A stretch of DNA of 40,786 bases from Magnetococcales bacterium (GTDB taxonomy: Bacteria; Pseudomonadota; Magnetococcia; Magnetococcales; JADFZT01). Made by a program: the position numbers and the translations under genes. The notes beneath the pieces are model-generated. The model searched no databases. It saw only the letters and a program-made list of their open reading frames with translations, and was not told the origin of the DNA. Where the stretch lies: positions 1 to 40,786 of the forward strand of contig JADFZT010000041.1 of NCBI GenBank assembly GCA_015232395.1. Reading direction: 5' to 3'. Positions 1-40,786 of the stretch are shown piece after piece (the first letter of the stretch is position 1; each line of letters begins with the position of its first letter).

Positions 1-220
1 TCTGGCTTTTGGAGCTGTTTCCGAGCCTTGCGGAGTTTGGCTGAATAAAAATGCGCTTTTGTGAAATTAAGGTGTTGTCCCAGACCCCAGGGTAGGTATC
101 CACGTGTTACTCACCCGTTCGCCACTCGTCAGCACTCCGAAGAGCCTGTTACCGTTCGACTTGCATGTGTTAAGCGTACCGCCAGCGTTCGTTCTGAGCC
201 AGGATCAAACTCTCCGAATA
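1..220 (-). rRNA. rrs: 16S ribosomal RNA, 5' end (partial)
   Basis: The reverse complement of 203-213 is the universal 16S start AGAGTTTGATC, followed by CTGGCTCAG and the conserved blocks around ACACATGCAAGTCGAACGG and GTGGCGAACGGGTGAGTAA. Only about the first 220 nt are present; the gene continues off the left edge. The mature 5' end is placed at about 220 by counting 7 nt upstream of that motif, as in E. coli. The sequence of this end is alphaproteobacteria/Magnetococcus-like. From about 1 to 75 the usual helix-8 hairpin (stem, GGAAAC loop, stem) is not recognisable in its normal form. Transcription is leftward from the promoter at 474-502. Confidence 0.95.
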
Positions 221-347
221 TATTCAGAGTTTACGCACCTAACTTACAAACACTAGAGTATGAACTCTTAATTCGAAAGTCAGGTCTTAGTTTAAAGCTG
301 AAGACCAAACGCCAAATCAAGCGCCCACACCGATGATTACCTCGTCC

Positions 348-359
348 TGTCAAAGAGCA
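348..359 (-). promoter_or_regulatory. boxA antitermination element of the rRNA leader
   Basis: Read on the minus strand this is TGCTCTTTGACA, one base from the classic boxA TGCTCTTTAACA. It lies between the leader hairpins and the mature 16S start, where boxA recruits NusB/NusE for rRNA antitermination. Its identity is clear from sequence and place; its use is inferred. Confidence 0.85.
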
Positions 360-361
360 AT

Positions 362-466
362 CTCTTGCGAAGTGCTGTTGCCTTTTTCGCTAGAGTCTCT
401 CGGGGAGTGCTGTTGCCTTTTCCCGGAGAGCCTTTTGAGGAGTTGCTGTGTGCCGTTCCTCAAGAG
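362..466 (-). repeat. Three tandem hairpins with a shared loop in the rRNA leader
   Basis: Three adjacent stem-loops sit at 362-395, 397-430 and 432-466. Stems: GCGAA/TTCGC with outer CTCT/AGAG; CTCTC+GGGA/TCCC+GAGAG; TTGAGGA/TCCTCAA. The stems differ in sequence, but the loops share GTGCTGTTGCC (identical in the first two) or the variant TTGCTGTGTGCC (third), given here on the plus strand. In the transcript the loop reads GGCAACAGCAC. The array starts almost at the predicted transcription start and ends just before boxA. Confidence 0.8.
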
Positions 467-473
467 CCCGCAG

Positions 474-502
474 ATACTAACCCAACAGGGGGGGGTGGTC
501 AA
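474..502 (-). promoter_or_regulatory. rRNA operon promoter (-35 TTGACC, -10 TAGTAT)
   Basis: On the minus strand the -35 TTGACC (497-502) and -10 TAGTAT (474-479) are separated by exactly 17 bp. A GC-rich discriminator (CTGCGGGC) follows, typical of stringently controlled rRNA promoters. Upstream (503-560) is A/T-rich and could be an UP element; it contains a small inverted repeat (GATTGAA/TTCAATC, 526-540). The spacer holds a run of eight C. The start point would be near 467. Confidence 0.8.
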
Positions 503-583
503 CATACAAAATTAAATGATATTTCGATTGAATTTCAATCACTTAACAAAACACACCCCTTTTTGACCCAATTTAATTTCAGA

Positions 584-1411
584 TTAATTCAAACCCGACC
601 CTCCCAACACAAACTCCGTCACGAACTTCACCCCCAGCCAGGCCAAGGCCAGGAAGCCATAGCCAGAGAGGGTAAACCGCACCGCCCGCCCCCCACGCCA
701 CCCCTGATAATGGCGCCCCAGAAGCAAACTGCCGAAAACCAGCCAGGTGGCCCAGGAAAAGATCACCTTGTGGCTGAATGCAAAATAGACCCCCAGGAAC
801 TGCTTGGAAAAGACCGCACCCGTGAGAATGCTCAAGGTGAGAAGGAAGAACCCCAGACGCACACTAAAGAAGAGAACCTCCTCCACGGCATCCAATGGCG
901 GCAGCATGGTAAACATCCGCCCCAGGTGTTTGGTACGCAGAGCGTGCTCCTGAAAGGCAGAGAGCAGAGCCAGAATCGCGGCCACGCTCAAAATGCCATA
1001 GGCCACCATGGAAAGAACCATGTGGGATACCAGCCAGGGATCGACCATCTCCCTCAACGGCACCTCCTGGCTTGGCAACAGCTGGGAAACCAGAAGCAGG
1101 ATCAACATCAGCGGTAGCAGCAACACCCCGACCGAGCGGGCTTCCTGGCGACGCAAGCGCCATCCGGCCAAATAGAGAAAACCCAATACCAGTGCCAACC
1201 ATTCCAGAGAGATGGAAAGATTAAACGGCATCTGGCCCTGGCTTTCAGCCACCTGGGGGACAATGATCCCCACCTGGGCCAACCAGCCACCAGCCACCAG
1301 CCACCACGGAATGACAGCGGGGTGATAGCTGCCCCTCAGGTGATTCAAAATGACCAGAGCAGCCCCAATGCCATAGCCGCCCACCGCCGCCCAGAACAAA
1401 TACTCGGTCAT
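584..1411 (-). CDS. CcsA/YpjD-like cytochrome c assembly-family membrane protein
   Basis: A 275-aa polytopic inner-membrane protein of the cytochrome c assembly (CcsA/HemX/YpjD) family, with about eight hydrophobic segments. It has conserved His residues in WLVSHMVLSMVAYG and in YFAFSHKVIFSW, the latter near a Trp-rich stretch, as in family members proposed to handle haem. YpjD-type proteins of this length are often of unproven function, so a role in haem delivery is inferred. The frame is open to 1711, but that extension is antisense to ispD. The ATG at 1411 has GGGAG about 8 nt upstream and begins at a natural first membrane segment, so I chose it. It is divergent from ispD (66 bp between starts), and its stop lies about 80 bp before the rRNA -35. 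Confidence 0.8.
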   Translation of the reverse strand: MTEYLFWAAVGGYGIGAALVILNHLRGSYHPAVIPWWLVAGGWLAQVGIIVPQVAESQGQMPFNLSISLEWLALVLGFLYLAGWRLRRQEARSVGVLLLPLMLILLLVSQLLPSQEVPLREMVDPWLVSHMVLSMVAYGILSVAAILALLSAFQEHALRTKHLGRMFTMLPPLDAVEEVLFFSVRLGFFLLTLSILTGAVFSKQFLGVYFAFSHKVIFSWATWLVFGSLLLGRHYQGWRGGRAVRFTLSGYGFLALAWLGVKFVTEFVLGGSGLN

Positions 1412-1477
1412 GCCCCGCTCCCGAAAATGGAATCCCCGGTTGACAAAAGGGTATCCGTTTTTTCTACTCCATTCATC

Positions 1478-2230
1478 ATGAAAATCATAGAGCCTATTGA
1501 TGAAAGATCTCTCTGCCCCATGATCGTGGTGGCGGCAGGCCAGGGACACCGCTTTGGTGGCGAACGCCCCAAGCAGTATATTGAGCTTGGGGGCAAGCCT
1601 ATTCTTTACCATACCCTGGCCCATCTCCACGGCACGCCTCTCATTCCCTATATCCTGCCGGTGATCGCCCCGGATGGAAAAGAACTCTGGGAAGAGTGGA
1701 TCGGCCCCCATCTGTCGACACTGCCCAAGGTGCTGCCGCCGGTATTGGGTGGTGTGGAGCGTCAGGATTCGGTCTATCTGGCCCTGAAGCGCCTACAGTC
1801 CGATTCACCGGAAGAGGGGATGAACACCCCACCGGAGTGGATCGGGATCCATGACGGAGTCCGCCCCCTGGTTTACCCGTCTCTCCTGGCCAGGCTACTG
1901 GATGCCCGAAAGGAGAGTGACGCCCTCATCGCCGCCATTCCCGCCCAGGATACCGTGAAACAGGTAAACGCCGAAGGCGCTATCGAAAAAACCCTCGACC
2001 GCTCTACCCTGTGGCTGGCTCAAACCCCTCAAATTTTCCGTTACCGGTTGATTATGGATGCCCACGAGCAAGCCAGGCGCGATCATTATACAGGTACCGA
2101 CGATGCCTCTCTGTTGGAACGGCTGGGTATTCAACCCAAAGTGGTGACGGGGGATGCCCGCAACCTCAAGATTACCCGACCCGAGGAGCGCCATCTGGCG
2201 GAATTTCTCTTGCAGCAGGAGATATCATGA
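1478..2230 (+). CDS. ispD: 2-C-methyl-D-erythritol 4-phosphate cytidylyltransferase
   Basis: Third step of the MEP isoprenoid pathway: transfers CMP from CTP to methylerythritol phosphate. The 250-aa protein shows the nucleotidyltransferase signature AAGQGHRFG (residues 19-27) followed by PKQY, then HDGVRPL, AQTPQIFR and the C-terminal GDARNLKITRPEE. The usual HDAARP is HDGVRPL here, a mild variant. Starts at 1478 and 1520 are both possible. I prefer 1478 because it leaves a normal N-terminal lead-in before the strand IVVAAG; neither has a strong ribosome site. The TGA overlaps the ispF ATG (ATGA), so the two are translationally coupled, as commonly seen for this pair. Confidence 0.95.
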   Translation: MKIIEPIDERSLCPMIVVAAGQGHRFGGERPKQYIELGGKPILYHTLAHLHGTPLIPYILPVIAPDGKELWEEWIGPHLSTLPKVLPPVLGGVERQDSVYLALKRLQSDSPEEGMNTPPEWIGIHDGVRPLVYPSLLARLLDARKESDALIAAIPAQDTVKQVNAEGAIEKTLDRSTLWLAQTPQIFRYRLIMDAHEQARRDHYTGTDDASLLERLGIQPKVVTGDARNLKITRPEERHLAEFLLQQEIS

Positions 2231-2727
2231 ATATACGCGTGGGACAGGGGTTCGACGTACACCGCTGGATCGATGGCAGACCCTTGATGTTGGGAGGGGT
2301 ACACATTCCCCACCATCAGGGGCTGTTAGGTCATTCCGATGCCGACGTGCTGATCCATGCCCTGATGGACGCCCTCCTGGGAGCTGCAGGCTTGGGAGAT
2401 ATCGGACAACATTTTCCTGACAGCGACAGCCGCTATAAAGGGATCGACAGCTGCAAGCTCATGGCCCACGTCCACGCTCTCCTTAAAGAAAGGGGCTATC
2501 GACCGGTCAATCTGGATAGCACCATCATCTGCCAAAAACCGAAGCTGGCCCCCTTTATGCCCCAGATGCGCCGCATCCTGGCGGATATTCTGGAAATCAC
2601 TCCGGATGAGATCAACATCAAAGCGACCACCACCGAAAAGTTGGGCTTTACCGGTCGCAACGAAGGGGTCGCCGCCATGGCCACGGTGTTGATCCAACGT
2701 GTGGCAGATAGCGACGCAACTCTTTGA
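2227..2727 (+). CDS. ispF: 2-C-methyl-D-erythritol 2,4-cyclodiphosphate synthase
   Basis: Fifth step of the MEP pathway: cyclises the CDP-methylerythritol phosphate product with loss of CMP. The 166-aa length is normal for this trimeric enzyme. Zinc ligands D10, H12 and H44 match E. coli D8, H10 and H42 with an offset of two. HSDADVL, DIGQHFPD and the C-terminal TTTEKLGFTGRNEG motif (CMP binding) are intact. The start overlaps the ispD stop by 4 nt. Confidence 0.97.
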   Translation: MNIRVGQGFDVHRWIDGRPLMLGGVHIPHHQGLLGHSDADVLIHALMDALLGAAGLGDIGQHFPDSDSRYKGIDSCKLMAHVHALLKERGYRPVNLDSTIICQKPKLAPFMPQMRRILADILEITPDEINIKATTTEKLGFTGRNEGVAAMATVLIQRVADSDATL

Positions 2728-2866
2728 TCGAATGTTTTTTTTGACCGAAGATCCGAGCCAGGATCAGGAAGGGAATTTATTATGCTGCTAAATATCCATT
2801 TTTACCGTATCCTCAAAAACTATAAATAATACGCATTCAGTCAAAAATTTTCTGGAGAACCCCATC

Positions 2867-3196
2867 ATGACCACCACCGGCTCCCAAACACCCCGGAAGC
2901 CACTGACACCAGCGGACAACCTCGACAATCGGCGAGGACATCAACGTCGCTCCTCCCGCTCCCGGGGCATGCTGATCCACGAAGGTTTGGGCTATCCGGT
3001 CTCTCTGGTGGATATCAGCTTGAAGGGATTTGGCATTCTCTCCAAAACCCAGCCGATCATGCCTGGTGAGATGGTTACCCTGGAGCTTTCGGGAGAGTAT
3101 GGCGCCAACGCCTTTTCCTGCTTTGTGGTCTATTGCAAAGAACAGATGGATGGCTTCCTGATTGGTCTTTCAGTCTACTCCCCCATACCGATCTGA
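2867..3196 (+). CDS. PilZ-domain protein (c-di-GMP binding)
   Basis: A 109-aa single-domain protein. It carries both PilZ c-di-GMP-binding motifs: an RxxxR-type cluster (R27-R31, RRSSR) and D49-x-S51-x-x-G54 (DISLKG), followed by a short beta-barrel-like sequence. PilZ proteins change the activity of partners in motility, secretion or polysaccharide synthesis when c-di-GMP binds. No partner is evident here, but two GGDEF proteins lie in the right half of the window. GGAG sits about 9 nt before the ATG. It is preceded by 140 bp after ispF, so it probably has its own promoter, and it converges with holC. Confidence 0.85.
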   Translation: MTTTGSQTPRKPLTPADNLDNRRGHQRRSSRSRGMLIHEGLGYPVSLVDISLKGFGILSKTQPIMPGEMVTLELSGEYGANAFSCFVVYCKEQMDGFLIGLSVYSPIPI

Positions 3197-3309
3197 CCCC
3201 TCTGATCCCAACACAACGCCCTTCCCCAGTCCCACTGAACCCAGGATTGACCCTTTCCGGCCAGCCTCCTGAAAAACCAACCAGCCTCCCGAGAGTCGCT
3301 TCATTGGGT

Positions 3310-3777
3310 TCATTTTTTCTTCCAGGCGCCATCCGGGGTCTGGATCCAATATTCCATGTCGCAGCCTCGATCCCGATAGTGGCGATAACGCTCCCGACTC
3401 ATGGCCAGGGCGTTGGGATTGTCGCCATCGACAAAATCGATGATCAAGTCGAATCGTTGGGGATCCGGCAAAGGAATAGGGGCAGCCAGGATGGCCACCG
3501 TGGCCCCGTTCATATCCTGGGGGGTGGATGAGAGCAGCACCGGTTGCCGCTCGGCTTCATCCCGACCATGAATGCCGTGGGGCAAAAAACCGTCCACCGG
3601 TTCCCGCCACAACAGATCATCCAGGTGCATGGCGCGATGGCCATCTCCCGCGACCACACAGGATTTAAGTCCCTTTTCGAAAGCCTTGGTGGCAATTCGG
3701 GCCAAAGCGCGCTCCAGGGGAGTGGCTCCCAGCTGATAAAAACGGGCGGTCGGTTGGCCTTCCCGGCTGCGGGCCAT
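3310..3777 (-). CDS. holC: DNA polymerase III subunit chi
   Basis: The 155-aa protein matches HolC, the clamp-loader accessory subunit that contacts single-strand binding protein. The family sequence TPLERALARIATKAFEKG is followed by a conserved Asp-Leu-Leu-Trp near FLPHG, then LIIDFVDG and YRHYRDRGCDMEYW. It starts 6 bp after the pepA stop; the pepA-holC order is common in proteobacteria and supports both calls. Convergent with the PilZ gene. Confidence 0.92.
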   Translation of the reverse strand: MARSREGQPTARFYQLGATPLERALARIATKAFEKGLKSCVVAGDGHRAMHLDDLLWREPVDGFLPHGIHGRDEAERQPVLLSSTPQDMNGATVAILAAPIPLPDPQRFDLIIDFVDGDNPNALAMSRERYRHYRDRGCDMEYWIQTPDGAWKKK

Positions 3778-3783
3778 GATGGA

Positions 3784-5304
3784 TCACTCCAGAGGTTTTT
3801 TGACAAATTCACACAACAGCCGCACCCCAAACCCCACCGAACCCTTGGGAACATGAGGGCGTTTGCCGCTGGTATCCCAAGCGGTGCCAGCGATATCCAG
3901 GTGGGCCCAGGGACGTCCTTTTTCGACAAAACGGGAGAGGAAACAAGCCGCCGTGATGGTGCCCGCTGCCCGATCTCCTACGTTGCGAACATCCGCCACC
4001 AGCGATTTGATCTGCTCCTGGTAGCTATCAAAAAGAGGCAGTGGCCAAGCCCGCTCACCGCTCTTTTCACCAGCCTGTTGCAGGCGCGCCAAAAGATCCT
4101 GGTTATTGCCCATCAAACCACAGGCGTGCTGACCCAACGCCACCACACACGCGCCCGTCAGAGTCGCCAGATCGATGATGGTGTGGGGCTTGAAGCTTTC
4201 GGCGTGGTGCAGAGCGTCCGCCAATACCAAGCGACCCTCTGCATCGGTGTTGATCACCTCGACAAACACCCCCTTGGCGGTTTTGATGATGTCTCCCGGG
4301 CGCTGGGCCGTACCTGAAGGCATGTTTTCCGCCGCTGGGATAATCCCCACGACATTGATGGGGAGTTCCATCCCGGCGATGGCCCGCATAAAGCCCATCA
4401 CCGTTCCACCACCGCTCATGTCAAACTTCATCTCCTCCATCTTGCCACCAGGCTTGAGGGAGATCCCCCCGGAGTCGAAGGTGACCGCCTTACCCACCAC
4501 CGCCAGCAACGGGGCATCCCCCCCCTTGCGGTATTCCATGGTGATGAGCCGGGGAGGATTGGCGCTCCCCTGCCCCACGGCCAGAATGGCATTCATCCCC
4601 CGACGCTTGAGGCTTTTTTCTGCCAGGATGGTGGTCTTGATGCCATAGGCCTCCCCCAGCTTTTTGGCTTCGTTCGCCAACACTTCCGGGTTGAGCATAT
4701 TGCCCGGTTGGTTACCCAGATCCCGGGCCAGGGCGACCCCTTGGGCGATTTGCTCCACCCGGGAGAGGCGCTTGGCCCATTTGTTTTCATTTTTTCCATC
4801 TACCGCCAGGGAGAGCTTTTTCAAGGAACCAGCGGGCTCTTCCTGGGTGTCCCGATAGTGGTCAAAGCGATAATTTCCCAGAAATGCCCCTTCGGTAAGA
4901 GCCGCCGCAGCCTGGGATCGTTTGATGCCATTGCATTTATCGAGAGCCAAAAGCAGACAGTAGCTCTTGATGGCGGATTTGCGCGCAAGCCCCATCAGCC
5001 GTCCCCCCACAGCCCGCCATGTTTCCAGGGTGATCCGATTTGGTTTGCCCAAACCAACGAGCAAAAGCCTGTTTGCCTTCAAACCGCTGTCGGAATCCAG
5101 GGGAATCATCAGGCTTTCACCGCTCTTCCCCAGCATCCATTGGGCTTTGAGCTGACGCTCCACTTCAGCGCTCACCCCCTCGCCGAGTTGTTGCAAAGCC
5201 TCCTGGGGCTCCCCCCCTTCAAAGACCCCGGCAACGATGGTATCCCCTTTCCAGGCAACGATTTCTCCGGCATAAAGATTCACGTTGAACGATTGCTTTT
5301 GCAT
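3784..5304 (-). CDS. pepA: Leucyl aminopeptidase (M17 family)
   Basis: A 506-aa cytosolic aminopeptidase that removes N-terminal residues using two metal ions. All catalytic residues are present and sit two positions after those of E. coli PepA: K272, D277, K284, D295, D354, E356 and R358, within GKAVTFDSGGISLKP and NTDAEGRLVLADAL. The N-terminal domain (1-180) is of the usual less conserved kind. Some PepA proteins also bind DNA; nothing here tests that. It is divergent from lptF with about 150 bp between, and followed by holC. Confidence 0.97.
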   Translation of the reverse strand: MQKQSFNVNLYAGEIVAWKGDTIVAGVFEGGEPQEALQQLGEGVSAEVERQLKAQWMLGKSGESLMIPLDSDSGLKANRLLLVGLGKPNRITLETWRAVGGRLMGLARKSAIKSYCLLLALDKCNGIKRSQAAAALTEGAFLGNYRFDHYRDTQEEPAGSLKKLSLAVDGKNENKWAKRLSRVEQIAQGVALARDLGNQPGNMLNPEVLANEAKKLGEAYGIKTTILAEKSLKRRGMNAILAVGQGSANPPRLITMEYRKGGDAPLLAVVGKAVTFDSGGISLKPGGKMEEMKFDMSGGGTVMGFMRAIAGMELPINVVGIIPAAENMPSGTAQRPGDIIKTAKGVFVEVINTDAEGRLVLADALHHAESFKPHTIIDLATLTGACVVALGQHACGLMGNNQDLLARLQQAGEKSGERAWPLPLFDSYQEQIKSLVADVRNVGDRAAGTITAACFLSRFVEKGRPWAHLDIAGTAWDTSGKRPHVPKGSVGFGVRLLCEFVKKPLE

Positions 5305-5458
5305 CTTGCATTCCTCTCTTCACGATCAATCAGAGGCCCTCCTGATCCGCATCGGGGGCACTCTTCGTTGCATTCAGGGGCAGGTTCCCTATCGGCAAAG
5401 CTGCCACAATGATGTTAATATGGCCTGAAAAGCTGTTTCACCGAAATCGACAGGATCC

Positions 5459-6634
5459 ATGAAGCGTCTTTCCAGATATCTATTTATCGAGTGCACCCTC
5501 TCCACGCTGATTGCCGTGATGGTGCTCACCTTTGTAATCCTGCTCCCCCAGGTGTTGCGCCTGGTGGACCTGTGGGTCAACAAAGGCGTGTCGGTTTCGA
5601 TCCTGGGTCAGATGACCTTGCTGGTGGTGCCCAAGTTTTTAATGGCCAGCCTGCCCATGGCCCTCCTGATCGGTATTCTCCTGGCCCTGGGAAGACTCTC
5701 CCAGGATAGCGAGATCGTGGTCATGAAGGCTTGCGGGACCAGTCTCTATCAGATTGCCCGGCCCATTTCAATTTTAGTGTTACTGGTTACCGCGCTCTCA
5801 TTGTGGCTCAACTGGATCGGTATTCCCCAATCCTCCCGACTCTTTTCCAGTCTGAAGGCCGCTGTGGTCTCCACCACGACGCTGGCCATCAAACCCCGCA
5901 CCTTCAACCAGGCGATACCGGGGTTGACCATTTATGTCCACGAACAGGATCAAGGGGGCAAGCGATTGCAGGGGTTGTTGATCCACGACAACCGCAATCC
6001 CGACAGACCCGTCACCCTCACCGCCCAGAGCGGCCAGCTTCATCTCACGGCCGATGGGGAGAGTGCCCTTTTTCTGGAGCAGGGGGGCCGCCATCAAAAG
6101 CTGGCGGATGGGGGCTTCAGGCAGATGAACTTTGCCACCTATGATTTGGAACTGGGGGTCTCCTTGGGGCTGAAATTCCAAAAAAATGAAGAAAAGCTCG
6201 ACCAGCTGGGGGTGATGGGGCTTGCCGCCATGATCCGGGAGGGAGATCCGGAACAGACCCACAAGGCCCGACTGCTCTGGCACCGCCGCCTGGCTCTGCC
6301 TACGGCAACCTTCATATTGGGACTTCTGGCTGTTCCCCTGGGTTTACAACAATCCCACCGCTCGGGACGGGGCTATGGTTTTGTGGTGGGGGTGTTGATT
6401 TTAATCCTCCACTCATTGCTATTGGCTCTGGGCGAAGCGACTGCCAAAAAACAGCTTGCCGATCCTCTGATCGGTTTTTGGACCCCCAATCTTCTCATGG
6501 CCCTTCTCACAGCCTACGTCATGCAGACCACGGCCCAGGGACGCTCCTTCAAGGCTGCCCAATGGCTGGCACAGGTTCTGCCGACTCTCCCCAGGCGGCT
6601 ACTGCGCCCGGACTCCTCCTTCGGAAAAAACTGA
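5459..6634 (+). CDS. lptF: LPS export ABC transporter permease LptF
   Basis: A 391-aa YjgP/YjgQ-family permease. With LptG it forms the membrane part of LptB2FG, which extracts lipopolysaccharide from the inner membrane and passes it to LptC/LptA. The N-terminal membrane helices (starting KRLSRYLFIECTLSTLIAV) are followed by the coupling-helix region ALGRLSQDSEIVVMKACG, a periplasmic beta-jellyroll (about 130-265) and three further helices (about 275-365). An AGGA-type ribosome site precedes the ATG. It is placed first in the pair as the LptF type by order and by length; assignment of F versus G rests partly on position. Confidence 0.92.
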   Translation: MKRLSRYLFIECTLSTLIAVMVLTFVILLPQVLRLVDLWVNKGVSVSILGQMTLLVVPKFLMASLPMALLIGILLALGRLSQDSEIVVMKACGTSLYQIARPISILVLLVTALSLWLNWIGIPQSSRLFSSLKAAVVSTTTLAIKPRTFNQAIPGLTIYVHEQDQGGKRLQGLLIHDNRNPDRPVTLTAQSGQLHLTADGESALFLEQGGRHQKLADGGFRQMNFATYDLELGVSLGLKFQKNEEKLDQLGVMGLAAMIREGDPEQTHKARLLWHRRLALPTATFILGLLAVPLGLQQSHRSGRGYGFVVGVLILILHSLLLALGEATAKKQLADPLIGFWTPNLLMALLTAYVMQTTAQGRSFKAAQWLAQVLPTLPRRLLRPDSSFGKN

Positions 6635-6640
6635 TCCCAG

Positions 6641-7729
6641 ATGCCAGTTATCTTTCACTATCTCTTGCATCTTTTTTTGATGGGAATCCTCAAGGTCATG
6701 GGGATTTTTGTCGGTCTTTTTTTTCTCCTCGACGGCATGGAGTCGATCCGCCGCTATAGTCAGAAGGTCAACTTCAGCTGGCCGGACTGGATGTTGTTGA
6801 TGGCCTTTCGGATCCCCACTTTTTTGATCCAGTTCATGCCCTCCATCGCCCTCCTGGCCACCCTGACCGTGCTGACCAAACTGGCCCGTCAAAATGAAAT
6901 CACCGTAATGCGGGCCAGTGGTGTGCCCATCTATCGGATATTGATCCCCTTTTTGATGGGGGGGGTGATCATGGCCAGCCTGCATGTGGTGGTGCAGGAT
7001 CAGATCGTCCCCCGCACCAATTCCGCAGCCAACCAGGTGGTCAACCACATCAAAAACACCCCGGCTGCCAGCAACGTGGAAACCGGTGAATTGTGGCTTC
7101 GGGATGGCCAACAAATCATTCATGCTGAGCAGACCTCGGTGGAAAATGGCGCACTGCTCAAGGTGACGGTTTTTAATTTTGATACCGATCATCGTCTTTT
7201 GAATCGGGTGGAAGCCCGAAAGGGGGAAGTTCGGGAGGATAAATGGTATCTGGTGGATGGGGTCGAATATACCATGGATGGCCAAACGCCCCCCCACCCC
7301 TTTCAGCATCGATTCTGGGAGGTCAACCTCAAGACCGGTCAGTTTGACCGCACCACACCACAACCCAAATATCTCTCCTTCAACCAGCTGTGGGCCTATG
7401 CCGACCGCTTGCAAAGCGAGGGGTATGACGCCACCCCCTACTGGGTGATGCTCCACCGTAAGCTGGCCGATCCGGCGGCGACCCTCTCTGCGGTGCTTTT
7501 GGCCTTTCCCTTTTCCCTGCGGATGCATCGTATGGGCGGGGGGACCAAATCCTTGTTGGCGGGTATATTGGCGGGGTTTGGCATGTTTGTGCTGGTGGAT
7601 CTTTCCAGTGCTCTGGGCTTGGGAGGCCGCCTGCCTCCAGCTTTGGCAGCCTGGGCGCCGGTGGCCTTTTTCCTGGGTATCGGTGGTTTTCTATTGAACC
7701 ACCTGGCCAACCCCCACCACGGGCGTTAA
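6641..7729 (+). CDS. lptG: LPS export ABC transporter permease LptG
   Basis: A 362-aa partner of LptF with the same layout: N-terminal helices, the cytoplasmic coupling stretch KLARQNEITVMRASG, a periplasmic domain (about 110-265), and C-terminal helices with the conserved RKLADPAATLSAVLLAFPFS region. It starts 6 bp after lptF ends, so they form an operon. The presence of both shows an outer membrane containing lipopolysaccharide. lptA/B/C are not in the window. Confidence 0.93.
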   Translation: MPVIFHYLLHLFLMGILKVMGIFVGLFFLLDGMESIRRYSQKVNFSWPDWMLLMAFRIPTFLIQFMPSIALLATLTVLTKLARQNEITVMRASGVPIYRILIPFLMGGVIMASLHVVVQDQIVPRTNSAANQVVNHIKNTPAASNVETGELWLRDGQQIIHAEQTSVENGALLKVTVFNFDTDHRLLNRVEARKGEVREDKWYLVDGVEYTMDGQTPPHPFQHRFWEVNLKTGQFDRTTPQPKYLSFNQLWAYADRLQSEGYDATPYWVMLHRKLADPAATLSAVLLAFPFSLRMHRMGGGTKSLLAGILAGFGMFVLVDLSSALGLGGRLPPALAAWAPVAFFLGIGGFLLNHLANPHHGR

Positions 7730-7747
7730 AGGCAGAGTGGGTGCGCC

Positions 7748-8815
7748 ATGACAACCACTGCCCCACTCCCATCCCCGAACCCGGACACATCCCCGACGCC
7801 AGGCTCAGCCCCATCACCAAACCTTTTCCTGCCCCCTCAGACCAATCTGATCGTGGTGCTGGGGGCTACGGCGACGGGAAAGACCGCCTTGGGGGTTCAG
7901 CTCGCCCGCCACTTCAACGGGGAGATCATCTCCGCTGATTCCAGGCAGGTCTATCGGGGGATGGATATCGGCACGGGCAAGGATCTCAAGGAGTATGGGG
8001 AGATCCCCTACCACGGCATTGATGTGGTGGAGCCGGGGGATGAATTCAGCCTGTTTGATTTTCAGACTCTCTTCGGCCAGGCTTTTCAGGAGATCCAAAG
8101 CCGCCAAAAATTACCGATTCTGGTAGGCGGGACCGGGCTCTACCTGGAAGCGGTCCTGCTGGATTATCACCTCCCCAGAGCCCCAAAAAATCAAGCCCTG
8201 CGGGAAGAGCTGGCCCCCCTGGATTTAACGATCCTTCAAAACCGACTGAAACGCGCCCGCCCCACCCAGCACAACACCACCGACCTCATCGACCGGGAGC
8301 GACTCATCCGCGCCATCGAAATAGCTGAAGCCAATGCCCCCCCTCCCCCCCAAACCCATCCAACTCCCCCCCTCAAACCCCTGGTACTGGGAATCCGCTT
8401 CGAACGCACGCAGCTGCGCAAGCGCATCACCCAACGCCTGAAAGCGCGCATGCAGGAAGGATTTATCGAAGAGGTGGCCAGGCTCCATCAGGAAGGGGTC
8501 TCCTTCAAAACCCTGGAAGCCTTCGGCCTGGAATATCGCTTCGCAGCTCTCCACCTCCAGGGCCAGCTCAACCGCAACGACATGTTCCAAAAGTTAAACT
8601 CCGCCATCCACCAATTTGCCAAACGCCAGGAGACCTGGTTTCGCAGGATGGAAAAGCGGGGGATTGTCATTCATTGGTTGCCGGGGGATGGGGAACCTTT
8701 TGAGGCATGTCTTGAATTTTTAAATGTGGAAACCCATACCGCTGAAACCAAGCACTTCACCCGGAACCAAGCCATCCGGGAACATGGCCCCCAAGCCTTT
8801 TGGGACACGCCCTAG
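7748..8815 (+). CDS. miaA: tRNA dimethylallyltransferase (divergent, extended)
   Basis: Adds a dimethylallyl group to N6 of A37 in tRNAs reading UNN codons. The P-loop GATATGKT (39-46), SADSRQVYRGMDIG (62-75) and GGTGLYLEAVL are present. The motif usually reading DIGTAKP is DIGTGKD here, and a proline-rich insert sits at about 195-210, so this belongs to a divergent branch of the family. The first 30 residues are Pro/Ser/Thr-rich and probably disordered; a later start is not available without losing the first strand. At 355 aa it is longer than the usual ~300-320. It starts 18 bp after lptG. Confidence 0.88.
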   Translation: MTTTAPLPSPNPDTSPTPGSAPSPNLFLPPQTNLIVVLGATATGKTALGVQLARHFNGEIISADSRQVYRGMDIGTGKDLKEYGEIPYHGIDVVEPGDEFSLFDFQTLFGQAFQEIQSRQKLPILVGGTGLYLEAVLLDYHLPRAPKNQALREELAPLDLTILQNRLKRARPTQHNTTDLIDRERLIRAIEIAEANAPPPPQTHPTPPLKPLVLGIRFERTQLRKRITQRLKARMQEGFIEEVARLHQEGVSFKTLEAFGLEYRFAALHLQGQLNRNDMFQKLNSAIHQFAKRQETWFRRMEKRGIVIHWLPGDGEPFEACLEFLNVETHTAETKHFTRNQAIREHGPQAFWDTP

Positions 8816-8996
8816 CCATGACCCAACAAGTGACCGATATTGATTAACCGAATGCTTTGCCGCTCCCAGTCAGTGGTGTATACTTGCCCTCCCCGTGGGT
8901 ATTGATTACCGGTCACGTTCATCCTGTTCGGTGATGCCCTTTTTTTAAACTCCGGGGAAAGCTGTTTCCCGGCAACGCCATTCTTCGGAATCATTT

Positions 8997-11900
8997 ATGG
9001 AAAACGGCAGCACCCTGGCGGATGGCCGCTATACCATTCTGGAACAACTGGGCCAGGGCACCCTGGGGCCTAGCTATCTGGCTCGGGAAGCCCGCTCGGG
9101 CATCCCCGTGGTGATCAAACCCATGCCCCAGGAAGTGACCCGTGAAGAGCGGGAGCTGGGGGAGTTGATTCGCCATTTTCAGCTGGTCCACTCTCTGGAA
9201 CACCCCCATATCGCCTCGGCCCACACCCTGGAATATGATGCCGCCAAAAGCTTCCATTTTTTGGTGTTGGAACATGTCGAAGGGTTGAACCTCCAGGATT
9301 TTCTCAGCTCCCAACCGGAAGGCAAGGTTCCGGTTTCGGTGGCTTCGGGCATCGTTCGGCAGCTGGCGGATGCCCTGGATTTTACCCACCGCACCACCCT
9401 GCATCGCAATCTCAAGCCCGAAAACATCATTCTGGGCCCCAAGGGGGATATCAAACTTCTCGATTTTCAGCTGGTCTCCGACAAAATTCTCGCTGCTTGC
9501 GCCACCACCGGCGCCAAAGGTCGGCGGCGCACCCAGCACTATATGGCGCCGGAATACTATTATGGTTTCCCCCCCCCCGGCCCCGCCGCAGACCGCTATG
9601 CCCTGGCGGCGATCTTTCACGAATTGGTCTCCGGACGTCCCCCCTTTCAATCGGAAGATTTTCAGGAGCTGCGCAACGCCGTCTGCAAAGCCGACCCCAC
9701 CCCCCTCAAAGAGCTGAGTCGTCGGCAAAACAGTCTGCTCATGCAGTCCCTGGCCAAGGATCCGGGCAATCGTCCTGCGACGGCTGGGGAGTTTGCCAGT
9801 GCGGTCAATCCCCCCCTCTTCGCCTCTTCAGGACTCCCCTGGAAATCGGCCATATTGGTGGGGCTGCTCCTGGCCGGGGGATATCTATGGCATACCCGCC
9901 CGCCAACCACCGAAAATCCATCCACCCCGGTCGCCACCATTCTGGAGCGGTTTCAGCCCCCACCTCCCGTGGTGGAGCCCCCCGCTCCCGCCAAGGTCAA
10001 TGAGGTCAATAAGACCGCTACCCGGGATAACACCCTGGTGCTGAGAATTCGCAGCCGTCCCGGTGGCGCCAAAGTTTTGCTGGATGGCAAACCCCTGGGC
10101 AACACCCCCTTTGTGACCGGACGGGTGCCGGTGGGCAATCATCTGCTGCGTCTGGAAAAACAGAATTATCAACCCTTTGAAATGGATGTCAATCTGTCAG
10201 CGGACACCATCGTTGACTTGAGCCTCGATCCTCTGCCACCCGACACCTCCCCCGTTGAACGAGAGAGCCCCACCCAGATGGCGATGGCGGGATCATCGGC
10301 TTCGGCCAAATCCTCTCAAAAGGCAGGGCTGACGAGATCGAAGACAAAGAGCGGTGGGCAACAATCGACGGCTTCGGCAGCTCCAAGCAGAGACAGCCGG
10401 AAAACCGCGTCGAAAACCACTGGAACCACGAAAAGCGACCAAAGCCAGGAAAAAGTCACCCAATCGGCGCAACACGCCTCAAACCAAACTCAAAAAGCGC
10501 AACAGGCTGCCCAGAAAAAAGAGGCCACTCAAAAGGCCGCCCAAGAAGCTGAGCAAGCGGCTCAAAGGGAAGATCGTATTGACGATCTGGTAGCCCGGGC
10601 TGAAGCCGATCTGGATGCCTGGCGTCTCTCCCATCCACCGGGAAACAACGCCCTGGAAAAATTTCGTCAGGTTCTGGATCTTGATCCCAACAACACCCTG
10701 GCCAACGACGGCCTCAAACGCATCGTCAACCGCTATCTCGATCTGGCCCGCAACGCCGGAGAGGATATGGCCCGGGTGGAACGCCATCTGGAGCTGGCCA
10801 GCGCCATTATTCCCGATGATCCCGGCATTGCCCTCTTCCGGGAAGAGTTGATTGAAGGCCCCACCGCCGACGAGCAAGACCCCACTGCCGGGCATGAGGA
10901 AGTTCAGGAACTTTTGGCCGAAGCCCGACAGGATATGCGCTCGTTGCGCCTGACCCGTCCAGAGGGGGAAAATGCCCTGGAAAAATATGAGGCCGTACTC
11001 AAGCTGGATCCAGGCAACAGCGAAGCCCAAGCAGGCATCGACCATATCGTCGCCAAGCTGGTTCCCCTGGCCCGGGCTGACCTGAACTCCCAGCGCCTCA
11101 CCCGGCCCAAGGGTCGAAACGCTCTACACAAATATCGCCAGATTTTGCGGCTTGACCCCGACAATCCCGATGGTCGGGCAGGTGTTGCGGTGATCGTCGA
11201 ACAGCTCCTGACCCTGGCCGAGGTGGACATCACTCAAAAACGCCTCTCCCAGCCGGAAGGCAACAACGCCTTTTTCAAATATCGCACGGTCCTGGAGCTG
11301 GATCCCGGCAACCAAAAGGCCAATGAAGGGTTGCAGCGTATCGCCAACCGCTACCATGAAATGGCCCAAAAAGAAGAGCCGGGCTCCAAAAGCCGTAAGT
11401 GGTTCCGGGGACTTGCCAAGGCGGTTTTGGCCAAACAGTCCGATGCCACCTCCTCTTCGGAAGTCACCCCGGTGGCTGCTGCCAAATCCACCTCCCGCTC
11501 TCAACGAACACGAGCCACCCAAACCTATGGAAGTCGCTCCAGCAGCTCTTCCAGAATCGAAGCCTCCGCTGAAACTGACACGGAGACAACAACGGGTCAA
11601 ACTTCCCGGAACAAGAGCCAGACCAAAACCTCTACCGCAACATCCGGGATAAAAACAGCCCCACCAGCTGATCCGAAGACGGTGCAAAGGCTCCTGGACC
11701 AAGGCCGCAAATATCTGTATGCCAACCGCCTGACCCGACCGGAAGGCGAAAACGCCCTCGACAGCTATCAGAAGGCGCTCTATCTCGACCCCGACAACAG
11801 CCGGGGCAAGGCGGGGCTCACCATCATCGCCAAACGTCTGGTAGCTTTTGGCGACAAGGATCTGGCCGCGAGCAGGCTCACCCGTCCCCCCGGAAGAAAC

Positions 11901-13052
11901 GCCCTGGCCCGCTACACCAAAGCCCTGGAGATCGACCCGGATAACGAGCAGGCCAAACAGGGCATCAACGCCATTGTGGAAAACTATCTGGCACGGGCCG
12001 ACCGGGCCGGAAGCACCAACCCACAGAGTGCCAGCCAATATCTGGATCGCGCTGAAGCGATCTCCCCCCAGGATCCACGGATTCGCCAAGCCCGGGAAAA
12101 GTGGGGGCTTGAGGTGCGTGATAACTGGTCCTCCCGGGAATCGACCCCGGAAGAGGTGATGGCCGACAGCCCCCCCTTAAGAGCGGATGAGGAGAGCTTC
12201 TTTCCTGAAGAGACAACCTCGGACGAAGCGGATCTGGCGACTGAAAACCTGCCGGTAGAACAATCCCCCGAAGAAGTGGATCGGGAGAGCGCCTCCCCCC
12301 CCCTCTACAACCCGCCATCAAACCAGCTCTGGCGTGATGCCACCACCGGCATGGCTTTTGTCCAAATCCCCGGAGGCTGTGATAAAATGGGCAGCAACCA
12401 CGGCGATTTCGACGAAGCCCCCGTACATGATATCTGTCTGGACAGCTACTGGATGGGTCGTCATGAGGTCACCCAGGGACAGTGGAATGCGGTGATGGGG
12501 GCTGGCAACAACCCCTCCAAATTTCGTCAGGGGGACAACTACCCGGTGGAGACGGTCTCCTGGAAGGATGTGCAGGGTTTCATTCAAAGACTCAACACCA
12601 TGGGGCCGGACCAATTCCGCCTGCCGACTGAAGCGGAGTGGGAGTTTGCCTGCCGGGTGGGCAAGGCGGCCCCCTTTCATTTTGGTGGCACAATCACCGC
12701 AAGCCAGGCCAACTATAACGGCACCTACACCTATAAAAATGAAAGCCCCGGGGAATACCGCCGAGCCACCACCCCGGTGGGACAATTCCCCCCCAACGGC
12801 TTCGGCCTGTTCGATCTTCACGGCAATGTCTATGAATGGGTGGCGGACCAATACGAAAAAGATTACTATGGAAACTCCCCCAGAGATAATCCCCAAGGAG
12901 GCAACAGCCTCGATGACTTTCGCATCTTGCGCGGGGGAGCGTGGTACAGCAATCCCGGCAACCTGCGTTGCAGCTACCGCTATCGGGGGCGCGCCGATAA
13001 TAGAAACTACGGCAACGGCTTTCGCCTGGTCCGACTGGATGACCAACCCTGA
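8997..13052 (+). CDS. Pseudokinase-PEGA-repeat-FGE-fold membrane protein
   Basis: A 1351-aa mosaic. Residues 11-270 form a Ser/Thr kinase fold: glycine loop GQGTLG, K41, APE motif at 184-186. The catalytic HRD is HRN (N138) and DFG is DFQ (156-158), so I predict little or no catalysis. One membrane helix is at 281-298. A PEGA domain is at about 347-410, then a Gln/Lys/Ser-rich linker (420-530). Six 48-aa repeats (537-790 with a gap, and 905-1001) share RLTRPEGxNALxKY and LDPxN. A sulfatase-modifying-factor (FGE) domain covers 1111-1347. The Cys pair of true FGE (Cys-Tyr-Arg-Tyr-Arg-Cys) is Ser and Gly here (S1326, G1331), so a binding role is more likely than catalysis. Its end resembles the variable C-type-lectin-like face of diversity-generating-retroelement targets. 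Topology would place the kinase in the cytoplasm and the rest in the periplasm. Confidence 0.85.
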   Translation: MENGSTLADGRYTILEQLGQGTLGPSYLAREARSGIPVVIKPMPQEVTREERELGELIRHFQLVHSLEHPHIASAHTLEYDAAKSFHFLVLEHVEGLNLQDFLSSQPEGKVPVSVASGIVRQLADALDFTHRTTLHRNLKPENIILGPKGDIKLLDFQLVSDKILAACATTGAKGRRRTQHYMAPEYYYGFPPPGPAADRYALAAIFHELVSGRPPFQSEDFQELRNAVCKADPTPLKELSRRQNSLLMQSLAKDPGNRPATAGEFASAVNPPLFASSGLPWKSAILVGLLLAGGYLWHTRPPTTENPSTPVATILERFQPPPPVVEPPAPAKVNEVNKTATRDNTLVLRIRSRPGGAKVLLDGKPLGNTPFVTGRVPVGNHLLRLEKQNYQPFEMDVNLSADTIVDLSLDPLPPDTSPVERESPTQMAMAGSSASAKSSQKAGLTRSKTKSGGQQSTASAAPSRDSRKTASKTTGTTKSDQSQEKVTQSAQHASNQTQKAQQAAQKKEATQKAAQEAEQAAQREDRIDDLVARAEADLDAWRLSHPPGNNALEKFRQVLDLDPNNTLANDGLKRIVNRYLDLARNAGEDMARVERHLELASAIIPDDPGIALFREELIEGPTADEQDPTAGHEEVQELLAEARQDMRSLRLTRPEGENALEKYEAVLKLDPGNSEAQAGIDHIVAKLVPLARADLNSQRLTRPKGRNALHKYRQILRLDPDNPDGRAGVAVIVEQLLTLAEVDITQKRLSQPEGNNAFFKYRTVLELDPGNQKANEGLQRIANRYHEMAQKEEPGSKSRKWFRGLAKAVLAKQSDATSSSEVTPVAAAKSTSRSQRTRATQTYGSRSSSSSRIEASAETDTETTTGQTSRNKSQTKTSTATSGIKTAPPADPKTVQRLLDQGRKYLYANRLTRPEGENALDSYQKALYLDPDNSRGKAGLTIIAKRLVAFGDKDLAASRLTRPPGRNALARYTKALEIDPDNEQAKQGINAIVENYLARADRAGSTNPQSASQYLDRAEAISPQDPRIRQAREKWGLEVRDNWSSRESTPEEVMADSPPLRADEESFFPEETTSDEADLATENLPVEQSPEEVDRESASPPLYNPPSNQLWRDATTGMAFVQIPGGCDKMGSNHGDFDEAPVHDICLDSYWMGRHEVTQGQWNAVMGAGNNPSKFRQGDNYPVETVSWKDVQGFIQRLNTMGPDQFRLPTEAEWEFACRVGKAAPFHFGGTITASQANYNGTYTYKNESPGEYRRATTPVGQFPPNGFGLFDLHGNVYEWVADQYEKDYYGNSPRDNPQGGNSLDDFRILRGGAWYSNPGNLRCSYRYRGRADNRNYGNGFRLVRLDDQP

Positions 13053-13234
13053 TCAGACTTGGCTGGGTACGTGGACCGGCACGAGGGTGGACAAGATAGC
13101 CCGTCAAAACCCGGCAGACGGGAAAATGGACCTAACCCGGGTATGAAAAAAAACGAATCAGGTGGGTGGTGGTTTAAATAACAGGACTACCCCTCATCTG
13201 AATGTGACTTGAACCCTAAAATGACCAAAATACC

Positions 13235-13765
13235 TTGAATCGCACCAAGATCCTAATCATGGCCGCTCTGGCTGCCTTCTTCATCAGCGCCGCCCTTGAG
13301 AACTGGAACAGCGAAAACATTTCGCTGCCGGATACCATTCTCACGGGGGCACTGCTGTTCTATATCTGGCAAACCATTCGCCGTACGGCTGGTTCCCAGG
13401 ATGAACGCCCCCCTGCCTCCTCCTCCCCTGAAAAAAAGGAAGAGCAGGCAACTCCCGAAGAAGCAGAGGAAAAAGTGGCAGAAAAAACCGCCACCCCCCC
13501 CTTCCAGCCTCAAAATTCCGAGAGCGATGCCGAGGAGCAGACCATCCTTCACATCCCCCCCTGGACCATTGTGGAGAAGGGCAAAATTCTGGGCAACTTT
13601 CGGGATAACCCCATCCCCTCCTGGATTCGTACTTCTGACAACCGGAAGGCGGTTTATGCGGGGATCGCTCCGGATACTCTGCCGGACAACTGCGCCTGCC
13701 TGGAAATTCCCAGCCGGGGCGAGCTGATCATTCCACCGGGGCTCATCTACGCCATCCGCTCATGA
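13235..13765 (+). CDS. Small membrane-anchored protein of unknown function
   Basis: A 176-aa protein that I do not recognise. Two hydrophobic segments (about 7-24 and 32-50) are followed by a Glu/Lys/Pro-rich linker (about 54-105) and a compact C-terminal domain (about 105-176) with Trp and Cys residues ([24 protein letters not shown]). Starts: TTG at 13235, or ATG at 13259, which would cut into the first membrane segment; no ribosome site decides. The TGA overlaps the mutS ATG (ATGA), so it is translationally coupled to mutS. No functional link to mismatch repair can be seen. Confidence 0.7.
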
Positions 13766-16344
13766 AGCCACCCCGCCAAACCCCCATGATGGCCCAGTTT
13801 TTGGCCATCAAGGCGGACTATCCGGATCTGCTGCTCTTCTACCGGATGGGGGATTTTTACGAACTGTTTTTGGAAGACGCCAAAATTGCCGCACCAGTAT
13901 TGGAGATTGCCCTCACCCATCGGGGCAAATCCGGGGGCAAGCCCATTCCCATGGCCGGGGTACCGGTTCATGCGGTGCAGACCTATCTACGCAAGCTGGT
14001 TCAGGCGGGATTCAAGGTGGCCATCTGTGAACAGATGGAGCCCCCGGGCAAATCCAAAGGTCCGGTTCGCCGGGAGGTGGTGCGGGTAGTCACTCCGGGC
14101 ACCCTCACCGAAGACGACCTTCTCACCGCCCGCTCCAACAACTTTCTAGCGGCTCTCGCCCCCCCCCAAGGCAAAAAAGAGGAGATCGGCATTGCCGCCC
14201 TCGATCTTTCCACCGGGCAGTTTCAGGTCAGTCTGGTCAACTCCTGGGACCGAGCCGCAGCCGAGCTTTCCGGCTTTGATCCTGCCGAGGTGATCATCCC
14301 CGATGAGTGGACCCTGCCTGATGCCTTAAGCGAGTGGCAAGAGCGGACCACGGGGCTGGGGGCTTGGGAATTTGATCCACCCACGGCCAAACAAACCCTC
14401 TTTGACCACTTTCAGGTGGCCACTCTGGAGGGGTTCGGCATTCACGACGCCCCCCCCTGCCAAGGAGCCGCTGGGGCGCTGATCGCCTACTGCCGGGAGA
14501 CCCAAAAAGGCAACTTTGCCCACGTCACCGGACTCTCACGGATCTATTCGGACGACACGCTGATTCTGGACGACAACTGCCGCCGCAACCTGGAACTCAA
14601 CCGCGCCCTGCGGGATGGTCGGCGGGAGGGCAGCCTCCTGGGGGTGTTGGATGTCACCATCACCGCCATGGGTGCGCGACGCATGACCCAATGGCTCAAC
14701 CGCCCTTTGCAGGATGTGGCCCTCATCCGAAAACGTCAGGACGCCGTTGCCTGGCTCCTGGATCATCCAAGACAGCGGGAAGAGGTGCGGGAAGGGCTGC
14801 GGGGGGTGCATGATATGGAACGGCTCCTGGGGCGCATCGCTCTGGGCCGCGCCTCACCGAGAGATTTGGGTTCCCTCCGCCAGACCCTGGCCGCCCTGCC
14901 AGCCCTCGAAGCCACCTTCCGGGAAGATGATCCCCCCCCGCTGCTCCAGAAGATCGGCCAAAATCTATCCGGCCACGACCAGCTCTCCCAGCAGCTGCAG
15001 ACCACCCTGGCCGACACCCTCCCCGTAGCCCTGAAGGATGGCGACGTCATCCGGAGCGGTTTTCATCCCGACCTTGACGATTTTCGTAAAATATCCAAGG
15101 CCGGAAAAGAATATCTCGGGGAGCTGGAAAAGCAGGAAAGAGAGAAGACCGGCATCCCCAGCTTGAGGATCCTCTTCCACCGCACCTTCGGCTATACGAT
15201 TCAGGTGACCAACACCCATCGGGATAAGGTTCCCTATAACTATATCCACAAACAGACCATGGCCAACGCCGTGCGTTATATCACCGAGGAGCTGAAAGAG
15301 GAGGAGGAAAAAATTCTCCATGCCGAGGAGCGACTGGTAGCCCTTGAAGCCCAGCTCTTCAGCACCCTGGCCCAAGAGGTGGCAGGGCATGCCCAGGCTT
15401 TGCAAAGCACGGCCCAGTCACTGGCCACCCTGGATCTTCTGACCGCATTTGCCCAGATCGCCGACCAGCGGGATTATACCCGGCCCATCGTCGATGAAGA
15501 GGACACCATTCACATTCGCCAGGGGCGTCATCCGGTGGTGGAGGCCTTTGCCGACGACGACTTTGTACCCAACGACACCACCTTGGATACCGAGGAAAAC
15601 CGCTTGGCGCTCATCACCGGCCCCAACATGGCGGGTAAATCCACCCTCATGCGCCAGGTGGCTCTGATCGTGTTGATGGCCCACACCGGCTCCTTTGTCC
15701 CAGCCCGGGAGGCCCGCATCGGTCTCACCGATCGCATTTTCACCCGAGTGGGTGCTGCTGACGATCTGGCGGGGGGGCGCTCCACCTTCATGGTGGAGAT
15801 GACCGAAGCCGCCCACATTCTCCACCATGCCGGTCCCCGTTCTCTGGTGATCCTCGATGAAATAGGCCGGGGCACCTCCACTCTGGATGGCTTGGCCATC
15901 GCTTGGGCGGTGACCGAATATATCCACTCCAAGTGTCGCTCCCGAACCCTCTTCGCGACCCACTTTCATGAACTCACCGAACTTGAGCGTTTAAAGCCGG
16001 GTATCGTCAATTTTACGGTGGAGGTGAAGGAGTGGCAGGAAAAAATTCTCTTTCTCCACACCATCGCCCGGGGTGCCGCTGATCGCTCCTACGGCATCCA
16101 CGTCGCCCAACTGGCTGGCCTGCCCCCCGCCGTCATCAACCGGGCCCAAGAGGTACTCACCGAGCTTGAAGCCACGGAGATGAAAAAACAGCCCCCCTCC
16201 CCGGCCCAACCCTACACCCAGCTCTCTCTCTTCATGGAGCCCCCCCCGGAACCCGCCCTGCTGGAGCTCAAAGCCATCGACCCCGACGACCTCACCCCCC
16301 GCCAAGCCCTGGACGCCCTCTACCGCCTGAAGGGCCTCCTCTGA
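13762..16344 (+). CDS. mutS: DNA mismatch repair protein MutS
   Basis: An 860-aa MutS1. It has the mismatch-reading Phe-x-Glu (F32-Y-E34 in GDFYELF), a connector, the long lever/clamp region (about 270-590), and the ATPase with Walker [10 protein letters not shown] (620-628), Walker [10 protein letters not shown] (699-707) and the downstream ATHFHEL signature. The C-terminal helix-turn-helix ([17 protein letters not shown]) is present. It recognises mismatches and small loops and recruits MutL. Length and motifs are normal. mutL is not in the window. Confidence 0.98.
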
Positions 16345-16552
16345 TCGTCTGAATCCTCTTTTTTTAACCCAACGAAACATCTCCCACCCCCCGGATCCGC
16401 AATCTTTTTTGACCCAACCGAATCGCTCCTGCCCTACTGAAAAACCACTAAGAACTCAAGCCCTGCCCCTCACCTGCCGAAGATATCAAGACACATTGAA
16501 ACGATTTATCCATCCGGCACAGCAATGACCGGTTTTCCAAAGGGCCCGCTTC

Positions 16553-17953
16553 ATGAAAAAACATCCATTATGTCTTGGAATGGGTCTTCTGGTGAGCCTG
16601 GCCATTACAGCGCCTGTCTTTCCAGTAAAAGCCGATGGACCAGGCCCTGCCATGGCTATGGATGACCAGGATCTGGAAGCGATCAATCACCTGAGTTCAG
16701 CACAGCTCGGCCAGTTCAATCGCAAGCTCCGCCAGGCCATGGCGCTCTATTACGACAACGCCTATCCCCTGGCCCTGCCCCTCTTTCGGGAGCTGGCGGC
16801 CCAGGTGCCCACCCTGGACATTCTCTACTGGTATGGCTTAACCGCTCTGCGCAGCCAACAGCCCGACCTGGCCGTCACCAAATTTCAAGCGATGCTGGAT
16901 CGTAACCCGGACCTCCACCAGGTGCGCCTGGAAAAGGCCTCTGCCCTCATGCAGCTGGGCGAGCTGGAGCGCGCCCGGGGAGAGTTGGAAATGATTTTGG
17001 CTGCCAACCCTTCTGACGGCGTCCGGATGCAGGCGGAAAAAACGCTCAGCCAAATGGCCGGGGTGGATAAACGCTTTTACGCCAACCTGCGTTTGGCGAT
17101 GGGGGTCCAATACGACAGCAACATCAACGTCAGATCCGATGATCTGCCTACGGTGCTCGACACCCCCCAGGAAAAGGGTCTGGGATTTCCCGTCACCGCC
17201 ACGGTGGATCTACTCTTGGATGTGGGTGAAAAGGAAAAGTGGGCCTGGCGCAATCGGTTGAACATCTACCGCATCGATTATGATGGTCTGGCGGCTTTTG
17301 ATTATTCCCAATTTGACTTGGCCACCGGCCTGGAATATTTCGCCACCAACCATCATCTCAAGCTCCCGGCCGGCCTCATCACCCGTCACTATGGCCACGA
17401 CGATCTTTCCGACGCCTGGTATCTGGCCCCAGAGGTCAACTGGGCCTTGAATGACCGCCTGAACCTGAAGGTCGGCTATCGGTTTGAAGAGGAATCTTTT
17501 GATGACACCGCCAACCAGGATCAGGATAACCACAGCCACACTTTTTCACTCACCCCCATCTGGCAACTCGACACCCCCCAGCCCCAGGTGATCTCCCTCC
17601 TGGGCAACCACACCCGCAAGGATGCCCAAACCAGTCAGTTTACCTATGACGCCTGGGGGATTGCCCCCACCTGGTTTGCCCACTTCGAAGAGCTGGGGGT
17701 CGATACTTACCTCCAGGCTAAGCTCTCCTACCGGGCATATGAGGGCAATGCGGTGAACGTCACGGGAACCGACTTTCCCGATGAGCGGGAAGATCGGCGC
17801 ATGGGGGTAACGGCGATGGTCAACAAAACCTTTGATGAAACCTATATGGTTTCGGCCAGCTATTCGTTTGTCAGCAACGATTCCAACACCACCATCTACG
17901 ATTATGACAAGAGCGTATTTGGCCTCAATTTTGGCGTCAATCTGCACAATTAA
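16553..17953 (+). CDS. TPR / outer-membrane beta-barrel protein, Slam (DUF560, type 11 secretion)-like
   Basis: A 466-aa exported protein. It has a signal peptide (about 1-27), TPR-like helices (about 55-165, e.g. the ALPLFRELAAQVPTLDILYWYG region), and then a region of alternating aromatic strands (173-466) typical of an outer-membrane barrel, opening with MGVQYDSNINV. This layout (periplasmic TPRs then a barrel of about 290 aa starting near YDSN) is that of Slam/DUF560 proteins, which move surface lipoproteins or soluble cargo across the outer membrane. The Slam call is by layout, not by alignment; another TPR-barrel porin is possible. An AAGGG ribosome site precedes the ATG. The next gene starts 12 bp later, and the possible cargo gene follows that one. 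Confidence 0.6.
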   Translation: MKKHPLCLGMGLLVSLAITAPVFPVKADGPGPAMAMDDQDLEAINHLSSAQLGQFNRKLRQAMALYYDNAYPLALPLFRELAAQVPTLDILYWYGLTALRSQQPDLAVTKFQAMLDRNPDLHQVRLEKASALMQLGELERARGELEMILAANPSDGVRMQAEKTLSQMAGVDKRFYANLRLAMGVQYDSNINVRSDDLPTVLDTPQEKGLGFPVTATVDLLLDVGEKEKWAWRNRLNIYRIDYDGLAAFDYSQFDLATGLEYFATNHHLKLPAGLITRHYGHDDLSDAWYLAPEVNWALNDRLNLKVGYRFEEESFDDTANQDQDNHSHTFSLTPIWQLDTPQPQVISLLGNHTRKDAQTSQFTYDAWGIAPTWFAHFEELGVDTYLQAKLSYRAYEGNAVNVTGTDFPDEREDRRMGVTAMVNKTFDETYMVSASYSFVSNDSNTTIYDYDKSVFGLNFGVNLHN

Positions 17954-17964
17954 GAGCGAAATCG

Positions 17965-19293
17965 ATGATGATCTTCTCTTTTTCATACCGCTCCCGATTG
18001 AAGGCCCAGGCCAAGAGGCTGGCCCATGGCTTGATGGGTGCTGTTTTGGGGATGGCTTTGCTGGTTGGCCTGACTCTCTCCACCCCCTCCCTGGCTGGTC
18101 AACACGCACCATCGGGATTGGCTGGAGATCCTGGAGAGGTGACTGCCACTGGGAGTGTCGCCACCGCAACGGTGACCACCGCCAAACCCCTGGCCCGGGT
18201 GGTGCTGGCAGTGGGGGATGTGCGCCTGCTTTCGGCTTCGGGAAAATCTTCTGGAAAGGTAACCCTACAGGCCGACCTCCACCCCGGTGATCTCCTCGCA
18301 ACCGGAGCCGATGGTCGCTTTCGTCTGGAGCTTCCCGGAGAGGATCTCTTTCATGTAGGGGGCAGCAGTCTTGTCGCGGTGGAATCCTCTGCTGAAGGGT
18401 TGACCGTCAATCTGCAACAAGGGGTGATGGTGGCCTATCGTTTTCCTGCCCTTGAGGGTCGCCGCAACCCCGGCCCCATCCGCACTCCCCAGGGCCGGGC
18501 GCTTTTCACTTCCGGCAAGCTGGCTGTGATGGTGGATGCCCCCAAACGCACCACCGAAGTCCATCTGTTCGACGGGCAAGCCACCTGGTGGACCCACGAT
18601 GATCGGGAAAAACGGCTCTATCCCAAAAGCGCCCTGATCGTCACCCCCGACAGCATTCACAAAGCCACCTTTTCTGCCAAACAGGAGCACCGCCTTTCCC
18701 TCAAAACCAGCCCCGAAACAGCTGGCATGACCGCCGCTCTGACGGCCTATGATGGGGGACACATCGACCAGGCCAAAACGCTTTTTACCGTGGTTCAGAG
18801 GGCGTTTCCCTATAACGCTCTGGCCGCCTATTATCTGGGACTGATCCACCTGGAACACCGGGAGATCGCCAGTGCCATCACCCAGTGGCGCATCTATCAG
18901 GAGATCGACCCGGTCGGCGCCAAAAAGAAAGAGATCGACAAGCATCTCACCCTCCTGATCAGCCAACAGATAAAAAAGGAGATCCAGGAAGCCCTGGCCA
19001 ACGAGGAACACCTCTCCCAGGCGCCAGCCGATCCCAACACGGTCGCCGTCCCCCTTTTCATTCACAAGGGAGATGAAAAATTCAACATCCTCGCCAAAGG
19101 CATCACCGCCATGATCATTGCCGATCTGGCCAAGGTGCCCGGAGTGAAGGTGCTGGAACGGGCCAAGCTGCAAAAGCTGAGGGATGAAATCAAACTCTCC
19201 CAGAGCGGCTTGGTGGATCACGCCAGCTCCGCCAGGGTCGGTCGCCTGCTGCGGGCAGAAAAAATCGTCATGGGGGATTATTTGGTCCAATGA
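17965..19293 (+). CDS. FecR-TPR protein with half of a CsgG-like domain
   Basis: A 442-aa exported protein. The signal peptide has a long basic N-region (cleavage near residue 45). A FecR-like domain spans 76-225, including VGDVRLLSASG, LHPGDLLATG and TPQGRALFTSGKLAV. A TPR stretch spans 255-325. The start of a CsgG-like domain spans 358-442: ITAMIIADLAKVPGVKVLER, then LRDEIKLSQSGLVD and a strand ending MGDYLVQ. CsgG-like domains normally continue beyond this point, and the missing continuation is recognisable at the start of the next gene. The TGA overlaps the next ATG. Family members are periplasmic or cell-surface scaffolding or sensing proteins; the exact role is unknown. Confidence 0.75.
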   Translation: MMIFSFSYRSRLKAQAKRLAHGLMGAVLGMALLVGLTLSTPSLAGQHAPSGLAGDPGEVTATGSVATATVTTAKPLARVVLAVGDVRLLSASGKSSGKVTLQADLHPGDLLATGADGRFRLELPGEDLFHVGGSSLVAVESSAEGLTVNLQQGVMVAYRFPALEGRRNPGPIRTPQGRALFTSGKLAVMVDAPKRTTEVHLFDGQATWWTHDDREKRLYPKSALIVTPDSIHKATFSAKQEHRLSLKTSPETAGMTAALTAYDGGHIDQAKTLFTVVQRAFPYNALAAYYLGLIHLEHREIASAITQWRIYQEIDPVGAKKKEIDKHLTLLISQQIKKEIQEALANEEHLSQAPADPNTVAVPLFIHKGDEKFNILAKGITAMIIADLAKVPGVKVLERAKLQKLRDEIKLSQSGLVDHASSARVGRLLRAEKIVMGDYLVQ

Positions 19294-21290
19294 GCCTCTA
19301 CCCTCCCCCTTATCGTTCAGCCCGTTTTTTTGTCATGGGAAGCCTCAAACGGATACTGGTCTGGGTGGTGCTGTTTAGCGCTACCCTGGCCCAGGCTGAA
19401 GACATTTTTCAGGTCAATGCCGTCACCCTGGATGAGCAAACCCGACAACACCTGGGAAGCGCCAGTACCACTGCTGACACAAGCACCTTTTTTCAGGCCC
19501 AAAAAGAGCTGGTCCACCACATTCTGAACCAGATCGGCATCCCTTCCGAATCCCTCCCCCCGGAAATCCGGGATGCCGTCAACCAGCACCACACCACCAG
19601 CATCCATGCCCTGATCGCTTTTTCCCAAGGCTTGGATCATCTGGACAACAATCGATACAGCGAAGCCAAGAGCGCCTTTATCACCGCCACCAGACACGAT
19701 CCCGAATTCCAACTGGCCACCACCTTTCACGCCTCCATGCCCGAGCAAGCGATGGAAGTGCACGAAATCCACCAAGCCGCTGGCAGCAAAGGGCAGGCCC
19801 ATGCCAAGAAGATTTTAAGCCGGGTCAAGGCGATCAATCAGGGGAGCGCTGCCAAGGCTCAAAAAGAATCCACCACAGACGGGGAAGCCGACAAGAGCAC
19901 CCGGGTTGATGAGGGGGATTCTGATACCGCTACGAAAGCCGAAACCACGCCCGAGCAGGAGCCGGGAATGGCGTTGGCACAACATTTGGGCAGCGCCACC
20001 CAGGAAGAGACCGAGAGCGATCCATTCGACATTTTGACCGTTAAAAACGGCCTGGAGTGGCTCCTCAATACCGTCCAAACGGTCACCGAAGAAGCTTCAA
20101 GCAACGCTACCGGCGAAGAGATGGCGGAGATCACCCAGGATATCGTCAGCGAAGAGATTCTTCATGCCTCCGGGACAGGCACCTATGACTCGGCCCCGGC
20201 CTGCACCGAGGGGGCGGTCTGTGGTTTTTACACCACCTTTCTGGCGCAATATCCCCTGATCAGCGATAGCGATGGGGATGGGATGGTGGATGTGAGTGAG
20301 ATGGGCGATAACCTCCCAGCGAGCTTTGTAGACACCGACAGCGACGGCTTGGTCGATCTATCGGAAATCCAAACGGCACTTCCAGCGTTCATCGATCTGG
20401 ATGAAGACGAGGTGGTGGATTTTTCCGAACTCACCACCGCCCTCTGGAGCCTGGTGAGCACCCCCTATATCACCACTGACGGCATCAATCCCGATGGCAC
20501 CCAACAGTTGACCATCGCCCAGGATGGGGGGATCGGTCAGTTGGTGGCAGAGGGGAGCGACGGCGTTGTGACCCGCATCACCGGCTTGGTGGAAGGCAGC
20601 TCGGATAACAGCTGGAGCAGCCGTGATGACACCGATACCCTCCCCCTCTCCCGCATAAATACCGGGGAATATGAAGACGAAACGGGTAAAGTGGCCCTAC
20701 AGCTGGGTTATTACAGTGGCGCCTTCAGCGACAGCCAAACCAACACCATGGTCACCGATGATCAGGGTTTCTCGTTTTTTTACGACTGGCTCTTTTTTGC
20801 CGAAGGGGAACCCACCAGCAGCGAAAACATCGCCACCCTGGCCCAAAACAGCACCGACTACCACTATGCAGGTCGTGCCGGGGCTGATTTTCACACCCCC
20901 AGCGATCTTCAGTATTGCACCTCCTGCGGCACCTTTGAAGCCACCCTCAACTTTGCCCAAAGTAAAGTGAGCGACCTGGAAGTGGCCATCGATCTGGCCA
21001 GTGTCGGGGAATATGCCAACCCAGCGGCGCTCAACATCCAGGCCGCCTCTGCCAGCCTCATGAGCGACGGCACCTTCAGCATCACCCCGGGGAGTGACGC
21101 AAGCTTCCAGATCGGTGCATCCGGCAGCCTGGCAACAGCCACCAATGGCGCTCTGGCGGGCCGCACTTTTGGGCTCAATGCTGCCGCTGTCGGAGGAGTA
21201 TTTGCCCTGGAGGAAGGGGATTATGCCGCTGCTGGCAGCTTTGGCGGCAGCCGATTTGGTGGGGTCGGCACAGAGGTGGAAAAACGCTGA
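19290..21290 (+). CDS. Exported protein: CsgG continuation, Ca-binding-like motifs, possible TbpB-like barrel
   Basis: A 666-aa protein. A signal peptide follows M16 (KRILVWVVLFSATLAQA); the ATG at 19335 is an alternative start. Residues 37-145 (IFQVNAVTLDEQ, FFQAQKELVHHILNQIGI, IHALIAFSQGLDHLDNN) resemble the second half of CsgG-TPR proteins. A disordered acidic linker follows (180-300). Three Asp-rich loops, DSDGDGMVDVSE (326-337), DTDSDGLVDLSE (348-359) and DLDEDEVVDFSE (369-380), match dockerin/thrombospondin-3-like calcium sites. The C-terminus (about 530-660) is a Gly/Ala-rich strand repeat ending GGVFALEEGDYAAAGSFGG, similar in style to TbpB-type barrels carried by type 11 cargo. No lipobox Cys, so it is not a lipoprotein. 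Confidence 0.65.
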   Translation: MSLYPPPYRSARFFVMGSLKRILVWVVLFSATLAQAEDIFQVNAVTLDEQTRQHLGSASTTADTSTFFQAQKELVHHILNQIGIPSESLPPEIRDAVNQHHTTSIHALIAFSQGLDHLDNNRYSEAKSAFITATRHDPEFQLATTFHASMPEQAMEVHEIHQAAGSKGQAHAKKILSRVKAINQGSAAKAQKESTTDGEADKSTRVDEGDSDTATKAETTPEQEPGMALAQHLGSATQEETESDPFDILTVKNGLEWLLNTVQTVTEEASSNATGEEMAEITQDIVSEEILHASGTGTYDSAPACTEGAVCGFYTTFLAQYPLISDSDGDGMVDVSEMGDNLPASFVDTDSDGLVDLSEIQTALPAFIDLDEDEVVDFSELTTALWSLVSTPYITTDGINPDGTQQLTIAQDGGIGQLVAEGSDGVVTRITGLVEGSSDNSWSSRDDTDTLPLSRINTGEYEDETGKVALQLGYYSGAFSDSQTNTMVTDDQGFSFFYDWLFFAEGEPTSSENIATLAQNSTDYHYAGRAGADFHTPSDLQYCTSCGTFEATLNFAQSKVSDLEVAIDLASVGEYANPAALNIQAASASLMSDGTFSITPGSDASFQIGASGSLATATNGALAGRTFGLNAAAVGGVFALEEGDYAAAGSFGGSRFGGVGTEVEKR

Positions 21291-21909
21291 TCCATTGAAA
21301 ATCAGGATGGCAGATGGATTTTTCACAAAAAAGAGCAACAGAGTTCAACTCACGGGCTGAATTGACGCGACGACAGCGAGCCCGCAGCTTTACCTGTCGT
21401 AACCAGAGAAACCCTCGCCGCGGCCAAATCCATTTTATGGAGGCGGCCGCCGGTAATTAACTTAGCGGCGATTTTTTTTATAGATGGCAGCAGCCATCCA
21501 CAACTCCCTCTCAAGAGTCATCTTTATCGGAGGGATAACACCAGTTGCGGATATGGGAAGGTCGAAACAAAACGAAACCATATTCCGAGCCCCAGAGGGA
21601 ATGGCCCCTTTGATCCCAGCGGCCAAGCCCCTTTGAATGGCCGGAAATGGGTCGTGTGGTTCACTCAAAACAGCTCCCATTTTACTTTTTGTTCGAACCA
21701 AGAAAGCCTCACCGTTACTTTATAAAGAGAGCTTTTCCGGAATAATCTGCATAATTTGGGATGAAGCCAAAAAAATTCCTGGTCCCCAGGTGCCAGATGG
21801 CCCAGACTCCAAAAGGCTGGGTGATGGGACAATGGATTGCGGTGGGCCGGAATTTTTCTCTGGCCACCCGAAAAAACAAACCGCCACGAGGAAATCCCCA
21901 GGGGTAGCC
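21291..21909. other. Gene-free stretch with structured region before the protease gene
   Basis: About 620 bp with no convincing gene. The first part (21370-21480) is rich in inverted repeats: ACGACAG/CTGTCGT, GCGGCC/GGCCGC around a TCCATTTTATGGA core, and a terminator-like hairpin. The protease reading frame stays open leftward to 21637, but that extension has no signal peptide, no strong ribosome site and atypical composition. Confidence 0.5.
21446..21479 (+). terminator. Rho-independent terminator candidate
   Basis: GCCGC (21446-21450) pairs with GCGGC (21465-21469) and is followed by G-A and eight T. It would end the transcript of the 16553-21290 gene group. The stem is short but the T run is strong. 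Confidence 0.5.
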
Positions 21910-22896
21910 ATGGGTTTTATTTCTGCCTTTTTGATCACTTTTTCGATTTTGCTTTGGGGCGATTCAGCCCAAAGCAGCGAAAATATCTACCAAAAAATCG
22001 ATCCCAACATCGTCTGCATCAAAAGCGTCATGCCGGACCAATCGATACTGCTTGGCTCCGGCTTTTTTGTCTCTCCCGACCTGATCGCCACCGTAGCCCA
22101 CCAGGTGGTAACCGCTGAACGGGTGGAGATTTTTCTGGCCGATGGCCTCTCAAGCCCCGCCCAAACCGTCATGGCCAAGGAAAACTGGGATGTGGCCATT
22201 CTCCGGGTTCCCATCACCACCCTGGAAGGGATCTCCCTGGCTCCTCCCCACTCCGGCCCCTCCCTGGGGGAGGAGGTTTTTACCATCGGTTGTCCCATGG
22301 GGCTGGAACATACTCTGACCCGGGGTGTGGTGAGCAATCCCCGACGCACAATCGATGGACATCCGCTGATTCAGACCGATCTGGCCGTCAACAACGGCAA
22401 CAGCGGCGGCCCCCTGATCAACAATGCAGGCCAGGTGGTGGGTATCATCATGGGCTCGTGGAAAAATATAGGCAGCCTCAACTTTGCCGTCCCATCCGGC
22501 TATATTCGGGCAGGGCTTGAAGCGGTTTCGGAAACCATGGCCACCAAACACGCCATGGAGCAGTTCCAAACCGCCCAATCCCAGGAAGACCCCAACATCC
22601 GCAGCCAAATGCTGGATCAGCTCATCGACCGTCATTCCGACTCCCCCAAGCTTCTCGCTGAAGCCGGTCTGGCCTTTCATCAGCTGGGAAATTCCCAAAA
22701 AGGCAAAGATCTCCTCATCAAAGCCATTTCCATTGACCCACAATTCGCGGTAGCCTTCCGCAATCTGGGTGTGGTCTATGCGGAGGGGCTGGACAATCCC
22801 CACTCCGCACGTCAAGCTTTCATGACCTATCTCAAATTTGCTCCCGGGAAGGAAGAGACCCGGAAAGTTAAAAAGTGGCTCGATAATCTGCCCTAG
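21910..22896 (+). CDS. Exported trypsin-like serine protease with TPRs
   Basis: A 329-aa periplasmic protease of the S1C/HtrA type. Signal peptide about 1-20. Catalytic triad H64 (ATVAHQVV), D94 (ENWDVAIL) and S165 (NNGNSGGPL). The oxyanion-loop context GCPMGLEHTLTRGVVS is typical. No PDZ domain is visible; instead the C-terminus (about 220-329) carries TPR-like helices (LLAEAGLAFHQLGNSQKGKD, AFRNLGVVYAEGLDN). I chose the ATG at 21910 because AGGGG lies 5 nt before it and the signal peptide begins there. It lies 75 bp upstream of the kinase, so the two are probably co-transcribed. The substrate is unknown; proteolytic activation of an exported neighbour is a guess. Confidence 0.85.
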   Translation: MGFISAFLITFSILLWGDSAQSSENIYQKIDPNIVCIKSVMPDQSILLGSGFFVSPDLIATVAHQVVTAERVEIFLADGLSSPAQTVMAKENWDVAILRVPITTLEGISLAPPHSGPSLGEEVFTIGCPMGLEHTLTRGVVSNPRRTIDGHPLIQTDLAVNNGNSGGPLINNAGQVVGIIMGSWKNIGSLNFAVPSGYIRAGLEAVSETMATKHAMEQFQTAQSQEDPNIRSQMLDQLIDRHSDSPKLLAEAGLAFHQLGNSQKGKDLLIKAISIDPQFAVAFRNLGVVYAEGLDNPHSARQAFMTYLKFAPGKEETRKVKKWLDNLP

Positions 22897-22971
22897 AGAG
22901 CGTCAACACGACCTCCAAGGCTGGATTGACTGCCGTCGTCAAAACCCCACACATGTGATTTGACACCGCTC

Positions 22972-24492
22972 ATGGAACCTTTGACCAAGCTAGGCAAATA
23001 CGAAATCAAACGGACCCTTGGAAAAGGGGCCATGGGGATCGTCTATGAGGGGTACGACCCCTTCATCGAGCGGACGGTCGCCATTAAAACCATTCACAAA
23101 GCGCTTCTGGAAGGGGACGGAGGCCAGGAACTTTTGGCCCGTTTCAAACGGGAAGCCCAGGCGGCTGGACGCCTGATGCACCAAAATGTGGTGGCCATCT
23201 ACGAATATGGCGAAGATCAGGGCATTCCCTTCATCGCCATGGAGTTCATCAAGGGCAAGGAACTCAAGGATTATATCCGGGACCAGGCCCGCTTCGAGAT
23301 GGATAAGATCGTTGAAATCATGGACCAAACCCTGGACGCCATGGAATATGTCCATCGGGGTGGCGTGGTTCATCGGGATATGAAGCCGGCCAATATCATT
23401 ATTCTGGATGATGGTCAGGTTAAGGTCGCCGACTTTGGTATCGCTCGGGTGGAAAGCTCCACCATGACCCAGATGGGCGCGGTGATGGGCACCCCCAGCT
23501 ACATGTCCCCGGAACAGTTCATGGGACAGCGGGTGGATGCCCGGGCGGATCTATTCTCCATGGGGGTGATTCTCTACGAACTGCTCACCGGCGAGAAGCC
23601 CTTCCCGGGCAAGGCGGTGGCCACCATCATGCAGAAGGTGTTGAATACCGAGGCTGAGGATCCCAGCAACTTTAATTTCAACATTCCCACCTGCTTTAAC
23701 GATCTGATCCGAAAAGCCCTGGCCAAGCGCCCCGGTGATCGTTTCCAGGATGCCGGATCCTTTCGGGAGGCGATCAAGCTCGCGGCAAAAAATCAATACA
23801 AATCAGACCTTGACGATGGCGATGATGACGCAACGATCCTGGCGGGTGGGGTGGATGAGGATGACGAAGCCACCGTCATGGCGGCGGGTGGAGGATTGAG
23901 CAGCACGGATGCCACCGTCGCTGCCACCAATCCAGCTTCTGCCCAAACCGTGGCCATGGCACCCAATGCCATGGAAGCGGAAACCATCATCACCGCTGCT
24001 CCCGGGGGAGATGCCACCGTTGCCACGCCCCCTCCTGGCACTATCTCCGGGGGAGAGCCGAAAAAATCTTCCATGGGTTTGGTGATCGGCATCATCGGCC
24101 TGCTGGTGGTGGCAGGAGGGGGTGGGGCCTGGTGGTTTACCAGACCAGCTCCTGCTCCGACAAAAGCCCAACCCACAGCGACCCCACCAGCAGCGATCCA
24201 ACCCCAAACCGCTCCACCAGCCACCGCTACCACACCGACGGCCCCTGAGCCACCAGTCGCTGTGGTGGCCAAAGGAACCATCAGCGCCGCCAGCGAACCG
24301 ACCGAGGCGATGATATTGATGGATGGGGAGTTTATGGGCTTTACACCCAACACCTTTGAAATGCCTCCGGGGGAATATCAGCTGATTCTCAAAAAAAACG
24401 GCTTCCACGACATGGAAGCGAGCATTGAGGTGGTTGCCGATGAAGTGCTGGAGTTTGAAGTCGCTCTGGATCCTGTGGAGCCGGGTGGCTGA
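22972..24492 (+). CDS. PEGA-domain transmembrane Ser/Thr protein kinase
   Basis: A 506-aa bacterial (PknB-type) kinase with all catalytic motifs: glycine loop GKGAMG, K39 in VAIK, HRDMKPAN with D136, DFG (154-156), and GTPSYMSPEQ in the activation loop, which has several Thr/Ser. A juxtamembrane region (about 280-365) holds repeated DATV/DATI-type motifs. A membrane helix is at about 367-388, then a Pro/Thr-rich linker and a PEGA domain (about 435-502) outside the membrane. It may sense an envelope ligand and phosphorylate cytosolic partners. A TTG at 22960 would add four residues; neither start has a good ribosome site. Unlike the kinase fold at 8997, this one should be active. Confidence 0.9.
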   Translation: MEPLTKLGKYEIKRTLGKGAMGIVYEGYDPFIERTVAIKTIHKALLEGDGGQELLARFKREAQAAGRLMHQNVVAIYEYGEDQGIPFIAMEFIKGKELKDYIRDQARFEMDKIVEIMDQTLDAMEYVHRGGVVHRDMKPANIIILDDGQVKVADFGIARVESSTMTQMGAVMGTPSYMSPEQFMGQRVDARADLFSMGVILYELLTGEKPFPGKAVATIMQKVLNTEAEDPSNFNFNIPTCFNDLIRKALAKRPGDRFQDAGSFREAIKLAAKNQYKSDLDDGDDDATILAGGVDEDDEATVMAAGGGLSSTDATVAATNPASAQTVAMAPNAMEAETIITAAPGGDATVATPPPGTISGGEPKKSSMGLVIGIIGLLVVAGGGGAWWFTRPAPAPTKAQPTATPPAAIQPQTAPPATATTPTAPEPPVAVVAKGTISAASEPTEAMILMDGEFMGFTPNTFEMPPGEYQLILKKNGFHDMEASIEVVADEVLEFEVALDPVEPGG

Positions 24493-24578
24493 CACAGCTA
24501 TCAGGCGTTGAATTCAGGTTGATCAGGCTCATGAAGGGGGGATGGTAAAAGGCTTGTCAACACAGCTGCCGCCAATAA

Positions 24579-24607
24579 GCTGGCGGGCTTCCAAAAAGCC
24601 CGCCAGC
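24579..24607 (+). terminator. Stem-loop after the kinase gene
   Basis: A perfect 12-bp stem GCTGGCGGGCTT / AAGCCCGCCAGC with the 5-base loop CCAAA, followed by a weak T tract (CCCTTTC). It lies about 90 bp after the kinase stop and would separate it from the redoxin gene. Confidence 0.55.
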
Positions 24608-24765
24608 CCCTTTCAAGCCCATAACACTCCCACGGGCACCGGCCTCGATTCATCCCCCGGATATTCAGATTATTCAGACAAACACCAAAAAAAGATGATA
24701 TCCTGACTCACTGTAAACAATACCCAAAACTTTTTTTTCACGGCCATGGGGGAGGACCCTGAACC

Positions 24766-26706
24766 ATGAATCGCACAAAACATCTCTTGACCGCTCTCGT
24801 TAGCCTGGGGCTGCTCTTTTCCGGGGCTCATGGCGCCGAAGCACGACTGAAAAAGGGGGATCCCCTTCCCCAATTCGTCATCCGGACCACCCAAGGGGAT
24901 GTGGTCAGCGAAAAAAACTTCCAGCAGTCCAATCTGGGAGTGATCTATTTTTTCAAGATGAACAAATGCAAAAGCTGCTTGACCGGCCTGGAAAGCCTCA
25001 AAGGGATCGGTGATGCCGCAGACAAAGGCATTCAGATCGTCGCCGTAGGTAAGGAAGATGACGCTTCCCTGAATAAATTTGCCCAGGGCCTGGGACTCAC
25101 CTTCCAGGTGGGCTCAGCGGAAAAGCAGGTCTTCAAATCCTTCTCCGCCTCCCTTCTTCCCACCACACTGCTGGTGGGGCCGGATGGCCAGGTGCTCAAG
25201 GTGATCCACGGTGGGGGTAAGCACGCCGCCAAGCTGATGACTGAACTGGCCTCCACCCAGTTGGACCGCCAGGATCCCGCTGGTGCCCAGGCCCTGTTTG
25301 CCAAAGCAGCCAAACTGGAGGCCAACCCGGCGGTGGAGATAGGGCTCGCCTACAGTGATCTGAAGTCAGGCAACCTGGAGCGCGCCCAAGCCACTTTCAA
25401 AAAGCTCTCCGCTTCCCCTGATACCCAGGTGGCCATGCAGGCCAAAGAAGGATTGGCAGAGGTGCTGTTTCAAAAAGGAGAGACCAAAGCGGCCCTCTCC
25501 ACCGCCGAATCGGTGCTGGCTGAGGACCCTAACCGCTCCATGGCCAACTTGGTAAAGGGTAAATCCCTCCACTCCCAGGGTAAATCCGCTGATGCCAAAA
25601 AGGCCCTGACCAAGGCGGTCTCCGGAGGGGCTCAAGCAGAGTTTTCCTGGCAAAAATCGGACGCCCATCTGGCTTTGGGCAACCTGGAGATGAAAAATGC
25701 CAAATCCCAGATTGCCTTGAAATCCTTTAAACAGGCCGCTGCGGAAAACCCCTTTTCAGCGGATGCCCTCTCCAACCAGGGTGTCGCCCTGAAAAATATG
25801 GGTAACCCGGAAGAGGCCTTGAAGGTCTTCAAAAAACTGAAAAAGGTCCACACTTCCGACGTGCTGGTCCACGCCCTCATGCGTCAGGCCCAGTCTGCCA
25901 TCGCTCAAAAGCAGGATCTGGAGCGGCAAAAATATATCGACGGCATGGTAACCGACCTGGTGGCCCGCTTTAAGGAGATCAAAAAACTCCCGCCACCGAA
26001 AGATACCTGGACCTCCCCTGCGGGAGCCCTCTCGATCCTCGGTTTTCAAAACAATGCCCAGGGCAATCTCAGTGGCCGCATCGGCATGGAAGGCATCCTC
26101 AAGGATGAACTCACCCGGGAGCTGGGGGATCTCAACGTCAGCGTGGTGGATCGTGAAATTCTCGACAAGGTGCTGGCTGAGCTGAAACTGGGCTCCTCTG
26201 ATCTGGCCAACCCCAAAACCCGCACCAAGCTCGGCAAGATTACCGCAGCCCATGTGATGGCCACCGGCAGCTTTTATAATCAAGCCAAAGGTTCCACCGC
26301 CACCATGCGCTTGGTGGAGACGGAAACGACGGATATCTTTCTGGCTCTGAGCAAAAACTTCGAAAAAAGCCTCGATCCCAGCCAACTGGCTGCTGAATGG
26401 GCCGAAAAGATCGCTGCCAAGGTGCGGGAACAGCATCCCCTCCAGGGTCGCATCGTCTCCATCAAGCCCAAGCAGATCATCATCAACCTGGGCAAACGCC
26501 ATGCTGTTACCAAGGGCTTGGTTTTCAATGTGTTGAGTGAGGGTGAAGCGATTGATCTGGGAGATGGCGAAGTGGTCTACGACTATGATCAACTGGGCCA
26601 GATCGAAGTCACCAAGGTGCGTGACAAGATCGCCTATGCCCAGGTCGTGACCAAATCCGGCGAATGGGCCAAGCAGCAAAAAATCATCATCGCCTCTGCA
26701 CAATAA
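24766..26706 (+). CDS. Exported redoxin-TPR-CsgG-like fusion protein
   Basis: A 646-aa periplasmic protein. Signal peptide about 1-26. A thioredoxin/TlpA-type domain (about 27-165) has the CxxC C68-K-S-C71 and the cis-Pro stretch SLLPTTLLVG, so dithiol chemistry is possible. TPRs cover about 170-400. A CsgG-like domain (about 422-560) includes LDKVLAELKLGSSDLANP and HVMATGSFYN. A C-terminal FlgT-like barrel (about 566-645) includes GRIVSIKPKQIIINLG and AVTKGLVFNVLSEG. GGGAGGA precedes the ATG at good spacing. The redoxin-CsgG fusion is unusual. It is followed 27 bp later by another CsgG-like gene. A role in folding or coupling redox state to envelope assembly is inference. Confidence 0.8.
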   Translation: MNRTKHLLTALVSLGLLFSGAHGAEARLKKGDPLPQFVIRTTQGDVVSEKNFQQSNLGVIYFFKMNKCKSCLTGLESLKGIGDAADKGIQIVAVGKEDDASLNKFAQGLGLTFQVGSAEKQVFKSFSASLLPTTLLVGPDGQVLKVIHGGGKHAAKLMTELASTQLDRQDPAGAQALFAKAAKLEANPAVEIGLAYSDLKSGNLERAQATFKKLSASPDTQVAMQAKEGLAEVLFQKGETKAALSTAESVLAEDPNRSMANLVKGKSLHSQGKSADAKKALTKAVSGGAQAEFSWQKSDAHLALGNLEMKNAKSQIALKSFKQAAAENPFSADALSNQGVALKNMGNPEEALKVFKKLKKVHTSDVLVHALMRQAQSAIAQKQDLERQKYIDGMVTDLVARFKEIKKLPPPKDTWTSPAGALSILGFQNNAQGNLSGRIGMEGILKDELTRELGDLNVSVVDREILDKVLAELKLGSSDLANPKTRTKLGKITAAHVMATGSFYNQAKGSTATMRLVETETTDIFLALSKNFEKSLDPSQLAAEWAEKIAAKVREQHPLQGRIVSIKPKQIIINLGKRHAVTKGLVFNVLSEGEAIDLGDGEVVYDYDQLGQIEVTKVRDKIAYAQVVTKSGEWAKQQKIIIASAQ

Positions 26707-26733
26707 TTCACATCCAACCAGGAAATCCCGGTC

Positions 26734-27597
26734 ATGTCCTTATTCAAACGCGGTTTTTTTCTCCTGGCAGCACTGCTCTTTCTTCTTTCAGCCAAGCCGG
26801 GATTGGCGGAGGAAGGAGAGCCCCCACCACTGGATCCCCGTATACGCACTGTGGCGGTGTGGGACTTTGAAAATGCCACGGTAGCGGGTCTTGCAGACAT
26901 CACCGCCCTGGACTATCTGGTGCGGGCGATGCCGGAAATGATCGTCGCCAAACTTGTCAGCATCAAAGATCTCAAACTGGTGGAACGTGTCCACCTACGG
27001 GAGGCTTTGGAGGAATTAAAGTTGGGATCGAGCGAGCTTGCCAGCCAAAAATCCCGACTGCAACTGGGTCGCCTCTCCGGAGCGCGATTCATGATTTTCG
27101 GTGACTTTATGGCCATCGGCCCCACCATTCAGGTGAGTGTGCGGGTGGTGGAGGTGGAGACCTCTCTCATCACCTTCGTCGATAGCGTCAACGGTACGAT
27201 GGATGGCATCGGCGGCCTGATCAACGGCCTGTCGGACAAGGTCGCCCGTAGCTTTGCCCACACCCCTTCCGCCACCCGCTTTGGCTGGAAGGAAGATATG
27301 AGTGTCTGGAAGCGCCACGAAGAGGGCATCCGCCTGATCGACGACCGCAAGTACAAGCAGGCCGAAGCGCTATTCAAAAAGCTTCTGGCCAAGCACCCCA
27401 CCTTCCAACCGGCCCAGCGGCAGATGAAAATGGCCCAGTTGGGTGAAAGCTACCGCAATGGTGTGGATGCCCTTAAAGCCAAAGAGTATAACAAAGCCAT
27501 CAGCGCCTTCAAAAAAGTCCTCAAAGCCGACGCCGCCTTTCAACCGGCCCGGGATAAACTCAAGGCTGCTCTGAAGGCCAAACGGCAGGCTCGATAG
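26734..27597 (+). CDS. Exported CsgG-like protein with TPRs
   Basis: A 287-aa protein. Signal peptide about 1-25 (ending SAKPGLA), no lipobox Cys. The CsgG-like domain covers about 36-170: TVAVWDFENATVAG, LREALEELKLGSSELASQ, ARFMIFGDFMAIGPTIQVSVRVVEVE. TPR helices cover about 195-287. The ELKLGSS(D/E)LA motif is shared with the gene upstream, so the two domains are close paralogues. True CsgG is a lipoprotein pore for curli; with no lipobox and no csgA/B/E/F nearby, this is more likely a periplasmic structural or assembly protein. AGGAAA lies 8 nt before the ATG. Confidence 0.82.
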   Translation: MSLFKRGFFLLAALLFLLSAKPGLAEEGEPPPLDPRIRTVAVWDFENATVAGLADITALDYLVRAMPEMIVAKLVSIKDLKLVERVHLREALEELKLGSSELASQKSRLQLGRLSGARFMIFGDFMAIGPTIQVSVRVVEVETSLITFVDSVNGTMDGIGGLINGLSDKVARSFAHTPSATRFGWKEDMSVWKRHEEGIRLIDDRKYKQAEALFKKLLAKHPTFQPAQRQMKMAQLGESYRNGVDALKAKEYNKAISAFKKVLKADAAFQPARDKLKAALKAKRQAR

Positions 27598-27628
27598 TTC
27601 AACTCTGAAGGTTGGATGGCTAGCGGCA

Positions 27629-28216
27629 ATGAAAAAAAACAAGAAAAAAAACGTTCCAACCATCTCCCCTTTCCAAGGGAGTGAGCCTCAGATCGATCCC
27701 ACCGCCTACATCCATCCCAGCGCGGTCATCATCGGCCACGTCACCATTGGCGCCTATGTCTCCATCTGGCCGGGAGTGATTATTCGTGGCGATGTCAATC
27801 ACATCCGGATCGGTGCCCGAACCAACATTCAAGATGGCGTGGTGCTCCATGTGTGCCGCCCCACCGGGGACCAACCCAAGGGCTACCCGCTCATCATTGG
27901 TGAGGGGATCACCATTGGTCATCGGGTGGTGCTCCATGGCTGTCAGGTGGGAGATGGTTGTCTGATTGGTGCCAGCGCGACCGTTTTGGATGGGGCGGTG
28001 TTGGGGGAAGAGGCGATGATTGGTGCTGGAAGCTTGGTGACACCGAGAACCAAGGTGGGCACCCAAGAGCTATGGCTGGGCTCTCCCGCCAAGATGCGTC
28101 GCCACCTGGAAGAAAAAGAGCTGGTCGGGATGCGGGCGACGACTGACAATTATATCCAGCTGGCCAATCAGTATCGGGATACCGAACCGAAAAAATGGAA
28201 AGGGTTTGGGATTTAA
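27629..28216 (+). CDS. Gamma-carbonic-anhydrase-family hexapeptide-repeat protein
   Basis: A 195-aa left-handed beta-helix protein of the YrdA/gamma-CA family. Conserved R53 and D55 (IIRGDVNHIRIG) and the three metal-ligand His (H74, H98, H103, the last two in GHRVVLHGC) are present. Whether it hydrates CO2 is uncertain, since many YrdA proteins lack proven activity and the catalytic acid loop is not obvious. It starts 31 bp after the CsgG-like gene, on the same strand. The Lys/Asn-rich first eight residues have no homologous counterpart and may be a tail. Confidence 0.88.
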   Translation: MKKNKKKNVPTISPFQGSEPQIDPTAYIHPSAVIIGHVTIGAYVSIWPGVIIRGDVNHIRIGARTNIQDGVVLHVCRPTGDQPKGYPLIIGEGITIGHRVVLHGCQVGDGCLIGASATVLDGAVLGEEAMIGAGSLVTPRTKVGTQELWLGSPAKMRRHLEEKELVGMRATTDNYIQLANQYRDTEPKKWKGFGI

Positions 28217-28303
28217 CCAGAAACCCCCATTTTCAATCAAAGTAAACGCTCAAAAAAAAGCGCGCGCGCATCCATTCCTACCCCAAGCCCCTTCCTCTGA
28301 TTT

Positions 28304-28546
28304 TATAGCAATTCCAATCAAGAATTGGACATATGCCGTTGCTCTTTTGCCGTCATTCCCGCGAATGCGGGAATCCAGGGTGCCTGGTACGAACCTTTCC
28401 AAATCTTGTATCACTTTCAGCAAAACTCCGGCCTTTCTTGAAGATTTGGTTTTTCCTTGAGGGCAATCATCAGCTCCCTGGATCCCCGCCTTCGCGGGGA
28501 TGACGAGTCAGGGAAGAGTGCCTAATTTTGAGATAGAATTGCTATA
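28304..28546. mobile_element. MITE-like element with TIRs and nested palindromes (243 bp)
   Basis: Perfect 11-bp terminal inverted repeats, TATAGCAATTC at 28304-28314 and GAATTGCTATA at 28536-28546. The outer TA could be the target duplication of a Tc1/mariner-IS630-type transposase. Nested inside are CCAAATCTT / AAGATTTGG (28399-28407, 28441-28449) and two inverted copies of a REP-like palindrome beginning CGTCAT (28351-28380 and 28476-28505). No transposase gene is present. The rest of the 28217-28631 gap shows nothing else. Confidence 0.7.
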
Positions 28547-28631
28547 ACCCTGTTTTTCCTCTCCCCCCGGATGTGGGGTCAGCCCCGATGCTCCTGCCAT
28601 TTTTTTCCAAAAAAAACGGACAGAAAAAAAC

Positions 28632-28859
28632 TCACCCCCCCTTCACCTCACCCGTAGAGCAGGTATTCACCCCGAACAGGAAGCAGGTACCAACGCCAAA
28701 GGGCAGGTAGAGGGGACAAAACCGCACAAAACCGGTCACCAGGGGGATCACCCCCAACCACCCCCAAGGGGTCTGGGGCCCCATCAAGACACCGGATATC
28801 AAAACCACCCCCACCACAATGCGCATGGAACGATCAATCGCGCCCACATTTTGTTTCAT
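28632..28859 (-). CDS. DUF2892-family small inner-membrane protein
   Basis: A 75-aa protein. It has the family opening NVGAIDRSMRIVVGVVL, two membrane helices (about 12-28 and 32-48) and the FCPLYLPFGVGTC stretch. DUF2892 proteins occur alone or fused to rhodanese domains (as in YgaP); their function is unknown. The Cys residues (FCPLY, GTC, NTC) may be of interest because family members sit near thiol or sulfur chemistry. Length is typical. No obvious operon partner; the VOC gene upstream is on the same strand, 62 bp away. Confidence 0.85.
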   Translation of the reverse strand: MKQNVGAIDRSMRIVVGVVLISGVLMGPQTPWGWLGVIPLVTGFVRFCPLYLPFGVGTCFLFGVNTCSTGEVKGG

Positions 28860-28921
28860 CCCTCAGTACTCCTTGCTTTCCTTTGATGGCAAGTGTGACA
28901 CCATCCAAAGGCCTGATCGTG

Positions 28922-29518
28922 TCAGGAGTTCCCCCCATTCGACAGATCCTGGCAAAACTCCATGCCATCTCCATCGACGATGATTTTATCCTCCTCTTCC
29001 ATTGGCTCCGGCTCAGGCCACTTGTCCCACTGAGGCTCCGGCCCCTCCAAAGCCACAGGCAGAGGCGGGTTATCCCCAACGATGGGCTTGCTGCGCACCT
29101 TGTTTCCAGGTGAATTACAGGAAAATTCGATGGGAATGTGGTTGGGATCGTAGGAATAGATGGAAAGAAAACAGCCGTGATTGACCACATTGGAAACCGG
29201 AAAATCCGCCGCAGCCAAGCGGTTGCCCAGCGCCATGATCGCCTCCACATCCTCCATGCCGATGGAGATGTGATCGAACACGTGGGGGCCCTTTACCGGC
29301 TCGCCATGGCGACGATAGGGCACCCCTTCCGCATCAAACCACTCAAAAAAAGAGATAAGCGTGGTCTCCGATACTTCAAAAAAATATTGCCGATTACCCG
29401 CATCTCCCATGGTATAGACCAAGCGCATCCCTAAAAGATCGCGCCAAAAACGAACTGTTTTTTCCAAATCGTTGGTAGCAAAGGCGACGTGGTGAACCCC
29501 CGTAAACTTGCCTTTCAT
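28922..29518 (-). CDS. VOC-superfamily (glyoxalase/dioxygenase fold) protein
   Basis: A 198-aa single-module-pair VOC protein. The first module begins GVHHVAFATNDLEKTVRFWRDLL. Candidate metal ligands are His9/10, the His of FDHISIGM and the Glu of PIEFSC. Length and ligand spacing fit a dioxygenase-like or lactoylglutathione-lyase-like member, but the substrate cannot be named. The last ~60 residues (Pro/Glu-rich, ending NGGNS) extend past the fold. GTG/ATG choice is not in question: ATG at 29518. Confidence 0.85.
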   Translation of the reverse strand: MKGKFTGVHHVAFATNDLEKTVRFWRDLLGMRLVYTMGDAGNRQYFFEVSETTLISFFEWFDAEGVPYRRHGEPVKGPHVFDHISIGMEDVEAIMALGNRLAAADFPVSNVVNHGCFLSIYSYDPNHIPIEFSCNSPGNKVRSKPIVGDNPPLPVALEGPEPQWDKWPEPEPMEEEDKIIVDGDGMEFCQDLSNGGNS

Positions 29519-30098
29519 GATGTTTGAGCCTCCCCGACACCCCTCTCAAAGTCGAGTAGAGAGGGATTTTGTTACGTCATTTTGTTGTTTTTTTCTCACT
29601 TTAACAGCTTGCTTTTTACACTTTACCCACTGGCTTCGACAAGCAATCCCAAAAGATGGTTCCAAACCTGACCCACTTGGCCTCCCTCCCCCTCCAGCCA
29701 AAGGGTGAGACAGCCTTCACACCCGATCATCCCGGAAAAGCTTCCCACTGGCGTGTTTTTGCTTCAAGGCGGGATGACCCCCACATAACAATATGTTATA
29801 CATTATCGAAGGGATATCCAGCCTGTAGGGATGTGATGATAAATGGTAGAGGGTGGCCTCCAAGACAACGCTGCATATCGCCTCAACTGCCGCCACTCAA
29901 AAACACATGGTACCCATGTATTTTATGCAACCCGCCCAATCCGGATCCATTAATCCCCCTCGGACGGCCTTCGGCAGAGCCCTCATGAACACTCTTGTAT
30001 AGTCACGCTTGCTGTCATCAGACAAGCGATGAGAAAATCAATCATCATCCAAGCTAGCAGTTGAGAATAAACACGCTTCCAAGGATCAGGTAACGACC
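29519..30098. other. Gene-free stretch upstream of the REC-PAS-GGDEF gene
   Basis: 580 bp without a convincing gene; the short open frames here have atypical composition. It holds a 15-bp palindrome, ATAACA-ATA-TGTTAT (29785-29799), and an imperfect inverted repeat around CGCTTG...GACAAGCG (30006-30028) close to the next gene. Either could be an operator. Confidence 0.45.
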
Positions 30099-31421
30099 AT
30101 GACGACCCCTTCTGAAATCAAATCCAGCGCCCGAATCCTGGTGGTCGACGACTCCCGCTCCGCCAGAAACCTCATCAAATCCGTCCTCCTGGCCGAAGGG
30201 TATACCGTCCTGGAGGCGGACGACGGCAAGGAAGCCGTGAAAGTTTTTAAAAATGAAAATCCGGACATGGTGTTGATGGATGCCAACATGCCGGTGGTGG
30301 ATGGTTTCAAATCCTGCTCTGAGATCAAACGCCTCCCCAAAGGGGTCTACACCCGGGTGATCATGATCACCAGCCAGGACGATGACGCCACGGTAAACAA
30401 GGCCTTTTCCTCTGGAGCGGAAGAGTTTATTACCAAACCCATCAACTGGGGGGTGCTGAAAAAAAGAATGCATCTGGCCCTGGAAAATCAAGCGGCCCAG
30501 GAAGAGATCCGGGAGGGCAAAATTCGTCTGGATGCCATCGTCAATACCGCTGTGGATTCCATTATCGTCATCAACGACAAAGGCATCATCGAATCCTTCA
30601 ACCGGGCTGCAGAAAAAACCTTTGGCTACTCTACCCAGGAAGCCATCGGCCAAAATGTCTCCTTGCTCATGCCCTCCCCCTACCGAGAAAAACACGACAG
30701 CTATCTGGCCCAATATTTTGAAACGGGTGTGGAAAAGGTGATCGGCCATAAACGGGAGGCGGTTGCCCAAAGAAAGAGCGGCGAAACCTTTCCCATTGAA
30801 CTCTCCATCAGCCGGGTGCGCCTGAAGGATCGGGTGATTTTTACCGGCATTGTTCGTGACATCACCGAACGCAAACTGGCCGAGGAGAAAATTTTCTTCC
30901 AGGCCAATTATGACGCCCTCACCAACCTGCCCAATCGGGCCATGTTCATGCGCTCTCTTGGGGAATCCCTGGTAAAAGCCAAACAGGATAAAAAATCCCT
31001 GGGGCTCATTTTTATCGATCTGGACCGCTTCAAATGGATCAACGACAACCTGGGCCATGCCGCAGGCGATCATCTGCTGCAAGTCTCTGCTGAACGTTTA
31101 AAATCCTGTGTCAACGAGGGGGATCTGGTAGCGCGCCTGGGAGGAGACGAGTTTACCGCCATTCTGGAAGGAGTGGATGAGGCAGAGGTGGCGGATATCG
31201 CCCGGGAAATACTGAATAAACTCAACGACAGCTTTGAGTTGGAAGGGAAAGAAACCTACATTTCCGGCTCCCTGGGCATGGCCCTCTTTCCATGGGATGC
31301 CAAGACGGTAGAGGAGTTGTTGAAATTTGCTGACGAAGCGATGTACCGCTCCAAAAAGGCAGGCCGCAACGCCTATCATTTTTACAGCGGGGACTCCTTT
31401 ATCCAGCCGAAAAAATATTGA
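30099..31421 (+). CDS. Response regulator with PAS and diguanylate cyclase domains
   Basis: A 440-aa cytosolic signalling protein. A receiver domain (about 12-128) has the acidic pair VVDDS, phospho-acceptor D61 (VLMDANMP), T91 and K113. A PAS domain (about 141-258) runs from LDAIVNTAVDSIIVIN to FTGIVRDITERK. A GGDEF domain (about 265-435) has an intact GGDEF (348-352), so it should make c-di-GMP from GTP. The inhibitory RxxD site five residues before GGDEF is NEGD (339-342), lacking the Arg, so product inhibition may be weak. No histidine kinase is adjacent. AGG precedes the ATG. Confidence 0.93.
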   Translation: MTTPSEIKSSARILVVDDSRSARNLIKSVLLAEGYTVLEADDGKEAVKVFKNENPDMVLMDANMPVVDGFKSCSEIKRLPKGVYTRVIMITSQDDDATVNKAFSSGAEEFITKPINWGVLKKRMHLALENQAAQEEIREGKIRLDAIVNTAVDSIIVINDKGIIESFNRAAEKTFGYSTQEAIGQNVSLLMPSPYREKHDSYLAQYFETGVEKVIGHKREAVAQRKSGETFPIELSISRVRLKDRVIFTGIVRDITERKLAEEKIFFQANYDALTNLPNRAMFMRSLGESLVKAKQDKKSLGLIFIDLDRFKWINDNLGHAAGDHLLQVSAERLKSCVNEGDLVARLGGDEFTAILEGVDEAEVADIAREILNKLNDSFELEGKETYISGSLGMALFPWDAKTVEELLKFADEAMYRSKKAGRNAYHFYSGDSFIQPKKY

Positions 31422-31496
31422 GCGATCTTCTCTGATAGACCGCTCCCCATCTCCCCGGAGCGCCTTCATAAGACGCCAACTTTTCCATTCTGATAT

Positions 31497-31525
31497 CCGG
31501 CCTCCCCGATCCCGGGAGAGGCCGG
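31497..31525. terminator. Hairpin between convergent genes
   Basis: CCGGCCTC (31497-31504) pairs perfectly with GAGGCCGG (31518-31525) in the gap between the converging GGDEF and asparagine synthetase genes. A second stem, CGCTCC/GGAGCG, lies at 31441-31462. No strong T run follows, so a terminator role is inferred from position. Confidence 0.4.
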
Positions 31526-31583
31526 AATTGTCAGGTACCAACTTCAATTCCTCCCGGTACGCTTGACCACCCCCAACAACTCT

Positions 31584-33434
31584 TTACCAACCACGATAGC
31601 CCTCCCCCAGCCATTTATCCCCCCAGAGAGTCAGCATCAAGAGGGTCCAGATGCGGCTATGGCGTTCCGGCACACCCGGAGCAAGCAACCTTTCCCACCC
31701 CTTCTGCCAATACCCCTCCCGCACCCACACCCCACGGCGCACCACCGCCAACGCCTCTTCCCAATCGAACCGGTCGAGAGCCCGGGCGCTGAACCCCTGT
31801 TTGGGATGGTTTTGCAACCGGGGCGGCGTGCGATCCCGCAGATAGCGGCGCAACAGCGGCTTGCTGGGACCATGGCCATTTTTTTCCTCAGGCAATGCAT
31901 AGGCCCATTCGATCAGACGATGATCCAATAACGGCACCCGCACCTCCAGGGAGTGGGCCATGGACGCCCGATCCACCTTGGTGAGCACATGATCGGCACA
32001 AAAAGTCATGAGATCCATCCGCTGCAAAGCCCGCTTCAAGGGCAATCGGGGTTCGAAGTGTCGCTTCAAGGGGGCCAGCATCCGTTCATCATCAAAAACC
32101 AACCCCATGGGAGCCAGGAGAGATTGCACCTCTTCAGGTAAAAATCGGGGGAATAACCGCCAGGCATGACGATGGAGGGGAGAAGATTGACTAAAATGAC
32201 GAGCCGCTTGGCGTGTCAGAGCTGGAGCCCCCTGCCACCCCACCAGAGGCCGCAACCCCCGACGCAGGTATTGGGAGGCTTGACGCACTCCCCCGTCCAG
32301 ATTTTGATACCAGTTATAGCCACCAAACAGCTCATCCCCCCCATCCCCGGCCAGCACCACCTTGAAACGTCCGGCTGCGGCCTCACTGATCCGAAACATG
32401 GCGATCTGGGAGCTGTGGCCATCGGGTTCATCCACCCCCTGGGCCACCTGATGGAGCAGGCCCGTCACATGGCGGCTGGTGAGATCTACAACATGGTGAG
32501 GAAAATCCAGATAGTGAGCTGTCGCTGCCGCCACCCCCGCTTCGTTGCGCCGGGACTCCGGAAAACCGATGGTGAAGGCCTCCATGGGATGATTCTGTTC
32601 CCGTAACCCCACCGCCACCGATGAAGAGTCCAAACCACCGGACAAAAAGAGCGCCACCGGCACATCCGAAAGCAGATGCTCCCCCAACACCCCATGAAAC
32701 CGTTCAGCCCACTCCTCTCCCCGGCTTGACCCCCCATCCAGATCCCTGGGCGGTTGCCAATAGGTCCGTTCCCGCCCCCCCTGCCCGATCTGCCATGTAT
32801 AGATCGATCCTGGAGAGAGCTTGCGCACCCCTTGCCAGATCGAAGAAGGCGCGGGTACATAACTCAAGGTCAAAAGATGAGCGATGGCCAGGGGATCCGG
32901 GCTGGGAGGGGATTTCAGCAAAGGGAGCAGGGCAGAGAGTTCCGAGGCGAGGATGACCCCTCTGGATGTTTCTGCAACGTAAAGGGGCTTGATTCCCACC
33001 CGATCCCGGGCTGCAATGAGCTTTTTTTGATCACGATCCCACAGGACAAAGGCAAACATCCCCTCCAGATAATCCACCACCCCCTCTCCCCAGGCCTGAT
33101 AGCCATGGAGAATCACTTCGTTGTCGCTGCGGGAACGGAAGGTGTGACCGAGGGAAATGAGCTTTTTGCGCAGAGTGGGGGCGTTGTAGATCTCGCCGTT
33201 ACAGGTCAGGCGGAGCCGATCAGACTCATCGGCCATGGGTTGGTTGCCAGCTGGTGTCAGATCGACGATGGCCAGACGGCGGTGGCCCAGCCAGATGCGT
33301 TCAGACGGGTCGGACCAGATCCCCCGACTATCCGGCCCCCGATGGCTGAGGCGGTCAAGGGCCTGGGATTTACTGATGGGACCATCCTCCCCTGGCCCTG
33401 CCCCCTCCCCTGCGACCGCCAAAATGCCACACAT
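31584..33434 (-). CDS. asnB: Asparagine synthetase (glutamine-hydrolysing)
   Basis: A 616-aa two-domain enzyme that makes asparagine from aspartate, ATP and glutamine. The glutaminase domain begins with nucleophile C2 (MCGILAVAGE) and carries HRGPDSRG, CNGEIYN and SDNEVILHGY. The synthetase domain has the pyrophosphatase loop SGGLDSS (265-271) and the downstream KVDRASMAHSLEVRVPLLD signature. Length fits the longer, AsnB-like subgroup often found in polysaccharide or lasso-peptide loci as well as in amino-acid metabolism. No glycosyltransferase or peptide gene is adjacent, so a primary-metabolism role is the simplest reading. Confidence 0.93.
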   Translation of the reverse strand: MCGILAVAGEGAGPGEDGPISKSQALDRLSHRGPDSRGIWSDPSERIWLGHRRLAIVDLTPAGNQPMADESDRLRLTCNGEIYNAPTLRKKLISLGHTFRSRSDNEVILHGYQAWGEGVVDYLEGMFAFVLWDRDQKKLIAARDRVGIKPLYVAETSRGVILASELSALLPLLKSPPSPDPLAIAHLLTLSYVPAPSSIWQGVRKLSPGSIYTWQIGQGGRERTYWQPPRDLDGGSSRGEEWAERFHGVLGEHLLSDVPVALFLSGGLDSSSVAVGLREQNHPMEAFTIGFPESRRNEAGVAAATAHYLDFPHHVVDLTSRHVTGLLHQVAQGVDEPDGHSSQIAMFRISEAAAGRFKVVLAGDGGDELFGGYNWYQNLDGGVRQASQYLRRGLRPLVGWQGAPALTRQAARHFSQSSPLHRHAWRLFPRFLPEEVQSLLAPMGLVFDDERMLAPLKRHFEPRLPLKRALQRMDLMTFCADHVLTKVDRASMAHSLEVRVPLLDHRLIEWAYALPEEKNGHGPSKPLLRRYLRDRTPPRLQNHPKQGFSARALDRFDWEEALAVVRRGVWVREGYWQKGWERLLAPGVPERHSRIWTLLMLTLWGDKWLGEGYRGW

Positions 33435-33565
33435 GGTGTCCTCAAACAGGGATGTTGGCAGCCCCCCCCTCCTCTCTCCTGATCAATGTGATCAAGGAAT
33501 TAAAAATATGGGGAGAGGGAGGGATACCAGGGGGTAAATGAAGGCTGGGGGCGTATTGAATCAGA

Positions 33566-34588
33566 TCAGAACGAAACCCGGGAGCGGCCCGAAGCCTTGG
33601 CCCGGTAAAGCGCTTGATCCACCTGTTCTACCCAGGAACATTTGGTAAAACCGGCCTGCCAGGCGGAAACGCCAATGGAAACCCCCAAGGGCTTGGCGCC
33701 AGGGGCCTGAATTTTCAGGCTGGCCACGCCATCACAGAGGCGATTCATCAACATTTCAGCGCTCTTGATATCGGTATTGGGCAAAATAAGGGCAAACTCA
33801 TCTCCGCCGATGCGCGCCAACAGGTCGGAATCCCGAATCATGCTGGAGAGGGTTTTGGAGACCAGCACCAGGGCTTGATCCCCTTCGGCATGCCCCATCA
33901 GGTCATTGACCGATTTAAAATGGTCGAGATCCAGACCAGCCAACACCAAGGGATGCCCATAGCGCTCGGCGTTGGTCATCTCCTGCCCCAACCGCTCTTC
34001 GAACACCCGGCGGTTGACCAAACCCGTCAAAGCGTCCCGGCGAGCCAGATCATAGAGATCTTCATAAGCCAGCGCCCGCTCCAAGGGGCCCCGCAATTCC
34101 ATGAAGACATCCTCTTCCCACTTGTAGAAAGGATCGGAGGAGAGGAAAGGCTTTTGGTGAAGAAGCAAAATCCGGTCAACATCCGAGGCGAGCAGGGGGA
34201 AATGGTAAAAAAGCCCTACTTCCTCCATAAACCCCTCCGCCGGTGGGGCTGGGCTTGCTTCCAAAAGCTTCTGGGCGCAATCCACCAACCTTTGACGATG
34301 GGGGCCGTGATCGGAACAGGTCATATGCATCCGATTGCGGGGTTGATGACGGTATGCCAGAAGATCGTGCTCGAAAAATGCCACCAACCAGGATGAAAAA
34401 GTATCGATCATACTGGCCAAATCGAGCTGCTCCCCAAGCTTGCGGTGCAGTTCATAAATCCTGGCCAGCTCTTCATTTTTTCGCCGATAATGGTCCAGTT
34501 CCAACACCAGATTCGACGGCGTGCTGGAAATCAGGATCGGCGTGCGATCAATGGTTGAACGGCTTTCCAGATTGACGATAATCCCCAT
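33566..34588 (-). CDS. Diguanylate cyclase with GAF-like N-terminal domain
   Basis: A 340-aa cytosolic protein. The N-terminal part (about 30-175) is GAF-like in outline (LGEQLDLASMIDTFSSWLVAFFEHDLLAYR) but not firmly assigned. A GGDEF domain (about 180-340) has DALTGLVNRR, an intact GGDEF (261-265) and the inhibitory site RDSD (252-255) at the standard five-residue spacing. It should therefore make c-di-GMP under product control, in contrast with the enzyme at 30099. GGGGAA precedes the ATG. Confidence 0.9.
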   Translation of the reverse strand: MGIIVNLESRSTIDRTPILISSTPSNLVLELDHYRRKNEELARIYELHRKLGEQLDLASMIDTFSSWLVAFFEHDLLAYRHQPRNRMHMTCSDHGPHRQRLVDCAQKLLEASPAPPAEGFMEEVGLFYHFPLLASDVDRILLLHQKPFLSSDPFYKWEEDVFMELRGPLERALAYEDLYDLARRDALTGLVNRRVFEERLGQEMTNAERYGHPLVLAGLDLDHFKSVNDLMGHAEGDQALVLVSKTLSSMIRDSDLLARIGGDEFALILPNTDIKSAEMLMNRLCDGVASLKIQAPGAKPLGVSIGVSAWQAGFTKCSWVEQVDQALYRAKASGRSRVSF

Positions 34589-35030
34589 AACGATTCCCCT
34601 TTATTAAAAGGGTTCCTCTGACGCGCCTGGTTTCAAATGCGCGCTCTTTACCATGGCTACGTGTTTACTTTTATACGGATTTCCAGCCTGCCTTTTATAA
34701 ACAGACCTTTTGGTTCTCTGGAAACCCATTGCCAAGAGAGGATGCCATTTTCGTGCCAACCCGAAAGGCCATCCCTCCTGAGCCAACCGTTATTGGACTG
34801 ATATACATTGTTGATATTTATATGTTTTTACTGATTTAGACTGAATTGTAACCAGGTGTAAGAGAACCCCCATTAACCAATGCCTGGCAACTTCTGCCTG
34901 AAGGGGAACGCTTTTTGCCGATGTCACCATTCAATGAGGAGATGGCCGAAGGATGATCGAAAAGCGAATGATACGAATTCTTGTTCAAACGACGAGCTTA
35001 AGGCCATTGTTTGATCTTCATTCAAAACCG

Positions 35031-35171
35031 AAAAATCTGCCACAGAGAACACTGAGGCCACAGAGGAAAAGCATGAAAAACAGCTGAACATTCCGACCAC
35101 TACCGGGCACGCGTTTTGGCTCGATTTTGGTTTTCTCTGTGTTCTCCGTGTCCTCTGTGGCTAAACGTTTT
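35031..35171. repeat. Dispersed inverted repeat (source of a spurious TEDTENTEK peptide)
   Basis: Imperfect arms at 35039-35070 (starting GCCACAGAGAACACTGAGG) and 35131-35161 (ending CCGTGTCCTCTGTGGC) pair over about 31 bp around a 60-bp loop; flanking A and T runs extend the pairing. The minus-strand translation contains LATEDTENTEKT, a peptide familiar from many unrelated annotations made on this repeat family. I treat it as a non-coding repeat. Confidence 0.75.
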
Positions 35172-35251
35172 TTTGTTCGACTCACCTGTTGAACCGGAAT
35201 TGGTATGAGACGGTGGTGGAGCAAACCATACAGGATGACCCTGTCACGCAA

Positions 35252-35285
35252 AACGGCCATGGAGTGAGCCAACCCCATGGCCGTT
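35252..35285 (-). terminator. Flagellin terminator
   Basis: AACGGCCATGG (35252-35262) pairs perfectly with CCATGGCCGTT (35275-35285); four T follow on the minus strand. It lies about 30 bp after the flagellin stop. Confidence 0.7.
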
Positions 35286-35316
35286 CTGAAAAAAAGATGA
35301 AACGATCTGGGAAGAC

Positions 35317-36117
35317 TTAGAGCAGATCCATCACCCGTTCGGAAGCTTGGTTGGCCTGGACCAGCAGGGCAATATTGGCTTGGGAGCGAATATCCTGGCT
35401 GGTTTTATCCAACATCGCCTGGGCCATATCGGCATCTTCCACCCGGGATTTGGCGGCGGTCAGGGCTTCAACGGTGCTGCCCAGGTTATTCAGGGTTGAT
35501 TCCAATCCCGACTGCACCGCGCCCAATTCGGATCGCGCCTGGGAGACGGTCTCCATGTCGGTTTCCAGAGAGGAGATGGCATTTTGTGCCCCAGCCTGGG
35601 TGGAAATATCTACCGAAGTGAAGGCATTGCTGAAATCCTGGAAGTTGATGGAGGTCACATCCCCTTCCCCGGTGCCTGTCTGGAGATTGACAGGGGTATT
35701 GGAAGCCAGTACGTCGATGCCATTAAAGTTGGTATCGGCGATGATGGAATCGATCTGTTCCTGGATCTGATTGGCTTCGGTCTGGAGCGCTTGGCGGTCG
35801 CTGTCATTCAGGGTGGCGTTGGCCGACTGAATGGCCAACTCCTGAAGGCGTACCTGACCATCCTGGATTTGGGCAAGCCCGGCATCGGCCACCTGGACCA
35901 TGGAGACGCCGTCGTTGGCATTTTGGATGGCTTGATTGTAGCCCCGCACCTGGGTGGAAAAACGGTCGGCGATGGCGAGCAGAGCCGCATTGTCCTGGGC
36001 TTGATCTACCTTGAGACCGGTGGAGAGCTTTTGGAAGGTCTCATTCAGGGATTTTTGCACCTGGCTGGTGGAATGAATGAGCCCCTGGCTTGCAGAATTT
36101 TGAATGGTAATGGCCAT
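35317..36117 (-). CDS. fliC: Flagellin
   Basis: A 266-aa filament protein. The N-terminal D0/D1 helices (SLNETFQKLSTGLKVDQAQD, AIADRFSTQVRGYNQAIQNA) and the C-terminal helices (MAQAMLDKTSQDIRSQANIA to the end) are clear. The middle (about 130-190) is very short, so the outer D2/D3 domains are almost absent: a compact, core-type flagellin. Like other flagellins it would be exported by the flagellar type III apparatus without a signal peptide. GAGG lies 8 nt before the ATG. A sigma-28-like promoter lies about 130 bp upstream, and a terminator follows. It stands alone here. Confidence 0.95.
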   Translation of the reverse strand: MAITIQNSASQGLIHSTSQVQKSLNETFQKLSTGLKVDQAQDNAALLAIADRFSTQVRGYNQAIQNANDGVSMVQVADAGLAQIQDGQVRLQELAIQSANATLNDSDRQALQTEANQIQEQIDSIIADTNFNGIDVLASNTPVNLQTGTGEGDVTSINFQDFSNAFTSVDISTQAGAQNAISSLETDMETVSQARSELGAVQSGLESTLNNLGSTVEALTAAKSRVEDADMAQAMLDKTSQDIRSQANIALLVQANQASERVMDLL

Positions 36118-36248
36118 GACCTAACCTCTGTTGGGTTTTTGGTTATTTGAGTGAATGCCACATAGAGCAGAACACGCATTGCCCCTTTAGCATAACACAC
36201 TACCAAAGGCCACTGGGGAAGTCTACAAAAATATTTCCCTCTCTCTCC

Positions 36249-36276
36249 TTATCGTCCAGCCCCACCAAGACCTTTA
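36249..36276 (-). promoter_or_regulatory. Sigma-28 (FliA)-type promoter of the flagellin gene
   Basis: On the minus strand TAAAGGTC, 12 bp, GACGATAA closely matches the flagellar consensus TAAAGTTT-N11-GCCGATAA, with the spacer one base longer. It points at the flagellin gene, leaving a leader of about 120 nt. Confidence 0.55.
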
Positions 36277-36670
36277 GAAAAAAATCACCTTTTTTGAAAA
36301 AAAATGCACCACAAACACAATCAAAGACACAATATCGACGTTTATCGCTGTTTTTGTTGAACTTTTAAAACATCATCCTCCAGGAAAATTATTTCGAAAC
36401 ACCCCAAAATCCACCGATATGAACAACCATCTCCGAATTTTAAGGATTAAGATGACCCGGTTTGGAGGCTTGATCAAAATTTGGCACCAGCCAGGACAAA
36501 CAATGAGCAAAAGGCCGTGACGACTCACCCCTTCAGAAGAAACGGTGGCAGGCAGAAAAAACCTCCCCCTTGATCCAAGACTTCAGATGACCACCCCCCA
36601 GGCAAGCGGATGGATTGCTCAGGAAATGGAGAAAACAAAGAGACCGCGAAAACCATTGCAGATCAAACAC

Positions 36671-36706
36671 AAAAGCCTCCGACCCTTGATTGGATCGGAG
36701 GCTTTT
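36671..36706. terminator. Bidirectional terminator-like hairpin after the hemerythrin gene
   Basis: AAAAGCCTCCGA (36671-36682) pairs perfectly with TCGGAGGCTTTT (36695-36706), giving a 12-bp stem with A/T tails on both strands. It lies about 50 bp after the stop of the leftward thiO-hemerythrin operon. Confidence 0.75.
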
Positions 36707-36756
36707 GATTGATCAACAAAAGAGTGCTCAGGTAGTGAACATGCGCCACCAACCCA

Positions 36757-37203
36757 TCAACGAACCCCCTTCTCAATGAAAAAATCGCGGTATTGAAAGT
36801 CATGGCGGTTGATGTGATCGAAAAGCCACGTCCACATCACTTTGCTGTATTTGACCAGGGATTTATGGTTGCGATCATCGATGTCTGCAGCAAAAGAAGC
36901 CAGCTGCTTTTTAAACTTTCCATGCTCCTTTTTTTGCCCTTCCAGACCGGGATAACCATGCTCGGTCAACATCTTTTCCTCATGGTCGAAATGTTCTACC
37001 ACAAACCGCTTCATACGTCCCACCAGCGCTTGCAAATGCCGCCAGTCAGCCACCTCTGGCGCCCCCCCATCCAGCTTTTCCACCACCTGGGCATACTCCA
37101 CCACATAGCTCGCCAAGCGCAGATGTTGTTTGTTGAATTCGGCGACACCCACATCCTTCAGCAAGCAGGTATCATCGGGGGAACCCCCAGTACGGCTGGT
37201 CAT
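36757..37203 (-). CDS. Bacteriohemerythrin with one substituted iron ligand
   Basis: A 148-aa four-helix diiron O2-binding protein. By alignment to the classic ligand set, H27, H71, E75 (HFDHE), H94, H130 and D135 (HINRHD) are present. The position of the first His in the HxxxH motif is Gln (Q90 in QKKEH). Spacing fits (19 residues from H71 to Q90), so this is a real substitution, not a misaligned motif. O2 binding may be altered. It starts 6 bp after the thiO stop, so it is in that operon. Bacterial members are tied to oxygen sensing or delivery. Confidence 0.92.
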   Translation of the reverse strand: MTSRTGGSPDDTCLLKDVGVAEFNKQHLRLASYVVEYAQVVEKLDGGAPEVADWRHLQALVGRMKRFVVEHFDHEEKMLTEHGYPGLEGQKKEHGKFKKQLASFAADIDDRNHKSLVKYSKVMWTWLFDHINRHDFQYRDFFIEKGVR

Positions 37204-37209
37204 GTTCGG

Positions 37210-38367
37210 TTATCCTTTCCTTTTGCGTTGATTCCATTTCCGGGAAGCAGGTCGGCTTCTTCCGCTGTTGGACACTGTAACGGGGGAAAAGTTTGAAATA
37301 TTCGGGCCAGCCGCTTTCCCCAAAGCCAAATTGCATATGACCTGGGCCGTGATCGGCGTCAGCAAAATCCCATTGCGGAAATGACCGGTGGCAAAATAGA
37401 GTCCCTGATAAGGCCCCTCACCCAAAATCGGCTCCCCATCTCCCGTAGCAGGCCGCAGCCCGGCCCAGGTATCCACAAGCCGCGCATTTTTAAGGCCTGG
37501 CACCAGATCCAGCGCCATCTGACTCACCCGGGCAAGCCCTTCGGTGGTGACCGCCTTGTCATATCCCCGATCCTCCAGGGTGGAGCCCATCAACACCCGA
37601 CCATCCGCCCGGGGTACGATATAGCCGTTAAAGCCATACACCACATGACGAAAAAGCGGGGGGCGGGTTTCCACCTGGATAATCTGCCCGGACATGGGCT
37701 TGACCACAGTCCGCAAGGGGGGAAGCCCGGTCAATCCTGAAGACCAGGCGCCACCAGCCACCACCACCCGTTCCGCAGCCATGGGGCCCTCGTCGGTCTC
37801 CACCCCCACCACCCGATCCCCCTGGGACAGAATACCCCGCACCCGCACACCGGTTTTAAAAATACCACCCAGTTTCGCCACGCCTGCTGCCAAGGCTCGG
37901 GAAAGGGCCACCGGATCCACCTGATGATCGTCCGGATAAAAGTTGGCTCCGAGAATGTCCGGACTCAAGGCGGGCTCCAGTTTGCGGGCAGATTCTCGAT
38001 CAAGCACCTCCACTTCCAGCCCCCGCTCGGTCATCCATTCCGCACGCCCCGCCGTCATGCGCCCCTCAGCCGGATCCAGAGCCACCTCCAACACCCCGGA
38101 ATCCTCATACCCCACAGAGATACCGGTCAACTCTTCAAGCTCCCGGGCATACTCCCGAAAAAGCCCTCTGCTGGCCAAACAAAGTTCCTGAAAGGCCCCT
38201 CCCCCGGAAACCTCCGATTGCGCCCCCAAAATGCCCGCAGCTGCTGCTGAAGACTCCGCCCCAGGCAAAGCCCGCTCCAATAGAGTCACCTGAAATCCCG
38301 CCTCCAGCAAGCGAAGGCCGCAGGCACACCCCATCACCCCGGCACCAATAATCACAATGTGTTCCAA
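37210..38367 (-). CDS. thiO: Glycine oxidase, thiamine pathway
   Basis: A 385-aa FAD-dependent amine oxidase of the DAO family. It has the N-terminal Rossmann motif IIGAGVMGCACG, then SSAAAAGIL and the C-terminal GLRPATGDGEPILG...GHFRNGILLTP stretch typical of ThiO. The reaction is glycine + O2 to iminoglycine (for the thiazole ring of thiamine) and H2O2. The start is TTG, with GAGGAG 8 nt upstream. No thiS/thiG neighbour is seen. The last 15-20 residues are basic (SRPASRKWNQRKRKG) and not part of the fold. Confidence 0.9.
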   Translation of the reverse strand: MEHIVIIGAGVMGCACGLRLLEAGFQVTLLERALPGAESSAAAAGILGAQSEVSGGGAFQELCLASRGLFREYARELEELTGISVGYEDSGVLEVALDPAEGRMTAGRAEWMTERGLEVEVLDRESARKLEPALSPDILGANFYPDDHQVDPVALSRALAAGVAKLGGIFKTGVRVRGILSQGDRVVGVETDEGPMAAERVVVAGGAWSSGLTGLPPLRTVVKPMSGQIIQVETRPPLFRHVVYGFNGYIVPRADGRVLMGSTLEDRGYDKAVTTEGLARVSQMALDLVPGLKNARLVDTWAGLRPATGDGEPILGEGPYQGLYFATGHFRNGILLTPITAQVICNLALGKAAGPNISNFSPVTVSNSGRSRPASRKWNQRKRKG

Positions 38368-38407
38368 CAGTCCATCTCCTCAAATGCGAAAAAGCGATCC
38401 CTTTAAA

Positions 38408-39517
38408 TCAATCCCAAGACAGGTCAACCCCAAGACAGGTCAATCCCAACTTGCGCTCCTGATCATAACCCTGCCATTTTTGTTCCGGAACTGAGCCTGG
38501 ATCCAGGACACGAAAGCCACAGCTCTGAAAAAAATCGACCACCTGAGGGGATCGGGTGCAGGCAAAAAGAGTCTTCAATCCCCTGCGCCGACCATCCCGT
38601 TTGATCCGAAAAACCAACTGCCGACCCACCCCCTCCCCCTGAAAACGCCCCAGGGTGATCAACGAAACCAATTCACCTACGTTGACGTCTGCATAAGGCG
38701 CGGTCAACAGACCACACACACCCGCCAAATGGTCGTCACCAAAAAAAGCGCCATACCCCCCAGTCAGCACGTCCAGCATTTCACTCTGGTTACGGGGAAG
38801 CAAATATCCCGCCACCTCACCCCGTTGCATAATCGCCGCCATCTCGCTGAAATCGTCAAACCCCAACCGCCGCACCCGGCAATAATGGTGTTTTGAAAAA
38901 AACGTTCCACACCCTTCAAATGTAAAAAGCTCCCGGGAAACATCCTCCAACCGACAGAGACTGATCCCCCCCGCCCCGTGGGTCAGTAAATTTTGAATAA
39001 AAGCCAGAAGCAGCCCCCGACGGTTTTGGGGGGCCTCCTCGACCAGGGGGGAGAGTTGGCGGGCATTCACATAACTGATCACCTGCCGCCCCGGCGCCTC
39101 TTTGAGCCCCCCTTCGGGATCCATGACCAACAGACGGGAGAGACGCAAGGGGGCAATACGACGAGAAACAGCTGACAAAAATTCACTGTAATCAGCCTCC
39201 CGAAGCCCCATTCCCAAAAAAGGACGGCGGCTTTCCCACAACGCCCCAAACAGAGCAGGCCCCTCGCACTCCTGGTGCAACCAGCTGTCGGAAGCCATCA
39301 AACCGGAGAGCCCTGATTTCAGGCGTTGAGCCGCTTGCCCCACATCCTGAAAAAGAATCAGCCCATGCACCCCCGCAGATGCAAGCTCTTGAAGTCCAAG
39401 GGTAAATTTTTGCAAGGAGCGGTTTTCAAGATGGTCGGAGGCAGGCAAGATGAAAGTCAGGGTGGTTCCCTGAAACGCCTTCAAAAAAAAGTTTTTTTCC
39501 AAAAGGCCGGGATCCAT
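38408..39517 (-). CDS. N-acetylglutamate-synthase-like protein (ArgA type)
   Basis: A 369-aa protein in two parts. The N-terminal part (about 1-215) resembles an amino-acid-kinase fold but lacks the usual nucleotide-binding Gly motifs. It leads to LTHGAGGISLCRLEDVSRELFTFEGCGTFF, close in pattern to the linker of classic N-acetylglutamate synthases. The C-terminal GNAT domain (about 220-369) has the acetyl-CoA loop FQGEGVGRQL and TRSPQVVDFFQSCGF. Likely role: first step of arginine synthesis, or a related acetyltransferase. AGGA precedes the ATG. A 16-bp tandem duplication lies within its last 13 codons. The thiO start is 40 bp downstream. Confidence 0.7.
   Translation of the reverse strand: MDPGLLEKNFFLKAFQGTTLTFILPASDHLENRSLQKFTLGLQELASAGVHGLILFQDVGQAAQRLKSGLSGLMASDSWLHQECEGPALFGALWESRRPFLGMGLREADYSEFLSAVSRRIAPLRLSRLLVMDPEGGLKEAPGRQVISYVNARQLSPLVEEAPQNRRGLLLAFIQNLLTHGAGGISLCRLEDVSRELFTFEGCGTFFSKHHYCRVRRLGFDDFSEMAAIMQRGEVAGYLLPRNQSEMLDVLTGGYGAFFGDDHLAGVCGLLTAPYADVNVGELVSLITLGRFQGEGVGRQLVFRIKRDGRRRGLKTLFACTRSPQVVDFFQSCGFRVLDPGSVPEQKWQGYDQERKLGLTCLGVDLSWD
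38413..38444. repeat. 16-bp tandem duplication at the ArgA-like 3' end
   Basis: Two units, 38413-38428 and 38429-38444, of CCCAAGACAGGTCAA(C/T) plus a partial third copy (CCCAAC). Sixteen is not a multiple of three, so each copy is read in a different frame and the duplication changes the C-terminal residues. Confidence 0.7.
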
Positions 39518-39551
39518 AATCCTAATTGGCGACAGTCGCCCTCAATTGAAT

Positions 39552-39586
39552 AAAAAAAAACGCCCGGGACCGGAGTCCCGAGCGTT
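39552..39586 (-). terminator. Cold-shock gene terminator
   Basis: AACGCTCGGGAC / GTCCCGGGCGTT form a 12-bp stem (one mismatch) with a 4-base loop, followed by a total run of nine T on the minus strand (39552-39560). A classic strong rho-independent terminator. Confidence 0.92.
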
Positions 39587-39622
39587 ATTTACAGAAGATT
39601 TTTCGAATGGAATTCGAAATCT

Positions 39623-39835
39623 TCAGGCAACCTGTACGTTGGCTGCTTGCAAGCCTTTTTGGCCGCGGACAACCTCGAAGGTGACCTTTTGTCCCTCATC
39701 AAGGGATTTAAAGCCGGTAGCCTGGATGGCGGAGAAGTGCACGAACACATCTTCGCTGCCATCATCGGGCGCGATGAACCCGAATCCCTTGGAGTTGTTG
39801 AACCACTTCACTGTACCTTGCACTGGCTGAGACAT
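39623..39835 (-). CDS. Cold-shock domain protein (CspA family)
   Basis: A 70-aa single-domain RNA/DNA chaperone. RNP-1 is KGFGFI and RNP-2 is VFVHF, in the order and spacing of the family, with [17 protein letters not shown] at the start. Two adjacent ATGs exist (39838 and 39835). AGGAG sits 4 nt before the first and 7 nt before the second, so I chose 39835. A promoter-like site at 39944-39973 would give a leader of about 100 nt, fitting the long untranslated leaders of csp genes. Confidence 0.93.
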
Positions 39836-39943
39836 CATCTTACTCCTAATTTGAAACCTGAAGACTTCGCTTCCGTAGTTGGATAGTAGGTGAGGCCCCC
39901 CCCGATTCTGGCAAAAGCCTCTTCTCCATCCCTAAAGAGCCGC

Positions 39944-39973
39944 ACATTAAACCGAAAAACTGAAAAAATGCAA
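39944..39973 (-). promoter_or_regulatory. Cold-shock gene promoter candidate
   Basis: On the minus strand TTGCAT (-35), 18 bp, TAATGT (-10). It lies in the 165-bp gap between the csp gene and the rightward ATPase gene. The match is fair; the long T-rich spacer makes it tentative. Confidence 0.4.
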
Positions 39974-40004
39974 GGAAATTTTTCCTGACAACACAAAAAA
40001 TGGG

Positions 40005-40786
40005 ATGAATATGGACAGACTAAGCAGGTTACTCTCCGAGATGGAAGGCCGTGGCTACAAAGCGTACAAAGGGCTGGAAGGACGCTTCACTTTTTCGGAT
40101 CACCTTCTCGTCGTCGATCATGTCCAAGGCGACCCCTTTGCCGACCCCTCTCGAATGCGTCTTCTGGTCTCTGGAGATCAGGCCTGTTTCCCTGAAAACA
40201 TGCGCTCCCCGGCCATCCGCCGCATCGCCCTGGAAGATTATTTGGCTCGGAGGGTCGCCACCGCCATTGCCACCCACGTCAAAGGACGGCGGGGAAGCGG
40301 GAAAAGCGGCCAGGTCTCCATTTCGGTAAACGGGCAGCAGGTGCTGGTACGTAATGCCATTCGGGTTCACCCCGATGGCAGCGTGGAAGCCCGCATCCGG
40401 GTGGGACTCCCCGCAGCGGGTAGAAGAGTGCTGGCCCGCCAGGCCGAAGCGATGCTCTTTGAGGAACTGCCCAAAGTGGCCCGGGAAAGCCTCTATTTCG
40501 ACCGCACACCGGCAGATGCCTTAACCCAACATATCCACACCATCGAAGACCAAGACCACCTCCGAACTCTTCTGGAGGAAAAAAATCTCATCGCCTTCAT
40601 CGCTGACGACTCTCTCCTGCCCCGATCCAGCGGTATCGACGACCGCCCCATGCTCCAAGGAGCTACCCCCTTTTCAACCCCCGAAACCCTCGCCCAGGAG
40701 TTCACCCTCCCCCATGCCGGAGTCATTCGGGGCATGGGCATCCCCAAAGGAGTCACCCGTCATCCCCTGGTGGCGTTGGATCGCCG
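40005..40786 (+). CDS. ABC-class ATPase (COG3044-like), partial at right edge
   Basis: An open frame of 260 codons runs to the window end without a stop. It starts ATG AAT ATG (40005; second ATG 40011). The translation matches the N-terminal part of the predicted 'ATPase of the ABC class' family: GRGYKAYKGLEGRF, VVDHVQGDPFADPSR, FPENMRSPAIRRIALEDYL, GSGKSGQVSI, VEARIRVGLPAAGRR, TIEDQDHLR, LPRSSGIDDRP and HAGVIRGMGIPKGVT. The function of the family is not established; RNA or nucleotide-dependent roles have been suggested. The expected P-loop lead-in after GVT is not found in the last ~35 bases. Divergent from the csp gene. Confidence 0.85.
   Translation, partial: MNMDRLSRLLSEMEGRGYKAYKGLEGRFTFSDHLLVVDHVQGDPFADPSRMRLLVSGDQACFPENMRSPAIRRIALEDYLARRVATAIATHVKGRRGSGKSGQVSISVNGQQVLVRNAIRVHPDGSVEARIRVGLPAAGRRVLARQAEAMLFEELPKVARESLYFDRTPADALTQHIHTIEDQDHLRTLLEEKNLIAFIADDSLLPRSSGIDDRPMLQGATPFSTPETLAQEFTLPHAGVIRGMGIPKGVTRHPLVALDR

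Follow-up and report, generated by a model that had tools for sequence, protein, structure and literature searches.

Three adjacent genes, here called A, B and C, raise the question of whether an exported protein can be docked at its exporter, or anchored to the cell, through a split protein domain instead of a lipid. The genes lie in the window, the whole stretch of 40,786 nucleotides that we analysed from a Magnetococcales bacterium (contig JADFZT010000041.1), and all three ORFs were confirmed at the coordinates collected in Table 1. Their products appear to be an outer-membrane exporter (A), a periplasmic helper (B) and a protein for export (C). A first-pass annotation, made from the sequence alone, had read the locus as a type 11 secretion system (T11SS) that unites sensing, transport and surface display. 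Our analysis retains the Slam/DUF560 exporter, the FecR/CsgG partners and the TbpB-type cargo, but not the sensing.

Table 1. Coordinates of the A-B-C locus, its parts and its 3' neighbours in the window
Feature	Position	Strand	Length	Description and basis
Gene A	16553..17953	+	466 aa	T11SS (Slam/DUF560) outer-membrane protein; signal peptide, TPRs, SlipAM barrel
A, TPRs	residues ~56-161	+		precede the barrel
A, SlipAM barrel	17102-17932	+		residues 184-460; PF04575
Gene B	17965..19293	+	442 aa	exported FecR-like/TPR protein; C-terminal end is the first half of the CsgG-like domain
B, first half of CsgG-like domain	about 19033-19290	+		CsgG profile match
B/C stop/start overlap (ATGA)	19290..19293	+		place of the domain split; read from sequence
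Gene C	19290..21290	+	666 aa	predicted non-lipidated T11SS cargo
C, signal peptide	19290..19397	+		cleavage by eye at AQA/ED (residues 36/37); no lipobox
C, second CsgG-like half and TPR helices	19398..19736	+		hairpin residues 39-63, helix 64-81, TPR helices 91-149; AlphaFold2 pLDDT 82-93
C, three EF-hand-like loops	20265..20429	+		PF00036, E 4.4e-5
C, TbpB-type beta-barrel	20646..21254	+		residues 453-655; AlphaFold2, Foldseek, profile match
Neighbour, HtrA-like trypsin domain and TPR	21637..22896	+		same place in G010
Neighbour, Ser/Thr kinase with PEGA domain	22960..24492	+		same place in G010
Neighbour, thioredoxin-like/TPR/CsgG protein	24766..26706	+		CsgG unsplit; family recurs in 7 loci
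Neighbour, small CsgG-TPR protein	26734..27597	+		unsplit; relatives recur in 7 loci

At E 4.4e-13 and 49.8 bits, the barrel of A exceeded the PF04575 (SlipAM) cut-off of 22, which bears out its assignment to the Slam/DUF560 proteins, and the same model scored above cut-off in relatives. The TPRs were recognised by TPR_16 (44.8 bits), while TPR_Slam gave E 5.4e-6, under its cut-off in the window copy and over it in the Magnetococcales genome G010. Gene A is the only SlipAM match in this genome (G000, 99% complete). As PF04575 has caught PgaA-like proteins (PMC8406197) and Pel export has a periplasmic lipoprotein ring, one might suppose that A exports a polysaccharide in the manner of PgaA or PelB, which also combine TPRs with a barrel, and that the other genes are accessory. 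However, the PgaA model did not match A, no polysaccharide synthase was found among the neighbours examined, and the next gene but one encodes a T11SS-type barrel. We found no support for a polysaccharide exporter and regard it as highly improbable.

That barrel, at the C-terminus of C, was modelled by AlphaFold2 with pLDDT mostly of 85-95. Compared with the PDB by Foldseek, it returned TbpB, LbpB, fHbp, NHBA or HpuA at each of the first 50 places (5kkx, E 2.9e-8), in agreement with the resemblance to TbpB-type barrels that the first-pass annotation had inferred by eye. Neither of the two results that this annotation had named as speaking against it, one for A and one for the C-terminus of C, thus turned up. 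Scores of the Pfam model TbpB_B_D remained under the cut-off of 26 in all four Magnetococcales with the A-B-C order: 14.5 (E 0.053) for the window copy, with E 2.1e-4 for genome G043 and 8.2e-4 for G007, whose matches cover most of the profile. A Thiobacillus C protein with the same N-terminus passed it (35.7). A barrel profile searched against the PDB retrieved TbpB, LbpB and NHBA with a best E of 2.1e-8, and TbpB still ranked first (E 0.0014) after the rows of Thiobacillus, the strongest member, were removed. In two more distant genomes, matches to this profile adjoin SlipAM genes (L022, E 8.7e-12; L037, E 1.5e-4), as expected of T11SS cargo. In G000, C bears the only TbpB-type barrel, two genes away from the only Slam and within one operon-like gene set with it. 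Overall, we are confident that A is a T11SS outer-membrane protein and C its cargo; C may be displayed on the surface.

Besides a TPR, gene B has a match to CsgG (Pfam; E 3.2e-7, 30.3 bits against a cut-off of 20.8) that covers only positions 32-96 of the 210 in the profile. FecR gave no match reaching E 1 in the window copy because the region is too diverged; it exceeded the cut-off of 24 in the orthologue from G010 (27.0) and in Rubrivivax (L086, 25.6) and fell slightly under it in L074, L096 and L093. These orthologue scores lend some support to the FecR partner noted earlier. Nevertheless, we reject a FecR sensor: the N-terminus of B reads as a cleavable signal peptide, B is predicted to be exported whole, no transmembrane or cytoplasmic anti-sigma part was seen in it, and no FecI-type/ECF sigma gene was found among the neighbours examined. 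Unlike the curli CsgG channel, which has a complete CsgG domain with membrane-inserting strands, B shows an incomplete CsgG match, and the same neighbours include no curli subunit genes.

Sequence comparison suggests that the CsgG-like domain is divided between the two genes, its first half ending B and its second half beginning C behind a signal peptide of its own. The earlier annotation had seen CsgG modules in B, but had overlooked this cut, the least usual trait of the locus. CsgG matches in B and its homologues stop near profile position 96 of 210, which in itself proves nothing because matches in the window's unsplit CsgG proteins end at that point as well. In single-chain homologues, eight of which carry both halves in one frame, the CsgG-TPR protein runs on into what corresponds to the first mature residues of C. 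Such single-chain forms come from Desulfobacterota, Nitrospirota, genome G002 and a paralogue in this genome (G000:C29). AlphaFold2 modelled a single-chain homologue poorly (pLDDT 58) and the fold search returned no CsgG match; for this reason it is sequence that argues for one domain.

The split pairs that we gathered number 32 and come from Magnetococcales, Methylococcales, Thiobacillus, Burkholderiales and others. In all of them the cut falls at the same place, B stopping 0-17 residues from the end of the matched half, and every C-half bears a hydrophobic leader. The start of C ranges from 23 nt upstream to 29 nt downstream of the stop of B, with an overlap of 4 nt in 21 pairs. In a tree of the joined halves, all 32 pairs are found on one side of one branch (support 100/99), a topology that makes the change a single event. 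The tree alone gives no direction of change, and a split from the single-chain form is the simpler reading because that form spans phyla. The overlapping ORFs might also suggest that B and C are one gene, either broken by a frameshift (an error or a pseudogene) or joined by programmed frameshifting. Yet the conservation of the split in 32 pairs from several orders, the variable spacing, the leader on every C-half and the single clade refute a frameshift error or pseudogene for the family and leave frameshifting of any kind a negligible probability. The first-pass annotation had proposed checking co-occurrence within Magnetococcales, where the A-B-C order indeed recurs in three other genomes (G043:C29, G007:C81 and G010:C199), each with exactly one SlipAM match. 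It missed, however, that the B/C arrangement is conserved across several proteobacterial orders and is not private to this genome.

The surroundings of the locus are partly preserved as well. The order of the four genes that follow C (HtrA-TPR, kinase-PEGA and two CsgG-TPR genes) was found again in G010, and window positions 21637-27597 share an identical gene order with positions 420-5970 of L014, from another Magnetococcales family (HtrA-TPR, kinase-PEGA, TlpA-like/TPR/CsgG, CsgG-TPR). Elsewhere in the window, positions 8997-13052 encode a 1351-aa fusion of a Ser/Thr kinase, PEGA, TPRs and an FGE-sulfatase domain, and a cspA thermoregulator RNA match (39556-39956, minus strand, 92.2 bits) lies over a 71-aa cold-shock-like ORF (39623-39838). 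Promoter and terminator scans stayed at chance level, and neither a scan of genome contigs with C alone as query nor a scan of viral sequences returned a match.

Which exporters does the split pair accompany? A Slam-like outer-membrane protein gene adjoins 27 of the 32 pairs, and a TolC-family gene adjoins three (G000:C4, at 8383-11915 of L016; G010:C123, in L015; G010:C194, in L019). Together with two more pairs, the TolC-type pairs form one clade (support 99/96), and FecR was absent from the two of these five that were checked. Their C-half ends in a different tail, which is not a barrel. Two kinds of outer-membrane channel thus accompany the split pair, each with a different tail following the half-domain. 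A giant adhesin, DUF4347-like by eye, lies beside G000:C4 and G010:C123. In Desulfobacterota, Slam is followed by a single-chain CsgG-TPR protein with no barrel (L102, 8499-16025; L104, 1953-4626); LRR and lipoprotein genes lie 3' of these genes in L102. Two further Magnetococcales Slam genes (L028 from G029 and L029 from G021) have a FecR-like neighbour, with no CsgG half in the stretch examined.

In Burkholderiales, the Pfam SlipAM model matched neither of the two outer-membrane proteins tested. Profile-profile comparison with the Slam set aligned 401 columns with E 8.9e-32, part of this alignment being TPR. The tails of the Rubrivivax C proteins gave no convincing match to the barrel profile or the PDB. 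These gaps, namely tails not demonstrably of TbpB type and an exporter homology seen by profile-profile comparison only, count against the proposal made below. Directly upstream of the Slam-like gene, 16 loci encode a giant protein; a scan of one of these proteins showed YDG repeats, and the sequence is similar in the remaining loci. In seven Burkholderiales genomes, checked by coordinates, a TPS domain opens this protein and the gene for a ShlB partner lies upstream of it. These seven loci (L077, L083, L086, L089, L093, L095 and L096) hold a ShlB-type TpsB and a TPS-domain giant of 3.9-5.3 thousand residues ahead of the Slam-like gene and split pair, so that a T5b system adjoins a T11-like one.

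Because of these seven TPS loci, and of the Desulfobacterota loci that have no barrel, a reading in which C is not the cargo stays in play. B and C would then form a periplasmic ring or collar on A, the barrel of C would be a docking piece, and the true cargo would be some other protein, which in Burkholderiales would be the giant two-partner adhesin encoded nearby. A ring of this sort is formed by PelC under the TPR-barrel exporter PelB (PMC12141448), and the non-barrel tails of the TolC loci, two of the three with a giant adhesin next door, would agree with it. However, no giant adhesin adjoins the Magnetococcales loci, and the barrel of C, the only one of its kind in the genome, matches T11SS cargo specifically. 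We consider a collar rather improbable and keep to C as the cargo.

How might such a cargo be held at the cell? C bears no lipobox and is thus not a surface lipoprotein of the Neisseria type, and no convincing lipobox was found in the C-halves of the split pairs. A lipobox is present on the partner or single-chain form in L092, L017, L018 and L103, which fits a membrane-side anchor. Conservation within C peaks in the half-domain with its TPR region. The linker (residues ~190-450) has largely low AlphaFold2 confidence, as for a disordered stretch. The three calcium-loop motifs described in the first pass are indeed there, at residues 326, 348 and 369; two of them are strict D.D.DG motifs, and none of 2000 shuffles of C contained two such motifs. 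These EF-hand-like loops seem to be lineage-specific, as no other C protein examined has them.

Keeping this in mind, we propose, as the probable reading, a T11SS locus in which C is docked and tethered through a reassembled split domain. A would be the outer-membrane translocator and C its non-lipidated cargo, with the C-terminal TbpB-type barrel as recognition mark, while B would stay periplasmic. The CsgG-like domain, one chain in relatives, would have been cut once, long ago, with B keeping the first half and C the second. It is likely that the two halves reassemble the domain in the periplasm. Reassembly would dock C beside the Slam channel, the long flexible linker would let handle and barrel pass through A, and C would be left tethered by its N-terminus, not by a lipid. 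The split may therefore allow an exported protein to be docked or anchored in a lipid-free manner, though we would suggest the tethering itself with some reserve. The cargo of known T11SS is believed to pass the membrane in full, which a periplasmic tether would not need, and this counts against tethering. A more general scenario can be put forward only tentatively: a single ancient gene fission may have produced halves that reach the periplasm as separate exported chains and come together again there, the cargo half being a protein-only anchor or docking tag, and the same pair may serve both Slam (T11SS) and TolC (T1SS), with the tail alone changing with the channel.

It is also conceivable that B acts in the periplasm as a chaperone or targeting factor, binding the N-terminus of C and passing C on to the Slam channel, after which C is fully released into the medium. 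Release into the medium is described for non-lipidated T11SS cargo such as HrpC (PMC8406197), the periplasmic chaperone Skp is required by some T11SS cargo (PMC12282271), and the 4-nt B/C overlap in most loci suggests translational coupling. Known T11SS, however, work without a dedicated split-domain partner, and the linker between the docking half and the barrel is longer than release requires, so that we deem a chaperone unlikely, if worth bearing in mind. Docking through the reassembled domain remains the reading we prefer.

Most T11SS clusters outside the animal-associated one are without known cargo (PMC8406197, PMC12282271). Our analysis offers a candidate cargo and a conserved partner for the T11SS group of Magnetococcales, Methylococcales and Thiobacillus, as well as a lead in Burkholderiales. 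If the half-domains bind each other, they would be a natural split-protein tether, explaining how T11SS cargo that bears no lipid is retained by the cell. Two T11SS surveys mention neither Magnetococcales nor FecR nor CsgG. Literature searches for FecR and CsgG together with Slam or with two-partner secretion yielded nothing relevant; their coverage was incomplete and such an absence is weak evidence.

Among known systems, the locus resembles HrpB-HrpC of Xenorhabdus, a T11SS of the soluble-cargo type, in which the gene for a TPR-barrel outer-membrane protein lies close to that for a protein with a signal peptide, an 8-stranded TbpB-type barrel at its C-terminus and no lipobox. Unlike HrpB-HrpC, it adds a FecR/TPR/CsgG partner, and the N-terminus of its cargo is half a CsgG-like domain with TPR rather than a handle alone. 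The single-chain CsgG-TPR proteins (Desulfobacterota and relatives, L100-L104; Nitrospirota, L105; the paralogue G000:C29) have the same domain order and sequence, and those of L102 and L104 also follow Slam, but they are one chain and have no barrel tail. The TolC-linked pairs share the split and both half-domains; in contrast, they adjoin a TolC-family protein, their C-half tail is not a barrel and FecR is absent from B where checked. The fold of PelC is related to the CsgG/TolB N-domain. In PelB-PelC, too, a TPR-barrel outer-membrane protein has periplasmic proteins docked on its TPRs (PMC12141448), yet that system exports a polysaccharide and PelC is a one-chain lipoprotein. Overall, we conclude that the locus is a variant of T11SS and not a new kind of system; the split docking domain would be a new principle if binding of its halves is borne out.
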